In this document: positions 1 to 64,000 of the stretch, piece after piece | Position numbering within the stretch: the first letter of the stretch is position 1 | Layout of the letters: each line of letters starts with the position of its first letter | Origin: Microcystis wesenbergii NRERC-220 | GTDB lineage: Bacteria; Cyanobacteriota; Cyanobacteriia; Cyanobacteriales; Microcystaceae | NCBI RefSeq assembly: GCF_032027425.1 | Contig: NZ_JAVSJA010000001.1 | Coordinates: forward strand, 3,113,501-3,177,500 | Direction: 5' to 3' | Length of the DNA stretch: 64,000 bases | Translations under genes and position numbers: made by a program | Notes under the pieces: model-generated | What the model saw: the letters and a program-made list of their open reading frames with translations, nothing else | Told to the model about the DNA's origin: nothing | Databases searched by the model: none

Positions 1-453
1 ACCTTGATATTCGATCGGGTTTTGGGTGGCGATAACAAAGAAGGGTTGGGGGACCGGCCGCGCTTCTCCATCAATGGTAACTTGTTTTTCTTCCATGACT
101 TCTAGAAGTGCCGATTGGGTGCGCGGGGTGGCCCGGTTGATTTCATCGGCCAACAGGACGTTAGCAAAAGCGGGGCCGGGGATAAATTCAAATTCGCGAC
201 TGTTGGGGTTCCAGATCGTGGTTCCCGTGATATCACTGGGGAGGAGGTCAGGGGTGCATTGTACCCGTTGGAAACGACCGTTAATTGAACGCGCTAAGGA
301 TTTGGCTAACAGGGTTTTGCCGACTCCGGGGACATCTTCCAGGAGAGCGTGACCACCACTGAGCAAAGCCACCAGCACAAGGCGAATCGATTCGGTTTGG
401 CCGACGATGCTCTGGCTCAAATTTTCCATCAAAATATCAATAGCGTCTCTCAT
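1..453 (-). CDS. MoxR-family AAA+ ATPase, partial (N-terminal 151 residues)
   Basis: The gene starts with ATG at 451-453 and runs off the left edge, so only the N-terminal half of the AAA+ module is present. Visible are Walker A GVGKT (residues 43-47), Walker B LLADEIN (100-106) and sensor-1 ATQNP (142-146), in the order and spacing of MoxR ATPases. Members of this family act as chaperone-like ATPases, often helping metal insertion or complex assembly together with a VWA-domain partner; no partner is visible because the downstream side is outside the window. The family assignment is firm and the specific role is unknown. Confidence 0.9.
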
Positions 454-708
454 AGCACAAATGGGGTATTCTGTCAAGAAGATTAATGTTAAGTTTTTTT
501 TAATCTTAACGATTCTTTTCCTAATTTGCCCAAACTAGCGAGGAAAGTTGACAGACAATGGCGGGAAATTTTCTGCTAGGGAGCTAATCGGGGTTAGGGT
601 TGGGAGCATGAAGAAAATTAGTTAAGAATTGTTGCCAGTGGGCGAAATCAAGATTTTCAGTCGGTTCAGTCTGATAAAATCGAGAAGAATTTCTCCTAAT
701 CAGCGAAA

Positions 709-1227
709 ATGAAAGCCAGTTCGCTCGTTTTTAGTCTTGTTTTAGGAATCGCTGCCAGTACATTAACCAATAGTTTACCCGAAAATTTGACTTTCAATTC
801 TCGGAAAATATTGGCTCAAGATCAGGCTCCTTCCTGTCCCCTTCCTCCAGATCTTGCCATCACTTTTCGCAATAGTGAATGTCAGGCAATTACCCTAGAA
901 AAACCCCAGACTTTCTTCCGTTATTATAGTGACGAAAATTACAAAAAAGGTCGTTTTCTGACCACGGATCAATATACCACCAATGTGGAGGCGATCAGAA
1001 ATTTAGCCCTCGATCAAAAGTGGAATCCCCCCAATGAAGCGACCAAAGTAGTATCGGTGACTTTGCCGGCGGGAACAACGGTTTATCAAGGAATTGTTGC
1101 CCCCCAGAATCCACCTTATTGTTATTATGGTGGTGGTCAGCAAACTTTTATTAAAGACTCACGAGATGCCAATATAGAATGGGGAGAGGGGCGAGCAATA
1201 ACGGTTACATCTCTTTGGTGTCGCTAG
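709..1227 (+). CDS. Secreted protein of unknown function
   Basis: This 172-residue protein begins with a short basic start and a hydrophobic stretch (about residues 5-22) ending before LPENL, consistent with a Sec signal peptide. The mature part has four cysteines (around 43, 58, 137 and 171), compatible with two disulphides in the periplasm, and ends in SLWCR. I recognise no domain. The gene is followed after 6 bp by another small plus-strand gene, so the two are probably co-transcribed. Probably a cyanobacterial conserved hypothetical; function not assigned. Confidence 0.75.
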   Translation: MKASSLVFSLVLGIAASTLTNSLPENLTFNSRKILAQDQAPSCPLPPDLAITFRNSECQAITLEKPQTFFRYYSDENYKKGRFLTTDQYTTNVEAIRNLALDQKWNPPNEATKVVSVTLPAGTTVYQGIVAPQNPPYCYYGGGQQTFIKDSRDANIEWGEGRAITVTSLWCR

Positions 1228-1233
1228 AGTATT

Positions 1234-1506
1234 ATGGAAACGAACATGAGGGAATTAGTTCAATCGATTGACCAAGCTATTACCGTGGCCGAACAGATGC
1301 GGAAAACAGAAATATCGACTCGGATTGAGGGTTTAATTTCTGTCCTGAAAACCATCAAAAGTCAGGCGTTAGCTGGTCAATTACCACCGTCTCAAGGCAT
1401 TGTTACCCTAGGATTAGCGCGAGAAGTAGCTGATTGGATCGATTCCCTTGATTCTCCTTTATTGAAAGCGGTGGGTAAAGTGGAAAGAGAATACCAAAAA
1501 TATTAG
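1234..1506 (+). CDS. Small helical protein of unknown function
   Basis: A 90-residue, apparently soluble, mostly helical protein (heptad-like pattern in residues 5-45) with no signal peptide or cysteine. It lies 6 bp after the secreted-protein gene, and its last codons overlap by 4 bp the end of the convergent ribF gene. A second in-frame ATG four codons in (METNM) could be the real start. No family recognised. Confidence 0.6.
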   Translation: METNMRELVQSIDQAITVAEQMRKTEISTRIEGLISVLKTIKSQALAGQLPPSQGIVTLGLAREVADWIDSLDSPLLKAVGKVEREYQKY

Positions 1507-2462
1507 GAGTTGTCGGTGACAGAAGTTAGAATTAACCGAGAGCGATCGCAGTCTATCTCGATCTGATTTTTTAATCGATCGAGAGAATTAAATTTCTGTT
1601 CTGGTCGCAGGAATTGCACTAAATCCATCGTTAAAATACGATCATATACATTGCCCGACCAATCCAATAAATGGATTTCCACACTGATAGTTTTTCCCTC
1701 GATCGTGGGACGATAACCGATATTCATAACTGCCGGTAAGCGAGAAGCATCGAGATGCACCCAACCGCAATAAACCCCGAATCGCGGCAATAATTTATCG
1801 GGGGGAACCTGTAGATTAGCGGTATGAAAACCTAATGTTCTGCCCAGCTGTTGCCCGATGACCACGCGACCGGTTAAACTGTAGGGACGACCTAACATTT
1901 GCCCAGCTTGCTCAACGTTTCCCGCCGCCAAAGCTTGACGAATTAGGGAACTACTAATCCGACCCGCCCCACAGTTTTTTAAACCAACAATCTCGACTTT
2001 AATATTAAATTGAGAGGCGATCTGTAATAAATCTTCGGCTGTACCTTGACGACGATAACCGAAGTGAAAATCTTGACCAACACTAATCGATTTAGCCTGT
2101 AATTTTTCTACTAAAATCTGTTCGACAAAAGCCAAGGGAGTTAGGGAAGCTAATTCAGCAGAGAAAGGCAGTAAAACTAATTGTTTAACGCCTAAATTCT
2201 CTAAAACCTCTACCTTTTCCCCTAGAGGAGTTAATAATTGCCATTTTTCTCCCGTAAAAAATTCCCGCGGGTGGGGAGTAAAACTAACAACGGTGGGATA
2301 AGCGGGGTCATCCCGAAAAATTGGCTGTAGGACGGTTTGATGACCTAGGTGCAAACCATCAAAGTTACCAAGAGCGATCGCACTAGGGGCTAAAATACGG
2401 GCATTAGGGGAATCTACAATCCACACGCTGGCTTTAGGAACAGATACAAGAGAATAGTTCAA
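1503..2462 (-). CDS. ribF: Bifunctional riboflavin kinase / FAD synthetase
   Basis: This 319-residue protein makes FMN from riboflavin and then FAD from FMN in the cytoplasm. The N-terminal nucleotidyltransferase half shows GNFDGLHLGHQ (about residues 32-42), the adenylyl-transfer signature, and SSSLIRQAL around 170. The C-terminal flavokinase half begins at about 190 with PYSLTGRVVIGQQLGRTLGF and contains the NIGYRPT motif. Length and domain order are usual for bacterial RibF. It is convergent with the small genes at its 3' side. Two HIP1 octamers lie in or near it, as expected of resident cyanobacterial sequence. Confidence 0.95.
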   Translation of the reverse strand: MNYSLVSVPKASVWIVDSPNARILAPSAIALGNFDGLHLGHQTVLQPIFRDDPAYPTVVSFTPHPREFFTGEKWQLLTPLGEKVEVLENLGVKQLVLLPFSAELASLTPLAFVEQILVEKLQAKSISVGQDFHFGYRRQGTAEDLLQIASQFNIKVEIVGLKNCGAGRISSSLIRQALAAGNVEQAGQMLGRPYSLTGRVVIGQQLGRTLGFHTANLQVPPDKLLPRFGVYCGWVHLDASRLPAVMNIGYRPTIEGKTISVEIHLLDWSGNVYDRILTMDLVQFLRPEQKFNSLDRLKNQIEIDCDRSRLILTSVTDNS

Positions 2463-2514
2463 GCGATTAATCTTGAGTGTAGCCTTTTGATTCTATATCA
2501 ATCGGGCGATCAAG

Positions 2515-2632
2515 CCAAAAAAACGCCCCCAATTACTTGGAGTCCTTTGGAAGCTTTAGCAAATTGAACCTGAACGATCCAGGTGCGATCGGGCCGGAAT
2601 TCCCAATTAATTGCACCAGAAAGATCAGGGAA
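2515..2632 (-). pseudogene. Decayed duplicate of the rplA 3' region
   Basis: On the minus strand this stretch encodes a peptide beginning DLSGAINWEF and ending VQFAKAS, which aligns with the L1 segment from DLTGAIAEF to VQFGKAS in rplA (about 3970-4070). Immediately after it, a CTCCAA...TTGGGGG hairpin plus T-run at about 2515-2545 matches the terminator just downstream of rplA (3745-3773). The stretch between those two blocks in rplA (about 3775-3970) is missing here. It is therefore an internally deleted copy of the rplA 3' region and terminator. The open frame extending to 2869 crosses repeat DNA and is unlikely to be a gene. Confidence 0.75.
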
Positions 2633-2724
2633 ACAAGCATTCATTAATTGTTCAGTTCGTTCTTCCCTTGGTCGTCTGTGGTTGTTCTTCGTGCTTTTGT
2701 GGTTTCCCAATCTGAGCAAGCATA

Positions 2725-2857
2725 AGTAACTGGTTATAATTAAATTAAAAATTGATTTTAGGTTCGATCCCCCCTGCTCTCCTTGATAAGGTAGGGTTGA
2801 TTCATGAATCAACCCTACCCTTGATAAGGGGGGTGTCTGATAATTTTTAACGCCTAA
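2725..2857 (+). repeat. Repeat element F (copy 1) with 30-bp perfect palindrome
   Basis: This stretch matches, in opposite orientation, 22381-22487. Shared blocks are GGTTATAATTAAATTAAAAAT, TTTTAGGTTCGATCCCCCC, CCTTGATAAGG and GATAATTTTTAACGCC. This copy carries a perfect 30-bp palindrome at 2790-2819 centred on TTCATGAA. It abuts element A at 2855. Its arms can form a strong hairpin in either strand. Confidence 0.7.
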
Positions 2858-2958
2858 GTAGTCGTGCAAAATAATTTCCTAGTGAAGAAAGGCAAAAGGC
2901 AAAAGGCAAGAGGCAAGAGGTGGTTAGATATGTGTAATTAATTTTGCTTAGGTACTTA
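2855..2958. mobile_element. MITE-like element, family A (copy 1)
   Basis: Left end TAAGTAGTCGTGCAAAA and right end TTTTGCTTAGGTACTTA form imperfect terminal inverted repeats with TA at each tip. The core is a short tandem repeat (AGGCAAA units). The same ends enclose a different tandem repeat at 6570-6779. It is too short to encode a transposase. TA tips suggest mobilisation by an IS630/Tc1-type enzyme (inference). Confidence 0.7.
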
Positions 2959-3010
2959 GTAAGGTGGGCGATTTTTATACCACTTATTTTATTTATTGTG
3001 TATAATTGAG

Positions 3011-3298
3011 ATGGTGACGACTAATTTTGAATGGGATGAAGATAAAGCTAAGATAAATCTGAGAAAACACGATATTTCTTTTAATGAGGCTAAAACTGTC
3101 TTTGAAGATACCTATTCTTTGACTTTAGATGATCCTACTCATTCAATCTTAGAAGATCGTTTTTTGACAATTGGTTATTCTAGTCAAAACCGCTTGCTTT
3201 TAGTTGTTCATACTGAAAGACAAGGAAACATCAGAATCATTAGTGCTAGGAGAGTAAATAAACATGAAAGAAAAATCTATGAACAAAGTAATCAATGA
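3011..3298 (+). CDS. brnT: BrnT-family (DUF497) ribonuclease toxin
   Basis: This 95-residue protein begins MVTTNFEWDEDKAKINLRKH and contains the BrnT hallmarks: FEWDEDKA.NLRKHDISF near the N-terminus, a central DDPTHS, and a C-terminal RIISARRVNKHERKIYE. BrnT proteins are RelE-fold ribonuclease toxins neutralised by a co-transcribed antitoxin. I chose the ATG at 3011 over the upstream TTG at 2996 because it gives the normal family N-terminus. The downstream gene overlaps its 3' end by 35 bp, as in many toxin-antitoxin operons. The pair sits between miniature elements A and B downstream of rplA, a typical acquired position. Confidence 0.85.
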   Translation: MVTTNFEWDEDKAKINLRKHDISFNEAKTVFEDTYSLTLDDPTHSILEDRFLTIGYSSQNRLLLVVHTERQGNIRIISARRVNKHERKIYEQSNQ

Positions 3299-3587
3299 TC
3301 CCATCAACGATGATGAAATGTTAGATGATTATTCTGAGGTTTTAACGGAGTCTCATTTAAAAAATGCAGTGAGAGGAAAGTATGCTCGGTCTTTAGCAGA
3401 TAAAGATGCTTCTACCATTAAGATTATAGCAGAAAATGAAGAGAGATGTGTTAACATGAAAACTATTGAAGTTGAAGCATTCGTTAACAATGAAGGTCAA
3501 TTAACCGTACAAGTTCCCTCAAATTTAAAAGAAGGACAATATCATGCTGTATTGATTATAGAAGAACCCAAAAATGAAAATCAATGA
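3264..3587 (+). CDS. Antitoxin-like partner of BrnT, apparently two antitoxin segments joined
   Basis: The 107-residue product overlaps the toxin gene by 35 bp; AGGAG at 3248 supports the ATG at 3264. Residues 15-45 (DDYSEVLTESHLKNAVRGKY) resemble cyanobacterial antitoxins of DUF497 toxins. From Met65 (ATG at 3456) the sequence starts afresh as MKTIEVEAFVNNEGQLTVQV, resembling another small cyanobacterial antitoxin-like family with an internal beta-rich segment. Either this is a fusion of two antitoxins, or a second product starts at Met65. The role as antitoxin is inferred from position. Confidence 0.65.
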   Translation: MKEKSMNKVINDPINDDEMLDDYSEVLTESHLKNAVRGKYARSLADKDASTIKIIAENEERCVNMKTIEVEAFVNNEGQLTVQVPSNLKEGQYHAVLIIEEPKNENQ

Positions 3588-3591
3588 TCTT

Positions 3592-3707
3592 ATACTAAAT
3601 CCCTTGAGTATAGGCTACATATCAGGACAGGCAAAAGGCACTCTTGCAAAAGGCACTCTTGCAAAAGGGTGAATAAATAATCAGTTTTTAATAACCAGAT
3701 TTAGTAT
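3592..3707. mobile_element. MITE-like element, family B (copy 1)
   Basis: The ends ATACTAAATC and GATTTAGTAT are perfect 10-bp inverted repeats. The core holds a tandem AAAGGCACTCTTGCA repeat and GAATAAATAATCAGTTT, both shared with copy 2 at 22284-22500. It fills the gap between the antitoxin gene and the rplA terminator. Confidence 0.75.
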
Positions 3708-3744
3708 TAGAATAGTTGAAAATAAAGATAAGGAGATAAAATCC

Positions 3745-3773
3745 CAAAAAAACACCCCCAATCCCTTGGAGGC
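3745..3773 (-). terminator. Rho-independent terminator after rplA
   Basis: On the minus strand CCTCCAA and TTGGGGG (one T-G pair) form a 7-bp stem around a GGGA loop, followed by TG and seven Ts. It lies 25-53 bp past the rplA stop. A degenerate copy occurs at about 2515-2545 beside the rplA remnant. Confidence 0.75.
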
Positions 3774-3797
3774 TTTTTCAGGAAAAAATAACTGTCA

Positions 3798-4511
3798 TTA
3801 ACCTTCCGCTAATTTCAGATCCCGCAGGGCGCTAATATCCACCTGAATCGATGGCCCCATGGAGGAAGAAACGTAAACCGTGCGCCAGTAACGCCCCTTG
3901 GCCCCGGAAGGCCGGTTTCTGTCCACCGTTTCCTGTAAAGCTTTCAAATTGACTAACAGATCCTCGGCACTAAAAGAAGCTTTACCAAATTGAACGTGAA
4001 CGATCCCGGTGCGATCGGCCCGGAATTCCAATTTACCCGCTTTAAACTCAGCGATTGCCCCGGTTAAATCGGTGGTTACGGTTCCCCCTTTCGGTGAGGG
4101 CATTAAACCCCGTGGACCGAGTTGACGACCTAATTTAGCCACTTTCGGCATCATATCGGGGGTGGCGATTAACACCTCGAAATCCATCATCCCCTTGGCG
4201 ATTTCTTCGATTAATTCTTCCGAACCAACGATATCGGCCCCGGCGTTGTTCGCTTCCTGTACCTTTTCCCCGCGAGTAATGACCGCTACTCGCACCGTGC
4301 GTCCGGTTCCTTTGGGTAAACTTACCGTTGTCCGCAGTTGTTGGTCGGTATATTTAGGATCGATACCTAAACGAATATGAGCTTCGGCGGTTTCGTCGAA
4401 TTTCGCCGTCGCTAATTCCTTTAATAATGTCAGTGCCTCTAATGGCTCGTAGGCTTTATTTTCTACCTTAGCCTGGGCATCTCGCAAACGTCGTGAAACT
4501 TTTTTTACCAT
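3798..4511 (-). CDS. rplA: 50S ribosomal protein L1
   Basis: This 237-residue L1 protein binds 23S rRNA at the L1 stalk and assists release of deacylated tRNA. The conserved stretches [12 protein letters not shown] (N-terminus), [20 protein letters not shown] and [19 protein letters not shown] are all present. The open frame extends to 4613, but family alignment and an AAGGAG 8 bp upstream place the start at ATG 4511 (MVKKVSRR). It follows rplK after 55 bp in the conserved secE-nusG-rplK-rplA order. rplJ and rplL, normally next, are missing here and replaced by a terminator, mobile elements and a toxin-antitoxin pair. Confidence 0.97.
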
Positions 4512-4566
4512 CTGATTTGTTGCTCCTTGGGTAATAACGAAGCTTAACTTCTCCCCGAAATAAGAT

Positions 4567-4992
4567 TTAGTCTGAGATCTTGACACCCATATTTCTGGCC
4601 GTTCCCGCCACAATATTCATGGCCGCTTCGATGTCGTTAGCGTTAAGATCGGGCATTTTAGTCCGGGCGATTTCGCGTAATTGGTCGCGGGTAATGGTGG
4701 CGACAAATTTCTTGTTAGGTTCGTTGGAACCTCTTTCCACACCGGCCGCTTTACGGATGAGAACGGAAGCGGGGGGAGTTTTGAGGATAAAGGTAAAACT
4801 ACGATCCTCAAAAACGGAGATTTCCACAGGGATGATCATCCCGGCCTGATCGGCGGTTTTAGCGTTGTAATCTTTACAGAACGCCATAATATTTACCCCG
4901 TGTTGACCTAAAGCAGGACCGACCGGAGGAGCAGGGTTAGCCTTACCAGCAGGTAAAGCTAGTTTAATAATTGCGACGACTTTTTTAGCCAT
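4567..4992 (-). CDS. rplK: 50S ribosomal protein L11
   Basis: 141 residues, the usual L11 length. It opens [20 protein letters not shown] and carries the L11 signature near the C-terminus ([25 protein letters not shown]). L11 binds the GTPase-associated region of 23S rRNA and is required for stringent-response signalling. It starts 3 bp after the nusG stop, so translational coupling is likely. Confidence 0.97.
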
Positions 4993-4995
4993 GAT

Positions 4996-5613
4996 TTAGT
5001 TTTGTTTTTCGACTTGATTAAATTCCAATTCGACCGGGGTATCCCGACCAAAAATGGAGAGCAGGGCCTTGAGTTTGCCGCGCTCGGGACTAACTTCGAT
5101 CACTTCCCCTTCAAAGTCCTTAAATGGACCGGATAGGACCAAGATTTGATCGCCAACTTCCATATTGATTTTGACGACGGGTTCTTGAATCTGAGCTTGT
5201 TTGAAGATGCGATCGACTTCTGACATACTCAAGGGTAGCGGGGTGACGTGACCGCGGCCGCGTCCATAGTGCCGTTTTTGTTCGGCCCCGACAAAGTTGA
5301 TCACGTGGGGGGTGTTTTTTACCACCTGCCAAGCGTCATCATCCATGATCATTTTGATCAGGACATAACCGGGGAAGACTTTTTCCTCGCCGTGTTGCCG
5401 TGAACCATCCTTGCGGACTTTGACGGTGGCCGCTTGGGGAATCTGGACTTGCAGAATGCGATCGGCCACATCGAGGGTGTGGATGCGCTGTTCCAAATTA
5501 GCTTTGACCCGTTTCTCACAACCGGAAGCCACCTGCACGGCATACCAACGGGGTTTTTTCGGTAGGTCGCTAAGATTGACTTCTTCGGGAAACTGTTCTT
5601 CTTCTAGACTCAT
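4996..5613 (-). CDS. nusG: Transcription termination/antitermination factor NusG
   Basis: A 205-residue NusG with an NGN domain (residues about 22-125; RWYAVQVASGCEKRVKANLE, FPGYVLIKM) and a C-terminal KOW motif (about 148-180; VGDQILVLSGPFKDFEGEV). It binds RNA polymerase and modulates elongation and coupling to ribosomes. Its start codon overlaps the secE stop by 4 bp, showing coupled translation in the secE-nusG-rplK-rplA operon. Confidence 0.97.
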   Translation of the reverse strand: MSLEEEQFPEEVNLSDLPKKPRWYAVQVASGCEKRVKANLEQRIHTLDVADRILQVQIPQAATVKVRKDGSRQHGEEKVFPGYVLIKMIMDDDAWQVVKNTPHVINFVGAEQKRHYGRGRGHVTPLPLSMSEVDRIFKQAQIQEPVVKINMEVGDQILVLSGPFKDFEGEVIEVSPERGKLKALLSIFGRDTPVELEFNQVEKQN

Positions 5614-5846
5614 GGGAACACCTTCCCCGCACCCCAGGCAAAGAATTTATCAATCAGATAGATGAGAGTGGCTACCAAAGTCACCATTAACATCACGGCC
5701 GCTGATTCACTCAAAAGTTGCTGACGGGAAGGCCAGACGACTTTGGCGAGTTCTTCTTTGGTTTCATTGACGAATTCCTTGACCTGAAAAGAGCTTCCCT
5801 CTTTCTTGTCGCTCGTGTCTTTTTCTAGGGTTTCTTTTTTGGCCAC
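5610..5846 (-). CDS. secE: Preprotein translocase subunit SecE
   Basis: A 78-residue single-span SecE. The conserved amphipathic motif FVNETKEELAKVVWPSRQQL (about residues 25-44) precedes one membrane helix (about 47-66). SecE clamps SecY in the Sec translocon, here serving both thylakoid and plasma membranes. The charged 20-residue N-terminal extension is typical of cyanobacterial SecE. First gene of the nusG-ribosomal operon, directly downstream of trnW. Confidence 0.95.
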   Translation of the reverse strand: MAKKETLEKDTSDKKEGSSFQVKEFVNETKEELAKVVWPSRQQLLSESAAVMLMVTLVATLIYLIDKFFAWGAGKVFP

Positions 5847-5970
5847 GATCGCTACTCCTTAAAATGATACTCAAGCTATCCTTAACTTATCATTTTCACC
5901 GGACAACCCACACTAACCCCCAGACATTTAGATCATGTCTTTTGCAGTTATCGGCTTGGTGATTACCAAA

Positions 5971-6043
5971 CGCGCCCTGGAGGACTTGAACCCCCGACAT
6001 CAGGTTTTGGAGACCTGCGTTCTACCAACTGAACTAAGAGCGC
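5971..6043 (-). tRNA. trnW: tRNA-Trp (anticodon CCA)
   Basis: The reverse strand folds as a 73-nt tRNA: acceptor GCGCTCT pairs with AGGGCGC (one G-T pair), the D-arm is AGTTCAGTTGGTAGAAC, the anticodon loop is CTCCAAA and the T-arm is GGGGG-TTCAAGT-CCTCC. The discriminator is G73 and no CCA is encoded. trnW between rplS and secE is a conserved cyanobacterial arrangement. Confidence 0.95.
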
Positions 6044-6145
6044 CCATTCGCTAAACTATTTGGCTTTTTTTAAGGCCTTTATTTATTATAGCGTAGTTGT
6101 TGGCGATTGAGCAACTTTCTTGGTTAGGCTGTCGCCGGAAATTTT

Positions 6146-6508
6146 TTAGAGAGGGCGATCGAAACGTTCTTGTACCCTGGTGGCTTTGCCAACCCGATCG
6201 CGCAGATAGTAGAGTTTCGCCCGACGTACTTTACCACGACGGATGATCTTGATACTGGCAACCCGGGGCGAGTGCAGCAGGAAGACTCTTTCTACTCCCA
6301 CACCCTGGAAGACTTTGCGTACTGTAATCGTTTCGTTGATACCGCCATGGCGTTTGGCGATGACAATACCCTCGTAGGGCTGAATCCGCTCTTTATCTCC
6401 TTCGACGATTCGCACCCCTACCCGGATCGTGTCACCGACATGGATAATGGGCAGATCGCTCTTGAGATACTCGGCTTCGATTGATTTGATAATCTCTTCC
6501 GTTTTCAT
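6146..6508 (-). CDS. rplS: 50S ribosomal protein L19
   Basis: A 120-residue L19, located at the 30S/50S interface. The family stretches [31 protein letters not shown] and the C-terminal [20 protein letters not shown] are intact. It precedes trnW, secE and nusG on the minus strand in the usual cyanobacterial order; the gap of about 100 bp to trnW may hold a separate promoter. Confidence 0.97.
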
Positions 6509-6569
6509 CGGCTTTCGTAAAACTCACAATTTCCCATCATACCATATTTCTTGAGTAAAAAGGGATAGC

Positions 6570-6779
6570 TAAGTAGTCGTGCAAAATTAATTTCCTAGTC
6601 GAGACAGGAGACGGTCGTCAGGAGACGGGAGACGGGAGACGGGAGACGGGAGACGGGAGACGGGAGACGGGAGACAGCTATTAGGGATCGGATTTGAGTT
6701 TTCAGTTCACTGTTTCCTCACACCAGAAGTCTGACGGAGTAGTGGCTTAGATGTGTAATTAATTTTGCTTAGGTACTTA
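6570..6779. mobile_element. MITE-like element, family A (copy 2)
   Basis: The ends TAAGTAGTCGTGCAAAATTA and TAATTTTGCTTAGGTACTTA match copy 1 (2855-2958) and form terminal inverted repeats. The core differs: about nine GACGGGA heptamers (6609-6672) instead of AGGCAAA units. It lies in the non-coding 6509-7194 interval, together with CAGTCAC repeats (6798-6822) and a lone family-B end at 6833 (ATACTAAGTCCTGTTTAAAA). Confidence 0.75.
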
Positions 6780-7194
6780 CTAGATATCCGCCTTTTCAGT
6801 CACCAGTCACCAGTCACCAGCCACCACTATTCATACTAAGTCCTGTTTAAAAGGTATAGGAAAGTGGGGAGTGGGAAGTGGGGTGTGGGAAGTGCGGAGC
6901 GGGGAGTGGGAACTGGAGAGTCGGGAGTATTTTCAGTGAACAGTAATCAGTGAACTGAAAACTCACATCTGGTAACTGATAGGCTCTTCTGGTTTCTGTG
7001 TGGAAACGAGGTCTATACTGATAGAATATCCGCAAAATAGCCCTAAAAGTCTTGCCCGATAAGCATTTCACGATTCCATAGGCAACAATTATCACACAAA
7101 GTCGAGAAGAGCCACTGATAACTGAATTCTGCCGTGAAAACCCGATCATAAAATATCCCTTAGGATGCGAGATTAACGCAGCTAAAATTAAAGC

Positions 7195-8640
7195 CTACTT
7201 ATAGGATAACAACTTCTCAGCTAAAACCGATAAATTTAAACTATTTAAAATACGAGTTTTTATCGGTATTTTTTCATCCCAAAATATCAAGGAGTAATAA
7301 AATTCTCTACCTAGAGAAGAATTGAGAAGCTGTAAGGTTTTTTGAGCGGTATCTAAATCATCGAAGCTTAAAAAGTAAACGGTATCATCGAAAATAACGG
7401 GTTGATTTTGATAGGGTAATATCAGGTTAAAATTCAGTTTTTTATAAAGTCCAGAAATGGCGATTTTAAAAGGTGAGAAGCTGTAAAAACCCACGCCAAA
7501 TATGCAAAAGTCTGGCTGATTTTGATAAATTTTGCTCTTTCTGTCTAGAAAATAATTTTTATGATTAACTAAATATTGCCAAGTTTTTGGCGCTATATCC
7601 CTTATATTTTCTGTAGATTCACCGATAAACTTCTGAGTTACCAAAATGTATTTATTGATAACCTCTAGGCGATTTTGTGCCACATCTGAACCTTTCAGGA
7701 GAGGATAAAGATAGGTGGTTTCAATATCAACGACTTCCTTTAAACCATTGACAAAAACTCCATTAACTAACTGTAATTCCATGACTTTTGAGCAATCATG
7801 TTTAATTCCTGAACGCCATTTTTCTTGAGGATGCTTATGGTACAAATATTTTAATCTAGTAAAAGAATTTAAATCTCTGACTAGGATATTATTTTGATAA
7901 CCAATGCGCTGAAATTCTCCTTCCTCAAAACTATTGAAAACATCACAAAAGTAATTTTCTGAATGAGAATCAAATTGACAAAATAGAAGACAAGCATCTA
8001 CATTTGCTTGAAAATATTTTTGAGTATTGATCGGATAAATTGCCGAGTAAACGAGATGAATTTTGTGAGTATAGATATAGTTTAAAATTTTTCTAGATAC
8101 GGTTGTTTTACAGATAATTGCCAGATAAGCTGAACGTCGATCAAGACATTCGATGAGCTTAATTAACATCCACTCTGAAATATCAAAATTACTTGTTCCC
8201 ATCATAGCATCTAAACCATGATAGCCTTGAAAGTTGCTTTTGTGAGGTAAATTTTTTCCGTTAATAAGTCCCTGTTTTGAGTTGGTTATCCAAGGCAGAT
8301 TCCCCAAAAATAAAATATTTTCTGTCCATGGTTGAGTCAGAGAATACCAGTCACAATCAAAAAAATTCTTCTGTTCAACTTGTATTCTTTGATCTTGGGA
8401 TATTTGCCGATCTTGATTAATCTGAGTGATATAATTAGGATTAATTTCAAAGCCGAGGATTTTTTCAGTTTGTTTAAAGGTAAGTGCGGCTGCTTTTAAA
8501 AAGTTACCTATACCACAAGTTGGCTCAATAATAACATCGGGTTTAACATGAATTTGCCATAATTTTTGACAAATCTTTTCGGTTAACTCCGGGGGAGTTT
8601 GAAAGTCTCCATATTCAATTTTAACCTGAGAAGCTTGCAT
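7195..8640 (-). CDS. DNA adenine-type methyltransferase of a restriction-modification system
   Basis: This 481-residue protein has a DFQTP element at 12-16, SAM-binding motif I EPTCGIGNF (39-47), the acidic motif II end GFEIN (63-67) and a catalytic NLPW (114-117), a variant of the N6-adenine/N4-cytosine NPPY/W motif. The remaining about 350 residues should hold the target-recognition region. It would methylate a specific site to protect against its partner nuclease, encoded 83 bp upstream on the same strand. Coding sequence is clearly more AT-rich than neighbouring housekeeping genes, consistent with horizontal acquisition. The target sequence cannot be read from the protein. Confidence 0.85.
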   Translation of the reverse strand: MQASQVKIEYGDFQTPPELTEKICQKLWQIHVKPDVIIEPTCGIGNFLKAAALTFKQTEKILGFEINPNYITQINQDRQISQDQRIQVEQKNFFDCDWYSLTQPWTENILFLGNLPWITNSKQGLINGKNLPHKSNFQGYHGLDAMMGTSNFDISEWMLIKLIECLDRRSAYLAIICKTTVSRKILNYIYTHKIHLVYSAIYPINTQKYFQANVDACLLFCQFDSHSENYFCDVFNSFEEGEFQRIGYQNNILVRDLNSFTRLKYLYHKHPQEKWRSGIKHDCSKVMELQLVNGVFVNGLKEVVDIETTYLYPLLKGSDVAQNRLEVINKYILVTQKFIGESTENIRDIAPKTWQYLVNHKNYFLDRKSKIYQNQPDFCIFGVGFYSFSPFKIAISGLYKKLNFNLILPYQNQPVIFDDTVYFLSFDDLDTAQKTLQLLNSSLGREFYYSLIFWDEKIPIKTRILNSLNLSVLAEKLLSYK

Positions 8641-8723
8641 GACTAATTCTCTCTATAAATGGCTATTAATCCTTCTTCTTGACCGGCAAGATCGATTACC
8701 CTAGTATATTGTAATCTCCATTG

Positions 8724-9302
8724 TCAGGCATTAGAAATAGTTAAAAAACCTTGTCCTGGGGGATGAACAAGAATTTCATCAGCTATATTGGCCGCTTCCA
8801 TTTCATCAACAGGTAAATTTTTATCTAAAATAAAAGCAATTAAATCATCTTTGTTTCCCTGATTGTTTAAGATATTGCGGATACCACGAGTCATCTGGAA
8901 ATCGGCTGTTCTTTCGGCACTGACAAAAATTGTCCTGATAATTCTTAAACTGGCAGTACGATTTAGGCTATCATCTAACTTTTCATAAACAAAAATAATT
9001 AAGGAATATCCCAAGCCAAAAATTTTTTGTCTTGCGGATTTAAAAGGACAAGATGATTGAGGTTGTTTCATGCTTGTTACTTTGATATCTACTAACAAAT
9101 CGGGAAAATCAATCCCACTAGCTGAATTACCGTCAAGAAAATTGTATTTTTCTTTTAGATATAGTTTAAACTTTTGTTCTAAGTAAGTTCCGATCGCTTT
9201 ACCATCTGTAACACCATAGAGTGAAGATTCTTGATGTTGAGATTCCAAAGCTGAGAAGACAGCCGCATCCTCACATAACAATTCTTGGTTCAATCTTGCC
9301 AT
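8724..9302 (-). CDS. Putative type II restriction endonuclease, PD-(D/E)xK fold
   Basis: A 192-residue protein upstream of the DNA methyltransferase. Glu42 (GTYLEQKF) followed by GIDFPDLLVDIKVTS (63-77) gives a plausible E...PD...DxK metal site (Pro67-Asp68, Asp72, Lys74) of the PD-(D/E)xK nuclease fold. The conclusion rests on this motif plus gene pairing, since I do not recognise the specific endonuclease family. The gene is AT-rich like its partner and contains no HIP1 site. Confidence 0.7.
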   Translation of the reverse strand: MARLNQELLCEDAAVFSALESQHQESSLYGVTDGKAIGTYLEQKFKLYLKEKYNFLDGNSASGIDFPDLLVDIKVTSMKQPQSSCPFKSARQKIFGLGYSLIIFVYEKLDDSLNRTASLRIIRTIFVSAERTADFQMTRGIRNILNNQGNKDDLIAFILDKNLPVDEMEAANIADEILVHPPGQGFLTISNA

Positions 9303-9345
9303 AGATCATACAGGGTTTAAATCAACTCTAGCAGAAAAATTTATC

Positions 9346-9369
9346 TAAGTAACTAAGCAAAATTAATAT
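9346..9369. repeat. Lone family-A MITE end
   Basis: TAAGTAACTAAGCAAAATTAAT matches the inverted complement of the right end of family A (TAAGTACCTAAGCAAAATTAAT). No partner end is visible nearby, so this is probably a relic upstream of the restriction gene. Confidence 0.5.
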
Positions 9370-9490
9370 CGAATCTGTTTGACTTTCTGTTCTTTGTGCC
9401 TCTGTGGTTGCTCCCGAATCATTCTGGGATAAACTGATAGAAAAGTGTATGTTAGGCTAGATTTAACCGGACTAAACCAAGAGAGCCTAT

Positions 9491-9652
9491 TTATTTTTTG
9501 CGAGTAAAAATTTCTTCAAACCAATTAATAGCCCGATTTGCTAAAGCTTCTAGGGAATATTTTTGCTCGACTACTGCACGACAAAAAGATCGATCGATCC
9601 GGTCTAAATTTTTAATTCCTGTAACTAATCCCTCGATACTATCGGGTTCAAC
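9491..9652 (-). pseudogene. Duplicated 3' end of the neighbouring glycosyltransferase gene
   Basis: The reading frame encodes VEPDSIEGLVTGIKNLDRID onward to NRAINWFEEIF, almost identical to the last 50 residues of the glycosyltransferase at 11423-12487. The nucleotide repeat is 147 bp (9506-9652 and 11432-11578) with only a few differences. No start or catalytic part is present. The repeat boundary is 3 bp from the stop codon of the LemA-like gene. Confidence 0.85.
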
Positions 9653-9654
9653 CT

Positions 9655-10401
9655 TCATTTCGTGGCCTGGAAAAAGGACTGCTGGTGAAATCCCCAAGCT
9701 TTAGCGAGGAGCGAGGTGGGAAATGCTTGGACTTGCTGGTTATAAGCTTGTACCGCCTGATTGTATCGCATCCGTTCCACCGCTAGGCGGTTCTCCGTGC
9801 CTGCCATTTCGTACTGGAGGTTGATAAACAGTTGGCTAGACTGTAACTGCGGATTCGTTGCGGCATACTGGTGGAAACGTGCGATCGCCTGATCGATTTT
9901 GGCAATAGCAGCGGCTTTTTGTGCGGGGGTTAGTGCTTGCAAATAGGACTGACGGGATTGCACCAGCAAGGTGACTAAGGCTTTTTCCTGTTGAGCAGAT
10001 GCTTGTGTGACGCTGACGAGATTGGGGATGAGATCGGCACGCCGCTGGAGTTGGTTTTCCACTTGCGCCCAGGCTGCATTTACTCTTGAGGCAGAACTCA
10101 CCAGGGTATTATATGTCCACATTCCCGAAAGCGCAATCACCCCTATTATACCTACCCCCACAGATAGCAATCTCTGGCGTTGTTGTGTCGCCTTCTTCTG
10201 TCGCTCTAACTTTTGCTGGCGTTGCCTCTGAACTTCCCGAATCGCTTGTTGGATAAATTCAGCTGGAATCCGCACTTCTTTTGCCGCCGCCACTAATTCC
10301 GACTCGGCGAAGCTCTGGGTGTAATCAGCATAGTATCGCGAGGCAAGTTCTAGCACCTCTGGCACAATTTCTTCAGGAATGCGAATTTCTTTGTCGTTCA
10401 T
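9655..10401 (-). CDS. LemA-family membrane protein with N-terminal extension
   Basis: The 248-residue protein begins MNDKEIRIPEEIVPEVLELA, a soluble about 75-residue segment rich in charged helices, then a membrane helix (about 78-98), then a LemA domain (about 100-245) with the typical VENQLQRRADLIPNLVSVT. LemA proteins are membrane-anchored with a coiled-coil body of uncertain function and often neighbour TPM-domain proteins, as here: the next gene upstream is a TPM protein. I preferred ATG 10401 over the upstream start at 10446, because the family-like text begins there. The pair lies inside a duplicated glycosyltransferase end. Confidence 0.85.
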   Translation of the reverse strand: MNDKEIRIPEEIVPEVLELASRYYADYTQSFAESELVAAAKEVRIPAEFIQQAIREVQRQRQQKLERQKKATQQRQRLLSVGVGIIGVIALSGMWTYNTLVSSASRVNAAWAQVENQLQRRADLIPNLVSVTQASAQQEKALVTLLVQSRQSYLQALTPAQKAAAIAKIDQAIARFHQYAATNPQLQSSQLFINLQYEMAGTENRLAVERMRYNQAVQAYNQQVQAFPTSLLAKAWGFHQQSFFQATK

Positions 10402-10455
10402 GGCTAATCTTAGAAAATTTCCCAGAGATTCACGGTGTTTGATCACAAACGGCCA

Positions 10456-11301
10456 TTACCAACTGCCGCCAGCACCGCCGCCGCCGCTATCTCCACCACC
10501 AAAACTACCGCCGCCGCTATCTCCACCACTAAAACTACTGCCGCCGCTATCTCCACCACTAAAACTACTGCCGCCGCTATCTCCACCACTAAAACTACTG
10601 CCGCCGCTATCTCCACCACTAAAACTACTGCTGCTGCTAATTAGATAGAGGCTAATCCGATATATCAGGTAAAAAATAACCAAACCGCCGCCAATAGCAA
10701 CACCTAACCACATCCAGAAATGTACTCCTCGGCTATTATTCTGGGGGGTATCTTGAGTCAACTCTTTACTCAAGGATGGTTCTAAGGAGACAATTATGGC
10801 TCTGGTCGCTGCCAAAGTCCCGCCATCAAAATCTTTTTGCCGGAAGCGCGGCGTTATCTGTGTCTCGATAATATTGCCAACTTTCCCATCGGGTAAAATC
10901 CCCTCTACTCCATATCCTGTCTCAATTTCTACGCGGCGGTCTTTGACTGAAATCAAAAATAGCACGCCGTTATCTTGACCTTTTTTGCCAATTTTCCAAT
11001 AGTTGAAAAGGTTGGTCGTAAACTCTTTAGGAGAGGCGGCGGGAGCAGTTTCTGGTACAGTTACCACTGCTATTTCCGCTCCGTTTTTGGCTTCTAACCG
11101 AGCGATCATCTGGTTCAGTTGGGTTTCTGTCTCCGGTTGAAGAATCTCGGCTTTATCTGTCACCCATCCCCCGGAAACCTGTCGAGGATTGGGTACTTCT
11201 TGAACCGTCAGAGCTAGGCCAGGACAAGGAACTAGGAAAAAAGCTACGTAGAGCGAACCGAGCCAAATAACTGGATGAGGTTTAACTACTAAAGCTTTCA
11301 T
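10456..11301 (-). CDS. TPM-domain (YgcG-like) membrane protein with Gly/Ser repeat tail
   Basis: Starting at ATG 11301, the protein has a signal peptide (about residues 1-32), a TPM domain (about 48-180; VTDKAEILQPETETQLNQMI, DNGVLFLISVKDRRVEIETG), one membrane helix (about 194-218), and a glycine/serine/aspartate tail of SGGDSGGSSF units ending in GGGGAGGSW. Such a tail is characteristic of YgcG-type TPM proteins. TPM domains face the periplasm or lumen and some aid photosystem II repair. It is paired with a LemA gene 54 bp downstream, a recurrent association. The tail is encoded by a 30-bp minisatellite. Confidence 0.85.
   Translation of the reverse strand: MKALVVKPHPVIWLGSLYVAFFLVPCPGLALTVQEVPNPRQVSGGWVTDKAEILQPETETQLNQMIARLEAKNGAEIAVVTVPETAPAASPKEFTTNLFNYWKIGKKGQDNGVLFLISVKDRRVEIETGYGVEGILPDGKVGNIIETQITPRFRQKDFDGGTLAATRAIIVSLEPSLSKELTQDTPQNNSRGVHFWMWLGVAIGGGLVIFYLIYRISLYLISSSSSFSGGDSGGSSFSGGDSGGSSFSGGDSGGSSFSGGDSGGGSFGGGDSGGGGAGGSW
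10476..10630 (-). repeat. 30-bp coding minisatellite
   Basis: About five near-perfect copies of a 30-bp unit (ACTACTGCCGCCGCTATCTC plus CACCACTAAA) encode the SGGDSGGSSF repeat in the TPM protein. Copies differ by one or two bases, so slippage between strains is likely. Confidence 0.85.
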
Positions 11302-11422
11302 GACTTTAACCTCGAGTAAATGAAGATTTGTGCCTTTCTGTTGCTGTGTGGTGACAGAAAGGCACTCTCGAACCATATCGCTGCTTCTATTATATTAGAC
11401 TCCAGCTAAAAACCCTGCTCCC

Positions 11423-12487
11423 TCACTGACAAAAAATTTCTTCAAACCAATTAATAGCTCGATTTGCTAAAGCTTCTAGGGAATATTTTTGCTCGACTAC
11501 TGCACGACAAGAATATCGATCGATCCGGTCTAAATTTTTAATTCCTGTAACTAATCCCTCGATACTATCGGGTTCAACTAAAAAACCAGTTTTTCCCTCT
11601 TCAATAATTTCTACTGGACCACCACGACCATAGGCAATTACGGGAACACCACAGGCTAAAGCTTCAATAGCCCCGTTACCAAAAGCCTCAACCCAGCGCG
11701 GGGTCATCAACAGGCCAAAACAGTCGCCTAGCTCTTTTTGTAGGCTCTCGGTGGGCAAAAACCCGCGATAATCGACTAAATCGAAACTATAGTTATCCTG
11801 TAGATTTTGCCAGTAGAGAGGATCGGAAATATGACCGAAAACCCGTAAAGGGACACCTAACTGTTGACAAGCAGCGATCGCATCTTCTAAAGCTTTTTCT
11901 GGGGCAATCCGTCCCACCCAGGCTAGACAGGGGGAGGAATCGTCCCGAAACTGATACAAAGATACGTCTAAACCATTAGCCAAACAGCGATAGGGGGGAG
12001 ATATTGAGAAAGTTTCTGCTTGGGTGACGGTGTGAAAAGCGAGTAAATGGGGAAAACTGCGGTAGGTTTTTTGAATAATATGATCCATCGCCAAAGAAAC
12101 GGAAGCCATGCTGACTAAATGGGCGACGGGAGTAGCAAAAAAAGGAGTGAGATAAAAAGGGAGCCAATCGTAGGCAAAATTAACAATTAAATCGTACTGA
12201 TTTTGTACCTGTTGGGCGTAGTGCCACATATTGGCCAAAACGGCATTTTCGGGCATTAAAATCGGGGCTTCCCGGCCCTGACTTTGGGCGGAAATCTGGG
12301 CATTTCCCGCTATAGTGATCAAGGGGATATCCTGCAATCGCGAGGCTTCTGGAGCCACTACCCGCACCGCATACCCTTGCTTAGTCAGAGTGCGAGCGAG
12401 ATTATAAAGAGTTAATTCTACGCCACCGCCGCCCCCCGAACCCAAAAATCCCGCGGGGGTGGAGAGAAATAACAGTTTTCGACTCAA
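11423..12487 (-). CDS. GT4-family glycosyltransferase
   Basis: This 354-residue GT-B-fold enzyme shows an N-terminal GGGGGVELTLYNLARTLTKQG loop and the C-terminal nucleotide-sugar signature EAFGNGAIEALACGVPVIAY (about 267-286) with GGPVEII. It probably transfers a sugar to a surface polysaccharide or lipid; the acceptor is unknown. The start is TTG at 12487, overlapping the TGA of the upstream TPR/HEAT gene (TTGA), implying coupled translation. Its last 147 bp are duplicated at 9506-9652 beyond the LemA/TPM pair. Confidence 0.88.
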   Translation of the reverse strand: MSRKLLFLSTPAGFLGSGGGGGVELTLYNLARTLTKQGYAVRVVAPEASRLQDIPLITIAGNAQISAQSQGREAPILMPENAVLANMWHYAQQVQNQYDLIVNFAYDWLPFYLTPFFATPVAHLVSMASVSLAMDHIIQKTYRSFPHLLAFHTVTQAETFSISPPYRCLANGLDVSLYQFRDDSSPCLAWVGRIAPEKALEDAIAACQQLGVPLRVFGHISDPLYWQNLQDNYSFDLVDYRGFLPTESLQKELGDCFGLLMTPRWVEAFGNGAIEALACGVPVIAYGRGGPVEIIEEGKTGFLVEPDSIEGLVTGIKNLDRIDRYSCRAVVEQKYSLEALANRAINWFEEIFCQ

Positions 12488-13647
12488 TTTTGCACCTCAG
12501 TGGGTGTGGTTTCAGTGAAGGAAGTATCCTGTACGTCATCATCATCTTCTGGTTCACCAGTGGTTTCCAGGGGAGCCATCTCTAAACGGGGCGGTAATTG
12601 CAGATTTAACTGTTTAATTGCCCAGCGTGCTGTTTCTTGCACTTCCTCATCGGAATCATCGAGGGCAAGACAAATTAATTGACTGATCTGAGTCATGATC
12701 TCGTAGAGTCTGGTTAAATCGCGAATGGCATTTTTCCGCACCTGCGGATTTTTATCTTGGAGAGAGATAGCCAAAGCTTGGTTCATCGGTCGCAGGGAGC
12801 GGGTACAGATTTGAGAGAGGGCTTCTAGGGTTAAGCTGCGTTCGACGGAATCCCCATCCACCATACTATCGACTAAAGGCTGCATTGCCCTAGAATCGGA
12901 CATCTGTGCCAGCTTCCAAACCGCCCGTCTCCGGTTACGGGGATCGTTATCGCGAAGATTTTCAATTAAACGCAGGATTAAGTCTACGTTCGGGATCTGG
13001 GAGGTAGCTTGTACGGGCAAAGAAGTATTGAAATCGTATTCCCCATTGCCATTAATGTCACTGCTGGTCTTGGTGTTCGCATCGAAGGAATTACCATTGC
13101 GCCCAAAAAAGTTGTAGAGTGGGTTTTTGGGATTGATGTAAGTTGTCTTTTGGCGACGTTTTGAGGCTTTGCTTTTGGGACGACGGTATTGAAGGAGAAG
13201 CGATAGTAAAGCCCCCAATAAAGAGATTGATAACAGGGCCGAGCCAGCGAAATATGTCATTTTTTCTGGCTCAACCAAGATTTCCAGGGAGACCACTCCA
13301 GGAATAAGGGGAATAGAAGTAGAAGGAGCCTTTTTGGAGGCAGCTTCGGCATCCTTGCCCGTGGAGGTTTTATCTAAAAACTTCTCCATATCAGTGATCG
13401 CATTTTCAGCTGCGGTATCGCTCGGGCGTTGTGCCAGCGCTTGTTCAAATTTTTCCAAGGCTAGTTGGTATTTTCCTTGGGCTGCGGCTTCGTAACCAGC
13501 TTGCATCAACTGATAGTAATTATCGACAGTCTGGGTTTGCTCTAACTTGGGCGGAGTTTGAGCGTTAGCCGTGGGTAAAGCCTGGAAATGATAACCCCAA
13601 CTGCTCACACTGATAGCTAACAAAAATAGAAAATTGGGTTTGATCAT
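12484..13647 (-). CDS. Membrane protein with TPR and HEAT repeats
   Basis: 387 residues. There is a signal sequence (1-29, ending ANAQ), a TPR-like segment (about 42-90; YEAAAQGKYQLALEKFEQAL), a membrane helix (about 132-152), a basic linker (RRPKSKASKRRQK), and HEAT repeats (about 220-355) built around RDNDPRNRRRAVWKLAQM. TPR and HEAT modules are protein-interaction scaffolds, so this is likely an assembly or adaptor protein on the thylakoid or plasma membrane. It is followed with 4-bp overlap by a glycosyltransferase. No enzymatic motif was seen. Confidence 0.8.
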   Translation of the reverse strand: MIKPNFLFLLAISVSSWGYHFQALPTANAQTPPKLEQTQTVDNYYQLMQAGYEAAAQGKYQLALEKFEQALAQRPSDTAAENAITDMEKFLDKTSTGKDAEAASKKAPSTSIPLIPGVVSLEILVEPEKMTYFAGSALLSISLLGALLSLLLQYRRPKSKASKRRQKTTYINPKNPLYNFFGRNGNSFDANTKTSSDINGNGEYDFNTSLPVQATSQIPNVDLILRLIENLRDNDPRNRRRAVWKLAQMSDSRAMQPLVDSMVDGDSVERSLTLEALSQICTRSLRPMNQALAISLQDKNPQVRKNAIRDLTRLYEIMTQISQLICLALDDSDEEVQETARWAIKQLNLQLPPRLEMAPLETTGEPEDDDDVQDTSFTETTPTEVQN

Positions 13648-13866
13648 AGAATTAAATTAATTAATGTAACCGTTTGGGGGGGGGGTAAAAGTATAATAGC
13701 CTAAAAGCCTTGGATGAGAAGCAGTGAACACCAGAGATAGGTCATAGACCATGATGATTGGGAAAAGACCCTCTTGAGCGTGGGACGGGTAGTAGGGAGC
13801 CTAGTATCGAGGATAGGGTCTACTGTTTAGCACTTAGTAGGGATTATCTCTGAAAAACTGGCTTAA

Positions 13867-15534
13867 TTAAGCTTGCACAGGAGTTCTGCGCCACGTTCGA
13901 CCTTGAATAGTCCTGTGGAATTGCCAATTAGCTACGGTTTCTGGATAATCGCCCCGATAGTGACCGCCTCGGCTTTCTGCTCGTAATAAGGCACTTTCCA
14001 GAATTAAGTCGGCGATGTCTAAAAGATTTAATGTCTCGATCGCTATTCTTATTTCTAACCGCACCGAGGGACACAAAAATAATTGTCCTTTGTCGGGAAG
14101 AAGATTCTGGAGAAATTGGCCCATCTTTAAGGAATGTAACTGTTGTTTCCACTGTTGCACCCGTAGGATAGCAGTTTCTAACTCATTTTGACATCGGCAA
14201 ATTCCCGCATTTTCCCACATTAAAATCGGTAATTCTCTCCGTACTTTTTGCCAGTCTTCCTGTTCTTCCTGCCAGTTTTCCCCAATTTCTAAGGGTTTTT
14301 CTGGTCTTTCCCCACGAAAGTTTTCTGGCTCTAGACCTATTTCAGCTAAATTTGCCGCAAAGACAATACATTCCAAGAGAGAATTACTGGCTAAACGATT
14401 GGCACCGTGGACACCTGTACTAGCTGATTCGCCGATCGCATACAAACCGGGTAGAGAAGTGCGGGCGTTTAAATCTGTGGCTACTCCTCCCATCCAATAG
14501 TGAGCGGCGGGGGCGACGGGAATCACATCCTCAAACACATTAATGCCCCATTTTTGACAGATGCGGATAATATTGGGGAAACGATAACGCAGACGATCCG
14601 GTTCGATTGGTCTTAGATCTAGATATACTTTGGCATGGGCGGGATCGTCGGAGGTTTTGTGCAAATGGCTAAAAATCGCCCGACTCACCACATCCCGGGG
14701 AGCCAATTCTCCAGCAGCATGGTAATCGAAGGCAAAACGCCGCCCCTGGGCATCAATTAAATGCGCCCCTTCGCCACGCACCGCTTCACTAATTAAAAAC
14801 CGCGGTGCCCCCGACACAGTCAAAGCGGTGGGGTGAAACTGAAAAAATTCCGGGTCGCGAATCACTGCCCCAGCACGCCAAGCCAGGGCGACTCCATCCC
14901 CGGTGCTGACGGCGGGATTAGTAGTTTGGGCGTAGACTTGACCGCCGCCTCCCGTAGCCAGAATGACTGCTTGCGCTCGCAGCCAACAGAGATGATCTTG
15001 ATGGAGTAAACAAATACCTTGACAGCGTTGCCCTTCCGGGTCAAGCCAGAGTTTCAGGGCAATCGCTTGGGGAATAATGGTAATGTTGGAGCGCTCGGTC
15101 ACTTTTTCCATCAGGGTACTGATGATCGCTCTCCCGGTGCGATCGGCTGCGTGTAGCACCCTAGCCTGGGAATGGGCAGCCTCAAGAGTGCGGGCTAAGT
15201 CGTCTCCAGAGCGATCAAAACTAACTCCTAACCGCAGCAAATCAGAGATCGCTTGGGGGGCCTTCTCAACTAAAAACTGCACGGCATAGCGATCACATAA
15301 GCCCGCTCCGGCCTTCAGGGTATCTTCTAAATGGAAAACGGGGGAATCTGCCGGGGACGTGGCCGCCGCAATTCCTCCCTGCGCCCAATCACTAGCCCCG
15401 GTTTTTAAATCTTCTTTGGTAATTAAACCCACCTTTAAGTTAGGGGGTAAACACAGCGCGGCATACAATCCCGCCGCTCCCGAGCCGACCACTAAAACAT
15501 CTTGATAACTCGGCAGTTGCGAGGAAACGACCAT
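13867..15534 (-). CDS. nadB: L-aspartate oxidase
   Basis: This 555-residue flavoprotein oxidises L-aspartate to iminoaspartate, the first step of NAD biosynthesis. It has an N-terminal FAD-binding VVGSGAAGLYAALCLP, DWAQGGIAAA, the substrate-site stretch RGEGAHLIDAQGRRFAFDYH, and the C-terminal FAD motif STGVHGANRLASNSLLECIV. The C-terminal helical domain (about 430-555) is present. Length is normal and no frameshift was seen. The gene stands alone with no nadA or nadC beside it. Confidence 0.95.
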   Translation of the reverse strand: MVVSSQLPSYQDVLVVGSGAAGLYAALCLPPNLKVGLITKEDLKTGASDWAQGGIAAATSPADSPVFHLEDTLKAGAGLCDRYAVQFLVEKAPQAISDLLRLGVSFDRSGDDLARTLEAAHSQARVLHAADRTGRAIISTLMEKVTERSNITIIPQAIALKLWLDPEGQRCQGICLLHQDHLCWLRAQAVILATGGGGQVYAQTTNPAVSTGDGVALAWRAGAVIRDPEFFQFHPTALTVSGAPRFLISEAVRGEGAHLIDAQGRRFAFDYHAAGELAPRDVVSRAIFSHLHKTSDDPAHAKVYLDLRPIEPDRLRYRFPNIIRICQKWGINVFEDVIPVAPAAHYWMGGVATDLNARTSLPGLYAIGESASTGVHGANRLASNSLLECIVFAANLAEIGLEPENFRGERPEKPLEIGENWQEEQEDWQKVRRELPILMWENAGICRCQNELETAILRVQQWKQQLHSLKMGQFLQNLLPDKGQLFLCPSVRLEIRIAIETLNLLDIADLILESALLRAESRGGHYRGDYPETVANWQFHRTIQGRTWRRTPVQA

Positions 15535-15672
15535 GTAGGAGTTAATTGATAAATTCTATTTATTCTAGCATTTCATTTCTCTATAGCTCTGGCCAAAATC
15601 CCCAGTCTTTCGTTGGCGCAGTATATGGTCGCCAGTCGTCAACTTTTGACTGAAAACTCCAATCTGATCCCT

Positions 15673-15846
15673 AGACCTCTTATAAAAATCAAAAATTGTT
15701 GTTAGATTTAGGAGTCAGTATTCTCCGAGTCAGTAGAATTAAAAATGAATAATAATCAATTAAATAATCTATTTACCGATTTTATGCAATTTAATCCCTA
15801 TTTTTGCCGTTTTTAAACCCTGAAAAATTAATTATGCCAGAGCTTG
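15673..15846. mobile_element. MITE-like element, family C (copy 1, degenerate right end)
   Basis: The left end AGACCTCTTATAAAAATC and the interior (AAAAATTGTTGTTAG, GAATAATAATCAATTAAAT, TTAATTATGCCAGAG) match copies at 19060-19330 and 47353-47532. The right terminal repeat has drifted (CCAGAGCTT instead of CAAGAGGTT). Next to it lies a run of TGATCAC heptamers (15853-15893). Confidence 0.7.
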
Positions 15847-15852
15847 ACTGAA

Positions 15853-15893
15853 TAACTGATCACTGATCACTGATCACTGATCACTGATCACTG
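15853..15893. repeat. Heptameric tandem repeat (TGATCAC)
   Basis: Five to six consecutive TGATCAC units. Short heptameric tandem repeats of this kind are common in cyanobacterial intergenic DNA. Confidence 0.85.
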
Positions 15894-15949
15894 AAAAAGG
15901 TGAGCGATCGCTCACCTAGAAATTTTTTTTAAACCGTAATTAACTGGAT

Positions 15950-16357
15950 TTAGTAAACTCCGGGGTTAAAACGGTCATCACCCTCGATAAATTCTTTAGA
16001 AGGCTCAGTAACGGTGAATTTCTCCAGATTAGCCTGTAAACGCTCTTTTTGAGTGGCCGAGAGTCCGGGTATATTGAGGACATCTTCCACTTCTTGGTAG
16101 GGGGCGTTTTTGATGATTTTACCAGCTAAATTGGGATAGAACCCTCTCAAGTCCCGGAAATCGCGAATATCACTGTTATTGAGGTCGATTTTCGCCCCAA
16201 ATTCTGTAGTTAGTTTAGCATCAGCCGCATTTAAGACCGCCACAGGAAGAGAGGGAAGGGCGATCGAGGTGAGATTGAGAGCTTGAGCAGGAACTTTGCC
16301 CCAAAAACTCCCGATAATCAAGGCAATTACCGCCAGCAGACGAACAAGATTCTTCAT
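15950..16357 (-). CDS. psbU: Photosystem II extrinsic protein PsbU (12 kDa)
   Basis: 135 residues with a Sec signal peptide (basic start, hydrophobic core, AQALN cleavage region near residue 27) and a mature domain carrying the helix-hairpin-helix-like IDLNNSDIRDFRDLRGFYPN and NAPYQEVEDVLNIPGLS stretches typical of PsbU. PsbU binds the lumenal face of photosystem II in cyanobacteria and stabilises the oxygen-evolving cluster with PsbO and PsbV. It is monocistronic here. The stop is followed by T-rich sequence. Confidence 0.95.
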   Translation of the reverse strand: MKNLVRLLAVIALIIGSFWGKVPAQALNLTSIALPSLPVAVLNAADAKLTTEFGAKIDLNNSDIRDFRDLRGFYPNLAGKIIKNAPYQEVEDVLNIPGLSATQKERLQANLEKFTVTEPSKEFIEGDDRFNPGVY

Positions 16358-16896
16358 TGCAGTTGTGGTCTCCTAAAACCAAGGCAAATTAACGATCAGG
16401 ACAAGAAATGAAGCCGTCAGCCTTCAGCTTTCCGACTAGGCATAGGGTGGGGAATTGGGACTTACCACCGCAGCTGACCTATTAGCTGAACGCTGATAGC
16501 TAGTTAAAAAAGTTATATCATGCCATTAGACCAGATCTTAACCTAGTTTGCCGCCCTAGGGGAAGGGTTTTGAGGGTTGGGGGATGGGGTTTTAGGGTTT
16601 TAGGGGTTTTAGGGTTTTGCGGTTTTGGGGTTTTTTAACAAAGAACAAGTTGGTTAGGACAATCTAAATCGCTAAAATCAGGTTCTGGCAAGGATTTTCC
16701 TGCTGCCATCTGGCTGCTGCTACAGTTGAATTTCCCTATTTCCCTCTTCCCCTATCTCCCCACTTCCCCCATTTCCTCATTCCCCTATCCCCCAATCGAA
16801 TTATTACAAATCCCTAAAATTATCAGTGACGAACAGCATTCCTATGGCATCATGGACTGTTGCTTGTCTTGAAATATGTATAAGGAAGACACAATT
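16358..16896. other. Non-coding interval with G-rich and C-rich low-complexity tracts
   Basis: No gene seen. It should contain the divergent promoters of psbU and the peroxiredoxin. At 16556-16640 about five TTTTAGGG-like units form a G-run array; at 16735-16795 a CCCC-rich tract follows (CCCTATTTCCC-type units). Confidence 0.6.
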
Positions 16897-17532
16897 ATGG
16901 CTCTCCAATTGGGTGATATCGTTCCAGATTTTACACAAGATTCTAGTGAAGGTCCGATTTCTTTTCATCAGTGGGTAGGAGATAGCTGGGTAGTGCTGTT
17001 CTCGCACCCGGCTGATTACACTCCCGTTTGTACCACGGAATTAGGTACGGTGGCTAGTCTTAAGTCAGAATTTGAGCGACGTAATGTGAAAGTTATCGCT
17101 TTGAGTGTCGATAGTGCCGAATCCCATCGGGGTTGGATTAATGACATCAACGAAACTCAAAACACTACCGTTAACTATCCGATTATCGCCGATGGCGATC
17201 GCAAAGTGTCGGATCTCTACGGCATGATTCACCCCAATTCCCTCAATAATCTGACGGTACGTTCGGTGTTTATTATCGATCCCAACAAAAAATTACGTTT
17301 GACTATTACCTATCCTGCCAGCACGGGACGCAATTTTAATGAGATCCTGCGGGTAATTGACTCCCTGCAGCTCACCGATAACTATCAGGTGGCTACCCCG
17401 GCTAACTGGACCGACGGCGGCGATTGTGTGGTGGTTCCCTCTATTCCCACTGAAGAAGCTCGTAGCAAATTCCCCAAAGGAGTTGAAGAAATCAAACCCT
17501 ATCTACGCATGACTCCCCAACCTAATAAGTAA
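16897..17532 (+). CDS. 1-Cys peroxiredoxin (Prx6 family)
   Basis: 211 residues starting at ATG 16897, supported by AAGGAAG 8 bp upstream; the earlier ATG at 16876 has no such site. The active-site stretch HPADYTPVCTTELG places the peroxidatic cysteine at residue 45. The C-terminal extension (from about 140) with GGDCVVVPS and KPYLRMTPQP is typical of Prx6-type enzymes. It reduces hydrogen peroxide and organic peroxides in the cytoplasm, as a defence against photosynthetic oxidants. Confidence 0.95.
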   Translation: MALQLGDIVPDFTQDSSEGPISFHQWVGDSWVVLFSHPADYTPVCTTELGTVASLKSEFERRNVKVIALSVDSAESHRGWINDINETQNTTVNYPIIADGDRKVSDLYGMIHPNSLNNLTVRSVFIIDPNKKLRLTITYPASTGRNFNEILRVIDSLQLTDNYQVATPANWTDGGDCVVVPSIPTEEARSKFPKGVEEIKPYLRMTPQPNK

Positions 17533-18190
17533 TTTAGTGACCGGTAATCAGTGAACCAGATCCTGGAAAACTGACAATCCAAAAACCATAAAATCTTGAG
17601 CGAGGGTTGGCTATCCGTTTTAACGGATGCTACCCCTGGCAACAGGGGATTTATCTCCCTCTATCATTTATTGGTTTGATTGTCAATAGATTTTTTCATA
17701 GTTTCCGTAGATGTGTCAATGTGTCACCAGCAGTAGCGCAGAAATAAATAGGAGTCCAGAAAGTGGGTAACTTTAACAACTGAGAGGATTCTTTTCGTTA
17801 AAAGCAATTTCTTGGCTGGGTTAAAGACAATTCATCGACATCTATCTTAACCATAAGTTAAGTTAATATTTAGCAAAAATCGGCTTAAGGCTAAAAAAAC
17901 AATTAACATTATGGCTCCAAATGCTTAGTAGTGCTTAGTTTAGCTAGACTGTAGAGCGATGAAATTATCTAAAGATCAAGCAAAGATTGTCAGGAATTCT
18001 GGGGTAGATATATAAGTAAATTTTATTTTAAGTTTATTTAAGACTGTCATTACTAATGCAAGGGTGAGTCAGGGAGATTTTCCCGTAGTATCAAAAATGA
18101 AACTCGCTCCCATCGTTCAATCTGACGACGAGCGAGAGGCAATTGTAGAGACTGGCGCTTTCACTAGCATTTAATTAAGAGGAACAACTG
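17533..18190. other. Non-coding interval upstream of petF with two adjacent hairpins
   Basis: No gene recognised. Near 17610-17655 two stem-loops sit next to each other: ATCCG-TTTTAA-CGGAT and CCCCTG-GCAA-CAGGGG. The rest is AT-rich and must hold the petF promoter; TATATAAG lies near 18009. No known riboswitch consensus is recognisable. Confidence 0.4.
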
Positions 18191-18484
18191 ATGACAACTT
18201 ATAAAGTCACCCTGAAAACACCCGATGGCGAGCATACAATTGATGTTCCCGATGATGAGTACATTCTCGATATGGCTGAAGAAGCAGGACTGGACTTACC
18301 TTATTCCTGCCGTGCGGGAGCTTGCTCCAACTGTGCCGGTAAACTTCTATCTGGTCGTGTCGATCAATCCGATCAATCCTTCCTCAGTGACGATCAAATG
18401 GAAGCTGGTTTCATCCTCACCTGTGTCTCCTATCCCACCGATAACTGTGTGATCGTCACCCACCAAGAAGAAGCTTTGTACTAA
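18191..18484 (+). CDS. petF: [2Fe-2S] ferredoxin, photosynthetic type
   Basis: A 97-residue plant-type ferredoxin. Cluster ligands are Cys40, Cys45, Cys48 and Cys78 (CRAGACSNC plus TCVSYP). It carries electrons from photosystem I to FNR, nitrite reductase, thioredoxin reductase and others. AAGAGG lies about 8 bp upstream of the ATG, and a strong palindromic terminator follows 21 bp after the stop, so it is monocistronic. Confidence 0.97.
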
Positions 18485-18505
18485 TCTCTCTCAAGATGGT
18501 TAGAA

Positions 18506-18548
18506 AACTCCCGTTAAGTGCCATGGCACTTAACGGGAGTTATTTTAT
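18506..18548 (+). terminator. petF terminator, perfect 36-bp palindrome
   Basis: 18506-18541 reads AACTCCCGTTAAGTGCCA then its exact reverse complement. It is followed by ATTTTA, giving a long perfect hairpin 21 bp after petF. Being symmetric, it could also work on the other strand. Confidence 0.85.
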
Positions 18549-18622
18549 GGCTCAAAAATTTTTTCCCTAAACACTTGTGTGTTTTAGCTAAGGGTGCTAT
18601 GATTGATAATCGTGGAATTAAT

Positions 18623-18707
18623 GGGTCGGTGCCCGAGTGGTTAATGGGGGCGGACTGTAAATCCGTTGGCTACGCCTACGCTGGTTCGAATCCGGCCCGG
18701 CCCACCA
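18623..18707 (+). tRNA. trnY: tRNA-Tyr (anticodon GTA), CCA encoded
   Basis: Acceptor GGGTCGG pairs with CCGGCCC; the anticodon loop is CTGTAAA. A long class-II variable arm (TTGGCTACGCCTACG region) and T-arm GCTGG-TTCGAAT-CCGGC complete it. The discriminator A at 18704 is followed by an encoded CCA (18705-18707). trnT begins 8 bp downstream. Confidence 0.95.
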
Positions 18708-18715
18708 CGATCAAT

Positions 18716-18787
18716 GCCCGTGTAGCTCAGTGGTAGAGCACACCCTTGGTAAGGGTGAGGTCATGAGTTCAATCCTCATCACGGGCT
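18716..18787 (+). tRNA. trnT: tRNA-Thr (anticodon GGT)
   Basis: 72 nt. Acceptor GCCCGTG pairs with CACGGGC, D-arm AGCTCAGTGGTAGAGC, anticodon stem CACCC/GGGTG with loop TTGGTAA, T-loop TTCAATC, discriminator T. It directly follows trnY, so the two are probably one transcript. The 18788-19060 interval after it has no gene; one hairpin (CTTATCCCCG/CGGAGATAAG, about 18991-19014) is visible. Confidence 0.95.
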
Positions 18788-19059
18788 TAGATTGGAAAAG
18801 TTGCGGTGATGGGATTTCTTTGATCCTCTTCACGCAATTTCATCTTAAGAAACCTGTGCGTTCGCCCTGGGAGCTTAAGCTGTACCGCATTTAAACTGCG
18901 TCTGGGAAAATTGAGGACAAATGCTCGAACTCCCTCTCCGGCACTCCCTTCTCCGGTGCAGTCTTAACGAGTAATTGAGATAGTCAACAGCTTATCCCCG
19001 TGGGCGGAGATAAGATAGAATGATATAACATCATCTGGGATTTTCTCTGGTGCTATATT

Positions 19060-19330
19060 AGACCTCTTGTAAAAATCAAAAATTGTTGTTAGGGTTAGGA
19101 GTCGGTAGCCAGTAGTCAGTAGTCAGTCCCGATAAAAAAATTTTCACCCCCACAGATGAAAGAGGTTTCCGTCCCTACACCCCACACCCCACACCCTACA
19201 CCCTCTTTCAAGTCAGGAGAATTAAGAATGAATAATAATCAATTAAATGGTCTATTTCCAGATTTTATGCCATTTAATCCTTATTTTTGACGTTTTTGAA
19301 CCCTCAAAAGTTAATTATGCAAGAGGTTTA
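19060..19330. mobile_element. MITE-like element, family C (copy 2) ending at the menG start
   Basis: Left end TAGACCTCTTGTAAAAATC, right end TTATGCAAGAGGTTTA, with the family-C interior. A tandem ACACCCC/ACACCCT tract (19176-19206) sits inside. The right tip ends 8 bp before the menG ATG, so AAGAGG of the element is the only ribosome-binding-like sequence upstream. Confidence 0.8.
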
Positions 19331-19338
19331 TTATAAAA

Positions 19339-20037
19339 ATGTCCAATCAATCCTCACCTAACTCCACAGAAATACAAGCAATTTTCGATCGGATCGCTCC
19401 TGAATATGACCGACTTAATCAAGAATTAAGTTTAGGATTACACCGCGTCTGGAAATTAATGACAGTCAAATGGTGTCAACCCGAAAAAGGCGATTTTGCC
19501 CTTGATATCTGTTGTGGCAGCGGCGACCTGACTAACCTATTATCAAAACAAGTGGGCAAAACCGGCCAGGTGATCGGACTAGATTTTTCCCCACAACAAT
19601 TAAAAATCGCCCGTCAACGTTTTAGCGCCACTAATATTAACTGGATGGAGGGGGATGCCCTCAATTTACCCTTTGCCGATTCTAGCTTTGATTGTGCCAC
19701 TATCGGCTATGGATTACGCAATGTGGTCGATATTGCCCAATGTCTGGGGGAATTATACCGAGTCCTGAAACCGGGTGCTAAAGCGGCGATTCTTGACTTC
19801 CATCAACCCACCCAAACCATCGCCAAATTATTCCAAAACTGGTATCTCGATCATATCGTCGTTCCCGCTGCCGAGCGCTACGGTTTAACTGACCAGTACG
19901 CTTATATTAGTCCCAGTATCGATCGCTTTCCCCAGGGCCCAGAACAGGTAAAATTAGGCTATCAGTCGGGATTTTCCGGCGCTGTTCACTATCCACTCCT
20001 AGCAGGACTGATGGGAGTGTTAGTCTTAAAGAAATAA
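19339..20037 (+). CDS. menG: UbiE/MenG methyltransferase (2-phytyl-1,4-naphthoquinone methyltransferase)
   Basis: 232 residues. It has the UbiE N-terminal [20 protein letters not shown] (about 16-35), SAM motif [12 protein letters not shown], and [16 protein letters not shown]. In cyanobacteria this enzyme methylates demethyl-phylloquinone in the last step of phylloquinone synthesis for photosystem I. A family-C miniature element ends 8 bp upstream of the ATG. Confidence 0.93.
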
Positions 20038-20072
20038 CTCACTCACATTTCCGTTTATTTTTTGCTGCTAAA

Positions 20073-21311
20073 TTGAATCTCCCTACTCTTTGGACATGGC
20101 TCTTACCGCCGATCGCGGGGGCAATTATTGGCTATTTTACGAACGATGTAGCCATAAAAATGCTATTTCGTCCCTACAAGGCGATTTATATCGGTAAGCG
20201 TCCTCTTCCCTTCACCCCGGGGCTAATTCCTCGCAATCAAGATCGATTAGCTGTCCGGGTATCGGATACGATCATGGGTTCCCTGTTAACTCCCGAGGAA
20301 TTACAAAAACTGGCTAAACGACTCCTCGACACCGAAAGGGTACAGGGGGCGATCCTCTGGCTGTTACAATTAGCTTTAAAACAGATAAAAGGCGATCGGC
20401 AAGCAAAAACCGCCGAGATTTTGGCGGCGATTCTTCACGATTTATTCGGGGAATCTTTAGCGAGATTACTAAAAGTTTTAGCCCGACGGCAGGACTTTTT
20501 AGAAAAACAGATCAATCAAATTTTTGATCGCCTAGTTTTAGAATTTTCTCTCAGTGAACAACAGGCGCGACAATTCTCCGATTGGCTATTAGAAACCGTC
20601 TTACCTGCTGATGTTATCCGTCTAGCTTTGATCGATTTTTTAACCGATCGCAATATTCAAGTTATCGATGAAGGATTTCGGGAAAAAACCAGTGGAACCT
20701 ATTGGGTAGTAGCCAATTTATTCGGTTTACGCAATGCCCTTGCTCGCTTACGCACTTTTTGCCTTGATGAAAAGGATTTAGCTAATACCAGAATCAAAGA
20801 ATTATTACTATCTTTAGAGATGCGTAATCGTCTGAAAAACTGGTTACAAAGTATCTCTTTACAAAATTTACCTATCTCCACCGTCAGACAATTGCGTAAA
20901 ACCACCAGGGATACGGTGCGAATTTATATTCAAGAAAGTGGCGAACAATTTCTGCAAGATTTTGGACAAACGATCGACTGGGATCAAATCGCTAATTTAA
21001 TTATTAATCGTCTGCAATCTTCGGGGTCAATGACTACATCATTAGGGGTAATTAGTCAAGAGTTAGCGTTAATTTTAGAGCGTTATCTAGAGGAAGATTT
21101 AGAGAAATTAGTCGCCCAAATTATCCCGATTCTCAACATTGATCAGGTGATCCGCGATCGGGTAAATGCCACTTCCCCCGCCGATCTGGAAAATGCCATC
21201 CAAGGCATTGTTAAACAGGAATTACAGGGAATTGTTAATCTCGGTGGTATTCTCGGTCTTCTAGTTGGACTAATGCAAACAGTTATTTTAATTGCACAGA
21301 ATCCGGGGTAA
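20073..21311 (+). CDS. DUF445 family membrane protein
   Basis: 412 residues, starting with TTG at 20073 because no in-frame ATG precedes the conserved N-terminus. The family signature [20 protein letters not shown] followed by [16 protein letters not shown] is at residues 13-60. A long helical central region precedes a C-terminal membrane helix ([16 protein letters not shown]). DUF445 proteins are anchored at both ends in the membrane; their function is unknown. It follows menG after 35 bp and may be co-transcribed. Confidence 0.88.
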
Positions 21312-21315
21312 TAAT

Positions 21316-21445
21316 TAGGGTCTGCTGAAAAAGTTTGTTGGTGGGGGCAGGGTGTGGGGTGTGGGGTGTAGGGTGTGGGGTGTGAATTTTCCCCCTGAAA
21401 AAGCCTTAATCTAACAAGGTTTTTAGATTTATTCAGCAAGCCCTA
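21316..21445. mobile_element. MITE-like element, family D (copy 1)
   Basis: Left end TAGGGTCTGCTGAAAAAG, right end TTATTCAGCAAGCCCTA: imperfect inverted repeats with TA at each tip. The core is a GTGTGGG/GTGTAGG tandem run (21341-21383). A larger copy sits at 49254-49469. Confidence 0.8.
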
Positions 21446-21494
21446 ATTAGGGGGGTTAAACTAAGTTAACCCACCGGAATCATTGCGTTTATTT

Positions 21495-22217
21495 TTAAGG
21501 TAAAATCAAAAAACTTCCCTGACAGAAAAGAGTTTGATCGTCGAGAATAAAAGATTTAATCTCCACATCTTTGCCTAAATCGACGGTAAAGGGTTGCAAA
21601 TCAATAGATAAATCTGGGGCTAAACCTTGCCATTGTCGGGGACTAATCCCTAAAGTGCGAGCATCTTTTAAGGTAATATCGGCAGTAAAAATTACTTCTG
21701 CACCCGTTTCTCTATGGCCGAGAAGAGAGAAATAGCCCTGATTTAGGAAAACATTTTTCCAGTTAAAACGCTGTTGTGAGATAATTTCTCTGGCGTTAAC
21801 AACTCCGTTATTTTCTAGGGAAAAAATTAGTAAATCGGCAAAAGCATTAATTAAAATAGTCGAGGCGATCGAATTATTTAAATCCTGCTCGTTAATTTCC
21901 ACCTCACCGCTAACCCGAATAGGTTCCAAAATTTTTAGAGGTTTCCCTCGCAAAACCTGCCCGATATTAAGACGAATATTTTCCCCTCTTAATTGCGCTT
22001 TACCTAGATGTAAACCTTGATAAATCGCTTTTCCTACGGCTAAAAATACCCCGGGGATATAACCGCGCAAAATTTGCCGATCATGACCTTGCAGCTGCAT
22101 TTCTAAATCTTCTATCTGTTCTACTTGCGTTCTTAAGAACAGACGTACTGCTGGCGGCAAAACCTTACTAATAATCTCACTTTGAGTATTGACCCACATA
22201 AACGTTATCTCACTCAC
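21495..22217 (-). CDS. LmeA-like phospholipid-binding protein (DUF2993)
   Basis: 240 residues. The pattern QVEQIEDLEMQLQGHDRQIL...GYIPGVFLAVGKAIYQGLHL is the DUF2993 core, predicted to form an elongated lipid-binding beta-rich fold like mycobacterial LmeA. Cyanobacterial members are common and uncharacterised. No clear signal peptide is visible at the annotated start. It lies convergent to DUF445, with a family-D element between. Confidence 0.8.
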   Translation of the reverse strand: MSEITFMWVNTQSEIISKVLPPAVRLFLRTQVEQIEDLEMQLQGHDRQILRGYIPGVFLAVGKAIYQGLHLGKAQLRGENIRLNIGQVLRGKPLKILEPIRVSGEVEINEQDLNNSIASTILINAFADLLIFSLENNGVVNAREIISQQRFNWKNVFLNQGYFSLLGHRETGAEVIFTADITLKDARTLGISPRQWQGLAPDLSIDLQPFTVDLGKDVEIKSFILDDQTLFCQGSFLILP

Positions 22218-22283
22218 TCCACAATTTTTCTAATTGTAACAGAGCTAGATCGATCGAACCATGAGGGGCCGCCGTCAGCTATC

Positions 22284-22500
22284 ATACTAAATCCGTTGAG
22301 TAGAGGCGAGTTATGAGGAGAGGCAAAAGGCAAAAGGCAAAAGGCAAGAGGCAAAGGGGAATAAATAATCAGTTTCTAAGTAGGTAGGCGTTAAAAATTA
22401 TCAGATGCCCCCCTTATCAAGGGGGGATTAAGGGGGGATCGAACCTAAAATTCATTTTTAATTTAATTATAACCAACAACTTAATAACTGGATTTGGTAT
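22284..22500. mobile_element. MITE-like element, family B (copy 2) with nested element F
   Basis: The left end ATACTAAATCCGTTGAG and right end CTGGATTTGGTAT form inverted repeats. AGGCAAA units (22321-22360) and GAATAAATAATCAGTTT match copy 1. Inside it, 22381-22487 is an inverted copy of repeat F (2725-2857), including CCCCCTTATCAAGGGGG. It occupies the gap between the LmeA-like and Psb32-like genes. Confidence 0.75.
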
Positions 22501-22574
22501 CAGTTATAGGTAAAAACTTCGCTACTTTCTTTTCACTGATTACTGATTACTGATCACTGACAAGCCCCTAATTT

Positions 22575-23381
22575 TTAGGTTTTTGAGGCGTTGAGGGAAT
22601 TAAAACGAGGGGAAAGATAGGCGACTAAAATTCCAAGGGCAAAACCGATTAAATTGCGGAAAAGGGGCAGTAATTCACTGGTGCGAGTAACCACCGGTCC
22701 GATGCCAAAAGCAACAAAGAGGATAAACCAGAGGGGAGAGACAATTAAAACCCATTGCCAAGCGAAAACCTGTCCTTCTTTGCGGGGAATACCGGCAAAA
22801 CCGAAGACTAAACCGCCGACAATTGAGGTAATTAAAGTTAAAATCCACTGTTCCTTCGGTAAACCGGGGACCACCGCACAACCACCTTTAACTAAACAGC
22901 CTTTTACCGTGTCTAAGGATTGTACGATCGCATTATTTTCGCCATTTTCCCGGACAAAATACATATTACCGAAACGGGCCTGTAATTCGATCCAAAAAGT
23001 GCGGGGTAAAAATTCATAGACGGCATCACCAATACTAAAAGATAGTAGATTACCGCCGCGACCATCGGCCACTAGGAGAATACTTTTATCATCCAATCCC
23101 CAGAAATTAATCACGGCCCGGCCGGGGCTGCGGTCATATTGGGTTAAAACTCGCATTTTCCAGCCGGTTTCCCCTTGAAATGTCTCGATATCTCGGATTA
23201 ATGCTTCTTCCTGTTTTGCGGGTAGATAATTGGCTAAATCAACGATCGGAGTGGCTTGATTGGGCAGTAATTCGGGATTATTCACCGCTAGAGCTTGATC
23301 CGGGCAGATAATCCAACCCAGACAGCTAATGACACCAATTACAAGAGCGATCGAGATTCCTCGGCAAAAACGATTGAGCAT
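22575..23381 (-). CDS. TPM-domain protein, Psb32-like photosystem II repair factor
   Basis: Starting at ATG 23381 (an upstream ATG at 23414 is possible), it has a signal-type hydrophobic segment (about 8-30), a TPM domain (about 45-165; LPAKQEEALIRDIETFQGET, DKSILLVADGRGG) and three C-terminal membrane helices. This layout matches cyanobacterial Psb32, which assists recovery of photosystem II from photodamage and sits in the thylakoid with the TPM domain in the lumen. It has no glycine tail, unlike the TPM protein at 10456. Confidence 0.8.
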   Translation of the reverse strand: MLNRFCRGISIALVIGVISCLGWIICPDQALAVNNPELLPNQATPIVDLANYLPAKQEEALIRDIETFQGETGWKMRVLTQYDRSPGRAVINFWGLDDKSILLVADGRGGNLLSFSIGDAVYEFLPRTFWIELQARFGNMYFVRENGENNAIVQSLDTVKGCLVKGGCAVVPGLPKEQWILTLITSIVGGLVFGFAGIPRKEGQVFAWQWVLIVSPLWFILFVAFGIGPVVTRTSELLPLFRNLIGFALGILVAYLSPRFNSLNASKT

Positions 23382-23577
23382 AGCACTTCTAGACAATGAG
23401 AATTTTTTCAGCAAGGGTGTAGGCTAACTTTCAGTTTCTTTACACTTATTTACTTTATCTTAAGGGAATTCTCAACTTTAGTCACTCAGTTATCAGGAGT
23501 CAGGAGATAGGAGTCTGTATTCAGGAGTCAGTCCCGATGAAAAAATTTTCACCACCAGAGATGAAAGAGGTTTCCTT

Positions 23578-23643
23578 CCCTACACCCTACACCCTACACC
23601 CCACACCCCACACCCCACACCCTACACCCCACACCCTACACCC
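23578..23643. repeat. Heptameric tandem repeat (ACACCCC/ACACCCT)
   Basis: About nine ACACCCC or ACACCCT units after GAGATGAAAGAGGTTTCC, a leader also present before the same repeat at 19150-19175. It ends 15 bp before the DUF948 stop codon. Confidence 0.9.
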
Positions 23644-23658
23644 CACTTCCCCATCTGC

Positions 23659-24024
23659 TTAACTGCGTTTCCAAGTATTCCAAGCGACTTTAAAACCGAT
23701 CAAGAGGCGACGGCTGCCACGATCGAGCTTGCTGAGACCAGCTTTAGCACTACCGAGACTGCGATCGACTCCTTGGAAAACTTGGCGGGTACTTTTGACC
23801 CCTTCATCGATATTTTCGGTTAATTCGCTGATTTCTGCCCCTGTCAGGCGAATTGCTTCTAGAGTCGGGGGAAATTCCCGATGGAGGGTATCGAATAATT
23901 TTTCGGCACTGCGGGCTGCCCGGGCTAACTCTTGCAGGGCAGGTAAAGCAGCGATGAAAACCGCCGTTAAACTAACGGCGACTAGCAGTAAAGAACATCC
24001 TAGCCAGAAAATAGGTTCGGTCAT
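23659..24024 (-). CDS. DUF948-type membrane protein
   Basis: 121 residues with an N-terminal membrane helix (about 7-28) followed by a long amphipathic helix/coiled coil (LARAARSAEKLFDTLHREFP...ELTENIDEGVKSTRQVF), the architecture of DUF948 proteins. It is directly adjacent to and downstream of a YtxH-like gene, a frequent pairing; both are thought to belong to the envelope or general stress response. The molecular role is unknown. Confidence 0.75.
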   Translation of the reverse strand: MTEPIFWLGCSLLLVAVSLTAVFIAALPALQELARAARSAEKLFDTLHREFPPTLEAIRLTGAEISELTENIDEGVKSTRQVFQGVDRSLGSAKAGLSKLDRGSRRLLIGFKVAWNTWKRS

Positions 24025-24384
24025 TTAATGGTCATTCGAGTGATGATTATCGCCTTGGGGGGATTCTTCCGAGTCGGGGAAAGGATTGTCCGTGGCTAGA
24101 CTTTGACTAGCTTCGATTCCGGCTGTCACCGCCTCTTTTAATCTGATTAAAGTATCATCCCAATTACGCCGGGCCGATTCCGATAGACGATCGGCCTGCA
24201 ATTGCATCGTCGTGGTCAGATCTTCGGCTAATTCAGGCAAAGCCCGCGCGGATTTTTGCAGAATTCGACGGGTTTCTTTTCCAGATCTGGGCGCTACTAA
24301 TAAACCCGCCACTACTCCGATCGCACTGCCCACTAAAACCCCGACGAGGAATAAGCCACCGTTACCGTTATTTTTATCTGCCAT
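24025..24384 (-). CDS. YtxH-domain protein
   Basis: Starting at ATG 24384 (MADKNNGNG), about 119 residues. The YtxH motif FLVGVLVGSAIGVVAGLLVA with PRSGKETR (about 10-38) is a glycine-zipper membrane helix, followed by a charged amphipathic helix and an acidic/histidine tail. An upstream ATG (24423) is less likely. The stop abuts the DUF948 start with no gap, so the pair forms an operon. Confidence 0.85.
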   Translation of the reverse strand: MADKNNGNGGLFLVGVLVGSAIGVVAGLLVAPRSGKETRRILQKSARALPELAEDLTTTMQLQADRLSESARRNWDDTLIRLKEAVTAGIEASQSLATDNPFPDSEESPQGDNHHSNDH

Positions 24385-24571
24385 AGGATTGCCCTTGTAC
24401 TTAATTCCCAATTTTACGAGCAATTACACTTCTCTTGTGCAGTTTCTTCGGCAAAATTTTGGACTGTTGCTCTTGGTAAGCAGCAACAGACCTAGAAGGG
24501 ATAAATTGAGAAAAAACTAGCGATCGGGTAAAACCTGATTTTATGGCTGACTTTGAGCCAATAAGGGAGTG

Positions 24572-24649
24572 AAAAAGAAGAACCTCTGGGAGTCTTGCCG
24601 TGTTTCGACCCCAAAGGTTCCTCTTATGCTGAACTTATACTCCTCACAC
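24572..24649 (-). ncRNA. Candidate small RNA with strong promoter and terminator
   Basis: On the minus strand a consensus-like promoter, TTGACA (24681-24686) and TATTAT (24657-24662) with an 18-bp spacer, is followed by a predicted start near 24649. About 30 nt later comes an 11-bp hairpin (GAACCTTTGGG with CCCAGAGGTTC, one G-T pair) and CTTCTTTTT. No open frame fits, so a transcript of about 78 nt is predicted. Its loop has TCGAAACACGGCAAG, loosely like the A-rich conserved loops of Yfr2/Cyano-1 RNAs; that family link is uncertain. It could alternatively contribute to termination of the glsA transcript. Confidence 0.65.
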
Positions 24650-24656
24650 AATAGTA

Positions 24657-24686
24657 ATAATACACACAATCCGCTGCTTTTGTCAA
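24657..24686 (-). promoter_or_regulatory. Sigma-70-type promoter of the candidate small RNA
   Basis: -35 TTGACA, 18-bp spacer, -10 TATTAT on the minus strand, both matching or nearly matching consensus, with no coding gene immediately downstream. Confidence 0.7.
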
Positions 24687-24770
24687 GAGGTTTATGACAT
24701 TTTTTTCCACAGACCTCTGGCCAAATTAATTTTCCAGGGCCGGCAGGCGCTCTTGTCGGGGACAGCTAAG

Positions 24771-24841
24771 TAGGGTTTGCGGCAAAAAGTTTTTCCTGGG
24801 GGCAGGGTGTGGGGTGTGGGGTGTGGGGTGTAGGGTGTGGG
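24771..24841. repeat. Lone family-D/E element end with GTGTGGG repeat
   Basis: TAGGGTTTGCGGCAAAAAGTTT is followed by GGGGGCAGGGTGTGGGG units. The same end, inverted, lies at 51649-51670 just before the carotenoid oxygenase start. No opposite end was found here; the stretch lies between the small RNA and glsA. Confidence 0.6.
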
Positions 24842-24887
24842 GAAATGGGGAAATGGGGGAGTGGGGAGAGGGAAGTAGGGGGTGGTA

Positions 24888-25904
24888 TCAACCATTGCCT
24901 TCAAGCCATGTTTTTAAATCTCGTTCTGGTTTGGCCACATTGAATAAATGTAAACCAAAATCCTCTGAAATATCTTGACAAATTTTCACTCCTCTGATGC
25001 TGTTGCCTTTTTCATCTAAAAGGGGCGAAAAAGTCCCAATTCCCAACTGATGGGGAACTACTGCCGTAATTCCGCCCCCGACACCGCTTTTTGCCGGTAA
25101 TCCTACCCGATAGGCCCATTCTCCCGAAGCGTCGTACATTCCACAGGTAAGCATAACACTGATCACATCTTGAACGTAGTGTTCATCGATCGCCCGTATT
25201 CCTGTGATTGGGTTGACACCCCCATTAGCCAAGGTAGCCGCCATCAGGGCTAAATCGTGAGCATGGACGAGGATGGCGCATTGTTGACAGTAAAGGTCGA
25301 GGGTTTCTTCAATTTTATCGCTAACCATGCCAAAATTTAGCATCAGATAAGCCATGGCCCGATTGCGATTGCCGGTGGATTTTTCCGAGAGAAAAACGGG
25401 GACATTAATCTCGTGATCCCTACCCGTATAGCGTTTAAACATTTCTAAAATACGTTTTAGCCTTTCCGTGGCATTCTGTCCGGTGATTAAATCCGTGGTA
25501 GCGATCGCACCAGCATTAACCATAGGATTATAGGGACGATTGGTTTTTTCATCGAGAATAATCGAGTTGAAAGCTTCCCCCGTGGGTTCAACACCGACTT
25601 TACTATTAACGTATTCCCTTCCGTGATCTTCTAGGGCTAATCCAAAGACAAAAGCTTTAGAAATCGATTGTACTGTAAAGGTTTGCTGACAGTCTCCCAC
25701 CTCAAAAATCTGACCGTCAGTGCTAATTACAGAAATACCAAACCATTCTGGAGCTGCTAGGGCTAATTCAGGAATATAATCGGCGATATTCCCCGTCTGT
25801 AAATCGGAGTATTTTTCGTGAAGATAGTTAAGATAGTTCCGAAAAGGATAGACTAACTCTTGCCCGGAATTGACGGGACTAATAAAATCTTTTGGGGAAG
25901 CCAT
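24888..25904 (-). CDS. glsA: Glutaminase A
   Basis: 338 residues. The beta-lactamase-like catalytic S-x-x-K is Ser80-Ile-Ser-Lys83 ([10 protein letters not shown]). [33 protein letters not shown] and [14 protein letters not shown] are the remaining family motifs. It hydrolyses glutamine to glutamate and ammonia in the cytoplasm. The protein is about 30 residues longer at the N-terminus than many bacterial enzymes. It is monocistronic. Confidence 0.95.
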
Positions 25905-26129
25905 AGAGGAGTATAGCAGTTATCCTAATAATGAGTGACAAAGTTGTGGTTTTGGGGAGTCAGTCGCCGGTATTCAGTTGTCTCTATTGGAGCATGATTG
26001 TAAGAGGTGGTTCCCTCAGCTGCTTGCCTATCTAAATTACTGGTTAAGATTGCCGCCGATAATTGTTGTTTCAGTGCCACTCTAGAGACGGTAATAAGCA
26101 CATCTCTAGAGAATTTCTGTAATTTCTAA

Positions 26130-26978
26130 TTAACTTCCCGAACCACGATAAATGCGATCAGCTTGGGAGGGTTCTAAATAAGTATAGCCCGGTTTTTGGG
26201 TTGAGGAGCCATTCTTTTTCGCCACAGTATTAACCGCAGGAGTCGCTTTTTTTAAGTCCGCATTAGTCCTGATATAATCCTCAGAAATCTTGAAGGGATG
26301 ACTATTGGGAAGGTGACGACTAGGGGGTAAATTGTCTTCTGGTTCGGGATGGGTAATTTTACTATGGGGAGCGACAAAATCGTGTAGGATGGGATCATAG
26401 GCTAGAATTTCGCCGGTTTCAATCCGAAAAATCCAACCGTGTAGGGACAATTTACCCTGATGTAATCGGGAACGAATAATTGGATAGCTTTGCAAATTAC
26501 TTAACTGATTGAGAACATTTTCTGCTACTGTCACCTCGATCAGTTCTTCTCCTTCTAGTTCTTTGTAATTATCCTTAACTAAACGTCGAGTAGCTTCTGC
26601 TTGCTTTAACCAATCGTAAACTAAAGGCATTTCATCGGCCAGACTCTGCAATTTTAACAAACCTTTCATCGCTCCACAATGGGAATGACCGCAGATAATC
26701 ACTTGCTCGATGCCGAGAGCGTTGATAGCATATTCTATAGATGCACCTTCACCACCATTGGTTGCTCCGTAGGGAGGAATTATATTTCCCGCATTACGAA
26801 TTACGAATAATTCCCCCACCTCCGCTTGGGTAATTAGGTTAGGATCGATCCTGGAATCGGAACAGGTGATAAACAGGATTCTCGGTTTTTGTCCGTGGGA
26901 GAGTTGCTCAAATAATTGCCGATGTTCATCAAAATAACCACTCTGGAACTTTTCTAGTCCCTGTAGGAGTTTCTTCAT
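26130..26978 (-). CDS. ccaA: Beta-class carbonic anhydrase, carboxysomal CcaA type
   Basis: 282 residues. The zinc ligands are Cys39, His98 and Cys101, and the Asp41-Arg43 dyad is intact (CSDSR and GHSHCGAMKG). The C-terminal extension of about 75 residues after the catalytic domain is typical of CcaA/IcfA, which docks into beta-carboxysomes and converts bicarbonate to CO2 for Rubisco. Carboxysomal location is inferred from length and similarity. It is divergent from psbN. Confidence 0.9.
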   Translation of the reverse strand: MKKLLQGLEKFQSGYFDEHRQLFEQLSHGQKPRILFITCSDSRIDPNLITQAEVGELFVIRNAGNIIPPYGATNGGEGASIEYAINALGIEQVIICGHSHCGAMKGLLKLQSLADEMPLVYDWLKQAEATRRLVKDNYKELEGEELIEVTVAENVLNQLSNLQSYPIIRSRLHQGKLSLHGWIFRIETGEILAYDPILHDFVAPHSKITHPEPEDNLPPSRHLPNSHPFKISEDYIRTNADLKKATPAVNTVAKKNGSSTQKPGYTYLEPSQADRIYRGSGS

Positions 26979-27146
26979 AATAATTCTTCTAGTTTAGTTC
27001 GATCGCTATTTAGTCGATCCTTTCAGCATTATCGGGCATGAGATAACAGCAATGCAACCGGCCAGATTAGCGATCGCTATCGGCTGCGAGATTGGTTATA
27101 CTTTGTTAAGATAAGATACAGACTGTATCTAAGCAAATTTTATTCT

Positions 27147-27278
27147 ATGGAAACTGCAACAATTTTGGGGATTTCGATCGCTGCCGCTTTGGTAGGAATT
27201 ACCGCTTTAGCTCTTTATACCGCTTTTGGACCGCCGGCAGCAGAATTAAGCGATCCTTTTGAAGATCACGAAGATTAA
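27147..27278 (+). CDS. psbN: PsbN protein
   Basis: A 43-residue protein starting [17 protein letters not shown], one membrane helix (about 6-27) and the conserved C-terminus [16 protein letters not shown]. PsbN is a thylakoid protein needed for assembly of the photosystem II reaction centre; it is not a stable subunit. It is divergent from ccaA and overlaps the convergent alpha-mannosidase gene by 4 bp at the stop codons. Confidence 0.95.
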
Positions 27279-30200
27279 TTCTTTAATAACCATGTGGCTA
27301 TCTGCCAAGGAGAAATTTGCTCCATAGGATCGATCGCTCTTTCTAAACCATCGATCGATTCTTTTACTGTTAATTGTAATTGATTTTGCCAATCAATTAC
27401 AGCGTTTTCTCCCTGACATTCATAGACGCGCATTACCCAACCCCGAGAGGCTGTTTCAGTTGGTTTGAAACTCATTAAAATTAAGTTATCGGCCGAGAAT
27501 TTTAACCATTGTGCCACCGGTGGCAGCCGGTTTGATTGAGAAGAATTAGTAATAAAAATAACGGTGACAGGTAAGTTTAACTGCCAAGCGTGATGGACAG
27601 TTTTCGCCGTTTTCCAGTTACCTTGGTGGGGATATATTGCATAGGTAAATTCTTGTTTACCCAGATCCGCCTCGGAATCGGGCCATCGGGGACTTCTCAG
27701 CAGAGTTAATCGCAGTTGCTGGTTAGTAGCATCATAGCCATATTTATTATTATTTAAAAGACTTACCCCATAGTTTGCCTCTGTATCGGTTAAATCCGCC
27801 CATTTATGGGCGTAAACTTCCCATTTTGGCGATTCTGGTTCGTGATCACGCTCGATCGCACCACAGGCAATTTCATAGGTGGTAAAATCGCTGTTGAGGG
27901 TGAGAGGAAAAGCGGTTTTTACTAAAGTATGTTCCTGTTGCCAATTAACAATAGTTTTAATCTGGAGAATAGGAGAATCTTTTTCTAAGATATAATCTTG
28001 ACAAAATTGCGAATCACCTAAACTTCTGATCACGCGAATCTGCCAGCGCAAGGCACCACATTCTAAGCATTCGATCGATTTTAATACTGTTTTGGGTAAG
28101 GGATATTGTTGATAATTCGGATCGATATTCCAAGCGTCCCAATATTGTCCTTGATCTTTAAATGCCTGTAATTGATTACCAGCAGCTTGCAGGATTTCTT
28201 TTTGATTAATTATATCAAATATACTATCTATATCTCCCGTTTCTGAGTTAATGGTAACTTTAAGCAGTCCATTGTCTAAAATAAATTGGCAGTTGGTTAA
28301 ATTTTGCTCGGCTGCTTGCTGATTGGCAACTAACCAAAATAACTTATAACCCACAGAAGGAATATTTTCAGCGAGAAATAATAGCTGATTGTCGTGGGAT
28401 AATTGCGAAGGACAGAGACAATTATTCAAGTCATAAACCGAACAATTGACAGATTCTACAGCTAAAGAGATAACTTGGGATATTTCCCAGTTAAGAGAAT
28501 TAAAAACTAGAAAAGGTTTTGCTTGGGGATGGGGGGGATTAGGTAAATTAATTTGAGTGGCAATTGCCTGTAAAGCTTGATCTAAAATTGCTTCACCTGT
28601 GCTGATAACTTGCTGCCATAACTGATTGGCATCCCTAAACACTTCGGGGATAGAAGTACCGGGAAGTATATCGTGAAACTGATTTAATAAAACCTTTTTC
28701 CATGGGGATTCTATCTCGACTTTCGGATAGGGAATCTCTAGTAAAATATTAGCCAGAGAAGACCATAATTCCCCTTGATACAAGAGGATTTCACAGTAAC
28801 GATTATAGGCCTTTTGGTCGGCGTGGGTAGTATAACAACCGCGATGGAATTCTAGATATAATTCATCATCCCAGATAGGAAGATTACTTGTCTCCAGACT
28901 GTCCAGATAAGTTGTTGCTTGGCTAAATTTTAGCTGGGGGAAAAAAGGAGATTTTTGCCAACGTTGGGCCACCTCTAACATATCACGAGTCGGACCGCCG
29001 CCATGGTCACCAACACCGGGCAGCCAAAAAATATCTTTTAAGCCGGTTTGCTGTTCCCAATTGAGAGCATGATCGGTCATAATAATTGGGTTAGTATCCA
29101 TAACTCCGGCAACATTGGGAGGAGACATGAGGGAAAGAATTTTACTGCCATCGGGAGATTGCCACCAGAAAAAACCGTGGGGAAATTTAGTCGTATCATT
29201 CCAATGCAGTTTCCCGGTTATAAAATATTTGATGCCAAAGGATTTAAGAATTTGCGGCAATTGGTAGGGAAAACCAAAGGTATCCGGCAGCCAAGCAGTT
29301 TTAGTGATTTGTCCAAATTTTTCTTGAAAATATTTTTGTCCATAAAGCAGCTGTCGAAATAGGGATTCCCCGGAGATTAAATTAACTTCTGGTTCTACCC
29401 ACATCCCCCCCAAAAGTTCCCAAGATTGCCCTTTATATGCCTCTAGCATCGCTTGAAACAGGTCAGGATGATGTTTTTCTATCCAATCGTAAATTAGGGG
29501 GCTAGAATGACCAAATATGAGGGCAGGAAAATCTTTTTGCAGGTTTAAAACCGAGATAAAAGTGTTTTTTGCCACTTGCCAAGTTTCTGCCAACGGCCAC
29601 AACCAAGCCATATCCAAATGTGCGTGGCCGAGAAGATGAAAACTGCGTTCTTTGAGAGGTTGAGCGAGGGTTTGCAGGGATTGACGAATTGATTCTAGGG
29701 ATTGATTAAATTTATCTTTGTTGGTGACATTATCCCAGTCAATATTATCGAGAGTAGCGGTAAAAGCCGCTAAGTTTTCAGGATAAAAAGTTTGCATATA
29801 ATTATGGAGAATGGTTAATTCATCAGCAACAAAACAAGGATCGATAGCTTGGCTATATTCATAGATTAACTCTGATTTCATCAAACCACCAATATCATGA
29901 TTGGGACTGACTAAACGGAGAGTAACAAGAATTTCTTGATCGGTAGAGACCGAGTTGGAAAGTAAAATGCGGGTGGAAGAATCAAAGAGGTCTCCTGCTT
30001 GGATAAATTGATTATTAACATAAATTTTGACATCTTCCGCCCACCAAGTTAAGATTAATCTCAGTTCCATTCCCGCTAAAGGATAACCGGCTAAATGTTC
30101 GGGGACAATAATTTTTTGAGTTAGATATTGAATTTGTCTGCCAGCCGGCCAAATAATGTATTGTTTTTCATTGAGGGTGACGGGTTGAATTGGTTTTCCC

Positions 30201-30283
30201 GCTGCTGTCGCGATCAACCAATTTTTCTGAATATCTGTGCGGGTGAGGTGAGACAGTTTAGCGATGTTGTCGAGGGGAGACAT
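27275..30283 (-). CDS. Alpha-mannosidase, GH38 family
   Basis: 1002 residues. The GH38 catalytic domain shows [10 protein letters not shown] (about 221-230, metal-binding His-x-Asp) and [16 protein letters not shown] (about 333-348, with the nucleophile Asp), then [11 protein letters not shown]-terminal beta-domains run from about 600. It is predicted to remove alpha-linked mannose from oligosaccharides or glycans; there is no signal peptide, so it is probably cytoplasmic. It stands alone. Its 3' end overlaps psbN by 4 bp. Confidence 0.93.
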
Positions 30284-30699
30284 GGGCCAACAAATAAGTT
30301 AATTTTGACTATTTTAAGCGATCGAGGACTAATTAGGCTAGGGGGAACTCCTGTTAACGCAATACTGCTGAAGATTTACTTAATCTCATCTTTAGTCAAA
30401 CCAATAGTTTATTAGATTAAGTTAAAGCTGAGGAACTAAAAATCCCAATACTCACCGCATCTGGATAACGTTCATCTACCAAGTATTTCCTGTGTTGGGC
30501 TAATCAATACTGGTACGTTGCTCAGTCACTGCAAGCTGCCTCCTTTTAAGGACATGAATAAGTTACTAACTCTCTTTTTGGCTCAATTTTTGCCCAGAGG
30601 TGCGTTCATTCTTAGCCAGCATCATTGGACAAATTAGGCTGAATTTATCTCTCCCATTATCCGTGATTATGGCTTTGACAGACCACTACTTCGATTGAC
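30284..30699. other. Non-coding or decayed interval downstream of the alpha-mannosidase start side
   Basis: No intact gene is seen. Short coding-like fragments interrupted by stops (for example around 30560-30640) suggest degraded sequence continuing into the cobK remnant. Confidence 0.4.
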
Positions 30700-31035
30700 C
30701 TGAATTGGAACAATTTAGATAAATACACAATTAAAGCTTTTTGTCAAGAAAATAACATTAAACTTATTATTGATGCCTCCCATGCCCACGCCCAAATTAT
30801 CTGCCAATTAGCGATTAATTACGCTACCCTAACTAATATCCCCTATCTGCGCCCTATCAAAAAATCGGTCTTGAGCTAGATAGTTTAGAAACCCTCCAAG
30901 ATATCGCGCCCCTGTTCATCCGTCTGCTACCTGTTGTAAACTCGTTAGAGACAGCCTGAGAAGCATCATTGACCAGCAATCAAATTATTGCCCTCCGTCC
31001 CCCATTTGCCTCGATTTAGAACTGGCTTTTGCCAG
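30700..31035 (+). pseudogene. Decayed precorrin-6A reductase gene (cobK/cbiJ)
   Basis: From 30712 a frame reads NLDKYTIKAFCQENNIKLII then DASHAHAQI and NIPYLR, matching the middle of CobK (a Q-D-R-x-x family pattern with DASHPFA and IPYLRYER). After a frameshift at about 30855 it continues YQKIGLELDSLETLQDIAP. Then another frame gives RLLPVVNSLETA, LTSNQIIALRPPFA and LDLELAFA, the CobK C-terminal part. The N-terminal Rossmann start is gone, and several stops are present. CobK reduces precorrin-6A in cobalamin synthesis. Confidence 0.75.
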
Positions 31036-31101
31036 TACCCACCCTAATTATCCCAAAAAACTAGCAATTTTAACGATATTATCGATTTTTTCTGGAATAT
31101 T

Positions 31102-31383
31102 ATGTCTGAAACTATCACTCCCGCCATTAGCGAGCGCATCTGTAAACACATGAACAAAGATCACTGTGATGCCGTGCTTTTCTACGCTCAAGTTTACGGT
31201 AATATTACCGATGCAGAAACTGCTCAAATGCTCTCCATCGATCCCCAAGGCATGGATTTAGCCGTAGAAAAATTAGGGGAGAGTCAAACAATTAGAATAC
31301 CGTTTGAGCGCACCCTAGAATCAGCCAAGGATGCCCATAATATCCTCGTTGAGATGCTAAAAGTTAATCAAACCACCCCTTGA
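31102..31383 (+). CDS. DUF2470 family protein
   Basis: 93 residues with the DUF2470 pattern ISERICKHMNKDHCDAVLFYAQ and MLSIDPQGMDLAV. DUF2470 often forms the C-terminal part of haem-utilisation and pyridoxamine-oxidase-like proteins, and stand-alone versions are common in cyanobacteria. A haem- or flavin-related role is possible but not shown. It begins after the cobK remnant. Confidence 0.82.
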   Translation: MSETITPAISERICKHMNKDHCDAVLFYAQVYGNITDAETAQMLSIDPQGMDLAVEKLGESQTIRIPFERTLESAKDAHNILVEMLKVNQTTP

Positions 31384-31437
31384 CAAAGCCCGATTTTGCC
31401 CCTATCACCGAAAAAGACCAACCTAGAAAATTAGCCC

Positions 31438-31650
31438 ATGAATCAGGTTAACAGTACGGGAATAAAAATACCCAAGTCTGGCTGGCGTTTACTGCCTTTT
31501 TTAGTCTTGGGTGTGCTAGTTTTTGCCTTTAATTCCTCCCTAGAATTAAATTATCTAGTCAAGGGTTATATTACTCTCTTGGAATTACAGGCAGGCATCG
31601 TGGTTTTATACTTTCTTTTGGCTAAATTAGGGAAATCTCAAAAATTATGA
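31438..31650 (+). CDS. Small membrane protein, two predicted helices
   Basis: 70 residues with hydrophobic segments at about 16-33 and 45-62 and a basic end. It overlaps the following TM2 gene by 4 bp (ATGA), so it is translated together with it. No family recognised. Confidence 0.7.
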   Translation: MNQVNSTGIKIPKSGWRLLPFLVLGVLVFAFNSSLELNYLVKGYITLLELQAGIVVLYFLLAKLGKSQKL

Positions 31651-32000
31651 GAAATAGAACTATAGCGGCTTTACTAGCCTTTTTTCTCGGTTATCTTGGC
31701 ATCCATAAGTTTTATCTAGGGGAAAATTTGGCAGGTATTTTTTATCTACTTTTCTTCTGGACTTTTATCCCCGGCATCATTGCTTTTTTTGAATTTATTG
31801 GTTTAATCATCATGTCAGATCAAGCTTTTGATGCTAAATACAATCCCAACTATCTCCCCAGCAGTAGAGAGCGAGGACTGCCAGAATCAGCCCAGCAAAA
31901 AACCGCTACTTTACTCCAGCTTAAAAAACTTTACGATCAGGGAATTATTACTGCTGAAGAATACGAAGAAAAACGCAGAAAATATTTAGATTCTCTTTAA
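31647..32000 (+). CDS. TM2-domain protein with C-terminal SHOCT motif
   Basis: 117 residues. The TM2 domain (about 3-58) has RTIAALLAFFLGYLGIHKFYLG and two membrane helices. The C-terminus (about 87-117) is a SHOCT helix (LLQLKKLYDQGIITAEEYEE), usually an oligomerisation or regulation motif. It is a member of a three-gene set of membrane proteins (31438-32693) with tight spacing. Function unknown. Confidence 0.88.
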   Translation: MRNRTIAALLAFFLGYLGIHKFYLGENLAGIFYLLFFWTFIPGIIAFFEFIGLIIMSDQAFDAKYNPNYLPSSRERGLPESAQQKTATLLQLKKLYDQGIITAEEYEEKRRKYLDSL

Positions 32001-32006
32001 AAAAAT

Positions 32007-32693
32007 ATGTCTAATCTCTCTCCTCGCCCTCCCGAATCTTCCGAGTGGATCTGGCTATCCTTAGTCCCAGTTTTCGGGGGACTTGCCATTGCTAATGCTG
32101 GCAAAAAAACTAATAACCAAAGTTGGTTATCCGTCGGCATTGCTTTGACAATTATCTCCTTTATTTTCCTTACACAAGAGTCTTTTATCGTAATTTGGTT
32201 TGCCCAAATCGGCCTGGGTTTATACATCCGTCAACAGCTTAATTCCCATCCAATAGCTTCGGCAAATAGAACCGATTCCAGACAGTCATCCTCTCCTCTT
32301 GAAAAAATTGATATTAACAGCTGTTCCACCAACGATCTGGTTTATAAATTAGGGTTGCCGATTGTCTATGCCAATGATATTGTTTCTGTCCGTAATGAAG
32401 GACATATTTTTACCCATTTGGAAGAATTACACTTCCTAGCTGGTTTACCGGAAAATTATCTCAAAAAATTAGAACCTTTGATTATCTTTGCCTACGATAT
32501 TCGCCAAGAAGTTGACGTTTCTTGGCGTTGTTTAAACTACTACTCCGTTGCGGAATTAGTCAATCTCGGTCTTGACTTTTCCCTGGCCGATAAAATTGTC
32601 GCCGAAAGAGAAAAAAACGGTGTCTATCGTTCGGCCATCGAAGTGAGAAACCGGACAGGTATTCCCTTAAAATCCTATCAGCAATTGCTCTAA
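32007..32693 (+). CDS. Membrane protein with ComEA-like helix-hairpin-helix repeats
   Basis: 228 residues. Two membrane helices (about 18-36 and 45-70) are followed by a linker and two helix-hairpin-helix units: IDINSCSTNDLVYKLGLPIV (about 102-121) and LNYYSVAELVNLGLDFSLAD (about 176-195) with GVYRSAIEVRNRTGIP. Such units bind DNA or proteins in ComEA-type helix-hairpin-helix proteins. It begins 7 bp after the TM2 gene. The topology resembles a membrane-tethered ComEA, but the uptake role is only a guess. Confidence 0.75.
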   Translation: MSNLSPRPPESSEWIWLSLVPVFGGLAIANAGKKTNNQSWLSVGIALTIISFIFLTQESFIVIWFAQIGLGLYIRQQLNSHPIASANRTDSRQSSSPLEKIDINSCSTNDLVYKLGLPIVYANDIVSVRNEGHIFTHLEELHFLAGLPENYLKKLEPLIIFAYDIRQEVDVSWRCLNYYSVAELVNLGLDFSLADKIVAEREKNGVYRSAIEVRNRTGIPLKSYQQLL

Positions 32694-32708
32694 TTCGCTT
32701 TATTCTAC

Positions 32709-33485
32709 TTATAGCTTGAATTGCTTTTCTATCAAAGACACGATCCAACTTCTAGGTAAAAAACGGGGCAGATTGACGATAATTTTATTAGCCAATTTAC
32801 CTGCTACCACGTTGGGGCGTTTGTTTGCCAAGGCAGTTAAAGCCTCTTGTACCACCACTTCTGCCGAATCTAACCGGCCGTTTTTGCCCATAAAGGCACT
32901 GGGAAATCGGGCCACCTCAAAAAAATTGGATTCCGTCGGACCGGGGCAAAGAGCGAGGATTTCAACGCCTTTCTCCTTATTTTCTGCCCAGAGAGACTCG
33001 CTAAAGCTGAGGACAAAGGCTTTTGTCGCCGCATAGACGGAAAGATAGGGCAGCGGTTGAAACCCGGCAATGGAAGCAACATTGATAATTGCCCCACCAG
33101 TGCGAGCAAGCATGGGACGGAGAAAATAGTGGCTTAATTCCACCAATACCAGATTATTTAACTGGATCATTTCTAACTGTCGGGCTAAATCCTGTTCGCT
33201 AAAAGCCCCATAATCACCAAAACCGGCATTATTGACCAGTAAATCAACGTTGATTCCTTTTTGGTTCACCGTATCATATACCAGCTTTCCCGCCCCGGCA
33301 ACGGTCAGATCTTGAACGATAACCGTCACTTTTACCCCGTATTGTTCCCCCAATTCCGCTGCTAATTGTTCTAGTTTATCCCTAGATCTAGCGACTAAAA
33401 TTAGCTCCATTTGCCGTTGAGCAAGTTGACGAGCAAAGACGACACCGATACCAGTAGAAGCACCGGTAATGAGGGCTGTTTTCAT
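32709..33485 (-). CDS. Short-chain dehydrogenase/reductase
   Basis: 258 residues with the classical SDR features: TGASTGIGVVFARQLA (about 7-22), NNAGFGDYG (about 86-94), catalytic Ser in INVASIAGF and YAATKAF (Tyr-x-x-x-Lys). It is predicted NAD(P)(H)-dependent oxidoreductase, substrate unknown. Members of this subgroup act on lipids or retinoids. It is convergent with the HhH protein gene. Confidence 0.9.
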   Translation of the reverse strand: MKTALITGASTGIGVVFARQLAQRQMELILVARSRDKLEQLAAELGEQYGVKVTVIVQDLTVAGAGKLVYDTVNQKGINVDLLVNNAGFGDYGAFSEQDLARQLEMIQLNNLVLVELSHYFLRPMLARTGGAIINVASIAGFQPLPYLSVYAATKAFVLSFSESLWAENKEKGVEILALCPGPTESNFFEVARFPSAFMGKNGRLDSAEVVVQEALTALANKRPNVVAGKLANKIIVNLPRFLPRSWIVSLIEKQFKL

Positions 33486-33633
33486 AGAAGATCAACCAAA
33501 AATAGCTCTTTTGCTGGAATCTTACCACAATTACCCATCCATTTACAGTTCTTAACTTGGCGCTCAAGGCATTTTTTCAACTCAGAATATATGTTAGGCT
33601 AGAAATAGAACAAAGGTCGAGGAAGGTGCAGAA

Positions 33634-33846
33634 ATGACAGTTATAAGCTTCACTGATCAAGATATTGCCAAATATACCGCCGCTGATATTGCTTCTTTAG
33701 CCGAACGACTAGAAAAAGATGAGTATAGTAACCCTTTCGAGGCTTTGCGGGATTGGCATCTGTTGCGAGCGATCGCTTTTCAAAGGCAGGAATTAGCCGA
33801 ACCTTATCTTTATCTGTTGGATCTAGAAGCCTACGATGAGGCTTGA
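33634..33846 (+). CDS. Small soluble protein of unknown function
   Basis: 70 residues, acidic and helical, with ALRDWHLLRAIAFQRQELAE in the centre. GAGGAAGG lies about 8 bp upstream. A clear terminator follows at 33883. It is typical of small conserved cyanobacterial proteins; I do not recognise the family. Confidence 0.7.
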   Translation: MTVISFTDQDIAKYTAADIASLAERLEKDEYSNPFEALRDWHLLRAIAFQRQELAEPYLYLLDLEAYDEA

Positions 33847-33882
33847 AGTGGCTTAGTTAAACAAAACTTAACAAAAATTAGC

Positions 33883-33914
33883 CGGTGTGTGAGACTAGCA
33901 CACCGATAATTTTT
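33883..33914 (+). terminator. Rho-independent terminator
   Basis: CGGTGTG (33883-33889) and CACACCG (33899-33905) form a 7-bp perfect stem followed by ATAATTTTTG. It ends the small gene at 33634. Confidence 0.75.
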
Positions 33915-34010
33915 GTTTATCGTATTCTCCGGCTGAAAAAAACCCCTAGCTTTTTGCCCCTTATTTCCCTAATATCAGTAACAAAGTATTTTTAGGCGAT
34001 CGACTAGATT

Positions 34011-35009
34011 ATGGGCAAACAATACAACGTTTATGGGATCGGTAACGCGCTCGTTGATATGGAATTTCAAGTCTCTCCTGAATTACTGCAAGAATTGGGC
34101 ATCGATAAAGGAGTGATGACGCTGGTGGACGAAAATCGTCAAACCCAGTTGATGGAAAAATTGGCTCTTGATTGTAAACGCAGCGGCGGCGGATCGGCGG
34201 CGAATACCCTAGTAGCGATCGCTCAGTTGGGGGGTAGAGGTTTCTATTCCTGTAAAGTGGGCAATGACGAATTAGGTAAGTTTTATCTGCAAGATCTGCG
34301 CGCCTGTGGTTTGCATACCAATGAACATGGCGGCGAAAAAGAGGTGGGAATCACGGGAAAATGTCTAGTTTTCGTCACTCCCGATGCCGATCGCACCATG
34401 AATACTTTTCTCGGCATCACCGGGGAAATTTCCGAACGAGAATTAGTCCCCTCAGCGATCGCTAATGCCGATTATCTCTATCTCGAAGGTTATCTCGTCA
34501 CCTCTCCCACTGCCAAAGCTGCCGCTATTAAAGGGCGAGAAATTGCTCAGGCTGCTGGAGTCAAAACCGCTTTATCCCTGTCGGATCCCAATATGGCGAT
34601 CTTCTTCCGGGAGGGATTACTGGAAATGATCGGAACGGGGTTAGATTTCGTTTTCGCTAACGAGTCGGAAGCTTTGACTATTTCCGGCAGCGAGGAAATC
34701 GAGTCAGCGATCGCCTATTTTAAAACCATTGCCAAAGGATTCGCTATCACCCGGGGTGCCAATGGTTCTTTGATCTATGATGGCGAAAATCTCCTGGAAA
34801 TTGACTCCCATCCCGTACAGGCGATCGATACCGTCGGTGCGGGGGATATGTACGCAGGTGCGTTTCTCTACGGTATTACCCACGGTATGGGTTACAAAGG
34901 AGCGGGAAATCTCGCTTCTCTAGCGGCTGCCCGGGTGGTTTCTACTTTTGGGGCGCGTTTACAAACCGAGGAAATTCAATCCCTGCGCGATTTGATCGTT
35001 TTGGGATAG
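34011..35009 (+). CDS. PfkB-family carbohydrate/nucleoside kinase (adenosine kinase-like)
   Basis: 332 residues. The PfkB signatures are [20 protein letters not shown] (N-terminal, about 60-80) and [16 protein letters not shown] (about 270-285), whose Asp is the catalytic base. The N-terminus [15 protein letters not shown] and overall pattern match the adenosine-kinase-like branch, so phosphorylation of adenosine or a similar sugar or nucleoside is likely. The exact substrate cannot be fixed from sequence alone. Confidence 0.9.
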
Positions 35010-35094
35010 GTTTTGTCAGTGATCAGCTTTCAGTCATCGGGAGTCAGGTTTTTTCTCCCTGCTCCCTGCTCATAGTCTTAACGAGTAATTTAGA

Positions 35095-35310
35095 TAGGGT
35101 TTGCTGAATAAATTTGAAATGTAGGCAAAGTAAGGGTTTTGGGGCTTTTCTCGCGAAACAGGTGCAAGATTTTGAGAGAATCGTCGTTCAAAACCTTGCG
35201 TCTTCATCGGCCCGCGTCCTGTAGGGGCGAAGCATTCGGGCAATAACCTATCGGTGAAAACGTAGATTTTCTATCCGAATGCTTCGCCCGTACTTATTCA
35301 GCAAACCCTA
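35095..35310. mobile_element. MITE-like element, family D (copy 3), perfect ends
   Basis: TAGGGTTTGCTGAATAA and TTATTCAGCAAACCCTA are perfect 17-bp inverted ends. A second inverted pair inside (CGAAGCATTCGG and CCGAATGCTTCG, near 35228 and 35276) makes a nested hairpin. The core lacks the tandem repeats of other family-D copies. Confidence 0.88.
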
Positions 35311-35317
35311 GATAGTC

Positions 35318-35420
35318 ATACTAAATCCTGTTTAAAAGTTATAGGAGAGTGGGGAGAAGGGAGCGGGTTTTTTTAAGTGGGATTGGGAGTTAATCATGCT
35401 ATTAAAAACCGATTCAGTAT
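35318..35420. mobile_element. MITE-like element, family B (copy 3)
   Basis: Left end ATACTAAATCCTGTTTAAAA and right end TTAAAAACCGATTCAGTAT. A right half with the same interior (GAGAAGGGAGCGGGTTTTT, GGGAGTTAATCATGCTATTA) recurs alone at 39918-39986. It lies 7 bp after the family-D element. Confidence 0.75.
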
Positions 35421-35462
35421 AACGGTAAAGTTAGACCGTCTTCACCGATAACTTTGGCTGAG

Positions 35463-35530
35463 TCATAGCGCTTCAATTGTAACGCGCCCACCTTCCACTG
35501 CCTCAATCTGAAGTTTAAAGCCATACAAAA
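35463..35530 (-). pseudogene. C-terminal remnant of a retropepsin-like protease gene
   Basis: The minus strand reads YGFKLQIEAVEGGRVTIEAL then stop, the typical C-terminal end of small cyanobacterial retropepsin-like aspartyl proteases. These usually follow a gene like the one at 35547. The upstream body, including the catalytic D-T-G, is absent, so only about 20 codons remain. Confidence 0.5.
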
Positions 35531-35546
35531 GACCCATCCCCACACA

Positions 35547-35822
35547 TCATACGGGCTTTCTCTGGCTGCGACTGCCAAAACGGAAGACGGCTCTATGTCC
35601 AATCCGAATCACCCAAGGTTGAGCATCAGGGACACGCTCATAGAGATGATCGGTAGCAGTAATCGTATCGTCGGCAAGCTCAAACGCTCCAGTTTCGATG
35701 TCGATCGCCACAATTCTCCCCTGATTTCCCTCCTCCACTTGAGAACGTACCTGAGATTCATAAATCTCATTACCACGTCGAGGGAATTCTTCTTTGCTGT
35801 AGCGGGGTTGACGAACTGTCAT
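35547..35822 (-). CDS. Small conserved cyanobacterial protein, antitoxin-like position
   Basis: 91 residues starting MTVRQPRYSKEEFPRRGNEI, containing GRIVAIDIETGAFELADDTI and a C-terminal VIRIGHRAVFRFGSRS. I recall this as a widespread small cyanobacterial protein usually found just upstream of a retropepsin-like protease gene; only a remnant of that partner is visible 17 bp downstream. The function is unknown. Confidence 0.75.
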   Translation of the reverse strand: MTVRQPRYSKEEFPRRGNEIYESQVRSQVEEGNQGRIVAIDIETGAFELADDTITATDHLYERVPDAQPWVIRIGHRAVFRFGSRSQRKPV

Positions 35823-35927
35823 TGGCTTGACCCTGGGGCAACTTTTGCCCTCTATTTTAACCTAAACATCGGAAATCTTCGCTAACATTCCCCAACTAGG
35901 CCCACAAGAGCGGCATCGCACTTAAAC

Positions 35928-36027
35928 CCACAGTTTCAGTTAATGTGCATGGTGCGTTCCCCAAAATCGATCAGTGGAGCAGTAGAAGTCGCATTAGGGA
36001 ACGCACCCTACCAGATCGGCGATCGCG
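35928..36027 (+). repeat. 100-bp direct repeat R100, left copy
   Basis: It matches 41054-41153 over 100 bp with only a few differences and no length change. Inside, GGTGCGTTCCC and GGGAACGCACC form an 11-bp perfect inverted repeat. The two copies bracket the precursor-peptide/protease region and the toxin-antitoxin pair. Confidence 0.8.
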
Positions 36028-36256
36028 CTGTGGTGTACCAGTAGTGGGAAAGTGGGACAATCGCTTGAATGACCAGTTAACTGAGGCGCGGACGAAGCAG
36101 GATGAGGCGGTTAGGGAGCTTGGGCAGGTAGCAGGATTGAGCCAGGGTAGCTGAAAAGAGTTAGGAAAGCCTGAAAATTGGAGATTGGGAACTCCAAGAA
36201 GTTAATCTTGCCTGTCCTAATCTCCAATTATAAAAAATTCTGATTCTTTACTCCTT

Positions 36257-36478
36257 TTATAGACAATCAATGCAACCGCTCTGCCCTAGACCGGCAAAAC
36301 AAGACGCACATGCGAGTCCTCCACTGGCATAGCAGACTCCGGCACAGGCTGCTACTGAGGCAGCACAGCCAATTTTTTTCCAAGTCGAACACCCAGATGC
36401 TGTTACTGCATTCATCATGGCTATTTTGGTATCGCTGACATTTCGCAGAACTGGTTGGGCTTGAATGGGAAGCTTCAT
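36257..36478 (-). CDS. Cysteine-rich precursor peptide A with cyanobactin-like leader
   Basis: 73 residues. Residues 1-15 (MKLPIQAQPVLRNVS) match the leaders of three neighbouring small genes and resemble the LPQxxxPVxR element of cyanobactin precursors. The core has eight cysteines (30, 38, 45, 49, 57, 60, 69, 72) and many Gly/Ala, ending CIDCL. Cysteine spacing from Cys38 (x6, x3, x7, x2, x8, x2) nearly equals that of peptide C at 36803. It is the last gene of the minus-strand set led by a PatA/PatG-type protease. The mature product, disulphides or other modifications are unknown. Confidence 0.8.
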   Translation of the reverse strand: MKLPIQAQPVLRNVSDTKIAMMNAVTASGCSTWKKIGCAASVAACAGVCYASGGLACASCFAGLGQSGCIDCL

Positions 36479-36542
36479 GGTTCTTTCTCCTGTTTTCTAA
36501 GGTTAATTTGTGAAAATGGAAACTTAACAAACACGATCTTGT

Positions 36543-36722
36543 TCACAGTTTAGGAATGCACGCACCAGCACAACTACAGCCTCCAAATGGAACACATATA
36601 CAAGGACCCAAACAATACTCATCATCACCACAACACTTACCTGATGGTAGTATACCTTGATGTTGGGAAGCGTAAGTATTCAATTGACGTATAACTGGCT
36701 GGGCTTGAACGGGAAGCTTCAT
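36543..36722 (-). CDS. Cysteine-rich precursor peptide B (59 residues)
   Basis: This gene is very short. ATG at 36722 gives MKLPVQAQPVIRQLN, the shared leader, then a 44-residue core with eight cysteines (30, 31, 37, 41, 43, 49, 51, 55) ending CIPKL. GAGAA lies about 8 bp upstream. The cysteine pattern (CC-x5-C-x3-C-x-C-x5-C-x-C-x3-C) differs from peptides A and C, so the same leader carries different scaffolds. It lies between peptides C and A in one direction. Confidence 0.8.
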   Translation of the reverse strand: MKLPVQAQPVIRQLNTYASQHQGILPSGKCCGDDEYCLGPCICVPFGGCSCAGACIPKL

Positions 36723-36802
36723 GGTGATTTCTCCTGTTTATTGAGGTTTACTTTTAAAAATTTATGCCAGGAAAGCAAGCTGACTCTCCTAGTATACTTT
36801 GA

Positions 36803-37021
36803 TTAGAAGATATCGCTGAAGCAGTCTTTACAAGCTTCATAAGAAGGACCCAGACAGGCTAGACAGGCACCGACTCCACCTTCGTAACAAGCAGATGCAC
36901 ACTCTAAGACTTTTGCGCCACAGCGCAACCAACTACATTCAGAAGGGTTAATTGTCTTCCCTGCGAGTTTTGAGGAACTAACTCCTCTCATGACGGGTTG
37001 GGCTTGAATCGGAAGTTTCAT
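36803..37021 (-). CDS. Cysteine-rich precursor peptide C
   Basis: 72 residues with leader MKLPIQAQPVMRGVS and a core with eight cysteines (29, 34, 41, 45, 53, 56, 64, 67). The last seven follow x6-x3-x7-x2-x7-x2, nearly the same framework as peptide A although the other residues differ, which points to selection on the cysteine positions. It starts 21 bp after the Nif11-like gene, preceded by AGGAGAAA. Confidence 0.8.
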   Translation of the reverse strand: MKLPIQAQPVMRGVSSSKLAGKTINPSECSWLRCGAKVLECASACYEGGVGACLACLGPSYEACKDCFSDIF

Positions 37022-37042
37022 GGTGATTTCTCCTTTACAGAT

Positions 37043-37360
37043 TTACAAAAAATCATTTACAGCTCTTTCACATATTAAACGTGCCAAGTACGGCGGTTTA
37101 GAGCAAATGCTGGAGGTTCTATCAATCCTCGTTAGACTAAACGATGAAAACACCTCCTCAAACGTTATCGAAATACCTCCTCTCTCTTCTGTAAAATATT
37201 CCTCTACCTCGTTGGCTGTGAAACTGAAGCCCCTCTCAGAACCAAGCTGCACAGCGAGATTTATTAAACTTTCTCGATCTGTCGTTGCTTCTAGGCTATT
37301 TTTAATCCATGTATCATCCTGGGCAATCTGGCTAAACTGTCTCACACTTTCTATAGACAT
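37043..37360 (-). CDS. Nif11-type leader precursor peptide
   Basis: 105 residues. Residues 1-65 (MSIESVRQFSQIAQDDTWIK and GFSFTANEVEEYF) fit the Nif11-like leader family, which directs modification of ribosomal peptides. The remaining about 40 residues contain two cysteines (86 and 97) and no double-glycine junction is obvious. It is encoded within the cysteine-rich precursor set. A family-C miniature element ends 1 bp upstream of its ATG and supplies AAGAGG as ribosome-binding site. Confidence 0.75.
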   Translation of the reverse strand: MSIESVRQFSQIAQDDTWIKNSLEATTDRESLINLAVQLGSERGFSFTANEVEEYFTEERGGISITFEEVFSSFSLTRIDRTSSICSKPPYLARLICERAVNDFL

Positions 37361-37361
37361 A

Positions 37362-37498
37362 AGACCTCTTGCATAAATCCGAAAACAAACGATAGAAACA
37401 ATAATGGGAGGGACTTTCAGTTAATTATTTATTAGTAGTTGATAATCTTCAAAAATGTTGCTGTACAAGGATCGACTTAAGACTTTTGCAAGAGGTCT
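37362..37498. mobile_element. MITE-like element, family C (copy 4), between precursor genes
   Basis: Inverted ends AGACCTCTTGCA and TGCAAGAGGTCT are perfect over 12 bp. The interior is unrelated to copies 1-3. It separates precursor D from the Nif11-like gene and may interrupt the operon. Confidence 0.85.
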
Positions 37499-37536
37499 AT
37501 AGTAATTTCCTCCTGCTGCGTAGCTCAAGTTATGCT

Positions 37537-37713
37537 TCATAGCGGACAAACGCAGCCTGGAAGAATGGAATTACAAACTGCTCCCCCACCCGCTTCACAG
37601 CAGAGATCGCATCGCAACTTCCAGTTTGATGGATTAATCCCTGCCATCACGCCTAAGATTTTTGTCGGGCTGACTTTTCTGATTGTTGGTGGTGCTTGTA
37701 TTGGCAATAGCAT
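37537..37713 (-). CDS. Cysteine-rich precursor peptide D
   Basis: 58 residues from ATG 37713 (a start at 37731 overlapping the protease end is possible). Leader MLLPIQAPPTIRKVS is a diverged version of the shared leader. The core has six cysteines (35, 38, 39, 47, 54, 56) and ends CVCPL. It begins 29 bp after the protease stop codon, the closest precursor to the protease gene. Confidence 0.75.
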   Translation of the reverse strand: MLLPIQAPPTIRKVSPTKILGVMAGINPSNWKLRCDLCCEAGGGAVCNSILPGCVCPL

Positions 37714-37741
37714 TATGGATTCTCCTCCCAATGGGGTTTTA

Positions 37742-39712
37742 TTAGCTGGCTATAGACCATGAGCGGACCGTACCAATAGTGACTGGAATCACGTCGCTGA
37801 CATCGATGGTGAATCGATAGACTTTTCCAGATCTTCGGTTATCCACCAGGTTAAAAAACTGTAGCTTTATGTCGTAACAATCTGAATCGGGACGACAGAT
37901 AGGACTCTTCTCTACCGTAATGCTGTCAAGCGCTAGATCGCCTATTCCTGCATCAAGCATCACCACTGTCGCTTGGAAGGCATTGGTCGCTGAGAAGTTT
38001 AGCGCCCGTTCCTGTGGGGTAATGCCCAGGTTACGGTAGTCGTAATAGATACGCTCCAGATACTCTTGAAGCTTACGTGTCAGATTACCTGTCACCTCCT
38101 CCTGCGTTGGTGGTGTCCTCTCCGATTCTGTTGCAGCTTGCGTTGCAGCTTGCATTGCAAGTGGCACTAACGAGTTGATTAAGGCTGGAACAGTCCAACT
38201 GAACATACCTCGCACTTCCGGGATAATAACGGGAACGGTCTGCCCCGAAAGCAACCTGATACTACCTCCGATATAACCTGGAATTGAGATTCGCTCAACG
38301 CGATTAGACTCCTCGACGGGATTTGTTTGGTTTCTGTAAAATTCGCGAAGCCGAGCGTAAGTTTCAGAGGCAAAGGGACCTGTCGGCATGATCGCGTAAA
38401 TTGGCGTGGCATCCAGATTGAGTGTCCAAATCAGCGACTGTGCCTCCCAGGGATTCTGAGCGAGATAGTCCAATAGATTCGTGGTAGGCGGGATAGCTTG
38501 CGTAAAGGAATCTCGACGAGCTTCGGTAGCGTAGTCGAAACCCAGTTCTCCGAGGGCGTAGACTAGCTGCATTGGTCCGCCTCCGCCACAGCTACACCCT
38601 TCTGAGGGAGTAACCGAAGTTGAACTGCTGCTAGGGGTAACGGCAGGTACGTTGGCTGAAGTTGTCTGGGTGGGCGAAGAAATGGCGGCTGAGGCAGTCA
38701 CCATCGGTTTTTCTAGGACTGGCAAGGCAGTTGAAGCTTCCACCTGACCCGTGCTGTTCGCCTCTGCTGGTTGGGGCGTTTCTTGGGAATTTAGTTCTGA
38801 CATAGTGGTTCTCTCTCCTTTAAGGATTATAGTTTGTACGGCGGCAAGATCGAGACTCCCCGCCAAAAAGCGGCGGCAATCTTCGGCAATTTGCTGGTTG
38901 CACGGCAAAGCACTCTGGAGGATGGCTGTGCGGACGGCTTGAGGATCTGGCGGTTCTCCCTGTTTGAGTTGGAGGCTCAACAGCAGGGCAACAATACCAG
39001 AGACGATGGGAGTGGCAAAGCTAGTGCCACTTTTCAGGGCTGTGCCGCCGCCGGGAACTGCCCCCAAAATGTTTTCGCCTAGAGCAAGGATACCTTGATT
39101 TTGATAGGCATCGCCCCAATTACTAAAATCGAGAGGCAATCCCTGAGCGTCCATTGCCCCTACAGCCAGAACTGTCGGTAAGGCTGCTGGCAGGTGAAGG
39201 CACTGGCAGCCATCGTTGCCTGCTGCTGCCACGATTAGCACGTTGTTCTCAGCGCATAACTGAACGGCTCGAACCAATAAGGAGTCAGCCTGACCAGATT
39301 GGGTCATCTGACCGCCACTAATATTAATGATGTTGGCTCCCTGCTCGACGGCTTGGGTAATGGCTCGTGCCAGGTCAAGCTGGGAGCAAGGGGCAAGCGA
39401 ACCTTTTACTCCCTCGGCGAATACCGGAACAATTAAGCCCCGGCATTGAGGGGCAATTCCCCGTACAGGGCTATCGTGTTGTCCAAAGATGACGCTGGCA
39501 ACGTGAGTCCCATGTTGCAAAGCATAGCCTGTACCAGAACGCCCCGACACCAAAGTTTGGATTTCTGTAAGATTGGATCCCTTGAAACAAGGGTGGGACG
39601 GATCGACGGGGCCGTCGAGAACAGCGATGCAAATATTGGGATCCCCCAAAGTTTCATGCCAAAGAGCATTCAAGATATCTGAGATATTTAACTTGTGTTC
39701 AAGTAACTGCAT
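37742..39712 (-). CDS. PatA/PatG-type cyanobactin maturation protease
   Basis: 656 residues. The N-terminal subtilisin (S8) domain (about 20-275) has the triad Asp33 (VLDGPVD), His67 (HGTHVAS) and Ser231 (SGTSFATP) with Asn165 as oxyanion residue. A low-complexity linker rich in Ser/Thr/Pro follows (about 305-370), then EGCSCGGGG, then a C-terminal domain (about 385-650; QLVYALGELGFDYATEARRD, NPWEAQSLIWTLNLDA) like that of PatA/PatG proteins. It is predicted to cut leaders from, or otherwise process, the precursors encoded just downstream. No signal peptide. Confidence 0.9.
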   Translation of the reverse strand: MQLLEHKLNISDILNALWHETLGDPNICIAVLDGPVDPSHPCFKGSNLTEIQTLVSGRSGTGYALQHGTHVASVIFGQHDSPVRGIAPQCRGLIVPVFAEGVKGSLAPCSQLDLARAITQAVEQGANIINISGGQMTQSGQADSLLVRAVQLCAENNVLIVAAAGNDGCQCLHLPAALPTVLAVGAMDAQGLPLDFSNWGDAYQNQGILALGENILGAVPGGGTALKSGTSFATPIVSGIVALLLSLQLKQGEPPDPQAVRTAILQSALPCNQQIAEDCRRFLAGSLDLAAVQTIILKGERTTMSELNSQETPQPAEANSTGQVEASTALPVLEKPMVTASAAISSPTQTTSANVPAVTPSSSSTSVTPSEGCSCGGGGPMQLVYALGELGFDYATEARRDSFTQAIPPTTNLLDYLAQNPWEAQSLIWTLNLDATPIYAIMPTGPFASETYARLREFYRNQTNPVEESNRVERISIPGYIGGSIRLLSGQTVPVIIPEVRGMFSWTVPALINSLVPLAMQAATQAATESERTPPTQEEVTGNLTRKLQEYLERIYYDYRNLGITPQERALNFSATNAFQATVVMLDAGIGDLALDSITVEKSPICRPDSDCYDIKLQFFNLVDNRRSGKVYRFTIDVSDVIPVTIGTVRSWSIAS

Positions 39713-39736
39713 CTAGTCAGAAAGCTCCTTTATCAG

Positions 39737-39921
39737 GCCCAAAAGCCTGTTAGCCAGATTAGCATATTGCCAAAAACCTTGTTTAACTAAATTTCTGACA
39801 ATTAGGCTCATTCTAGCGATGATTCTTCGATCTGACCGCACCCATTGACAAAAATTTACAATTATTCGACCTTTTGCGATCGCTATCGGGGGATAGTTGT
39901 TTTTTGTTACAGCAGTGGGGG
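39737..39921 (+). repeat. 185-bp direct repeat R185, left copy
   Basis: It is nearly identical to 42396-42580, same length, both starting GCCCAAAAGC and ending CAGCAGTGGGG. It contains a HIP1 octamer. A family-B right half (39918-39986) is attached to this copy only. No gene lies in 39713-40046. Confidence 0.9.
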
Positions 39922-40046
39922 AGAAGGGAGCGGGTTTTTCAAGTTGGATTGGGAGTTAATCATGCTATTAAAAACCGATTTAGTATAAAGACCCCGTTAT
40001 GCCGTGTCCCTACAGATAGACTTCAACGGCTCTAGCATTCGGCGCG

Positions 40047-40442
40047 TCACGGAATAAAAATGCGTCTTGCGCCTCGATAGGTATCAATATCAAGCACGAT
40101 TTCAACAAGACTTTCAACACACCGACCTCGATATTCGGAATCATTCAAAAGCCGATCAGCATTGCTAACGGTGATGACAGGCAATGATTCTGAGGTATTT
40201 TCTTCACGCATGACCTGCTCTAGGGAATCTTTCCCTTTCATACTGCGATTAGCGGTAAGCAAAATCATCTGATTCTCTTGAGCAAGTCGCCAAACCGTCC
40301 TGTCATCACTGTTGATCGACAAATCCATCTCTGCAAAGGTGACGAACTGCATCGGGACGATATCAAGCCAGCCCTGAGTTGCGATCGCACCCAAGAAAAC
40401 CAAGGCATGACCTTTGAGATTGTGATCAATCAAAAAAATCAT
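40047..40442 (-). CDS. DUF5615/PIN-like toxin
   Basis: 131 residues starting MIFLIDHNLKGHALVFLGAI, with conserved acidic residues (D6, and D47-D48 in INSDDRTVW) and LLTANRSMKG, the pattern of PIN-like DUF5615 nucleases. It overlaps by 4 bp the upstream DUF433 gene, a recurrent toxin-antitoxin pairing in cyanobacteria. The predicted nuclease activity is family knowledge, not tested here. Confidence 0.72.
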   Translation of the reverse strand: MIFLIDHNLKGHALVFLGAIATQGWLDIVPMQFVTFAEMDLSINSDDRTVWRLAQENQMILLTANRSMKGKDSLEQVMREENTSESLPVITVSNADRLLNDSEYRGRCVESLVEIVLDIDTYRGARRIFIP

Positions 40443-40813
40443 ACTTTCGACTCACGCTTTGCCTTAGCCACTCGAAGCTTTTCCCAAGCAGCCTCGGAGC
40501 CTGGCTTAGGTGGTTGCGCAGCAATACGGGCAACTCGCTCACGATTTTGCTCTTCATAATATTGTCGGAGTTCTTCAGCTTCTTTGAGAACTTGCTGGTA
40601 CTCAGCTTCTACATCCGCACGATGAGCCTCAATATAAGCCAGGGCAGTGTTAATTTGATCTTCCGTCAGATCAAATAATCCCTGAATGAACTTAGGTGGA
40701 TATTGAGCAGTCACATAATCCATCACATCATAGAGGGTGATGCGGGTTCCTGCGATTGTCAGTCCTCGCTCTGTACGAATGATAGCGGTTTTTCCATTAG
40801 ATGCGAGCGTCAT
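40439..40813 (-). CDS. DUF433-domain antitoxin
   Basis: 124 residues. The DUF433 helix-turn-helix part (about 10-65) reads RGLTIAGTRITLYDVMDYVT and LFDLTEDQINTALAYIEAHR. A long charged helix follows (about 65-120). DUF433 proteins usually act as antitoxins for PIN-like partners, as in this overlapping pair. Confidence 0.82.
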   Translation of the reverse strand: MTLASNGKTAIIRTERGLTIAGTRITLYDVMDYVTAQYPPKFIQGLFDLTEDQINTALAYIEAHRADVEAEYQQVLKEAEELRQYYEEQNRERVARIAAQPPKPGSEAAWEKLRVAKAKRESKV

Positions 40814-41053
40814 AGCTATAGTCTCAGTCTTTCACCATCTCATTCCATATTACCGCATGAAAAAGCAAGGTGAGCAAACGCCCACCCTGACTACTAATTC
40901 GCAAGCTCTTTAATCCTCGACCCAGACTTTCAAAATGTATTTCAGCCTCGTTCCTGCATCTAGCCAGTAGTGAACTCCAATATCTGGCAATTCAGTATCA
41001 TTTGTGTGAGCATCACCAGGCCACGTACTACAAGATCGGCGATCAAATTTAGA

Positions 41054-41153
41054 CCACAGCTTCAATTAATGTGCATGGTGCGTTCCCCAAAATCGATCGC
41101 TGGAGCAGTGGGAGCCACATTAGGGAACGCACCCTACCAGATCGGCGATCGCA
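41054..41153 (+). repeat. 100-bp direct repeat R100, right copy
   Basis: Counterpart of 35928-36027. The 11-bp inverted arms and the GATCGGCGATCGC tail are conserved. The 40814-41235 interval around it has no supported gene. Confidence 0.8.
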
Positions 41154-41235
41154 CTTTCAATCATAACCGATCACGTAAGCTTCCGTTCCGCTCCAACGAA
41201 GTGTTATGCTGCGGCACAAACTCTCTAAAATAATT

Positions 41236-42183
41236 CTAGAGGGTATCAATAAATTTCTTTAGCTTTGTCAGCACTTCTTTATCTAAACATGTAGACCATC
41301 GATATTTATCTTCATTATGCTGGTATCGACTAATCTTTTTCTTAAGGTTTTCCAAGAGTTTTAATAATTCATTTAAGTCTTCTAATGTCCGAACACTTCT
41401 GATAACTTTAGCAGTCTTATTGTAATAATTTGCTATTACATATGCTTCTTCTTTTGAAGCATGATGATCTCGATGATACTGACGGATATCATCAGGCATT
41501 TTCTCAAAATAAGACGCTAAGCTTCCTAAAAAAGCTAAGTCTAATTCATCTAGTTCATTTTGAACTTCATTAATTAAATTTAATGTAATTGGCTCCTGAG
41601 CTACTTCCAAACTAGCATTATGATGAGATAGAGTAATATCTGAATGACTTGGATTGTCTATTTCGGATATTCTGCAACCAAGCTTCATACAAGCCTTTTC
41701 AATTACTTCCTGAGCATATCCGTTATGCTCCCACGCGCCCGTTACCGCCCCAGCAACCCCCACAATAAAAAAACCTAAAACAGGAATTTGTTCCAACTTT
41801 TTGAACTCGGCGATTTGGTAGCATCTACAATCTCCTGTTGATACTAGCCGTGCCCAATGTTCACAATTGAAGCGATACAGCTCATAATGCCATTTTTCGT
41901 GAAATTCTTTCACAGAGACGTGCAAAGCCTTATTAATCTGCGCTCTCTCCAAACAACGTGATTGATCAGGTTGAAAGTGATTCCAATCGATAGACCAAAC
42001 TGCTATTCGCCCAGTGTCCTTTTCACTCCCAGCCTGAACAGGCTCCCACGCTAGAGACTCCAAATCATTGAGTTGTACTGAGTAATGAAAAATACTAGGG
42101 TCACTATGATCGCGATGCTGTAGTAACCGCCCGTAATGCGGATGAGAGGTATTACTGTCAATTAGGGTATAAAGATTTTGCAT
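41236..42183 (-). CDS. LRAT-like (NlpC/P60 superfamily) membrane protein
   Basis: 315 residues. The N-terminal about 125 residues end in ELYRFNCEHWARLV (Cys107 in N-C-E-H), the catalytic signature of lecithin-retinol-acyltransferase-like domains, with His33 (IFHYSV) as a possible partner. One hydrophobic segment (132-150, VLGFFIVGVAGAVTGA) follows, then a long helical region to the C-terminus. LRAT-like proteins are acyltransferases or phospholipases. The native substrate is unknown. It is AT-rich and lies between the R185 repeats. Confidence 0.65.
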   Translation of the reverse strand: MQNLYTLIDSNTSHPHYGRLLQHRDHSDPSIFHYSVQLNDLESLAWEPVQAGSEKDTGRIAVWSIDWNHFQPDQSRCLERAQINKALHVSVKEFHEKWHYELYRFNCEHWARLVSTGDCRCYQIAEFKKLEQIPVLGFFIVGVAGAVTGAWEHNGYAQEVIEKACMKLGCRISEIDNPSHSDITLSHHNASLEVAQEPITLNLINEVQNELDELDLAFLGSLASYFEKMPDDIRQYHRDHHASKEEAYVIANYYNKTAKVIRSVRTLEDLNELLKLLENLKKKISRYQHNEDKYRWSTCLDKEVLTKLKKFIDTL

Positions 42184-42296
42184 AACTCAATTACAGGAAT
42201 TTTGACACATTACCTAATAGTAATAGATTTCCCCAATAATGAACAAGACTTACTTCCATTACCCATAACCCAAGCCGCATAACTAGAGATTATACA

Positions 42297-42397
42297 GAAA
42301 CTTTCCGTATAACACTCTTGAAAGTAACAATATGTGGAAACTTTCTGTATATCACTCCATTTAGGTACGATTGCCAGAACTTTTCCCTATATCACGC
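42297..42397. repeat. Three 21-bp direct repeats with exact 40-bp period
   Basis: GAAACTTTCCGTATAACACTC (42297), GAAACTTTCTGTATATCACTC (42337) and the diverged GAACTTTTCCCTATATCACGC (42377) are spaced exactly 40 bp. They lie upstream of the LRAT-like gene (minus strand) and directly before R185. Possible operators, iterons or the relic of a larger array. Confidence 0.7.
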
Positions 42398-42580
42398 CCA
42401 AAAGCTTATTAGCCAGATTAGCATATTGCCAAAAACCTTGTTTAACTAAATTCCTGACAATTAGTCCTATTCTAGCGATGATTCTTCGATCTGACCGCAC
42501 CCCTTGACAACAATTTACAATTATTCGACCTTTTGCGATCGCTATCGGGGTATAGTTGTTTTTTGTTACAGCAGTGGGGA
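42396..42580 (+). repeat. 185-bp direct repeat R185, right copy
   Basis: Counterpart of 39737-39921. It ends 16 bp from the stop of the DUF29 gene at 42597. Confidence 0.9.
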
Positions 42581-42596
42581 GCAGTCTAACTGATGG

Positions 42597-43061
42597 CTAT
42601 ATTTCCAGATTATCGCCCGCAGGAAACCAATCTTCATCGAGAATTTGTTCAAGGGAACCAATGGGAATAACGGGGAAAGTATCGAGGGGTAATTGAGAGC
42701 GGTCACTGGCATTTTTTCGGGCTGAAAGATAACATTCATCAAAAATTTCCAAAAGATAAGGTTTCAGACTAGGACTATCTTTAAGTTCATCTAATATATC
42801 GAGACGAAAAGTTCTAATCTCTCCCTTCCAGTGACCTTCGTTTCTCTCTCTTTCTGCCGCCCAATATTTGAGCTTAAGTAAATGTTCTAATAATCGGGTT
42901 AACAGACTTTTAATTGTGCGCTTTTCACTCCTTCCCATACTTGCTAATTCCTCCAGTAAATTCTCTAAATCTACCCGCTCAAACTGTCTGGCTTGCAGTT
43001 GATTAATAGTAGTTCTAATCCAGAGATAAAAGTCTTGTTCGTACATGGTTTTATTATCCAT
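42597..43061 (-). CDS. DUF29 family protein, copy 1
   Basis: 154 residues. Its first about 50 residues (MDNKTMYEQDFYLWIRTTIN...EELASMGRSEKR) are nearly identical to the upstream copy at 43078, while the rest diverges. DUF29 proteins are small helical proteins very abundant in cyanobacteria with unknown function, often in multiple tandem copies. The stop is 17 bp from the R185 repeat. Confidence 0.88.
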   Translation of the reverse strand: MDNKTMYEQDFYLWIRTTINQLQARQFERVDLENLLEELASMGRSEKRTIKSLLTRLLEHLLKLKYWAAERERNEGHWKGEIRTFRLDILDELKDSPSLKPYLLEIFDECYLSARKNASDRSQLPLDTFPVIPIGSLEQILDEDWFPAGDNLEI

Positions 43062-43077
43062 AATTTACCTCTATATA

Positions 43078-43536
43078 TTACTCGTGGTTATTAGTGGGAA
43101 ACCAATCTTGATCGAGAATTTGTTCAAGGGAACCAATGGGAATAGCGGGGAAAGTATCGAGGGGTAATTGAGTTCTAACTTGAGCCTCTTTTCTAGAAAA
43201 TTGATAGCATTCCTCAAAGATTTCCAGAATATAGGGTTTCAAACTAGGGCTATCTTTAATTTCTTCGATTATTTGTCGGCGAAAGTTGATAATTTCCCCT
43301 TTCCAGTGACCCTCATTTCTAGATTTTTCTCCTGTCCAGTAAGTTAGTTTCAGCAAATGTACCAGCAATTGAATCAAAAGATTTTCGATTTTGCGTTTTT
43401 CACTCCTTCCCATACTTGCTAACTCCTCCAGTAAATTCTCTAAATCTACCCGCTCAAACTGTCTCGCTTGCAGTTGATTAATAGTAGTTCTAATCCAGAG
43501 ATAAAAGTCTTGTTCGTACAGAGTTTTATTGTCCAT
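43078..43536 (-). CDS. DUF29 family protein, copy 2
   Basis: 152 residues, tandem paralogue of the gene at 42597 and 16 bp upstream of it. The N-terminal part MDNKTLYEQDFYLWIRTTIN is almost the same, with central and C-terminal conservation (SLKPYILEIFEECY, PLDTFPAIPIGSLEQILD). Probably one transcript with its neighbour. Confidence 0.88.
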   Translation of the reverse strand: MDNKTLYEQDFYLWIRTTINQLQARQFERVDLENLLEELASMGRSEKRKIENLLIQLLVHLLKLTYWTGEKSRNEGHWKGEIINFRRQIIEEIKDSPSLKPYILEIFEECYQFSRKEAQVRTQLPLDTFPAIPIGSLEQILDQDWFPTNNHE

Positions 43537-43578
43537 AGATACTTAGTTAAACTGAATAAATGGGGATAATTATCAAAC

Positions 43579-44562
43579 TTAACTATATAAACTAGCCACA
43601 TATTCACCGTAGCCATTATAGGGCAGAGTTTCGATAATTTCCCAAGATAAATCACTTCTACTGCCGATAAATTTCTCCGTTGCTTGCGACCAACGAGGAT
43701 GGGGTTTACTGGGGTTAACATTAGCCTCAAAATCGTATTCGTGAGCGTCAATTGTGTTCCAGTAGGTGGCGGGTTGTTTGGCGGTAAATTCAATTTTTAC
43801 TATCGATTTTGCTCCTTTAAAACCGTATTTCCAAGGGATAACCATTCGCAAGGGTGCGCCGTGTTGTTTGGGCAAATCATGCCCGAAAATTCCCACGGCA
43901 AAGAAAGCTAATTCGTTGGCCATTTCTTCAATTCTTAAACCTTCTGCATAGGGCCAGGGTAAGGGTCCTAAATGTAATCCTGGCCCTTTAGTAATTTCGG
44001 GATCATAAAAGGAGGTGAAACGGACGAATTTTGCTTCCGGTTTTGGTTCCACTGCCGCGATTAAAGCACTCATCGGAAAACCCAGCCAAGGTAAGACCAT
44101 TGACCAAGCTTCCACACAACGAAAACGATAGATTCTTTCTTCGAGAGGAAAGGTTTTTTTAATAGTATCTATATCGTAGGTCTGGGGATTTTTCACCAAT
44201 CCTCCCACTTCTACCGTCCAGGGATTCGTTGGTAATTTCTGCGCTTTTAACCAGATATTTTTACCCCCTCCGAACTCATAAAAATTGTTATATCTCCCCG
44301 CTACAGTTTCGGCAACTATGGGGCGATTTACCGTTAAAAACTGCGGATTTTTGCTGAACCCTTCAATTTTAGGTAATTGCAAACTTTTTTCTAAAGCTTC
44401 CGAGGAGGAGGATTTACCACAAGCAGTTAATAATAGGGAACTCCCCGCAATTCCTGCCCCGATTAACCCCTGTAAAAAGCGACGACGGTTAAAATAAACA
44501 CTTTCGGAAGTAACTTCATTTTCGGAAATTTGCCAGGATTTAGCTAAACGAATTAAGACCAT
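43579..44562 (-). CDS. msrP: MsrP/YedY-type protein-methionine-sulfoxide reductase catalytic subunit
   Basis: 327 residues from ATG 44562 (an upstream start at 44631 is less likely). The twin-arginine motif RRRFLQ (26-31) and hydrophobic stretch predict Tat export. The molybdopterin-binding sulfite-oxidase-like fold has the Mo-ligating Cys149 in RFRCVEAWSM, and GAPLRMVIPWKYGFKG. It is a periplasmic molybdoenzyme repairing oxidised methionine residues. The usual membrane partner MsrQ is not adjacent. LLLTACGK after the Tat helix could also act as a lipobox. Confidence 0.9.
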   Translation of the reverse strand: MVLIRLAKSWQISENEVTSESVYFNRRRFLQGLIGAGIAGSSLLLTACGKSSSSEALEKSLQLPKIEGFSKNPQFLTVNRPIVAETVAGRYNNFYEFGGGKNIWLKAQKLPTNPWTVEVGGLVKNPQTYDIDTIKKTFPLEERIYRFRCVEAWSMVLPWLGFPMSALIAAVEPKPEAKFVRFTSFYDPEITKGPGLHLGPLPWPYAEGLRIEEMANELAFFAVGIFGHDLPKQHGAPLRMVIPWKYGFKGAKSIVKIEFTAKQPATYWNTIDAHEYDFEANVNPSKPHPRWSQATEKFIGSRSDLSWEIIETLPYNGYGEYVASLYS

Positions 44563-44647
44563 AATTATCCCCAATTTTATTGACAAAAAAACAGAGTTAT
44601 GATAGAAAATACCACAACTCTGATTGTACAATAGTTTGTCAGTTTTT

Positions 44648-46033
44648 TTAAGAAATTTCGGCGAGCATGGGGGCAGTCACCAGAGGTTCCCGTCGTCCTT
44701 TTAAGACCATGGGAACTCCTCGCGAGGGAGCAAGGGTGACACCGCGGCGACTGGGTTTTTCGGGGGTATTATTAACTAGAGTTAACTGATAATTGGCCAA
44801 AATTGTGGCGATAGCGATTTTCATCTCGTAGATAGCTAAAACTTCCCCGATACAACGACGCGCCCCACCACCAAAAGGCATATATTCGTAGGGGGTGAAT
44901 TGTTTTTCTAAAAAGCGTTCTGGTTTAAAAGTATGGGAATCGGGGAAAGTTTGCTCGCGGTGGTGAGCTAGATAAATACAACCCATAAGAATTGTCCCTT
45001 TTTCTAAAGGATAACCATCTAGTTCTACCGGTTCTTCCACTACTCGCGGAAAAGTTAACATTCCCACGGGATGAATGCGTAAAGTTTCCGAACAAACCGC
45101 CGAAAGATAGGGTAATCTAGTTATGTCAATCGGGTTAGGATTATCTCCTAAAGTGGCTATTTCTTGGAGAATTTTTGCTTGAATTTCTGGATAGCGATGA
45201 GTCCAGTAGAGCGCCCAAGACATAGCAGTGGCTGTGGTTTCATGACCTGCGAATAATAAGGTCATTAATTCATCGCGCAATTCCTTATCGCTCATCGGGT
45301 TGCCTTCTTCATCCTGGGCCGACATCAGTAGTGATAAAATATCGGTACGATTGGGGTTAGGATTAGCTTTTCTTTCGGCAATTTCTGTGTAGATAATATC
45401 ATCAATTTTTTCTTGGGAACGCCGGTATTTTCCCCAGGGACTCCAAGCACCCAAATCAGCCCGCAAAATTGGGAAAAATAGCAAAGAAGCCATCACCGGA
45501 GAGTTAAAAATATCGAGCATTTCAGCCAGAATTTTTTTCAGGGTTTGATAACGTTCCCCTTGACTAATTCCAAAAACTGCCTCCATAATTACTTGTAAAG
45601 CAATCGCTGTGGTCGCTGAACGGGCTTTAAAAGGTTGATTTTGGGGCAATTCTGCCATCACTCTCAGGGTAATATCGCGGATTAAATCGCCGTAGAAACG
45701 CATTCTTTCCCCGTGAAAAGGTGGCAATAAAAGCTGACGGCGTTTTTTGTGGATGTCTCCGTCTAACATGACGACGGAATAATCACCAATAATCGGGGCA
45801 ATAATCCGATTTGCTTCCCCCGGTGCCGAAAATTGTTTACGATCATTAGTTAAAACCTGTTGTAGGGCCGAAGGACTGCTGACAAAGATAAAATTATCTA
45901 CAGTTAAACCCACTTTTGTGCTAAAAATATCGCCATGCTTGCGGGCGGCATTTTCCATAAAAGCTACGGGATTAATGATCCATTGTGCCATTTGCAGGAA
46001 GGTAGGGGTTTTGACCTTGGCGATGATTTTCAT
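44648..46033 (-). CDS. Cytochrome P450 (CYP110-like)
   Basis: 461 residues. The I-helix AGHETTATAMSW (about 266-277), the ExxR in CSETLRIHPVG and haem ligand Cys394 in FGGGARRCIGEVLA are all intact. N-terminal text (PTFLQMAQWIINPVAFMENA) is like cyanobacterial CYP110 proteins, which hydroxylate fatty acids or terpenes. The substrate is not determinable here. The gene is monocistronic. Confidence 0.92.
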   Translation of the reverse strand: MKIIAKVKTPTFLQMAQWIINPVAFMENAARKHGDIFSTKVGLTVDNFIFVSSPSALQQVLTNDRKQFSAPGEANRIIAPIIGDYSVVMLDGDIHKKRRQLLLPPFHGERMRFYGDLIRDITLRVMAELPQNQPFKARSATTAIALQVIMEAVFGISQGERYQTLKKILAEMLDIFNSPVMASLLFFPILRADLGAWSPWGKYRRSQEKIDDIIYTEIAERKANPNPNRTDILSLLMSAQDEEGNPMSDKELRDELMTLLFAGHETTATAMSWALYWTHRYPEIQAKILQEIATLGDNPNPIDITRLPYLSAVCSETLRIHPVGMLTFPRVVEEPVELDGYPLEKGTILMGCIYLAHHREQTFPDSHTFKPERFLEKQFTPYEYMPFGGGARRCIGEVLAIYEMKIAIATILANYQLTLVNNTPEKPSRRGVTLAPSRGVPMVLKGRREPLVTAPMLAEIS

Positions 46034-46408
46034 AGATTAATTGCTATATCCAATGCTAATTATTTCTAATTCTGACATTTTTTCCCCAGAGACGGCAAGG
46101 TGTAATAAGCTGCCCGCGCATTTAAATTGCTTATTGAGATGAGGCACTCTTGCAAGAGGCAAGGGGGGGGGAGATTCAGCTAATCTAAGGATAGGCGGTT
46201 AAGATGCGTCTTAGCTTATCAAGTAAACAGCAAAAATTACCGGGCTGTTGCTTGTCTTATCTTCCGGGAGAGAGAGGGATTTTCTGGGAATTTTCAGGAT
46301 TGACTTTCTGGTCTAAACAATGATAATCGGGGTAGAATAGCCCCCAGTTCTATTTAATTCGCTTTTATAGTTCAATCTCTCTTTTTTCATTCCTTATAGG
46401 GACTTTTT
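46034..46408. other. Non-coding interval with P450 and TVP38 promoters
   Basis: Divergent promoter region; a short GAGGCACTCTTGCAAGAGGC palindromic piece and a G-run (46143-46172) are the only features seen. No gene. Confidence 0.5.
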
Positions 46409-47164
46409 ATGATTATTTCCAAGTTTTTGCCCTTAGGAAAAACTGTGATTATCAGGCATTTACTGTTATTAACTACATTTAGCCTTGTTTTTTTCCTGAC
46501 TACTCCCCCCGCTTTTGCCCTCGAATCCAGTCCCTCCACCAGTTTTAATCCTCAAACTATTCTTTTCCATGCCTTAACTTGGGTGGATAGTTTGGGAGCC
46601 GTAGGAGCGATCGCGTTTATAATTATCTATATTCTAGCTACTGTGGCCTTTTTCCCAGGTTCAATCCTGACTTTAGGGGCTGGTGTGGTTTTTGGCCTGG
46701 TTTTAGGCTCTTTTTACGTCTTTATCGGGGCAACTATCGGCGCTACTGCCGCTTTTCTGGTGGGACGTTATCTGGCTAGGGGTTGGGTGGCGGAAAAAAT
46801 TCAAGGTAATAGTAAATTTCAAGCTATCGATGAAGCTGTGGGGAGAGAAGGCTTAAAAATAGTGCTTTTAACCCGTTTATCTCCCATATTTCCCTTTAAT
46901 CTGCTCAATTATGCCTATGGTGTCACCGGGGTTTCCCTGAAAGATTATCTACTAGGTTCCGCGGGCATGATTCCGGGGACGATAATGTATGTCTATATTG
47001 GCTCTTTAGCGGGCAATCTTGCCACTATCGGGACCTCGGCACCAGCCACTAACCCAGTTTTACAATGGACTATTCGCCTGAGCGGTTTTATCGCTACCGT
47101 TGCTGTCACCCTCTACGTCACAAAAATTGCCCGTCAGGCCCTGGCATCAGTTATCAATGAATAG
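46409..47164 (+). CDS. TVP38/TMEM64 family membrane protein
   Basis: 251 residues. An N-terminal hydrophobic segment (about 14-35) precedes the family core: FFPGSILTLGAGVVFGLVLG, GATIGATAAFLVGRYLARGW and LTRLSPIFPFNLLNYAYGVT, with about five membrane helices. In cyanobacteria it frequently neighbours or fuses with a mercuric-reductase-like flavoprotein, as here (next gene). The role in membrane homeostasis or transport is not established. Confidence 0.9.
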   Translation: MIISKFLPLGKTVIIRHLLLLTTFSLVFFLTTPPAFALESSPSTSFNPQTILFHALTWVDSLGAVGAIAFIIIYILATVAFFPGSILTLGAGVVFGLVLGSFYVFIGATIGATAAFLVGRYLARGWVAEKIQGNSKFQAIDEAVGREGLKIVLLTRLSPIFPFNLLNYAYGVTGVSLKDYLLGSAGMIPGTIMYVYIGSLAGNLATIGTSAPATNPVLQWTIRLSGFIATVAVTLYVTKIARQALASVINE

Positions 47165-47204
47165 TCATCAGTTATCAGCCAGGGGTTGGGGAAGTGGGAA
47201 GTGG

Positions 47205-47304
47205 GGGAATGGGGTGTGGGGTGTGGGGTGTGGGGTGTAGGGTGTGGGGAGAACAAATAAAAATAATCTCCTGACGACCGGCGACCGGCGACCGGCGACC
47301 GGCT
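47205..47304. repeat. Heptameric tandem repeats (GTGTGGG, then CGACCGG)
   Basis: 47205-47250 has GTGTGGG/GTGTAGG units and 47275-47304 has CGACCGG units, directly after the TVP38 stop codon. Two unlike heptamers sit side by side. Confidence 0.85.
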
Positions 47305-47352
47305 ACCCAAAACGAAAACTTCGTATCTCACCATTAAGATAACTGCTTTAAT

Positions 47353-47532
47353 AAACCTCTTGCATAATTAATTTTTCAGGGTTCAAAAACGGCAAAAATA
47401 AGAATTAAATTGCATAATATCTGTAAATAGACCATTTAACTGATTATTATTCATTCTTAATTCTCCTGACTACTGACTACTGGCTACTGACTCCTAACCC
47501 TAACAACAATTTTTGATTTTTACAAGAGGTCT
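47353..47532. mobile_element. MITE-like element, family C (copy 3) ending at the flavoprotein start
   Basis: Inverted relative to copies 1 and 2: left end AAACCTCTTGCATAATTAA, right end TTTACAAGAGGTCT, with the same interior read backwards. The right tip ends 3 bp before the ATG at 47536. AAGAGG of the element is at ideal spacing for a ribosome-binding site. Confidence 0.85.
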
Positions 47533-47535
47533 AAT

Positions 47536-49083
47536 ATGTTTGAAAATAGCTCTAGGGAAGTTAATGTTCTCCCCATGGACGAACATAATCAAAAATTAAT
47601 TAATTATGTTCATCCTGCCGATTGGGTCAATCCACAACCCCAAGATTGTTATGATTTAGTCGTCATTGGTGCGGGTACTGCGGGTTTAGTCGTGGCGGCG
47701 GGGGCGGCGGGTTTAGATATAGGTTTGAAAGTGGCTTTAGTGGAAAAACACTTAATGGGGGGAGATTGCCTCAATTTCGGTTGTATTCCTTCTAAATGTC
47801 TGATTCGTTCCTCTAGAATTATCGGGGAAATTGAGAAAGCCAAAAAATTAGGAATTGATATTGGGGATACTAGGGTAGATTTTGCCAGAGTCATGACCAG
47901 AATGCGGCAAATTCGCGCCGATATTAGCCATCATGATTCGGTGCAACGTTTCCAAAAACTAGGTATCGATGTCTTCTTGGGTAGCGCTCGTTTTTTAGGA
48001 CAAAATGCCGTGGCAGTGGCGGGAAAAACCCTCGATTATAAAAAAGCCATCATTGCCACTGGTACTAGGGCCATTCATCCCGATATCCCCGGACTAAAAG
48101 AAGTGGGATTTTATACCAATGAAACAATTTTTTCCCTAACAGAATTACCTCCCCGATTAGCTATTATCGGTGGCGGGCCGATTGGTTGTGAATTAGCCCA
48201 AGCTTTTCAACGGTTAGGCACGCAGGTGATTTTATTTCATAATCATTCCCATCTTTTGAATAAAGAAGACCGAGAAGCATCCGCAATTATTGAGCATACT
48301 TTCCTGCGGGAAGGAATGCAGTTAATTCTCTCCTGCCAAATTGAACGGGTGAGAAAAAATGAACGGGGTAAAACCATTGAATATACAAGCAACGGTCAAG
48401 GAGCAACTATCGCCGTTGACGAGATTTTAGTCGCTGCTGGTCGGGAGCCTAATCTGTCAGGATTAAATTTAGAAGCGGTGGCCGTGGAATACGATACCCG
48501 TCGGGGAGTCAAAGTTAATGATTATCTGCAAACTACTAACCCGAAAATTTATGCGGCTGGTGATATCTGTATGGATTGGAAATTTACCCATGCTGCCGAT
48601 GCAGCCGCCCGTATTGTGATTAAAAATACCCTCTTTTCTCCCTTCGGTTTCGGACGCAATAAGCTCAGTAATTTAGTTATGCCTTGGGTCACTTATACCG
48701 ACCCAGAAATCGCCCATCTGGGCATGGATGAAACCCAAGCACAAGCCCAGGGATTGGCCACTAATACTATTAAAATTCCTTTGAGTATAGTCGATCGAGC
48801 TATCGCTGATGGCGAAACAGCAGGTTTTTTAAAAATTATTCACAAACAAGGTTCCGACCAAATTTTAGGGGCCACTATCGTCGCTGCCCACGCCGGTGAG
48901 ATGATTTCTCAAATTACCACCGCTATGGTTGCTAAAATCGGACTGAGTAAACTCTCTACTGTTATTCATCCCTATCCCACCCAAGCGGAAGCGATTAAAA
49001 AGGCCGCCGATGCCTATCGTCGAACTCTCCTGACTCCTAATAGTCGAAAATTCTTGGCATTGTTGACTAAATTATCCCGTTAA
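47536..49083 (+). CDS. Mercuric reductase-like FAD/pyridine-nucleotide disulphide oxidoreductase
   Basis: 515 residues. The N-terminal FAD site is VVIGAGTAGLVVAAGAAG (about 42-60); the redox-active disulphide is Cys78/Cys83 in GGDCLNFGCIPSKC; the NAD(P) site is IIGGGPIGCELAQAF. The C-terminal dimerisation domain contains HPYPTQAEAIK. Conventional MerA metal-binding cysteine pair at the C-terminus is absent, so mercury reduction is doubtful. It follows a TVP38 gene, an association often seen in cyanobacteria. A family-C element abuts its start. Confidence 0.9.
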   Translation: MFENSSREVNVLPMDEHNQKLINYVHPADWVNPQPQDCYDLVVIGAGTAGLVVAAGAAGLDIGLKVALVEKHLMGGDCLNFGCIPSKCLIRSSRIIGEIEKAKKLGIDIGDTRVDFARVMTRMRQIRADISHHDSVQRFQKLGIDVFLGSARFLGQNAVAVAGKTLDYKKAIIATGTRAIHPDIPGLKEVGFYTNETIFSLTELPPRLAIIGGGPIGCELAQAFQRLGTQVILFHNHSHLLNKEDREASAIIEHTFLREGMQLILSCQIERVRKNERGKTIEYTSNGQGATIAVDEILVAAGREPNLSGLNLEAVAVEYDTRRGVKVNDYLQTTNPKIYAAGDICMDWKFTHAADAAARIVIKNTLFSPFGFGRNKLSNLVMPWVTYTDPEIAHLGMDETQAQAQGLATNTIKIPLSIVDRAIADGETAGFLKIIHKQGSDQILGATIVAAHAGEMISQITTAMVAKIGLSKLSTVIHPYPTQAEAIKKAADAYRRTLLTPNSRKFLALLTKLSR

Positions 49084-50131
49084 AATCAGTTATCAGTTAT
49101 CAGTTATCAGTTATCAGTTATCAGTTATCAGTTATCAGTTATCAGAGTTGAGTTTTCTTTGGGAGCATCTCACCTTTGTAACCCCTAAATCAGGTTTTAT
49201 GTCAAGCTATTTTGAAAGCCTTGCTAGAAACCAGTTTTAGGGACAAGTATAATTAGGGTCTGCTGAAAAAGTTTTTCCTAGGGGCAGGGTGTAGGGTGTA
49301 GGGTGCGGGGTGTGGGGTTTTACAGATTTTGAGGGGGTAAATTACCTAATTTTCAGGGAAAAAGTCCCTGAATTTCCCCCTGATCACTCCCATATCTGGT
49401 ACTTTTGGATTTCAAAAAAGTCTAAAAGTCTTATCCAGCAAGGTTTTTAGATTTATTCAGCCAGCCCTAATTACTCACTTGCATAAATGAGATGCTCCCG
49501 TTTTCTTTTCACTGATTACTGATTACTGTTTACTGTTTACTGATAACTGAAAATACTTCCCAACTCCCACTCTGCAATAACTACTGGCAGCCAGAAATAG
49601 GTTGGGTACTTATCATACTTTGTGCTTTTTGTCAAAAAAACTTTTTTTTTGCAATAAAACTACACAAAAAAAAGATCATCGTTGTCGGTGAAATTGACTG
49701 ATTTACCAGTCTTAATTAGGATCACCTTGTAGGTGTGGCAAGGGTTTTAGCCATTGCTGCTCAAAAAAGCACAGAAAAAACCATTATGAAATTCTATCAA
49801 ATCGCTGTAACCATTGTAAAATCGTTATTAAATAAAAATCTTTCTCAATTAATTCTTAAGAATTTGTAAATATTGCGGAATGTTAATTTAAATATTCTCA
49901 AGTTTTTGGAGTCAATATATAATTTTTGCTTATCTTTTTTTAAAAATACAACTCCTGCAAAAATCCAACATCTACCATTGGGTTAGAAGTCAGTTATCAG
50001 TTATCAGTTATCAGTTATCAGTTATCAGTTATCAGTTATCAGTTATCAGTTCACTGAGAAAACTCCCCACACCCCACACCCTACACCCCACACCCCATAC
50101 CCTACACCCCACACCCTACACCCCACTTCTT
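49084..50131. other. 1-kb non-coding interval rich in repeats
   Basis: It contains AGTTATC heptamer runs (49087-49144 and 49990-50049), a family-D element (49254-49469), a TACTGATTACTGTTT run (about 49512-49550) and an AT-rich unique stretch (49600-49980). ACACCCC/ACACCCT heptamers end at 50126, 5 bp before the next start codon. No gene seen. Confidence 0.8.
49254..49469. mobile_element. MITE-like element, family D (copy 2)
   Basis: The left end TAGGGTCTGCTGAAAAAG and right end TTATTCAGCCAGCCCTA enclose a GTGTAGGGT tandem run and an additional about 90 bp absent from copy 1. TA tips are present. Confidence 0.8.
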
Positions 50132-51466
50132 ATGAGAGATTCCATATCGGGCTATCTAAGAGTACAACAACACTGCCTCAATCAAGTTAAATTAGCCGTG
50201 AAAAAGCAGGGCTTTAGCAGTCAACGCTCCTTAGCCCAAGAAGCTGAATTTAGTCTGGCTATTGTCAGTAACTTCCTGACCGGTAAACCGGTAGAACAAG
50301 CCACTTTTGCACAAATTTGTCGTCGATTATCCCTCGACTGGCAAGAAATCGCCGCCCTGAATTTTCAGCTAACAGCACCCCCTCAAGACAAAATTCCGGT
50401 TAATTCTCCATCCAAGAGCGAAAAATTGGACACATTGCCCCCCTATCCCAATGGGGCAGTTCCCCTTGGTTCCCCATTTTATTTAGAACGTCTTCCCCTC
50501 GAAGAACAGATAAGGCAGGAAATCAAGAAACCGGGGGCTTTAGTGCGGATAAAAGCCCCGAAAGAAATGGGCAAAACTTCCCTACTTTTGAGAATGCTCG
50601 ATTTTGCCAAACAGCAAGGCTACCGCACGGTGAGTTTGAACTTAGAACAGGTGGACCAGGCGATTTTGAGTGATTTAAACCAATTTTTGCGCTGGTTGTG
50701 TGCCAATGCCGCCCGTCAACTACAGTTAAAACCGCAATTAGATGAGTATTGGGATGAGGATTTAGGCAGCAAGATTAGCTGTACGGTTTACATTCAAGAC
50801 TATCTGCTTGAATCGATTACCGCCCCCATTGTCCTCGCCCTTGATGAACTTAATCAGATTTTTGAACATCCCCAAGTGGCCAAGGATTTTTTACCGCTGC
50901 TGCGTTCTTGGTACGAAGAATCCAAAACCCTACCTATCTGGCAAAAACTCCGTCTTATCGTCGTCCATTCCACAGAAATTTATGTTCCCCTGCAGCTCAA
51001 TCAATCCCCCTTTAACGTGGGATTCCCCGCACAGCTAAGTCATTTCAGTCTTGAGGAGGTATTGCAATTAGCCCAACGTTATCAACTCACCTGGGAAAAT
51101 CAGGAAAAAGTCCAACAATTGATGGAGCTAGTGGGAGGACACCCAGCTTTGGTACAAACTGCCCTCTACTATCTCAGTCGGGAGGAAATAACCATGACGC
51201 AAATATTAACTACTGCCACCTCCGTCACGGGGATTTATGCCCATCACCTGCGACGCCATTGGGCGGTATTAGAACAACAGCCGGAACTGGCAAAAGCCCT
51301 CGATCGGGTGATGAGCGCGGTGGAACCAGTACAATTAGACCCAATTCTCGCTTACAAACTCAGCAGTATGGGGCTACTCAAACAATCGGGAGATAAAGTA
51401 GTACCAGGCTATGAATTGTATCGACGCTATTTTTTAGAGGTGAAATCCTCTATCAGTTATCAGTAA
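50132..51466 (+). CDS. HTH plus AAA-like ATPase domain protein
   Basis: 444 residues. The first about 75 residues form a helix-turn-helix-like domain (VKKQGFSSQRSLAQEAEFSL with FLTGKPVEQATF). The rest is an AAA-like domain: Walker A APKEMGKTSLL (about 143-153), Walker B VLALDEL (about 233-239). The same kind of AAA-like module ends the 2051-residue protein 2 kb downstream. Such cyanobacterial proteins are probably STAND-type signalling ATPases. The start codon follows an ACACCCC heptamer tract by 5 bp. Confidence 0.85.
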   Translation: MRDSISGYLRVQQHCLNQVKLAVKKQGFSSQRSLAQEAEFSLAIVSNFLTGKPVEQATFAQICRRLSLDWQEIAALNFQLTAPPQDKIPVNSPSKSEKLDTLPPYPNGAVPLGSPFYLERLPLEEQIRQEIKKPGALVRIKAPKEMGKTSLLLRMLDFAKQQGYRTVSLNLEQVDQAILSDLNQFLRWLCANAARQLQLKPQLDEYWDEDLGSKISCTVYIQDYLLESITAPIVLALDELNQIFEHPQVAKDFLPLLRSWYEESKTLPIWQKLRLIVVHSTEIYVPLQLNQSPFNVGFPAQLSHFSLEEVLQLAQRYQLTWENQEKVQQLMELVGGHPALVQTALYYLSREEITMTQILTTATSVTGIYAHHLRRHWAVLEQQPELAKALDRVMSAVEPVQLDPILAYKLSSMGLLKQSGDKVVPGYELYRRYFLEVKSSISYQ

Positions 51467-51560
51467 ACAGTTATCAGTTATCAGTGAGGGTGTGGGGTGT
51501 GACCCCCCCAACCCCCCCGACATCGGGGGGTGTAGGGTGTGGGGTGTGGGGTGTGGGGGG
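51455..51560. repeat. AGTTATC and GTGTGGG tandem repeats
   Basis: CAGTTATCAG units are found at 51451-51485. They start inside the last codons of the AAA gene, and GTGTGGG/GTGTAGG units follow (51487-51560), interrupted by CCCCCCAACCCCCCC. Related sequence runs up to the inverted element end at 51649-51670. Confidence 0.8.
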
Positions 51561-51673
51561 AATAAATAAAATAATCTCCTGACGACCGGCTCCTATCTCC
51601 TGACTCCTATCTCCTGACGACCGACGACTGGCTACTAACCCCACCAACAAACTTTTTGCCGCAAACCCTACTT

Positions 51674-53506
51674 ATGAATATGTCAATCAAAGATACTGTC
51701 CAAAATACTGTCAACGTTAGTAATTTTAGTCGCTCGCAACTCGGTCGGCCGGATGAGAACAATTTATATAAGGCAGTCGCCACAATTACTGAGGGACATT
51801 GGCCGGAAAATCTGTCGGGATACGTTTTTATCGTCTGTCCTTTTCATAGAAAAAATGACCGTCATTTGTTCTCTGGTGAAGGTGTAATTATTAAATGGGA
51901 CTTGCAAGGGAAAAATAATCAAGTTAAAGTTTACAGTAAAAAACTAAAAACTTGGGATAGTTTTTGGCGAAAAGTTTTACCGATATTTAATATTAGTCAA
52001 GCCACTTTTCCCGCCGTGGTCAGCATTTTAGGTTCTTCGGAAATAGCGAATACTGCTATGGTTAAACTAGAAAAAGTTTCCGAAGATAAACAACTAGAAG
52101 AAACCAGATTAATTCTCACTGCCGATGCGGGACGTTACTGGGAAGTGGACCCCGTTTCCCTGGATACTATCACTCCGATTGGTTATTTTGACCAACATCT
52201 TGTTTCCGTGCCTTTATCTTTTTTCCCAGTCCTAGAAAATACCGCTCACCCCTTCTACGACAAAAAGACCCAAGAATTTATCACCTGTGAATTAAAGCTA
52301 AAACTTGTATCAGGAGGTATGTTAAAAGATTTAGATAAATCCGTGTATATTGTTCTTTGGGATCAACAAAAACAACTTAAACCCTGGAAACTACAGGGAA
52401 CTATCCTCGATGGTAGTCCCCATTCGGTCATCGTCACCGAAGATTATATCATGATTCCCGATATGCCTTTTCAGATGGGAGTAGCCAAACTATTAGGTAT
52501 CAGAATTAAGCCTGAAGAAACCTATCCAAAAACTCAAATTTATCTGGTTAAACGTCAAGACCTCAAGGAAGAAGAAACCACCGTTCCCTCGCGATTAATT
52601 ACCTTCAATGGCGACAGTTATCACTTCCTTTGTAATTACCATAGTACCAACGGTGAAATTCAGATTGTGGCCATCCAAAATGCCACTATTAGTTTAACCG
52701 AAGCGATCGAAAAAGACGATATCCAACATTTTACCGGTCAGAGTTATCCCCCCGAATACCACGGCATCCCCTGGATGTTTTCCTTTGACCCCGGAGTGCT
52801 GCGCAAAGTGGTTATCGAAGATGCCAGGGTGATGAGCGAACAAGCTTTCATCCATCCGGGTTGGTTCTGTACCAGTCTCTACACCGCCGACCCGCGGGAA
52901 TCGGAACAGGGATACAGTGCCATTTATCAAATTTATCTCGGTTATGTGCGTGAATTAATCTGTCGTCGTCAGTATATGGATTGTCGCGACCAGAGTAATC
53001 GCATCCTCAGGGATGCCGAACTTCCCTGTCATGACTTGCCCTCGGTATTAGCCAAGGTTCCCTTCGATAAAGATTGGAATCAGTTAACTGAACAGATTAG
53101 GCAAGAAAAAAATGCCAGTGATACTCATGTATCACATTTAGGTGGGGGACTACTGGATTTTTATGTTTGTCCCGATGGCTATATTTTAGATAGCATTCAG
53201 TTTATTCCCCAAGAACAGGGCTATCTATTGACGACGGTTTTAACCCCGACCAAAGTATTAGAAGCTTGGTTATTTAACCCTGACAATCTCAAGGACGGAC
53301 CGATTGCTAAACTGAGTTTGCCAGAAGATGTTCACTTTGGTTTTACCTTGCATTCTGAGTATTTCGAGCAGGTGCTGCCTTCTCCCCGTCCTTCCGTCTC
53401 ACAGGTAAATCGAGTCCTGTCAGCCTTGCGAAGTCTTGTCTTGGTTCCCGTAGAATTTTTCTTGGGGAGACCCGCAGCCGTTTACAATCGCCAAGTAAAA
53501 AAATGA
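51674..53506 (+). CDS. Carotenoid oxygenase family protein
   Basis: 610 residues from ATG 51674 (the frame also opens upstream at a TTG inside repeat DNA). A seven-bladed propeller oxygenase related to apocarotenoid cleavage enzymes; candidate iron-ligand histidines lie in [28 protein letters not shown] and near FTLHSEYF. It cleaves carotenoids or apocarotenoids, substrate unknown; longer than classical ACO (about 490), with a divergent C-terminus. Its stop overlaps the next gene by 4 bp, so it is co-translated with a giant kinase. Confidence 0.85.
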
Positions 53507-56500
53507 TTGTTCTCAAAGGATACGACATTCTTGCCCAGGTTTACGAAAGCGTTAACTCAGAAGTCTATCGGGCGATTCGCACCGTCGATAATCAACCGGT
53601 TATCCTCAAAATCCTCAAGCAAGAATATCCCACCACCCAAGAACTAACCCACTACAAACAGGAGTATAAAACCATCTGCGGCCTGAACTTCCAGGGGGCG
53701 ATTAAAGCCTATGGTTTAGAAACCTACCGCAGAACTCCCGTGATTATTTTGGAAGATTTCGGGGGTATATCCTTAAAAAAATGGCTAGAGGGCAAAAAAA
53801 CTCTAGCCTTAAGGGACTTTTTAAGTCTTGCACTCCGAATAGTGGCTAATTTAGAGAAAATTCACAACGCCAAGGTTATTCACAAAGATATTAATCCTGC
53901 CAATATAGTTCTTAACCCCGAAACCGGACAGATTAAAATCATCGATTTTGGCATTGCCAGCGTCCTGCGGCGGGAAAATCCGGGGCTAAAAAATCCCAAC
54001 GTCCTGGAGGGGACTTTAGCCTATATTTCTCCCGAACAAACCGGACGGATGAATCGCAGTCTCGATTACCGCAGCGATTTTTATTCTTTGGGCGTTAGCT
54101 TCTACGAACTTCTCACCGGACAATTACCTTTTCGGGCTAAAGATGCGTTGGAATTAGTTCACTGTCATCTGGCTAAACAACCTTTGGAGATTAATAGTCT
54201 CGTCAGGGAGGAAATTCCCCCAGTGGTGGAGGCAATCATCATGAAACTGATGGCTAAAACCCCGGAGGAACGATACCAAAGTGCCTACGGTATTCGGGCA
54301 GATTTAGAAGAATGTTTAAGACAACTAGAAACAACGGGTAAAATTGAGGATTTTGTCATCGCTAGGCAAGATCTAGCCAATCAGTTCCAAATTCCCCAAA
54401 AACTCTACGGCAGGGAGGCAGAAATCGCCACTCTTCTCACTGCTTTTCAACGGGTAGCCACGGCGGATAAAAACTCCTCTCACACCGAACTGATGCTAGT
54501 TACGGGTTATTCTGGCATGGGTAAAACCACCCTAGTTAAGGAAATTTATCAGCCAATTACTGAAAAACGCGGCTTTTTTATCTCTGGTAAATTTGACCAG
54601 TTTCAGCGCGATATTCCCTATGCTGCCGTGATTAGCGCTTTGACTCATCTCGTCAAGCAACTTTTGGGGGAAAGTCAGCCACAACTGGAACTATGGCGAC
54701 AAAAACTCCTCAAGTCTTTGGGGACGAATGCACGGGTTATTATTGATGTGATTCCCCAACTAGAATTAATTATCGGTCCGCAACCAGAGGTGTTACAATT
54801 AGGAGCGATCGCTACTCAAAATCGCTTTAATTTAGTCTTTAAAAATTTTATTCGGGTCTTTTCTTCCCCGGAACACCCCTTAGTCATCTTTCTCGATGAT
54901 TTACAATGGGCAGACTTGGCTAGTCTCCAGTTGATAGAATTAATTATGCTCGATGGCGATATGGACTATTTATTTTTAATTGGCTCCTATCGCAGTAATG
55001 AAATTAATTCCACCCATCCCCTAACCGCTACTCTCGATAAATTAGAGCAGGGGGGCATAATTATCAATCAAGTTATTTTAAGACCTCTGGGGCCTGAACA
55101 GGTCAATCAGTTAATTGCAGACACCTTAAATCATTCACCCGAATATGTGCAATCTTTGGCCGCTTTAGTCTGGCAAAAAACCCACGGTAATCCTTTTTTT
55201 GTCAATGAATTTCTCAAAACTATCTACTGGGAAAATTTGCTATTTTTCCAACTGGAGCAGGAAACAACCACTAAAAGCGACAATAATAGGGGCTATTGGC
55301 AATGGCATCTCGGTCAAATTCAAAGGATTGGTAGTACCGATAATCTGATTCAATTTATGATGGGTAAAATGCAGAAATTGCCTCCCGAAACCCAAGAAGT
55401 CTTAAGTTTAGCCGCTTGTCTTGGCTCAGAATTTAATTTAAATATTCTGGCAGTAATCTCTGAAAAATCACCCCCAGAACTTTTCCCAATTTTAACTTAT
55501 AGTAGCGAAGCCGGTTTAATTATTCCCCTCTCAGAATTAGATGAACAATTACTAATTCAGGAATATAAATTTGCTCATGACCGCATTCAACAAGGAGCTT
55601 ACGCTCTCATCGAAGACAGCCAAAAATCTTTAATTCATTTAAAAATTGGTCGCCTACTTTGGCACCATACTTCTGTTAACGAATTATCGGAAAAGATTTT
55701 TAAAATAGTCGATCATCTCAATCTTGGTTATCAACTAATTAGCGAGAAAAAAGAACGGGAGTTAGTGGCTAACTTGAATTTACTAGCAGCCCAAAAAGCT
55801 AAAGCTGCTAATGCCCAAACTGGAGCCTTAAAATATATTAAAATCGCTCAAAAACTTCTCAAAAAAGCAAGCTGGAAGAATAACTATCAACTGACTTTAG
55901 ATATTTATTCTGAAGCCACAGAAATCGCCTATTTAAGTGGGGATTTTGAGCAGATGCAGTGCTGGGCTAATATCGTGTTAAAACAGGCAAAAACCACCCT
56001 AGATAAAGTAAAAGTTTATGAAGTCATCATCGAAGCCTATCACGCCCAAAATCACGAACTAAAAGCGGTACAAATTGGCTTATCTGTCCTCAAAAGCTTA
56101 GATTTCGAGATTCCTGAATCCTTACAATCATCAGCTATCCAGGAAGAACTCACTAAAACTCGACAAAAATTAGCGGGTAAAAATATCGAAGACTTAATTA
56201 ATTTACCGCCGATAAATCAGGAAGAAAAATTAGCAATAATGAAGATAGCGAGTGCCATATTTTCTCCTGTTTTTATTGCCGCCCCGCATCTCTTACCCAT
56301 CCTAGTATCAAAACAGGTTAACTTATCAATTCAGTACGGCAATAGTTATCTAGCGGCTTTTACTTATGTTAATTATGGCTTAATTCTTTGTGGTCTTTTG
56401 GAAGATTGGGAAACGGGTTATCAATTTGGAAAATTGGCTTTAAACATTGCCGATAAATTTCATGCTAAAGCCCTGATGCCGAAAATAATTGCCGTCTTTT

Positions 56501-59500
56501 CTACCACTATTAGTATCTGGAAAGAACCGATTAAAAATTCCCTGTCCTTGTTAAAATCTTCCTATCAAACTGGTTTAGAAATGGGGGATCTATACTACGG
56601 AACAACCTGCGCCTATCTTTACTGTTTTCATTCCGCCTTTATCGGACAGGAATTAACCGAATTAGCCCGAGAAATAGCTAACTACGATCTGGCTTTTGTT
56701 AAGCTCAAACAAGAAAACACCCGCAACTATCTAAAAATCTACGGTCAAACAGTTTTAAATCTGCTGGGGCGCTCGGAAAATCCCAGTCGTTTAGAAGGAC
56801 AATACTATCAAGAAACTGTTATGTTACCGTACCATCTAGAGGCTAACGATCTCTACGGTCTCTGTGCTTTATTTGTTAATAAATTATACCTTTGTTATCT
56901 ATTTGGACAGTACGAACAAGCCATTGAAAATGCTAATCAAGCCCAAAAATATCTAGGGGGAGCCACCGCAACTTTCTTGATTTTTCTGCATAATTTCTAT
57001 GATTCCCTCGCCCATTTAGCTAGTTATAATCATCTGGACAATGACCAAAAACAGCAAGTATTAGAACGGGTGACGAATAATCAGAAAAAGCTACGGGAAT
57101 GGGCTAATCAAGCACCCCCTAACTATCTCCATAAATTTTATTTAGTGGCAGCGGAAAAGGATCGGGTACAGCAATCCTATCTAGAAGCCATAGAAAACTA
57201 CGATCTAGCCATCGCTAAAGCCAAGGAAAATGAATACATTAATGAAGAGGCACTGGCTAACGAACTAGCGGCGAAATTCTATCTCGATTGGGGTAAAGTA
57301 AAAATTGCCAAAACCTACATCAATGAAGCTGCTTATCTCTATTCTCTTTGGGGAGCAACAGCTAAAGTCAAAGATATAGAAAGCCGCTATCCTCAGTTAA
57401 TGGTCAATAATTATGCTTCCAATTCCCTGACCGAAACCACGAGAACTACCACCAGAAAAAATTCAGTTAGTCATGCGGGAGAACTGTTAGATTTAGCCAC
57501 GATTATGAAGGCATCCCAAGCCATTTCTAGCGAGATAGTTTTAGATCAATTGCTCGCCACCCTGATGAAAATTCTCATCGAAAATGCCGGGGCGCAGCTG
57601 GGCTATCTTATCCTAGAAAGCGGGGGACAACTATTGATTGAAGCCTCCGGTTCAGTGCAGGAAGATCGGGTGACAGTCTTTAAATCTAATGTCATCGAAG
57701 AACATCTTCCCGTCTCAATTATTAACTATGTGGCCCGGAGCGGTCAAACCGTTCTTAATAACGATGCCGCCCATCAGGGCAATTTTAGCAACGATCCCTA
57801 TATAAAAACCCATCAAACCAAATCGCTGCTCTGTTCGCCCCTCCTCGACCAAGGACAACTGCGGGGAATTGTCTATCTAGAAAATAATCTCACCGTCGGG
57901 GCCTTTACCCAAGAAAGATTGGAAGTGCTGCAACTGCTCTCCAGCCAAGCGGCGATCGCAATTACTAACGCCAAACTTTACGCCGAAATCAAAGCTAAAC
58001 AGAGACAACTAGCGCAATTTTTAGAAGCCATGCCGGTGGGGGTATTTGTCCTCGATGCCGACAGTCAACCCTATTATGCCAATCAAACCGCCCAAGAGAT
58101 TTTGGGAAAAGAGATAGTTAATATCACCACGGCTAATCAGTTGGGGGAAACCTATCAGTTATATCAAGCTGGAACCGAACGATTGTATCCCACAGAATAC
58201 CATCCGATTTTTCGAGCTTTAAGGGGGGAAAAAAACACGGTGGATGATATAGAAATTCGCCAAGGAGAGAAGATTATTCCCCTAGGAGTGTATGCCACGC
58301 CCGTTTTTGACGAAAAAGGAAAAATTATCTATGCGATCACCGCTTTTACCGATATTAGCGAACGAAAACAGGCGGAAGCGGAACGGATTCGCTTTACCGA
58401 AGAATTAGCCGAGTATAGCCGCACCCTAGAACAGAAAGTGCAGGAGCGCACCCTGGAACTCAGCCAAACCCTAGAAATTCTCAAGGCCACCCAAGCAGAA
58501 TTACTGTTTGAAAATGAACTGCTCAGAAGTACCGAAGAATCTAGCACCTTTGACTACCAAGTGGGGGGCAGTTTACCCATGGATGCCCCCACCTACGTGG
58601 TCCGCGCCGCCGACCGTTATCTCTATAAAGCCCTCAAACGCGGCGATTTTTGCTATGTCCTCAATCCCCGTCAAATGGGTAAGTCTAGTTTAATGGTACG
58701 CATGATCGATCACCTCCAACACGAGGGCATCTGTTGCGCTCCCATTGATTTAACCCGTATCGGCAGCGAAAATGTCACTCCCGACCAATGGTACAAGGGG
58801 ATAGCCTTCGAGTTAGGACGACGTTTTGGCCTGCTCAAAAGGGTCAATCTCAAAGCTTGGTGGCAAGAACGGGAAGATGTCTCGGCAGTACAGCGCTTGG
58901 GCGAATTTATCGAAGAGGTGTTATTGCTGGAAGTAGGGATAGTAGAAGGTTCTCCCCCGAAACCGATCACGATTTTTATCGATGAAATCGATAGCGTTTT
59001 AGGCTTAAATTTCGCGGTTAATGACTTTTTTGCCCTGATTCGTTCCTGCTATAACCAGCGTGGTTTTAACCCGCTCTATCGGCGTTTGACCTTCGCTTTC
59101 TTCGGTGTTGTCACCCCCTCCGATTTAATTACCGACCACCAAATCACCCCTTTTAATATCGGTCATTCGATTCAATTGGAGGGTTTTAAGGAACACGAAG
59201 CCCAGCCTTTACTGCGCGGATTGGCCGAGAAATTTAGTAACCCGCAAACTGTCTTAAAAGAAGTCTTTGCTTGGACAAACGGTCAACCTTTTCTGACCCA
59301 AAAACTCTGTCAGTTAATTCGCACCGCCACCTCGTCGATTCCCCCCAATGGTGAGGCCCTCTGGATTGAGGACTTGGTACAGAAGAAGATCATTGACAAT
59401 TGGGAGGCTCAGGATGAACCGGAACATCTGCGGACTATTCGCGATCGGCTCCTCAACAGTCATCGCTCCCAGTTGCTCCTGAGACTCTATGAACGGATTT

Positions 59501-59658
59501 TAAGGGAAAAAGAGGTGATTGCCGAGGATAGCCCCCCAGAAAAAGAGTTACTTTTATCGGGGTTAGTGATCAAAGATAAGGGCCGGCTGCGGGTCCATAA
59601 TCCCATCTATCAAGCAATCTTTCACCTCGATTGGCTGGGTTGCAGCTCAAATTTGTAG
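53503..59658 (+). CDS. 2051-residue Ser/Thr kinase - AAA16 - GAF - PAS - AAA-like multidomain signalling protein
   Basis: Domains in order. Protein kinase (about 1-265): catalytic loop [12 protein letters not shown] and DFGIAS. AAA_16-type ATPase (about 297-560): Walker [11 protein letters not shown] near 335-344. A long TPR-like helical region (about 640-1310). GAF (about 1345-1490). PAS (about 1504-1622). A coiled coil (about 1622-1685). AAA-like ATPase (about 1686-2051): [11 protein letters not shown] near 1720. The usual relatives end in a histidine kinase; here an AAA-like module takes its place. It overlaps the carotenoid oxygenase by 4 bp. Predicted integrator of intracellular signals; partners unknown. 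Confidence 0.9.
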
Positions 59659-59683
59659 AAATATCCACTAAGGGGCAATTATG

Positions 59684-59775
59684 GGGACTTAAAGGCTCAA
59701 TAAAGATCAAATCGAGTATAATGCCTACAGAGTCGGCACTTGACGTTGAGAGATCGGCGATGAAAGAGACAACCC
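59684..59775 (+). repeat. 92-bp direct repeat R92, left copy
   Basis: It matches 61505-61596 almost perfectly (GGGACTTAAA, AAAGATCAAATCGAGTATAA, GAGTCGGCACTTGACGTT). The copies bracket the GT39 gene; the right copy starts within the last codons of that gene. The 59659-59833 interval has no gene. Confidence 0.88.
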
Positions 59776-59833
59776 CGGCCGTATCAGAGATAAATGAAGC
59801 TCGCTTCTATTTTCCTTTCGTAAGATTAGAGCC

Positions 59834-61513
59834 ATGAACAAAACCAATGTAATAAGTTGGAGCTATTTCAGCCATCCCAAAAAAGCTGATATTGTCAATA
59901 TTTTAATAATTATTGCGATATGGACTGTGATGGTAATTGTCGTCAATCCTTTGGGTAATTTTCCTCTTAATGATGACTGGGTTTATGGACTAGCCGTAAA
60001 ATCGATTCTGGAGAAAGGTGATTTCAGCTTTCCCAGTCCAGCTCATGCTAACCTATTTTTTCAAGCCTTTTGGGGAGCCTTATTTTGCCTTCCTTTTGGA
60101 TTTTCATTTACTGCATTACGCTTCTCAACTTTAACCTTAGGATTAATCGGTGCGATTGGTACTTATGGACTGCTTAGAGAGGTTAATGCCAATCAGAAAA
60201 TCTCTTTGTTGGGCGCTTTGCTGGTAGTGGTTAATCCTCTATACTTTGGATTAGCTAACAGCTTTATGACCGACGTTCCTTTTCTGGCTTTAAGTATCCT
60301 ATCTTTCTATTTTCTGATCAGGGGATTGAAGCGGGAATCAATAAGTGAAGTTATTCTGGGTCTTTGCTTAGTTTATGTCAATATTTTGATTCGCCAGTAC
60401 GCAATAGTGATTCTTTTATCATTTGCCCTGGCATACTCGTTTAAAAAAAGATTTAAAATAAAGTTTTTGTTTGCTAGTTTTGTCATATTTTCTTCAGGGA
60501 TTTTACTGCATAGATTTTATCAAAACTGGCTTTATTCTACCGGTCGCACTCGCGTAATACCAGAGAATGTGTTAAGTACACGACAATTAGATTTTCGCAA
60601 CCACATTATCATGATTTCACTGATATACATAGGTTGTTTTATTTTCCCTATTATAGCGATCTTTTTCGTAAAAAAATTAAAAGAAATATCTCGCCGACAG
60701 AAAACCATAACGATCTTGAGTATATCTAGCTTTTTTGTTGTCGTGATGGGTAGATTGATTTGGCGAGGCCAAACTATGCCATTGATTGGAAATGTCCTAG
60801 CTTATTTTGGCTTAGGTCCTTTCACACTTCGATATCCTGATCCCTTGAAGGTAAGTTATCCCCCCTATTCCCTTGGTTTAAAAATATTTTGGTTGATAAT
60901 CACGGCTATGGGTGTCCTTGGGGCGCTTTTATTGCTTTACTACTTATGTTTAGCAATCATTCAAACTTTTTCAGAATCGGAAAAATGGTTAAAAGTACTA
61001 ATACTTTCAGCAATATTGATATATATTTTTCTTTTTGGAGTAAGTTATCCCCTCGATCGTTACCTTTTGTTTCTTTTACCATTATTTATGGTGCTTTTAG
61101 TGATTTCAAATAATTATATTAACGAGCAAGATATTGGCCAAAAAATAACTGCTTTTGCCTTGACAATGACCTTTATTTGGGGCGGATTTACTATGGCTGC
61201 AACCCATGACTACTTAGCCTGGAATCGAACTCGGTGGCAGGCATTAAATGATTTGATGGAACAGGGAGTTACTCCTGAATATATTAATGGTGGACACGAA
61301 TTTAATAGCTGGTATTTAAACGATCCAAAATATCCGAGGAAGCGGGGTAAAAGTTACTGGTCGGTAAATCGTAATGACTACATGATTTCTTCTGGATTGC
61401 TCGAAGGTTATCAAGAAGTCAAACGCTATCCTTTTGCAAGATGGCTGCTTTTAAAGCAAGATAATGTTTTTGTTCTCCATAAGATTGCTGAAGATAAAAC
61501 TAATGGGACTTAA
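59834..61513 (+). CDS. GT39-type (dolichyl-phosphate-mannose mannosyltransferase-like) membrane glycosyltransferase
   Basis: 559 residues with about 11 predicted membrane helices. The first periplasmic loop has the acidic motif LNDDWVYGLAVKSILEKGDF typical of GT39/ArnT-like (PMT_2) enzymes, which use a lipid-linked sugar donor. A large C-terminal extracytoplasmic part (about 455-559) follows. Acceptor unknown. The coding sequence is AT-rich, and the gene is bounded by R92 repeats, suggesting a mobile or duplicated unit. Confidence 0.85.
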   Translation: MNKTNVISWSYFSHPKKADIVNILIIIAIWTVMVIVVNPLGNFPLNDDWVYGLAVKSILEKGDFSFPSPAHANLFFQAFWGALFCLPFGFSFTALRFSTLTLGLIGAIGTYGLLREVNANQKISLLGALLVVVNPLYFGLANSFMTDVPFLALSILSFYFLIRGLKRESISEVILGLCLVYVNILIRQYAIVILLSFALAYSFKKRFKIKFLFASFVIFSSGILLHRFYQNWLYSTGRTRVIPENVLSTRQLDFRNHIIMISLIYIGCFIFPIIAIFFVKKLKEISRRQKTITILSISSFFVVVMGRLIWRGQTMPLIGNVLAYFGLGPFTLRYPDPLKVSYPPYSLGLKIFWLIITAMGVLGALLLLYYLCLAIIQTFSESEKWLKVLILSAILIYIFLFGVSYPLDRYLLFLLPLFMVLLVISNNYINEQDIGQKITAFALTMTFIWGGFTMAATHDYLAWNRTRWQALNDLMEQGVTPEYINGGHEFNSWYLNDPKYPRKRGKSYWSVNRNDYMISSGLLEGYQEVKRYPFARWLLLKQDNVFVLHKIAEDKTNGT

Positions 61514-61596
61514 ACGCTCAATAAAGATCAAATCGAGTATAATCGCTACAGAGTCGGCACTTGACGTTAAGAGGGCGGCGATCAAAGAGACAACCC
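61505..61596 (+). repeat. 92-bp direct repeat R92, right copy
   Basis: Counterpart of 59684-59775. The first 9 bp are the last codons and stop (GGGACTTAA) of the GT39 gene. Confidence 0.88.
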
Positions 61597-61711
61597 TGTC
61601 CGCGATGCCTCTCTTGCTTTGACCGATGGTTTGGGCGTTTTGACAATTGAGAAGAAAATTATCTCCATTCCTGTCCATTTTGGTCAAAATAATCAATAAT
61701 CCTCAACCTTG

Positions 61712-61745
61712 GTGATTAAAAAAGCGTTAATTGCTTTTTTATCAC
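61712..61745. terminator. Bidirectional terminator
   Basis: GTGATTAAAAAAGC and GCTTTTTTATCAC form an inverted repeat with A-run and T-run on both sides, between the GT39 gene and the convergent DUF255 gene. It should stop transcription from both. Confidence 0.75.
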
Positions 61746-61773
61746 TTCTCTCTGCTTGAGAGAGAAAAAATCC

Positions 61774-63852
61774 CTAACCGAGCAGTATTGACGGACCGGC
61801 CATCACCCCGGCAATTTGTCGGTCTAACTGTTCTAAATTTTCTGCCGGTTCAAGGCAGCATAACCCTTGACAAATTAACCCAAATGTGCTATGCGGCAAA
61901 CTGGCATCGACTCGATAGACCGCAGTGGGCAAATAGCGACTTAACAGCGGCTCGATCGAGCTTTCCGGGGCCCGCAGACAGAAACCGTGAAGATAGTGAT
62001 CGAGGGCGACAAATAAACTGGGGCAAGCGGTGGGGGACTCTTCTAGGATGATACTAAAAGATTGCAAGGCCTTTTCGGCCCGATCGAGATATTCTAGATT
62101 TTCCGTCAATCGCGACAGACGCAATAAATTAGCGATCGCAATTCCGTTGGCCGAAGGGGTGGCATTATCCGTATAACCCCGTTCTCGCACGATCAGATCG
62201 AGACTATGATCGGACGCAGTATTAAAATATCCCCCCTCATCCTCGGCCCAAAACCAGCGATCAAATTCCCCTTGTAGATCGATAGCCGCCTCTAACCAGC
62301 GAGTTTCTTGGGGATTAGCCGTTTGCAAGTCCAGTAAAGCCTTAATAAAATAGGCAAAATCCTCCGATTGGGCCAAAACCGAGGCCTGACCCTGATAATT
62401 CAAGCGCTGAAAACGTCCATCTAACCACTGATGCTGGAGAATAAACTCGGCCGCGACCGTAGCCATTTGCCAGTACAAAGGTTCGCTAAAGACGGCAAAA
62501 GCCCGGGCTAAACCGGAAATCATCAAACTATTCCAAGCGACGATCATTTTCGTATCCGTTACCGCCGGAATCCGTCCCGGCCAAGAGACGTTTTTCGCCT
62601 CTTGATTGTCTCTGGCCGGGGGAAAAAGAGCTAATTGGCCTTGAGAACTGCCATAACGCCGAATAAATAACTTATCGAGCATATTTTCTATCTCCTTCCC
62701 TAATTCTCCCCCTTGCCGACGTTGCAGCACATTACGACCCTCAAAATTCCCCTCGGCAGTAACGGTAAAATTAGCCTGCAGCAGCCCCAATTCCTCGGTC
62801 GAGAGATAATCCCTTAACTCTAGATCCGACCAGACATAAAAGGCCCCTTCCTCCGGTTCCCCATCCGTGGCCTTCTCAAAACTATCGGCATCTTGGGCCG
62901 CATAAAAATAACCTTCTGGGGCGGTCATTTCCCGTTTTAGCCAGTTAACCGTGCCTTTAATCCCTCTCTCAAAGGCCGCCTCTCGATCACCCGCACTCCA
63001 CAAATTGGCTAAATATTCGACAATTTGCCCGTTATCGTAGAGCATTTTTTCAAAATGGGGAACCGTCCACGTCGAATCCACCGTATAACGATGGAATCCT
63101 CCCCCCACATGGTCATAGATTCCCCCCAGGGCCAGATCTTCCCCCCGTTGATAGGCCGCTTGCCGGAGGGAATCCTCAAAATCGTCACCAAAGCGACTAC
63201 CCTGCAAAGCCAGATGAGAATATGGAATCATCGGAAAACTGGGCCGACCGTAATTATTGGGATTAACCCGAATCACCGCCGTATTTGTCTCGATTCCTGT
63301 GGCTAAAAGGGAAGTATCGGCTAAATTGGTCTCTGCTCGCGGTAAAATGGCCGATTGACGCAGTGCGCCCAGCATTTCGGCCGTGAATTTGCTTAATTTC
63401 TCCTTTTCCTCGTCATAATAACGACGTACCGATTGCAAAACTTGCAGAAAACCGGGACGGTTAAAGCGCGGTTGCACGGGAAAATAGGTGCCACCATAGA
63501 AGGGAATTAAACTATCGGGTGTTAGGAAGACATTCAAAGGCCAACCCCCTTGACCGACCATCATCTGCAATGCTTGCATATAGATGCTATCGATGTCTGG
63601 TCTTTCCTCGCGATCAACTTTGATCGGCAAAAAATACTGATTGAGATAATCGGCAATGGCCTGATCGGAAAAAGCTTCTCCTTCCATAACCGTACACCAA
63701 TGACAGCTAGAATAACCGATCGAGAGAAAGATCGGTTTATCTTCTCTCCTGGCAATTTCTAGGGCGCTGTCACACCAATACCACCAATCGATCGGGTTTT
63801 CGGCGTGTTTTCGCAGGTAAAGACTTTCGGATGCAGCCAGATGATTAGCCAT
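61774..63852 (-). CDS. Thioredoxin-domain protein of the DUF255/YyaL family
   Basis: 692 residues. The N-terminal DUF255 thioredoxin-like domain has CxxC at Cys50-Cys53 (SSCHWCTVMEGEAF) and the stretch YFLPIKVDREERPDIDSIYM. The remainder is an (alpha/alpha)6-barrel-like domain (GGIYDHVGGGFHRYTVDSTW, HFEKMLYDNGQ). The family (SSP411/YyaL) has unknown function, possibly redox or carbohydrate-related. Length matches family members of about 680 residues. Confidence 0.92.
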   Translation of the reverse strand: MANHLAASESLYLRKHAENPIDWWYWCDSALEIARREDKPIFLSIGYSSCHWCTVMEGEAFSDQAIADYLNQYFLPIKVDREERPDIDSIYMQALQMMVGQGGWPLNVFLTPDSLIPFYGGTYFPVQPRFNRPGFLQVLQSVRRYYDEEKEKLSKFTAEMLGALRQSAILPRAETNLADTSLLATGIETNTAVIRVNPNNYGRPSFPMIPYSHLALQGSRFGDDFEDSLRQAAYQRGEDLALGGIYDHVGGGFHRYTVDSTWTVPHFEKMLYDNGQIVEYLANLWSAGDREAAFERGIKGTVNWLKREMTAPEGYFYAAQDADSFEKATDGEPEEGAFYVWSDLELRDYLSTEELGLLQANFTVTAEGNFEGRNVLQRRQGGELGKEIENMLDKLFIRRYGSSQGQLALFPPARDNQEAKNVSWPGRIPAVTDTKMIVAWNSLMISGLARAFAVFSEPLYWQMATVAAEFILQHQWLDGRFQRLNYQGQASVLAQSEDFAYFIKALLDLQTANPQETRWLEAAIDLQGEFDRWFWAEDEGGYFNTASDHSLDLIVRERGYTDNATPSANGIAIANLLRLSRLTENLEYLDRAEKALQSFSIILEESPTACPSLFVALDHYLHGFCLRAPESSIEPLLSRYLPTAVYRVDASLPHSTFGLICQGLCCLEPAENLEQLDRQIAGVMAGPSILLG

Positions 63853-63929
63853 GGGAAAAGGGGAATTTTTGCTCTTGCTGCTTATCAGTTTAAGCTAATT
63901 AGAGACTAACCGGAATCAAGCCTCTGCTC

Positions 63930-64000
63930 ATGCTGAAAACTTCGATCGCCCTAGGATTTTTTCTCACTCAATCTTTACTCCTTAATCCGCAAGTGCAAGG
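63930..64000 (+). CDS. Start of a secreted protein gene (partial)
   Basis: ATG at 63930 opens a frame MLKTSIALGFFLTQSLLLNP running off the right edge. It reads as a typical signal peptide start. It is too short to identify the protein, and the call rests on hydrophobicity and the divergent orientation to the DUF255 gene. Confidence 0.45.
   Translation, partial: MLKTSIALGFFLTQSLLLNPQVQ

What the first reader, a model, noticed from the sequence alone, without database searches (positions are those of the whole stretch)
36257..39712. A protease-led set of cysteine-rich ribosomal peptide precursors with a cyanobactin-like leader
One strand carries a PatA/PatG-type subtilisin gene, then four tiny genes sharing MKLPIQAQPVxR-type leaders and a Nif11-like gene. 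The leader resembles the LPQxxxPVxR element of cyanobactin precursors, yet the cores have 6-8 cysteines and none of the usual short cyclic-core pattern. No YcaO cyclase, prenyltransferase or oxidase lies in the window. This could be a lineage in which the Pat protease acts on disulphide-rich or otherwise modified peptides. One precursor has only 59 codons and is easy to overlook.
Basis: partly seen in the sequence, partly recalled or inferred. Interest (0 to 1): 0.85.

Follow-up and report, generated by a model that had tools for sequence, protein, structure and literature searches.

The report
PatA protease with cysteine-rich precursor peptides
A small cyanobacterial gene set pairs one leader-cutting protease of the cyanobactin family with several tiny genes for cysteine-rich peptides; it appears to be a separate branch of that family that probably makes linear, disulphide-held mini-proteins instead of small rings.

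Summary
On the minus strand, window 36257-39712 carries a PatA-type subtilase (656 aa), four precursors (58-73 aa, 6-8 Cys) with a shared LPxQxxPVxR leader, and a Nif11-like gene. The genome has a second, diverged copy; relatives were found in one cyanobacterial order. The protease lacks the PatG macrocyclase insert and falls, with 29 other rows, in a third clade apart from cyanobactin PatA and PatG. Leaders end in a PatA-type cut site, G[ILVM]x[AP]S, in 44 of 81 precursors (shuffles at most 5). No end signal for macrocyclisation was found; Cys number is even in 51 of 53 Cys-bearing peptides. Of 22 genomes with a linked set, 7 show no YcaO and 14 no second PatA/PatG match. In its genus this copy is a cassette seen in 1 of 12 genomes. 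Best reading: a PatA-only branch beside cyanobactins that releases linear, probably disulphide-bonded peptides. Chemistry and function are untested.

The parts
37742..39712 (-). PatA-type subtilase (S8 + PatG_D + PatG_C), 656 aa, intact D33/H67/S231
37537..37713 (-). precursor 4, 58 aa, 6 Cys; LPIQAPPTIR, predicted cut after GINPS; grouped with peptides of L009, L018, L023, L028, L112
37043..37360 (-). Nif11-like gene, 105 aa; also in the second copy (58 aa), otherwise rarely found
36803..37021 (-). precursor 3, 72 aa, 8 Cys; LPIQAQPVMR, predicted cut after TINPS
36543..36722 (-). precursor 2, 59 aa, 8 Cys; LPVQAQPVIR, predicted cut after GILPS
36257..36478 (-). precursor 1, 73 aa, 8 Cys; LPIQAQPVLR, predicted cut after AVTAS; grouped with precursor 3
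36176..36229 (-). inverted repeat just after precursor 1, possible transcription end
   Evidence: 24-nt arms, 79% complementary; not called by the terminator scan
36033..39726 (.). variable cassette: no listed match to this segment in the other 11 genomes of the genus, whose flanking DNA matches up to its edges
37362..37498 (.). stretch bounded by an inverted repeat (18-nt arms, 89%) between Nif11 and precursor 4; looks like a small insert
   Evidence: that it is an insert is inference

Best explanation
A protease-plus-precursor unit that is a third branch of the PatA/PatG family. The leader (LPxQxxPVxR, then about 9-14 residues, then G[IVLM]x[AP]S) marks the precursor; the PatA-type protease cuts after the Ser and frees the core (29-45 residues in the window) as a linear peptide. 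With no macrocyclase, no C-terminal signal and no obligate heterocyclase, the core is not made into a small ring; its paired cysteines form disulphides, giving a set of stable mini-proteins, probably secreted and competitive (bacteriocin-like). Shown by computation: the unit, its conservation, the clade, the motif, the lack of YcaO and PatG partners in many genomes. Inferred: the cut itself, disulphides, export. Speculative: biological role.
For: Second copy in the genome. Protease closest to solved chains named N-terminal cyanobactin protease (4h6w, 401 bits) and subtilisin-like protein (4h6v, 3zxx, 358-357; PatA by recall), ahead of the thiazoline oxidase/subtilisin-like chains (PatG; 4h6x 207). 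Asp-to-His spacing 32-34 in 30 of 30, PatA 34-36 in 20 of 20, PatG 70-176 in 19 of 19; triad DHS in 30 of 30. Third clade of 30 rows, support 99 (SH-aLRT, quick method); the 31st row collected by similarity, L029, sits with cyanobactin PatA. Cut-site motif in 44 of 81 usable precursors, shuffles mean 0.71, maximum 5 in 1000, none further along the peptide; PatA's published site is G(L/V)E(A/P)S (PMC10885120, passages). Leader profile in 291 genomes of the order: 27 positive, 22 with the protease beside it. Of those 22, 7 show no YcaO at E 1e-10 and 14 show one TIGR03895 match only, the linked one. Whole YcaO in 0 of 34 third-clade loci. Cys even in 51 of 53 Cys-bearing peptides. Cassette edges close to the gene set.
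Against: No expression or mass data. In this genome the sites of precursors 1 and 3 (AVTAS, TINPS) lack the Gly; 37 of 81 miss the strict motif, and some sets end in PL or TS instead of PS. Remnants of YcaO lie near 3 of 34 loci (L030, L009, L020) and a whole YcaO lies about 6 kb past the second copy, so a past or present heterocyclase link cannot be excluded. No export gene was seen among the 17 window proteins scanned; other loci were not scanned by model for one. One sub-branch carries Cys-free cores, a methyltransferase and a PatB-like protein, so disulphides are not the family's unifying trait. Cys parity counts are not independent (related peptides).
Confidence: 0.72

Rival explanations
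1. Decayed cyanobactin cluster: the set is a remnant that lost heterocyclase and macrocyclase and makes nothing.
For: YcaO fragments near L009, L030 and L020; own genome has a reduced cyanobactin-like locus.
Against: Triad intact in 30 of 30 and one well supported clade drawn from many families; open precursors with conserved leader, cut site and paired Cys, and core groups shared between genera. Four further loci had broken or partial proteases (L021, L033, L036, L116), so some copies do decay.
Confidence: 0.1
2. The cores are modified in trans by a distant enzyme (YcaO or other), so the product is a modified peptide, not a disulphide peptide.
For: This genome has an orphan YcaO of 765-777 aa; 15 of 22 genomes with a linked set have some YcaO.
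Against: 7 of 22 have none at E 1e-10; a YcaO is also in genus members without the leader (G252, G095, G112); no MNIO match in the genome (control rang). The LanM search gave nothing but its control did not ring, so it is uninformative. By reading, the precursors lack the LAELSEEAL element of heterocyclised cyanobactins.
Confidence: 0.15
3. The small genes are ordinary cysteine-rich proteins (for example metal binding) and the shared N-terminus is a docking tag that is not removed.
For: PatB-like proteins in cyanobactin clusters and in one sub-branch also begin with the LPxQxxPVxR element though they are not thought to be precursors.
Against: Precursors have a cut-site motif in a narrow range and 25 core clusters behind one leader, the pattern of released peptide families.
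Confidence: 0.08

Closest known systems
Cyanobactins (patellamide, anacyclamide/piricyclamide types)
   Same: PatA-type protease with the same domains; leader element with the same P-x4-P-x2-R spacing; PatA-type cut site. 14 of 42 precursor-set rows touch the anacyclamide/piricyclamide model at E up to 0.1, best 6.6e-5.
   Different: No PatG macrocyclase beside them, no AYDG/SYDG/AGDDAE end, no LAELSEEAL element, no obligate YcaO; in the window's branch long Cys-rich cores; protease in its own clade.
Linear cyanobactins (aeruginosamide, viridisamide)
   Same: Linear product expected.
   Different: Those are called highly modified linear peptides in a title (Leikoski 2013, seen only as a citation and a mention); here the window cores are 29-45 residues with paired Cys.
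Cyanobacterial bacteriocin clusters, group VI of Wang 2011 (PMC3140520)
   Same: S8 peptidase beside small genes.
   Different: That group has HlyD, SurA and a long-type C39 transporter, and DUF37 precursors of 82-84 aa (two of five text parts and passages read); none was seen among the 17 window proteins scanned.
Disulphide mini-proteins (cystine-knot peptides)
   Same: One relative's peptide (L030:11974-12183) weakly matches Toxin_7 (E 0.0045) and, in the PDB, Xt3a and other small toxin-like and inhibitor peptides (E 0.004-0.1), along with chance-looking hits; that these are cystine knots is recalled.
   Different: Below Pfam's cut-offs; the window's own precursors matched no such family.

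Membership tests
Cyanobactin | PatA/PatG-family protease | tested here: met
   TIGR03895 728 bits, cut-off 421
Cyanobactin | Precursor leader with LPxQxxPVxR-type element | tested here: met
   hhalign probability 94, E 1e-7; but the window precursors score 12-14 bits to TIGR03678 and TIGR04446 where cut-offs are 39.6 and 35, while 18 of 18 comparison cyanobactin precursors match cyanobactin models
Cyanobactin | N-terminal PatA recognition site before the core | tested here: met
   44 of 81 strict matches; in the window 2 of 4 strict
Cyanobactin | C-terminal recognition signal and PatG macrocyclase | tested here: not met
   no end signal in small same-strand genes of the 34 third-clade loci; one PatG-like protein 4 kb past the set in L020 only; no second family match in 14 of 22 genomes
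Cyanobactin | Heterocyclase (YcaO) or prenyltransferase | tested here: inconclusive
   not obligate in known cyanobactins; whole YcaO 0 of 34 loci; prenyltransferase not searched by model
Nif11-leader RiPP | Nif11 leader with double-Gly cut and C39 exporter | tested here: not met
   one Nif11-like gene, 23.6 bits against 32.3 in TIGR03798; found in 3 of 35 loci; the four precursors do not match it
Disulphide-rich peptide | Disulphide bonds in the mature peptide | not testable with these tools

The most novel reading that the evidence does not exclude
A separate class of ribosomal peptides: a single PatA-type protease matures a hypervariable repertoire of linear disulphide mini-proteins, some perhaps cystine-knot-like, behind one cyanobactin-type leader, carried as a stand-alone movable cassette. 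It would imply that PatA plus leader is a general peptide-release module, to which cyanobactins added heterocyclase and macrocyclase (or from which this branch shed them).
Probability: 0.5. Interest if true: 0.75.

Novelty: new variant of a known kind. Interest (0 to 1): 0.6.

Why it matters
It separates the two halves of cyanobactin biosynthesis in nature: leader recognition and PatA cutting without heterocyclisation or macrocyclisation. That gives a clean system for asking what the conserved LPxQxxPVxR element and the C-terminal domain of unknown function do; the same element also heads PatB-like proteins. It also adds a source of cysteine-rich mini-proteins whose genes are easily missed, since most are about 50-100 codons long and the window's four fall far below the cut-offs of current precursor models.

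Tried and rejected
Rejected: PatG-type protease. Rejected: Nif11 as a core part. Rejected as a member of the third clade: L029, which sits with cyanobactin PatA and has YcaO, a PatG-like frame and two cyanobactin precursors. Corrected: small proteins first noted as PatC-like are most likely PatB family: three of 42 scanned rows match TIGR04220, best E 1e-13; I had put in three such rows, the answer does not name which matched. Idea that the C-terminal domain docks the leader element: not adopted, because the PatG domain did not bind the precursor by NMR and the protease domains are reported active alone (PMC4259220, passages); no test of the PatA domain was seen there. Structure prediction off, so fold searches were not run. 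Knottin likeness is a weak hint from one relative; a second core gave only antibody chains. LanM search uninformative. Leader strings in the paper library: 369 papers held some term, 20 were listed, and in these only LPIQ occurs, in unrelated texts; LPIQAQPV, LPIQSQPV, MKLPIQ and LPxQxxPV show 0 (figures and supplements are not searched).

Rows dropped before counts: 7 duplicate loci of 42; L021, L033, L036, L116 left out of the tree (broken, partial or odd proteases); leader matches under 20 bits, PatB-like rows, opposite-strand rows and L029 left out of the precursor set, among them the one opposite-strand match, in L110. One precursor without the exact element left out of the motif count, 81 of 82. 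The 82 include one peptide with masked letters (L114), doubtful ones (L115, L032:11813, L098/L106 first genes) and one with an uncertain start (L018:10174). The clusters are rough: two peptides in cluster 1 look like another type. The script counts 21 of 22 Cys-bearing clusters with an even median, but one of these has median zero; 20 of 21 is the right count (recounted by hand). The position label printed is offset by three; distances given here are corrected.

Limits of the controls: the 21 comparison cyanobactin loci were picked by me around high PatA or PatG scores, several because a YcaO lay near, so 15 of 21 with YcaO is a check that the search works, not a rate. Three of the 19 PatG rows show Glu in the Asp column, alignment or real. 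Some third-clade loci have short flanks (L022, L115, L106, L108).
Full report
What is there. The window lies in a 4.68 Mb genome of 2 contigs, rated 100% complete (G000:C1:3113501-3177500). On its minus strand, in order of transcription, are the protease (37742-39712), precursor 4 (37537-37713, 28 bp on), a Nif11-like gene (37043-37360), and precursors 3, 2 and 1 (36803-37021, 36543-36722, 36257-36478). The protease passes the PatA/PatG model by a wide margin and has S8, PatG_D and PatG_C domains. The precursors match no family above its cut-off; the best are 11-14 bits to cyanobactin and bacteriocin precursor models with cut-offs of 35-39.6, and precursor 4 matches nothing. Ribosome sites precede all four precursors.

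It is not chance. A degenerate pattern for the leader finds three places in the genome, all in this set, and none with the reversed pattern. The genome carries a second copy (L009): a protease 64% identical by alignment, a Nif11-like gene of 58 aa, and four precursors with MNLPxQ leaders and 6 Cys each. One precursor group (cluster 1) holds window precursor 4 and peptides of L009, L018, L023, L028 and L112; most share a PPT or PPI variant of the leader.

Which protease. Sequence search against solved structures ranks the N-terminal cyanobactin protease 4h6w (401 bits) and the chains 4h6v and 3zxx (358, 357; PatA by recall) above the PatG chains (4h6x 207, 4aks 205). The spacing between the catalytic Asp and His is 32-34 in all 30 third-clade rows, 34-36 in 20 PatA rows and 70-176 in 19 PatG rows; a macrocyclisation insert is described for PatG in PMC4663559 (passages), and that it lies in this gap is recalled. 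In a tree of 69 proteases the PatG rows, the cyanobactin PatA rows (plus L029) and the remaining 30 rows, among them the window's, form three sides; the third has support 99 (quick method, SH-aLRT, midpoint root). Inside it are a branch of 18 rows, which with the doubtful exception of L115 hold Cys-bearing sets (4-10 Cys), and 12 other rows that mostly hold Cys-free or Cys-poor cores. Neighbour clusters show a methyltransferase in 10 loci (LCM family by the one representative scanned) and a PatB-like protein in 11 loci, all of that second kind, one of them (L116) not in the tree.

The leader and the cut site. Of the 34, 32 have precursors, 82 in all after the filters told in Tried and rejected. 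In the listing before those filters, one match alone, in L110, lies on the other strand; the rest are downstream of the protease on its strand within about 4.4 kb. Invariant leader positions are P4, Q6, P9, R12. Eighteen cyanobactin precursors from the comparison loci keep P7, P12, R15, the same spacing, and the two profiles align with probability 94 and E 1e-7 across both the element and the cut site. The strict motif G[ILVM]x[AP]S begins about 10-15 residues after the Arg in 44 of 81; shuffling the same residues gives 0.71 on average and 5 at most in 1000 trials; it does not occur further along (label offset corrected). PatA cuts after G(L/V)E(A/P)S according to PMC10885120 (passages). In the sub-branch with Cys-free cores the site is often exactly GVEAS.

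The cores. A pairwise search puts them in 25 clusters. Of 53 peptides with Cys after the leader element, 51 have an even number; by cluster, 20 of 21 with a Cys-bearing median are even (recount). Related peptides are not independent, so the cluster count is the fairer one. Small frames of the loci with an AYDG/SYDG/AGDDAE-type stretch occur only in L029 and in one opposite-strand frame of L028. One core in L030 weakly resembles small toxin-like and inhibitor peptides.

What travels with it. Whole YcaO genes: 0 of 34 third-clade loci, with fragments in L030, L009 and L020; the same search finds one in 15 of 21 comparison loci, which were partly chosen for having it. In a sample of 291 genomes of the order, 27 have the leader at E 0.01. 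In 22 of these the protease is beside it on the same contig (in G211 only its C-terminal part, cut by the contig end); the other five (G059, G290, G104, G165, G233) show none beside it. Of the 22, seven (G017, G034, G075, G076, G102, G141, G268) have no YcaO at E 1e-10, and fourteen have a single TIGR03895 match at E 1e-40, the linked one (only the top four candidates per genome were scored, and many genomes are drafts). Some rows of the leader profile come from genomes in this sample, so the search is not fully independent. In a sample of 386 genomes of the phylum, nine match at E 0.001, all in the same order. Of the two not seen before, G515 and G533, both have the protease beside the leader, but G533 repeats the named locus L024.

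Mobility. All 12 genomes of the genus match the surroundings, mostly at 90-98%, but no listed match covers the stretch from about 36033 to 39726 except here (the list is cut at weak matches). In the four relatives whose region was fetched (L137-L140) the flanks are present and the stretch is not; in the one of the same species (L137) other genes fill the place. The edges sit about 15 bp before the protease start and about 225 bp after the last precursor, so the set moves as one piece and its promoter probably lies in the flanking repeat. The genus member G211 has a set like the second copy (L141). The genus is probably Microcystis: this is recalled from the size of one relative's chromosome, not tested by name.

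Mechanism, step by step. Precursor made (inferred from ribosome sites and conservation); leader read and cut after [AP]S by the protease (inferred from motif, clade and linkage; not shown); linear core, as no macrocyclase or end signal is present (inferred, fairly strong); disulphides form, probably after export (inferred from parity; exporter unknown); role in competition (guess).

Against and open. Two of the window's four sites lack the Gly; many relatives deviate. The genome has an orphan YcaO near the second copy, but a YcaO of like score is also in genus members lacking the leader. L020 has a PatG-like protein 4 kb past its set. The role of the C-terminal domain is open: the PatG one did not bind its precursor (PMC4259220, passages).

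Is it in print? Searches of the held open-access library listed no title or abstract describing it; papers were read only in the passages or parts named. Subscription papers are mostly missing, so this is not proof.

Verdict. A real branch beside cyanobactins, found in many genera of one order and apparently undescribed; it works like the front half of a cyanobactin pathway but fails the macrocyclase and end-signal criteria, so it is not filed as a cyanobactin.

Noticed in passing
L121, L124, L127, L129, L130, L131, L135, L136; L027, L031, L032, L098, L100, L101, L105, L106, L108, L110, L116; L026, L035: PatB-like small proteins (three of 42 scanned rows match TIGR04220) mostly start with the same LPxQxxPVxR element as the precursors, so the element is not only a leader.
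   Followed up: partly
L009:9925-11016 and L023, L026, L032, L035, L098, L100, L101, L106, L112: Patatin-like genes near the set in 10 of 35 loci, in L026 and L035 upstream on the other strand (Pfam PF01734 for L009 only); possible immunity or effector, untested.
   Followed up: no
L010:4494-11342: Own genome holds a reduced cyanobactin-like locus: anacyclamide-type precursor, a short protease frame, and a 956 aa protein joining a subtilase and PatG C-terminal part with a kinase-like middle (kinase from reading the sequence).
   Followed up: no
L016:6046-8343 (G000:C1:3519159-3520172): Orphan YcaO of 765-777 aa with a YcaO fragment beside it (one stop inside), near the second copy of the set.
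   Followed up: partly
L009:818-2197: A radical-SAM-like protein (CxxxCxxC read by eye) upstream of the second copy, on the other strand.
   Followed up: no
window about 35089-35319, 35558-36032, 39727-39999, 42277-42643: Stretches matched at many places in genomes of the genus; two of them border the cassette, so this may be a repeat-rich variable site.
   Followed up: partly
window 42597-43536: Two DUF29 genes in a row; three similar frames in a row in relatives L137-L140.
   Followed up: no
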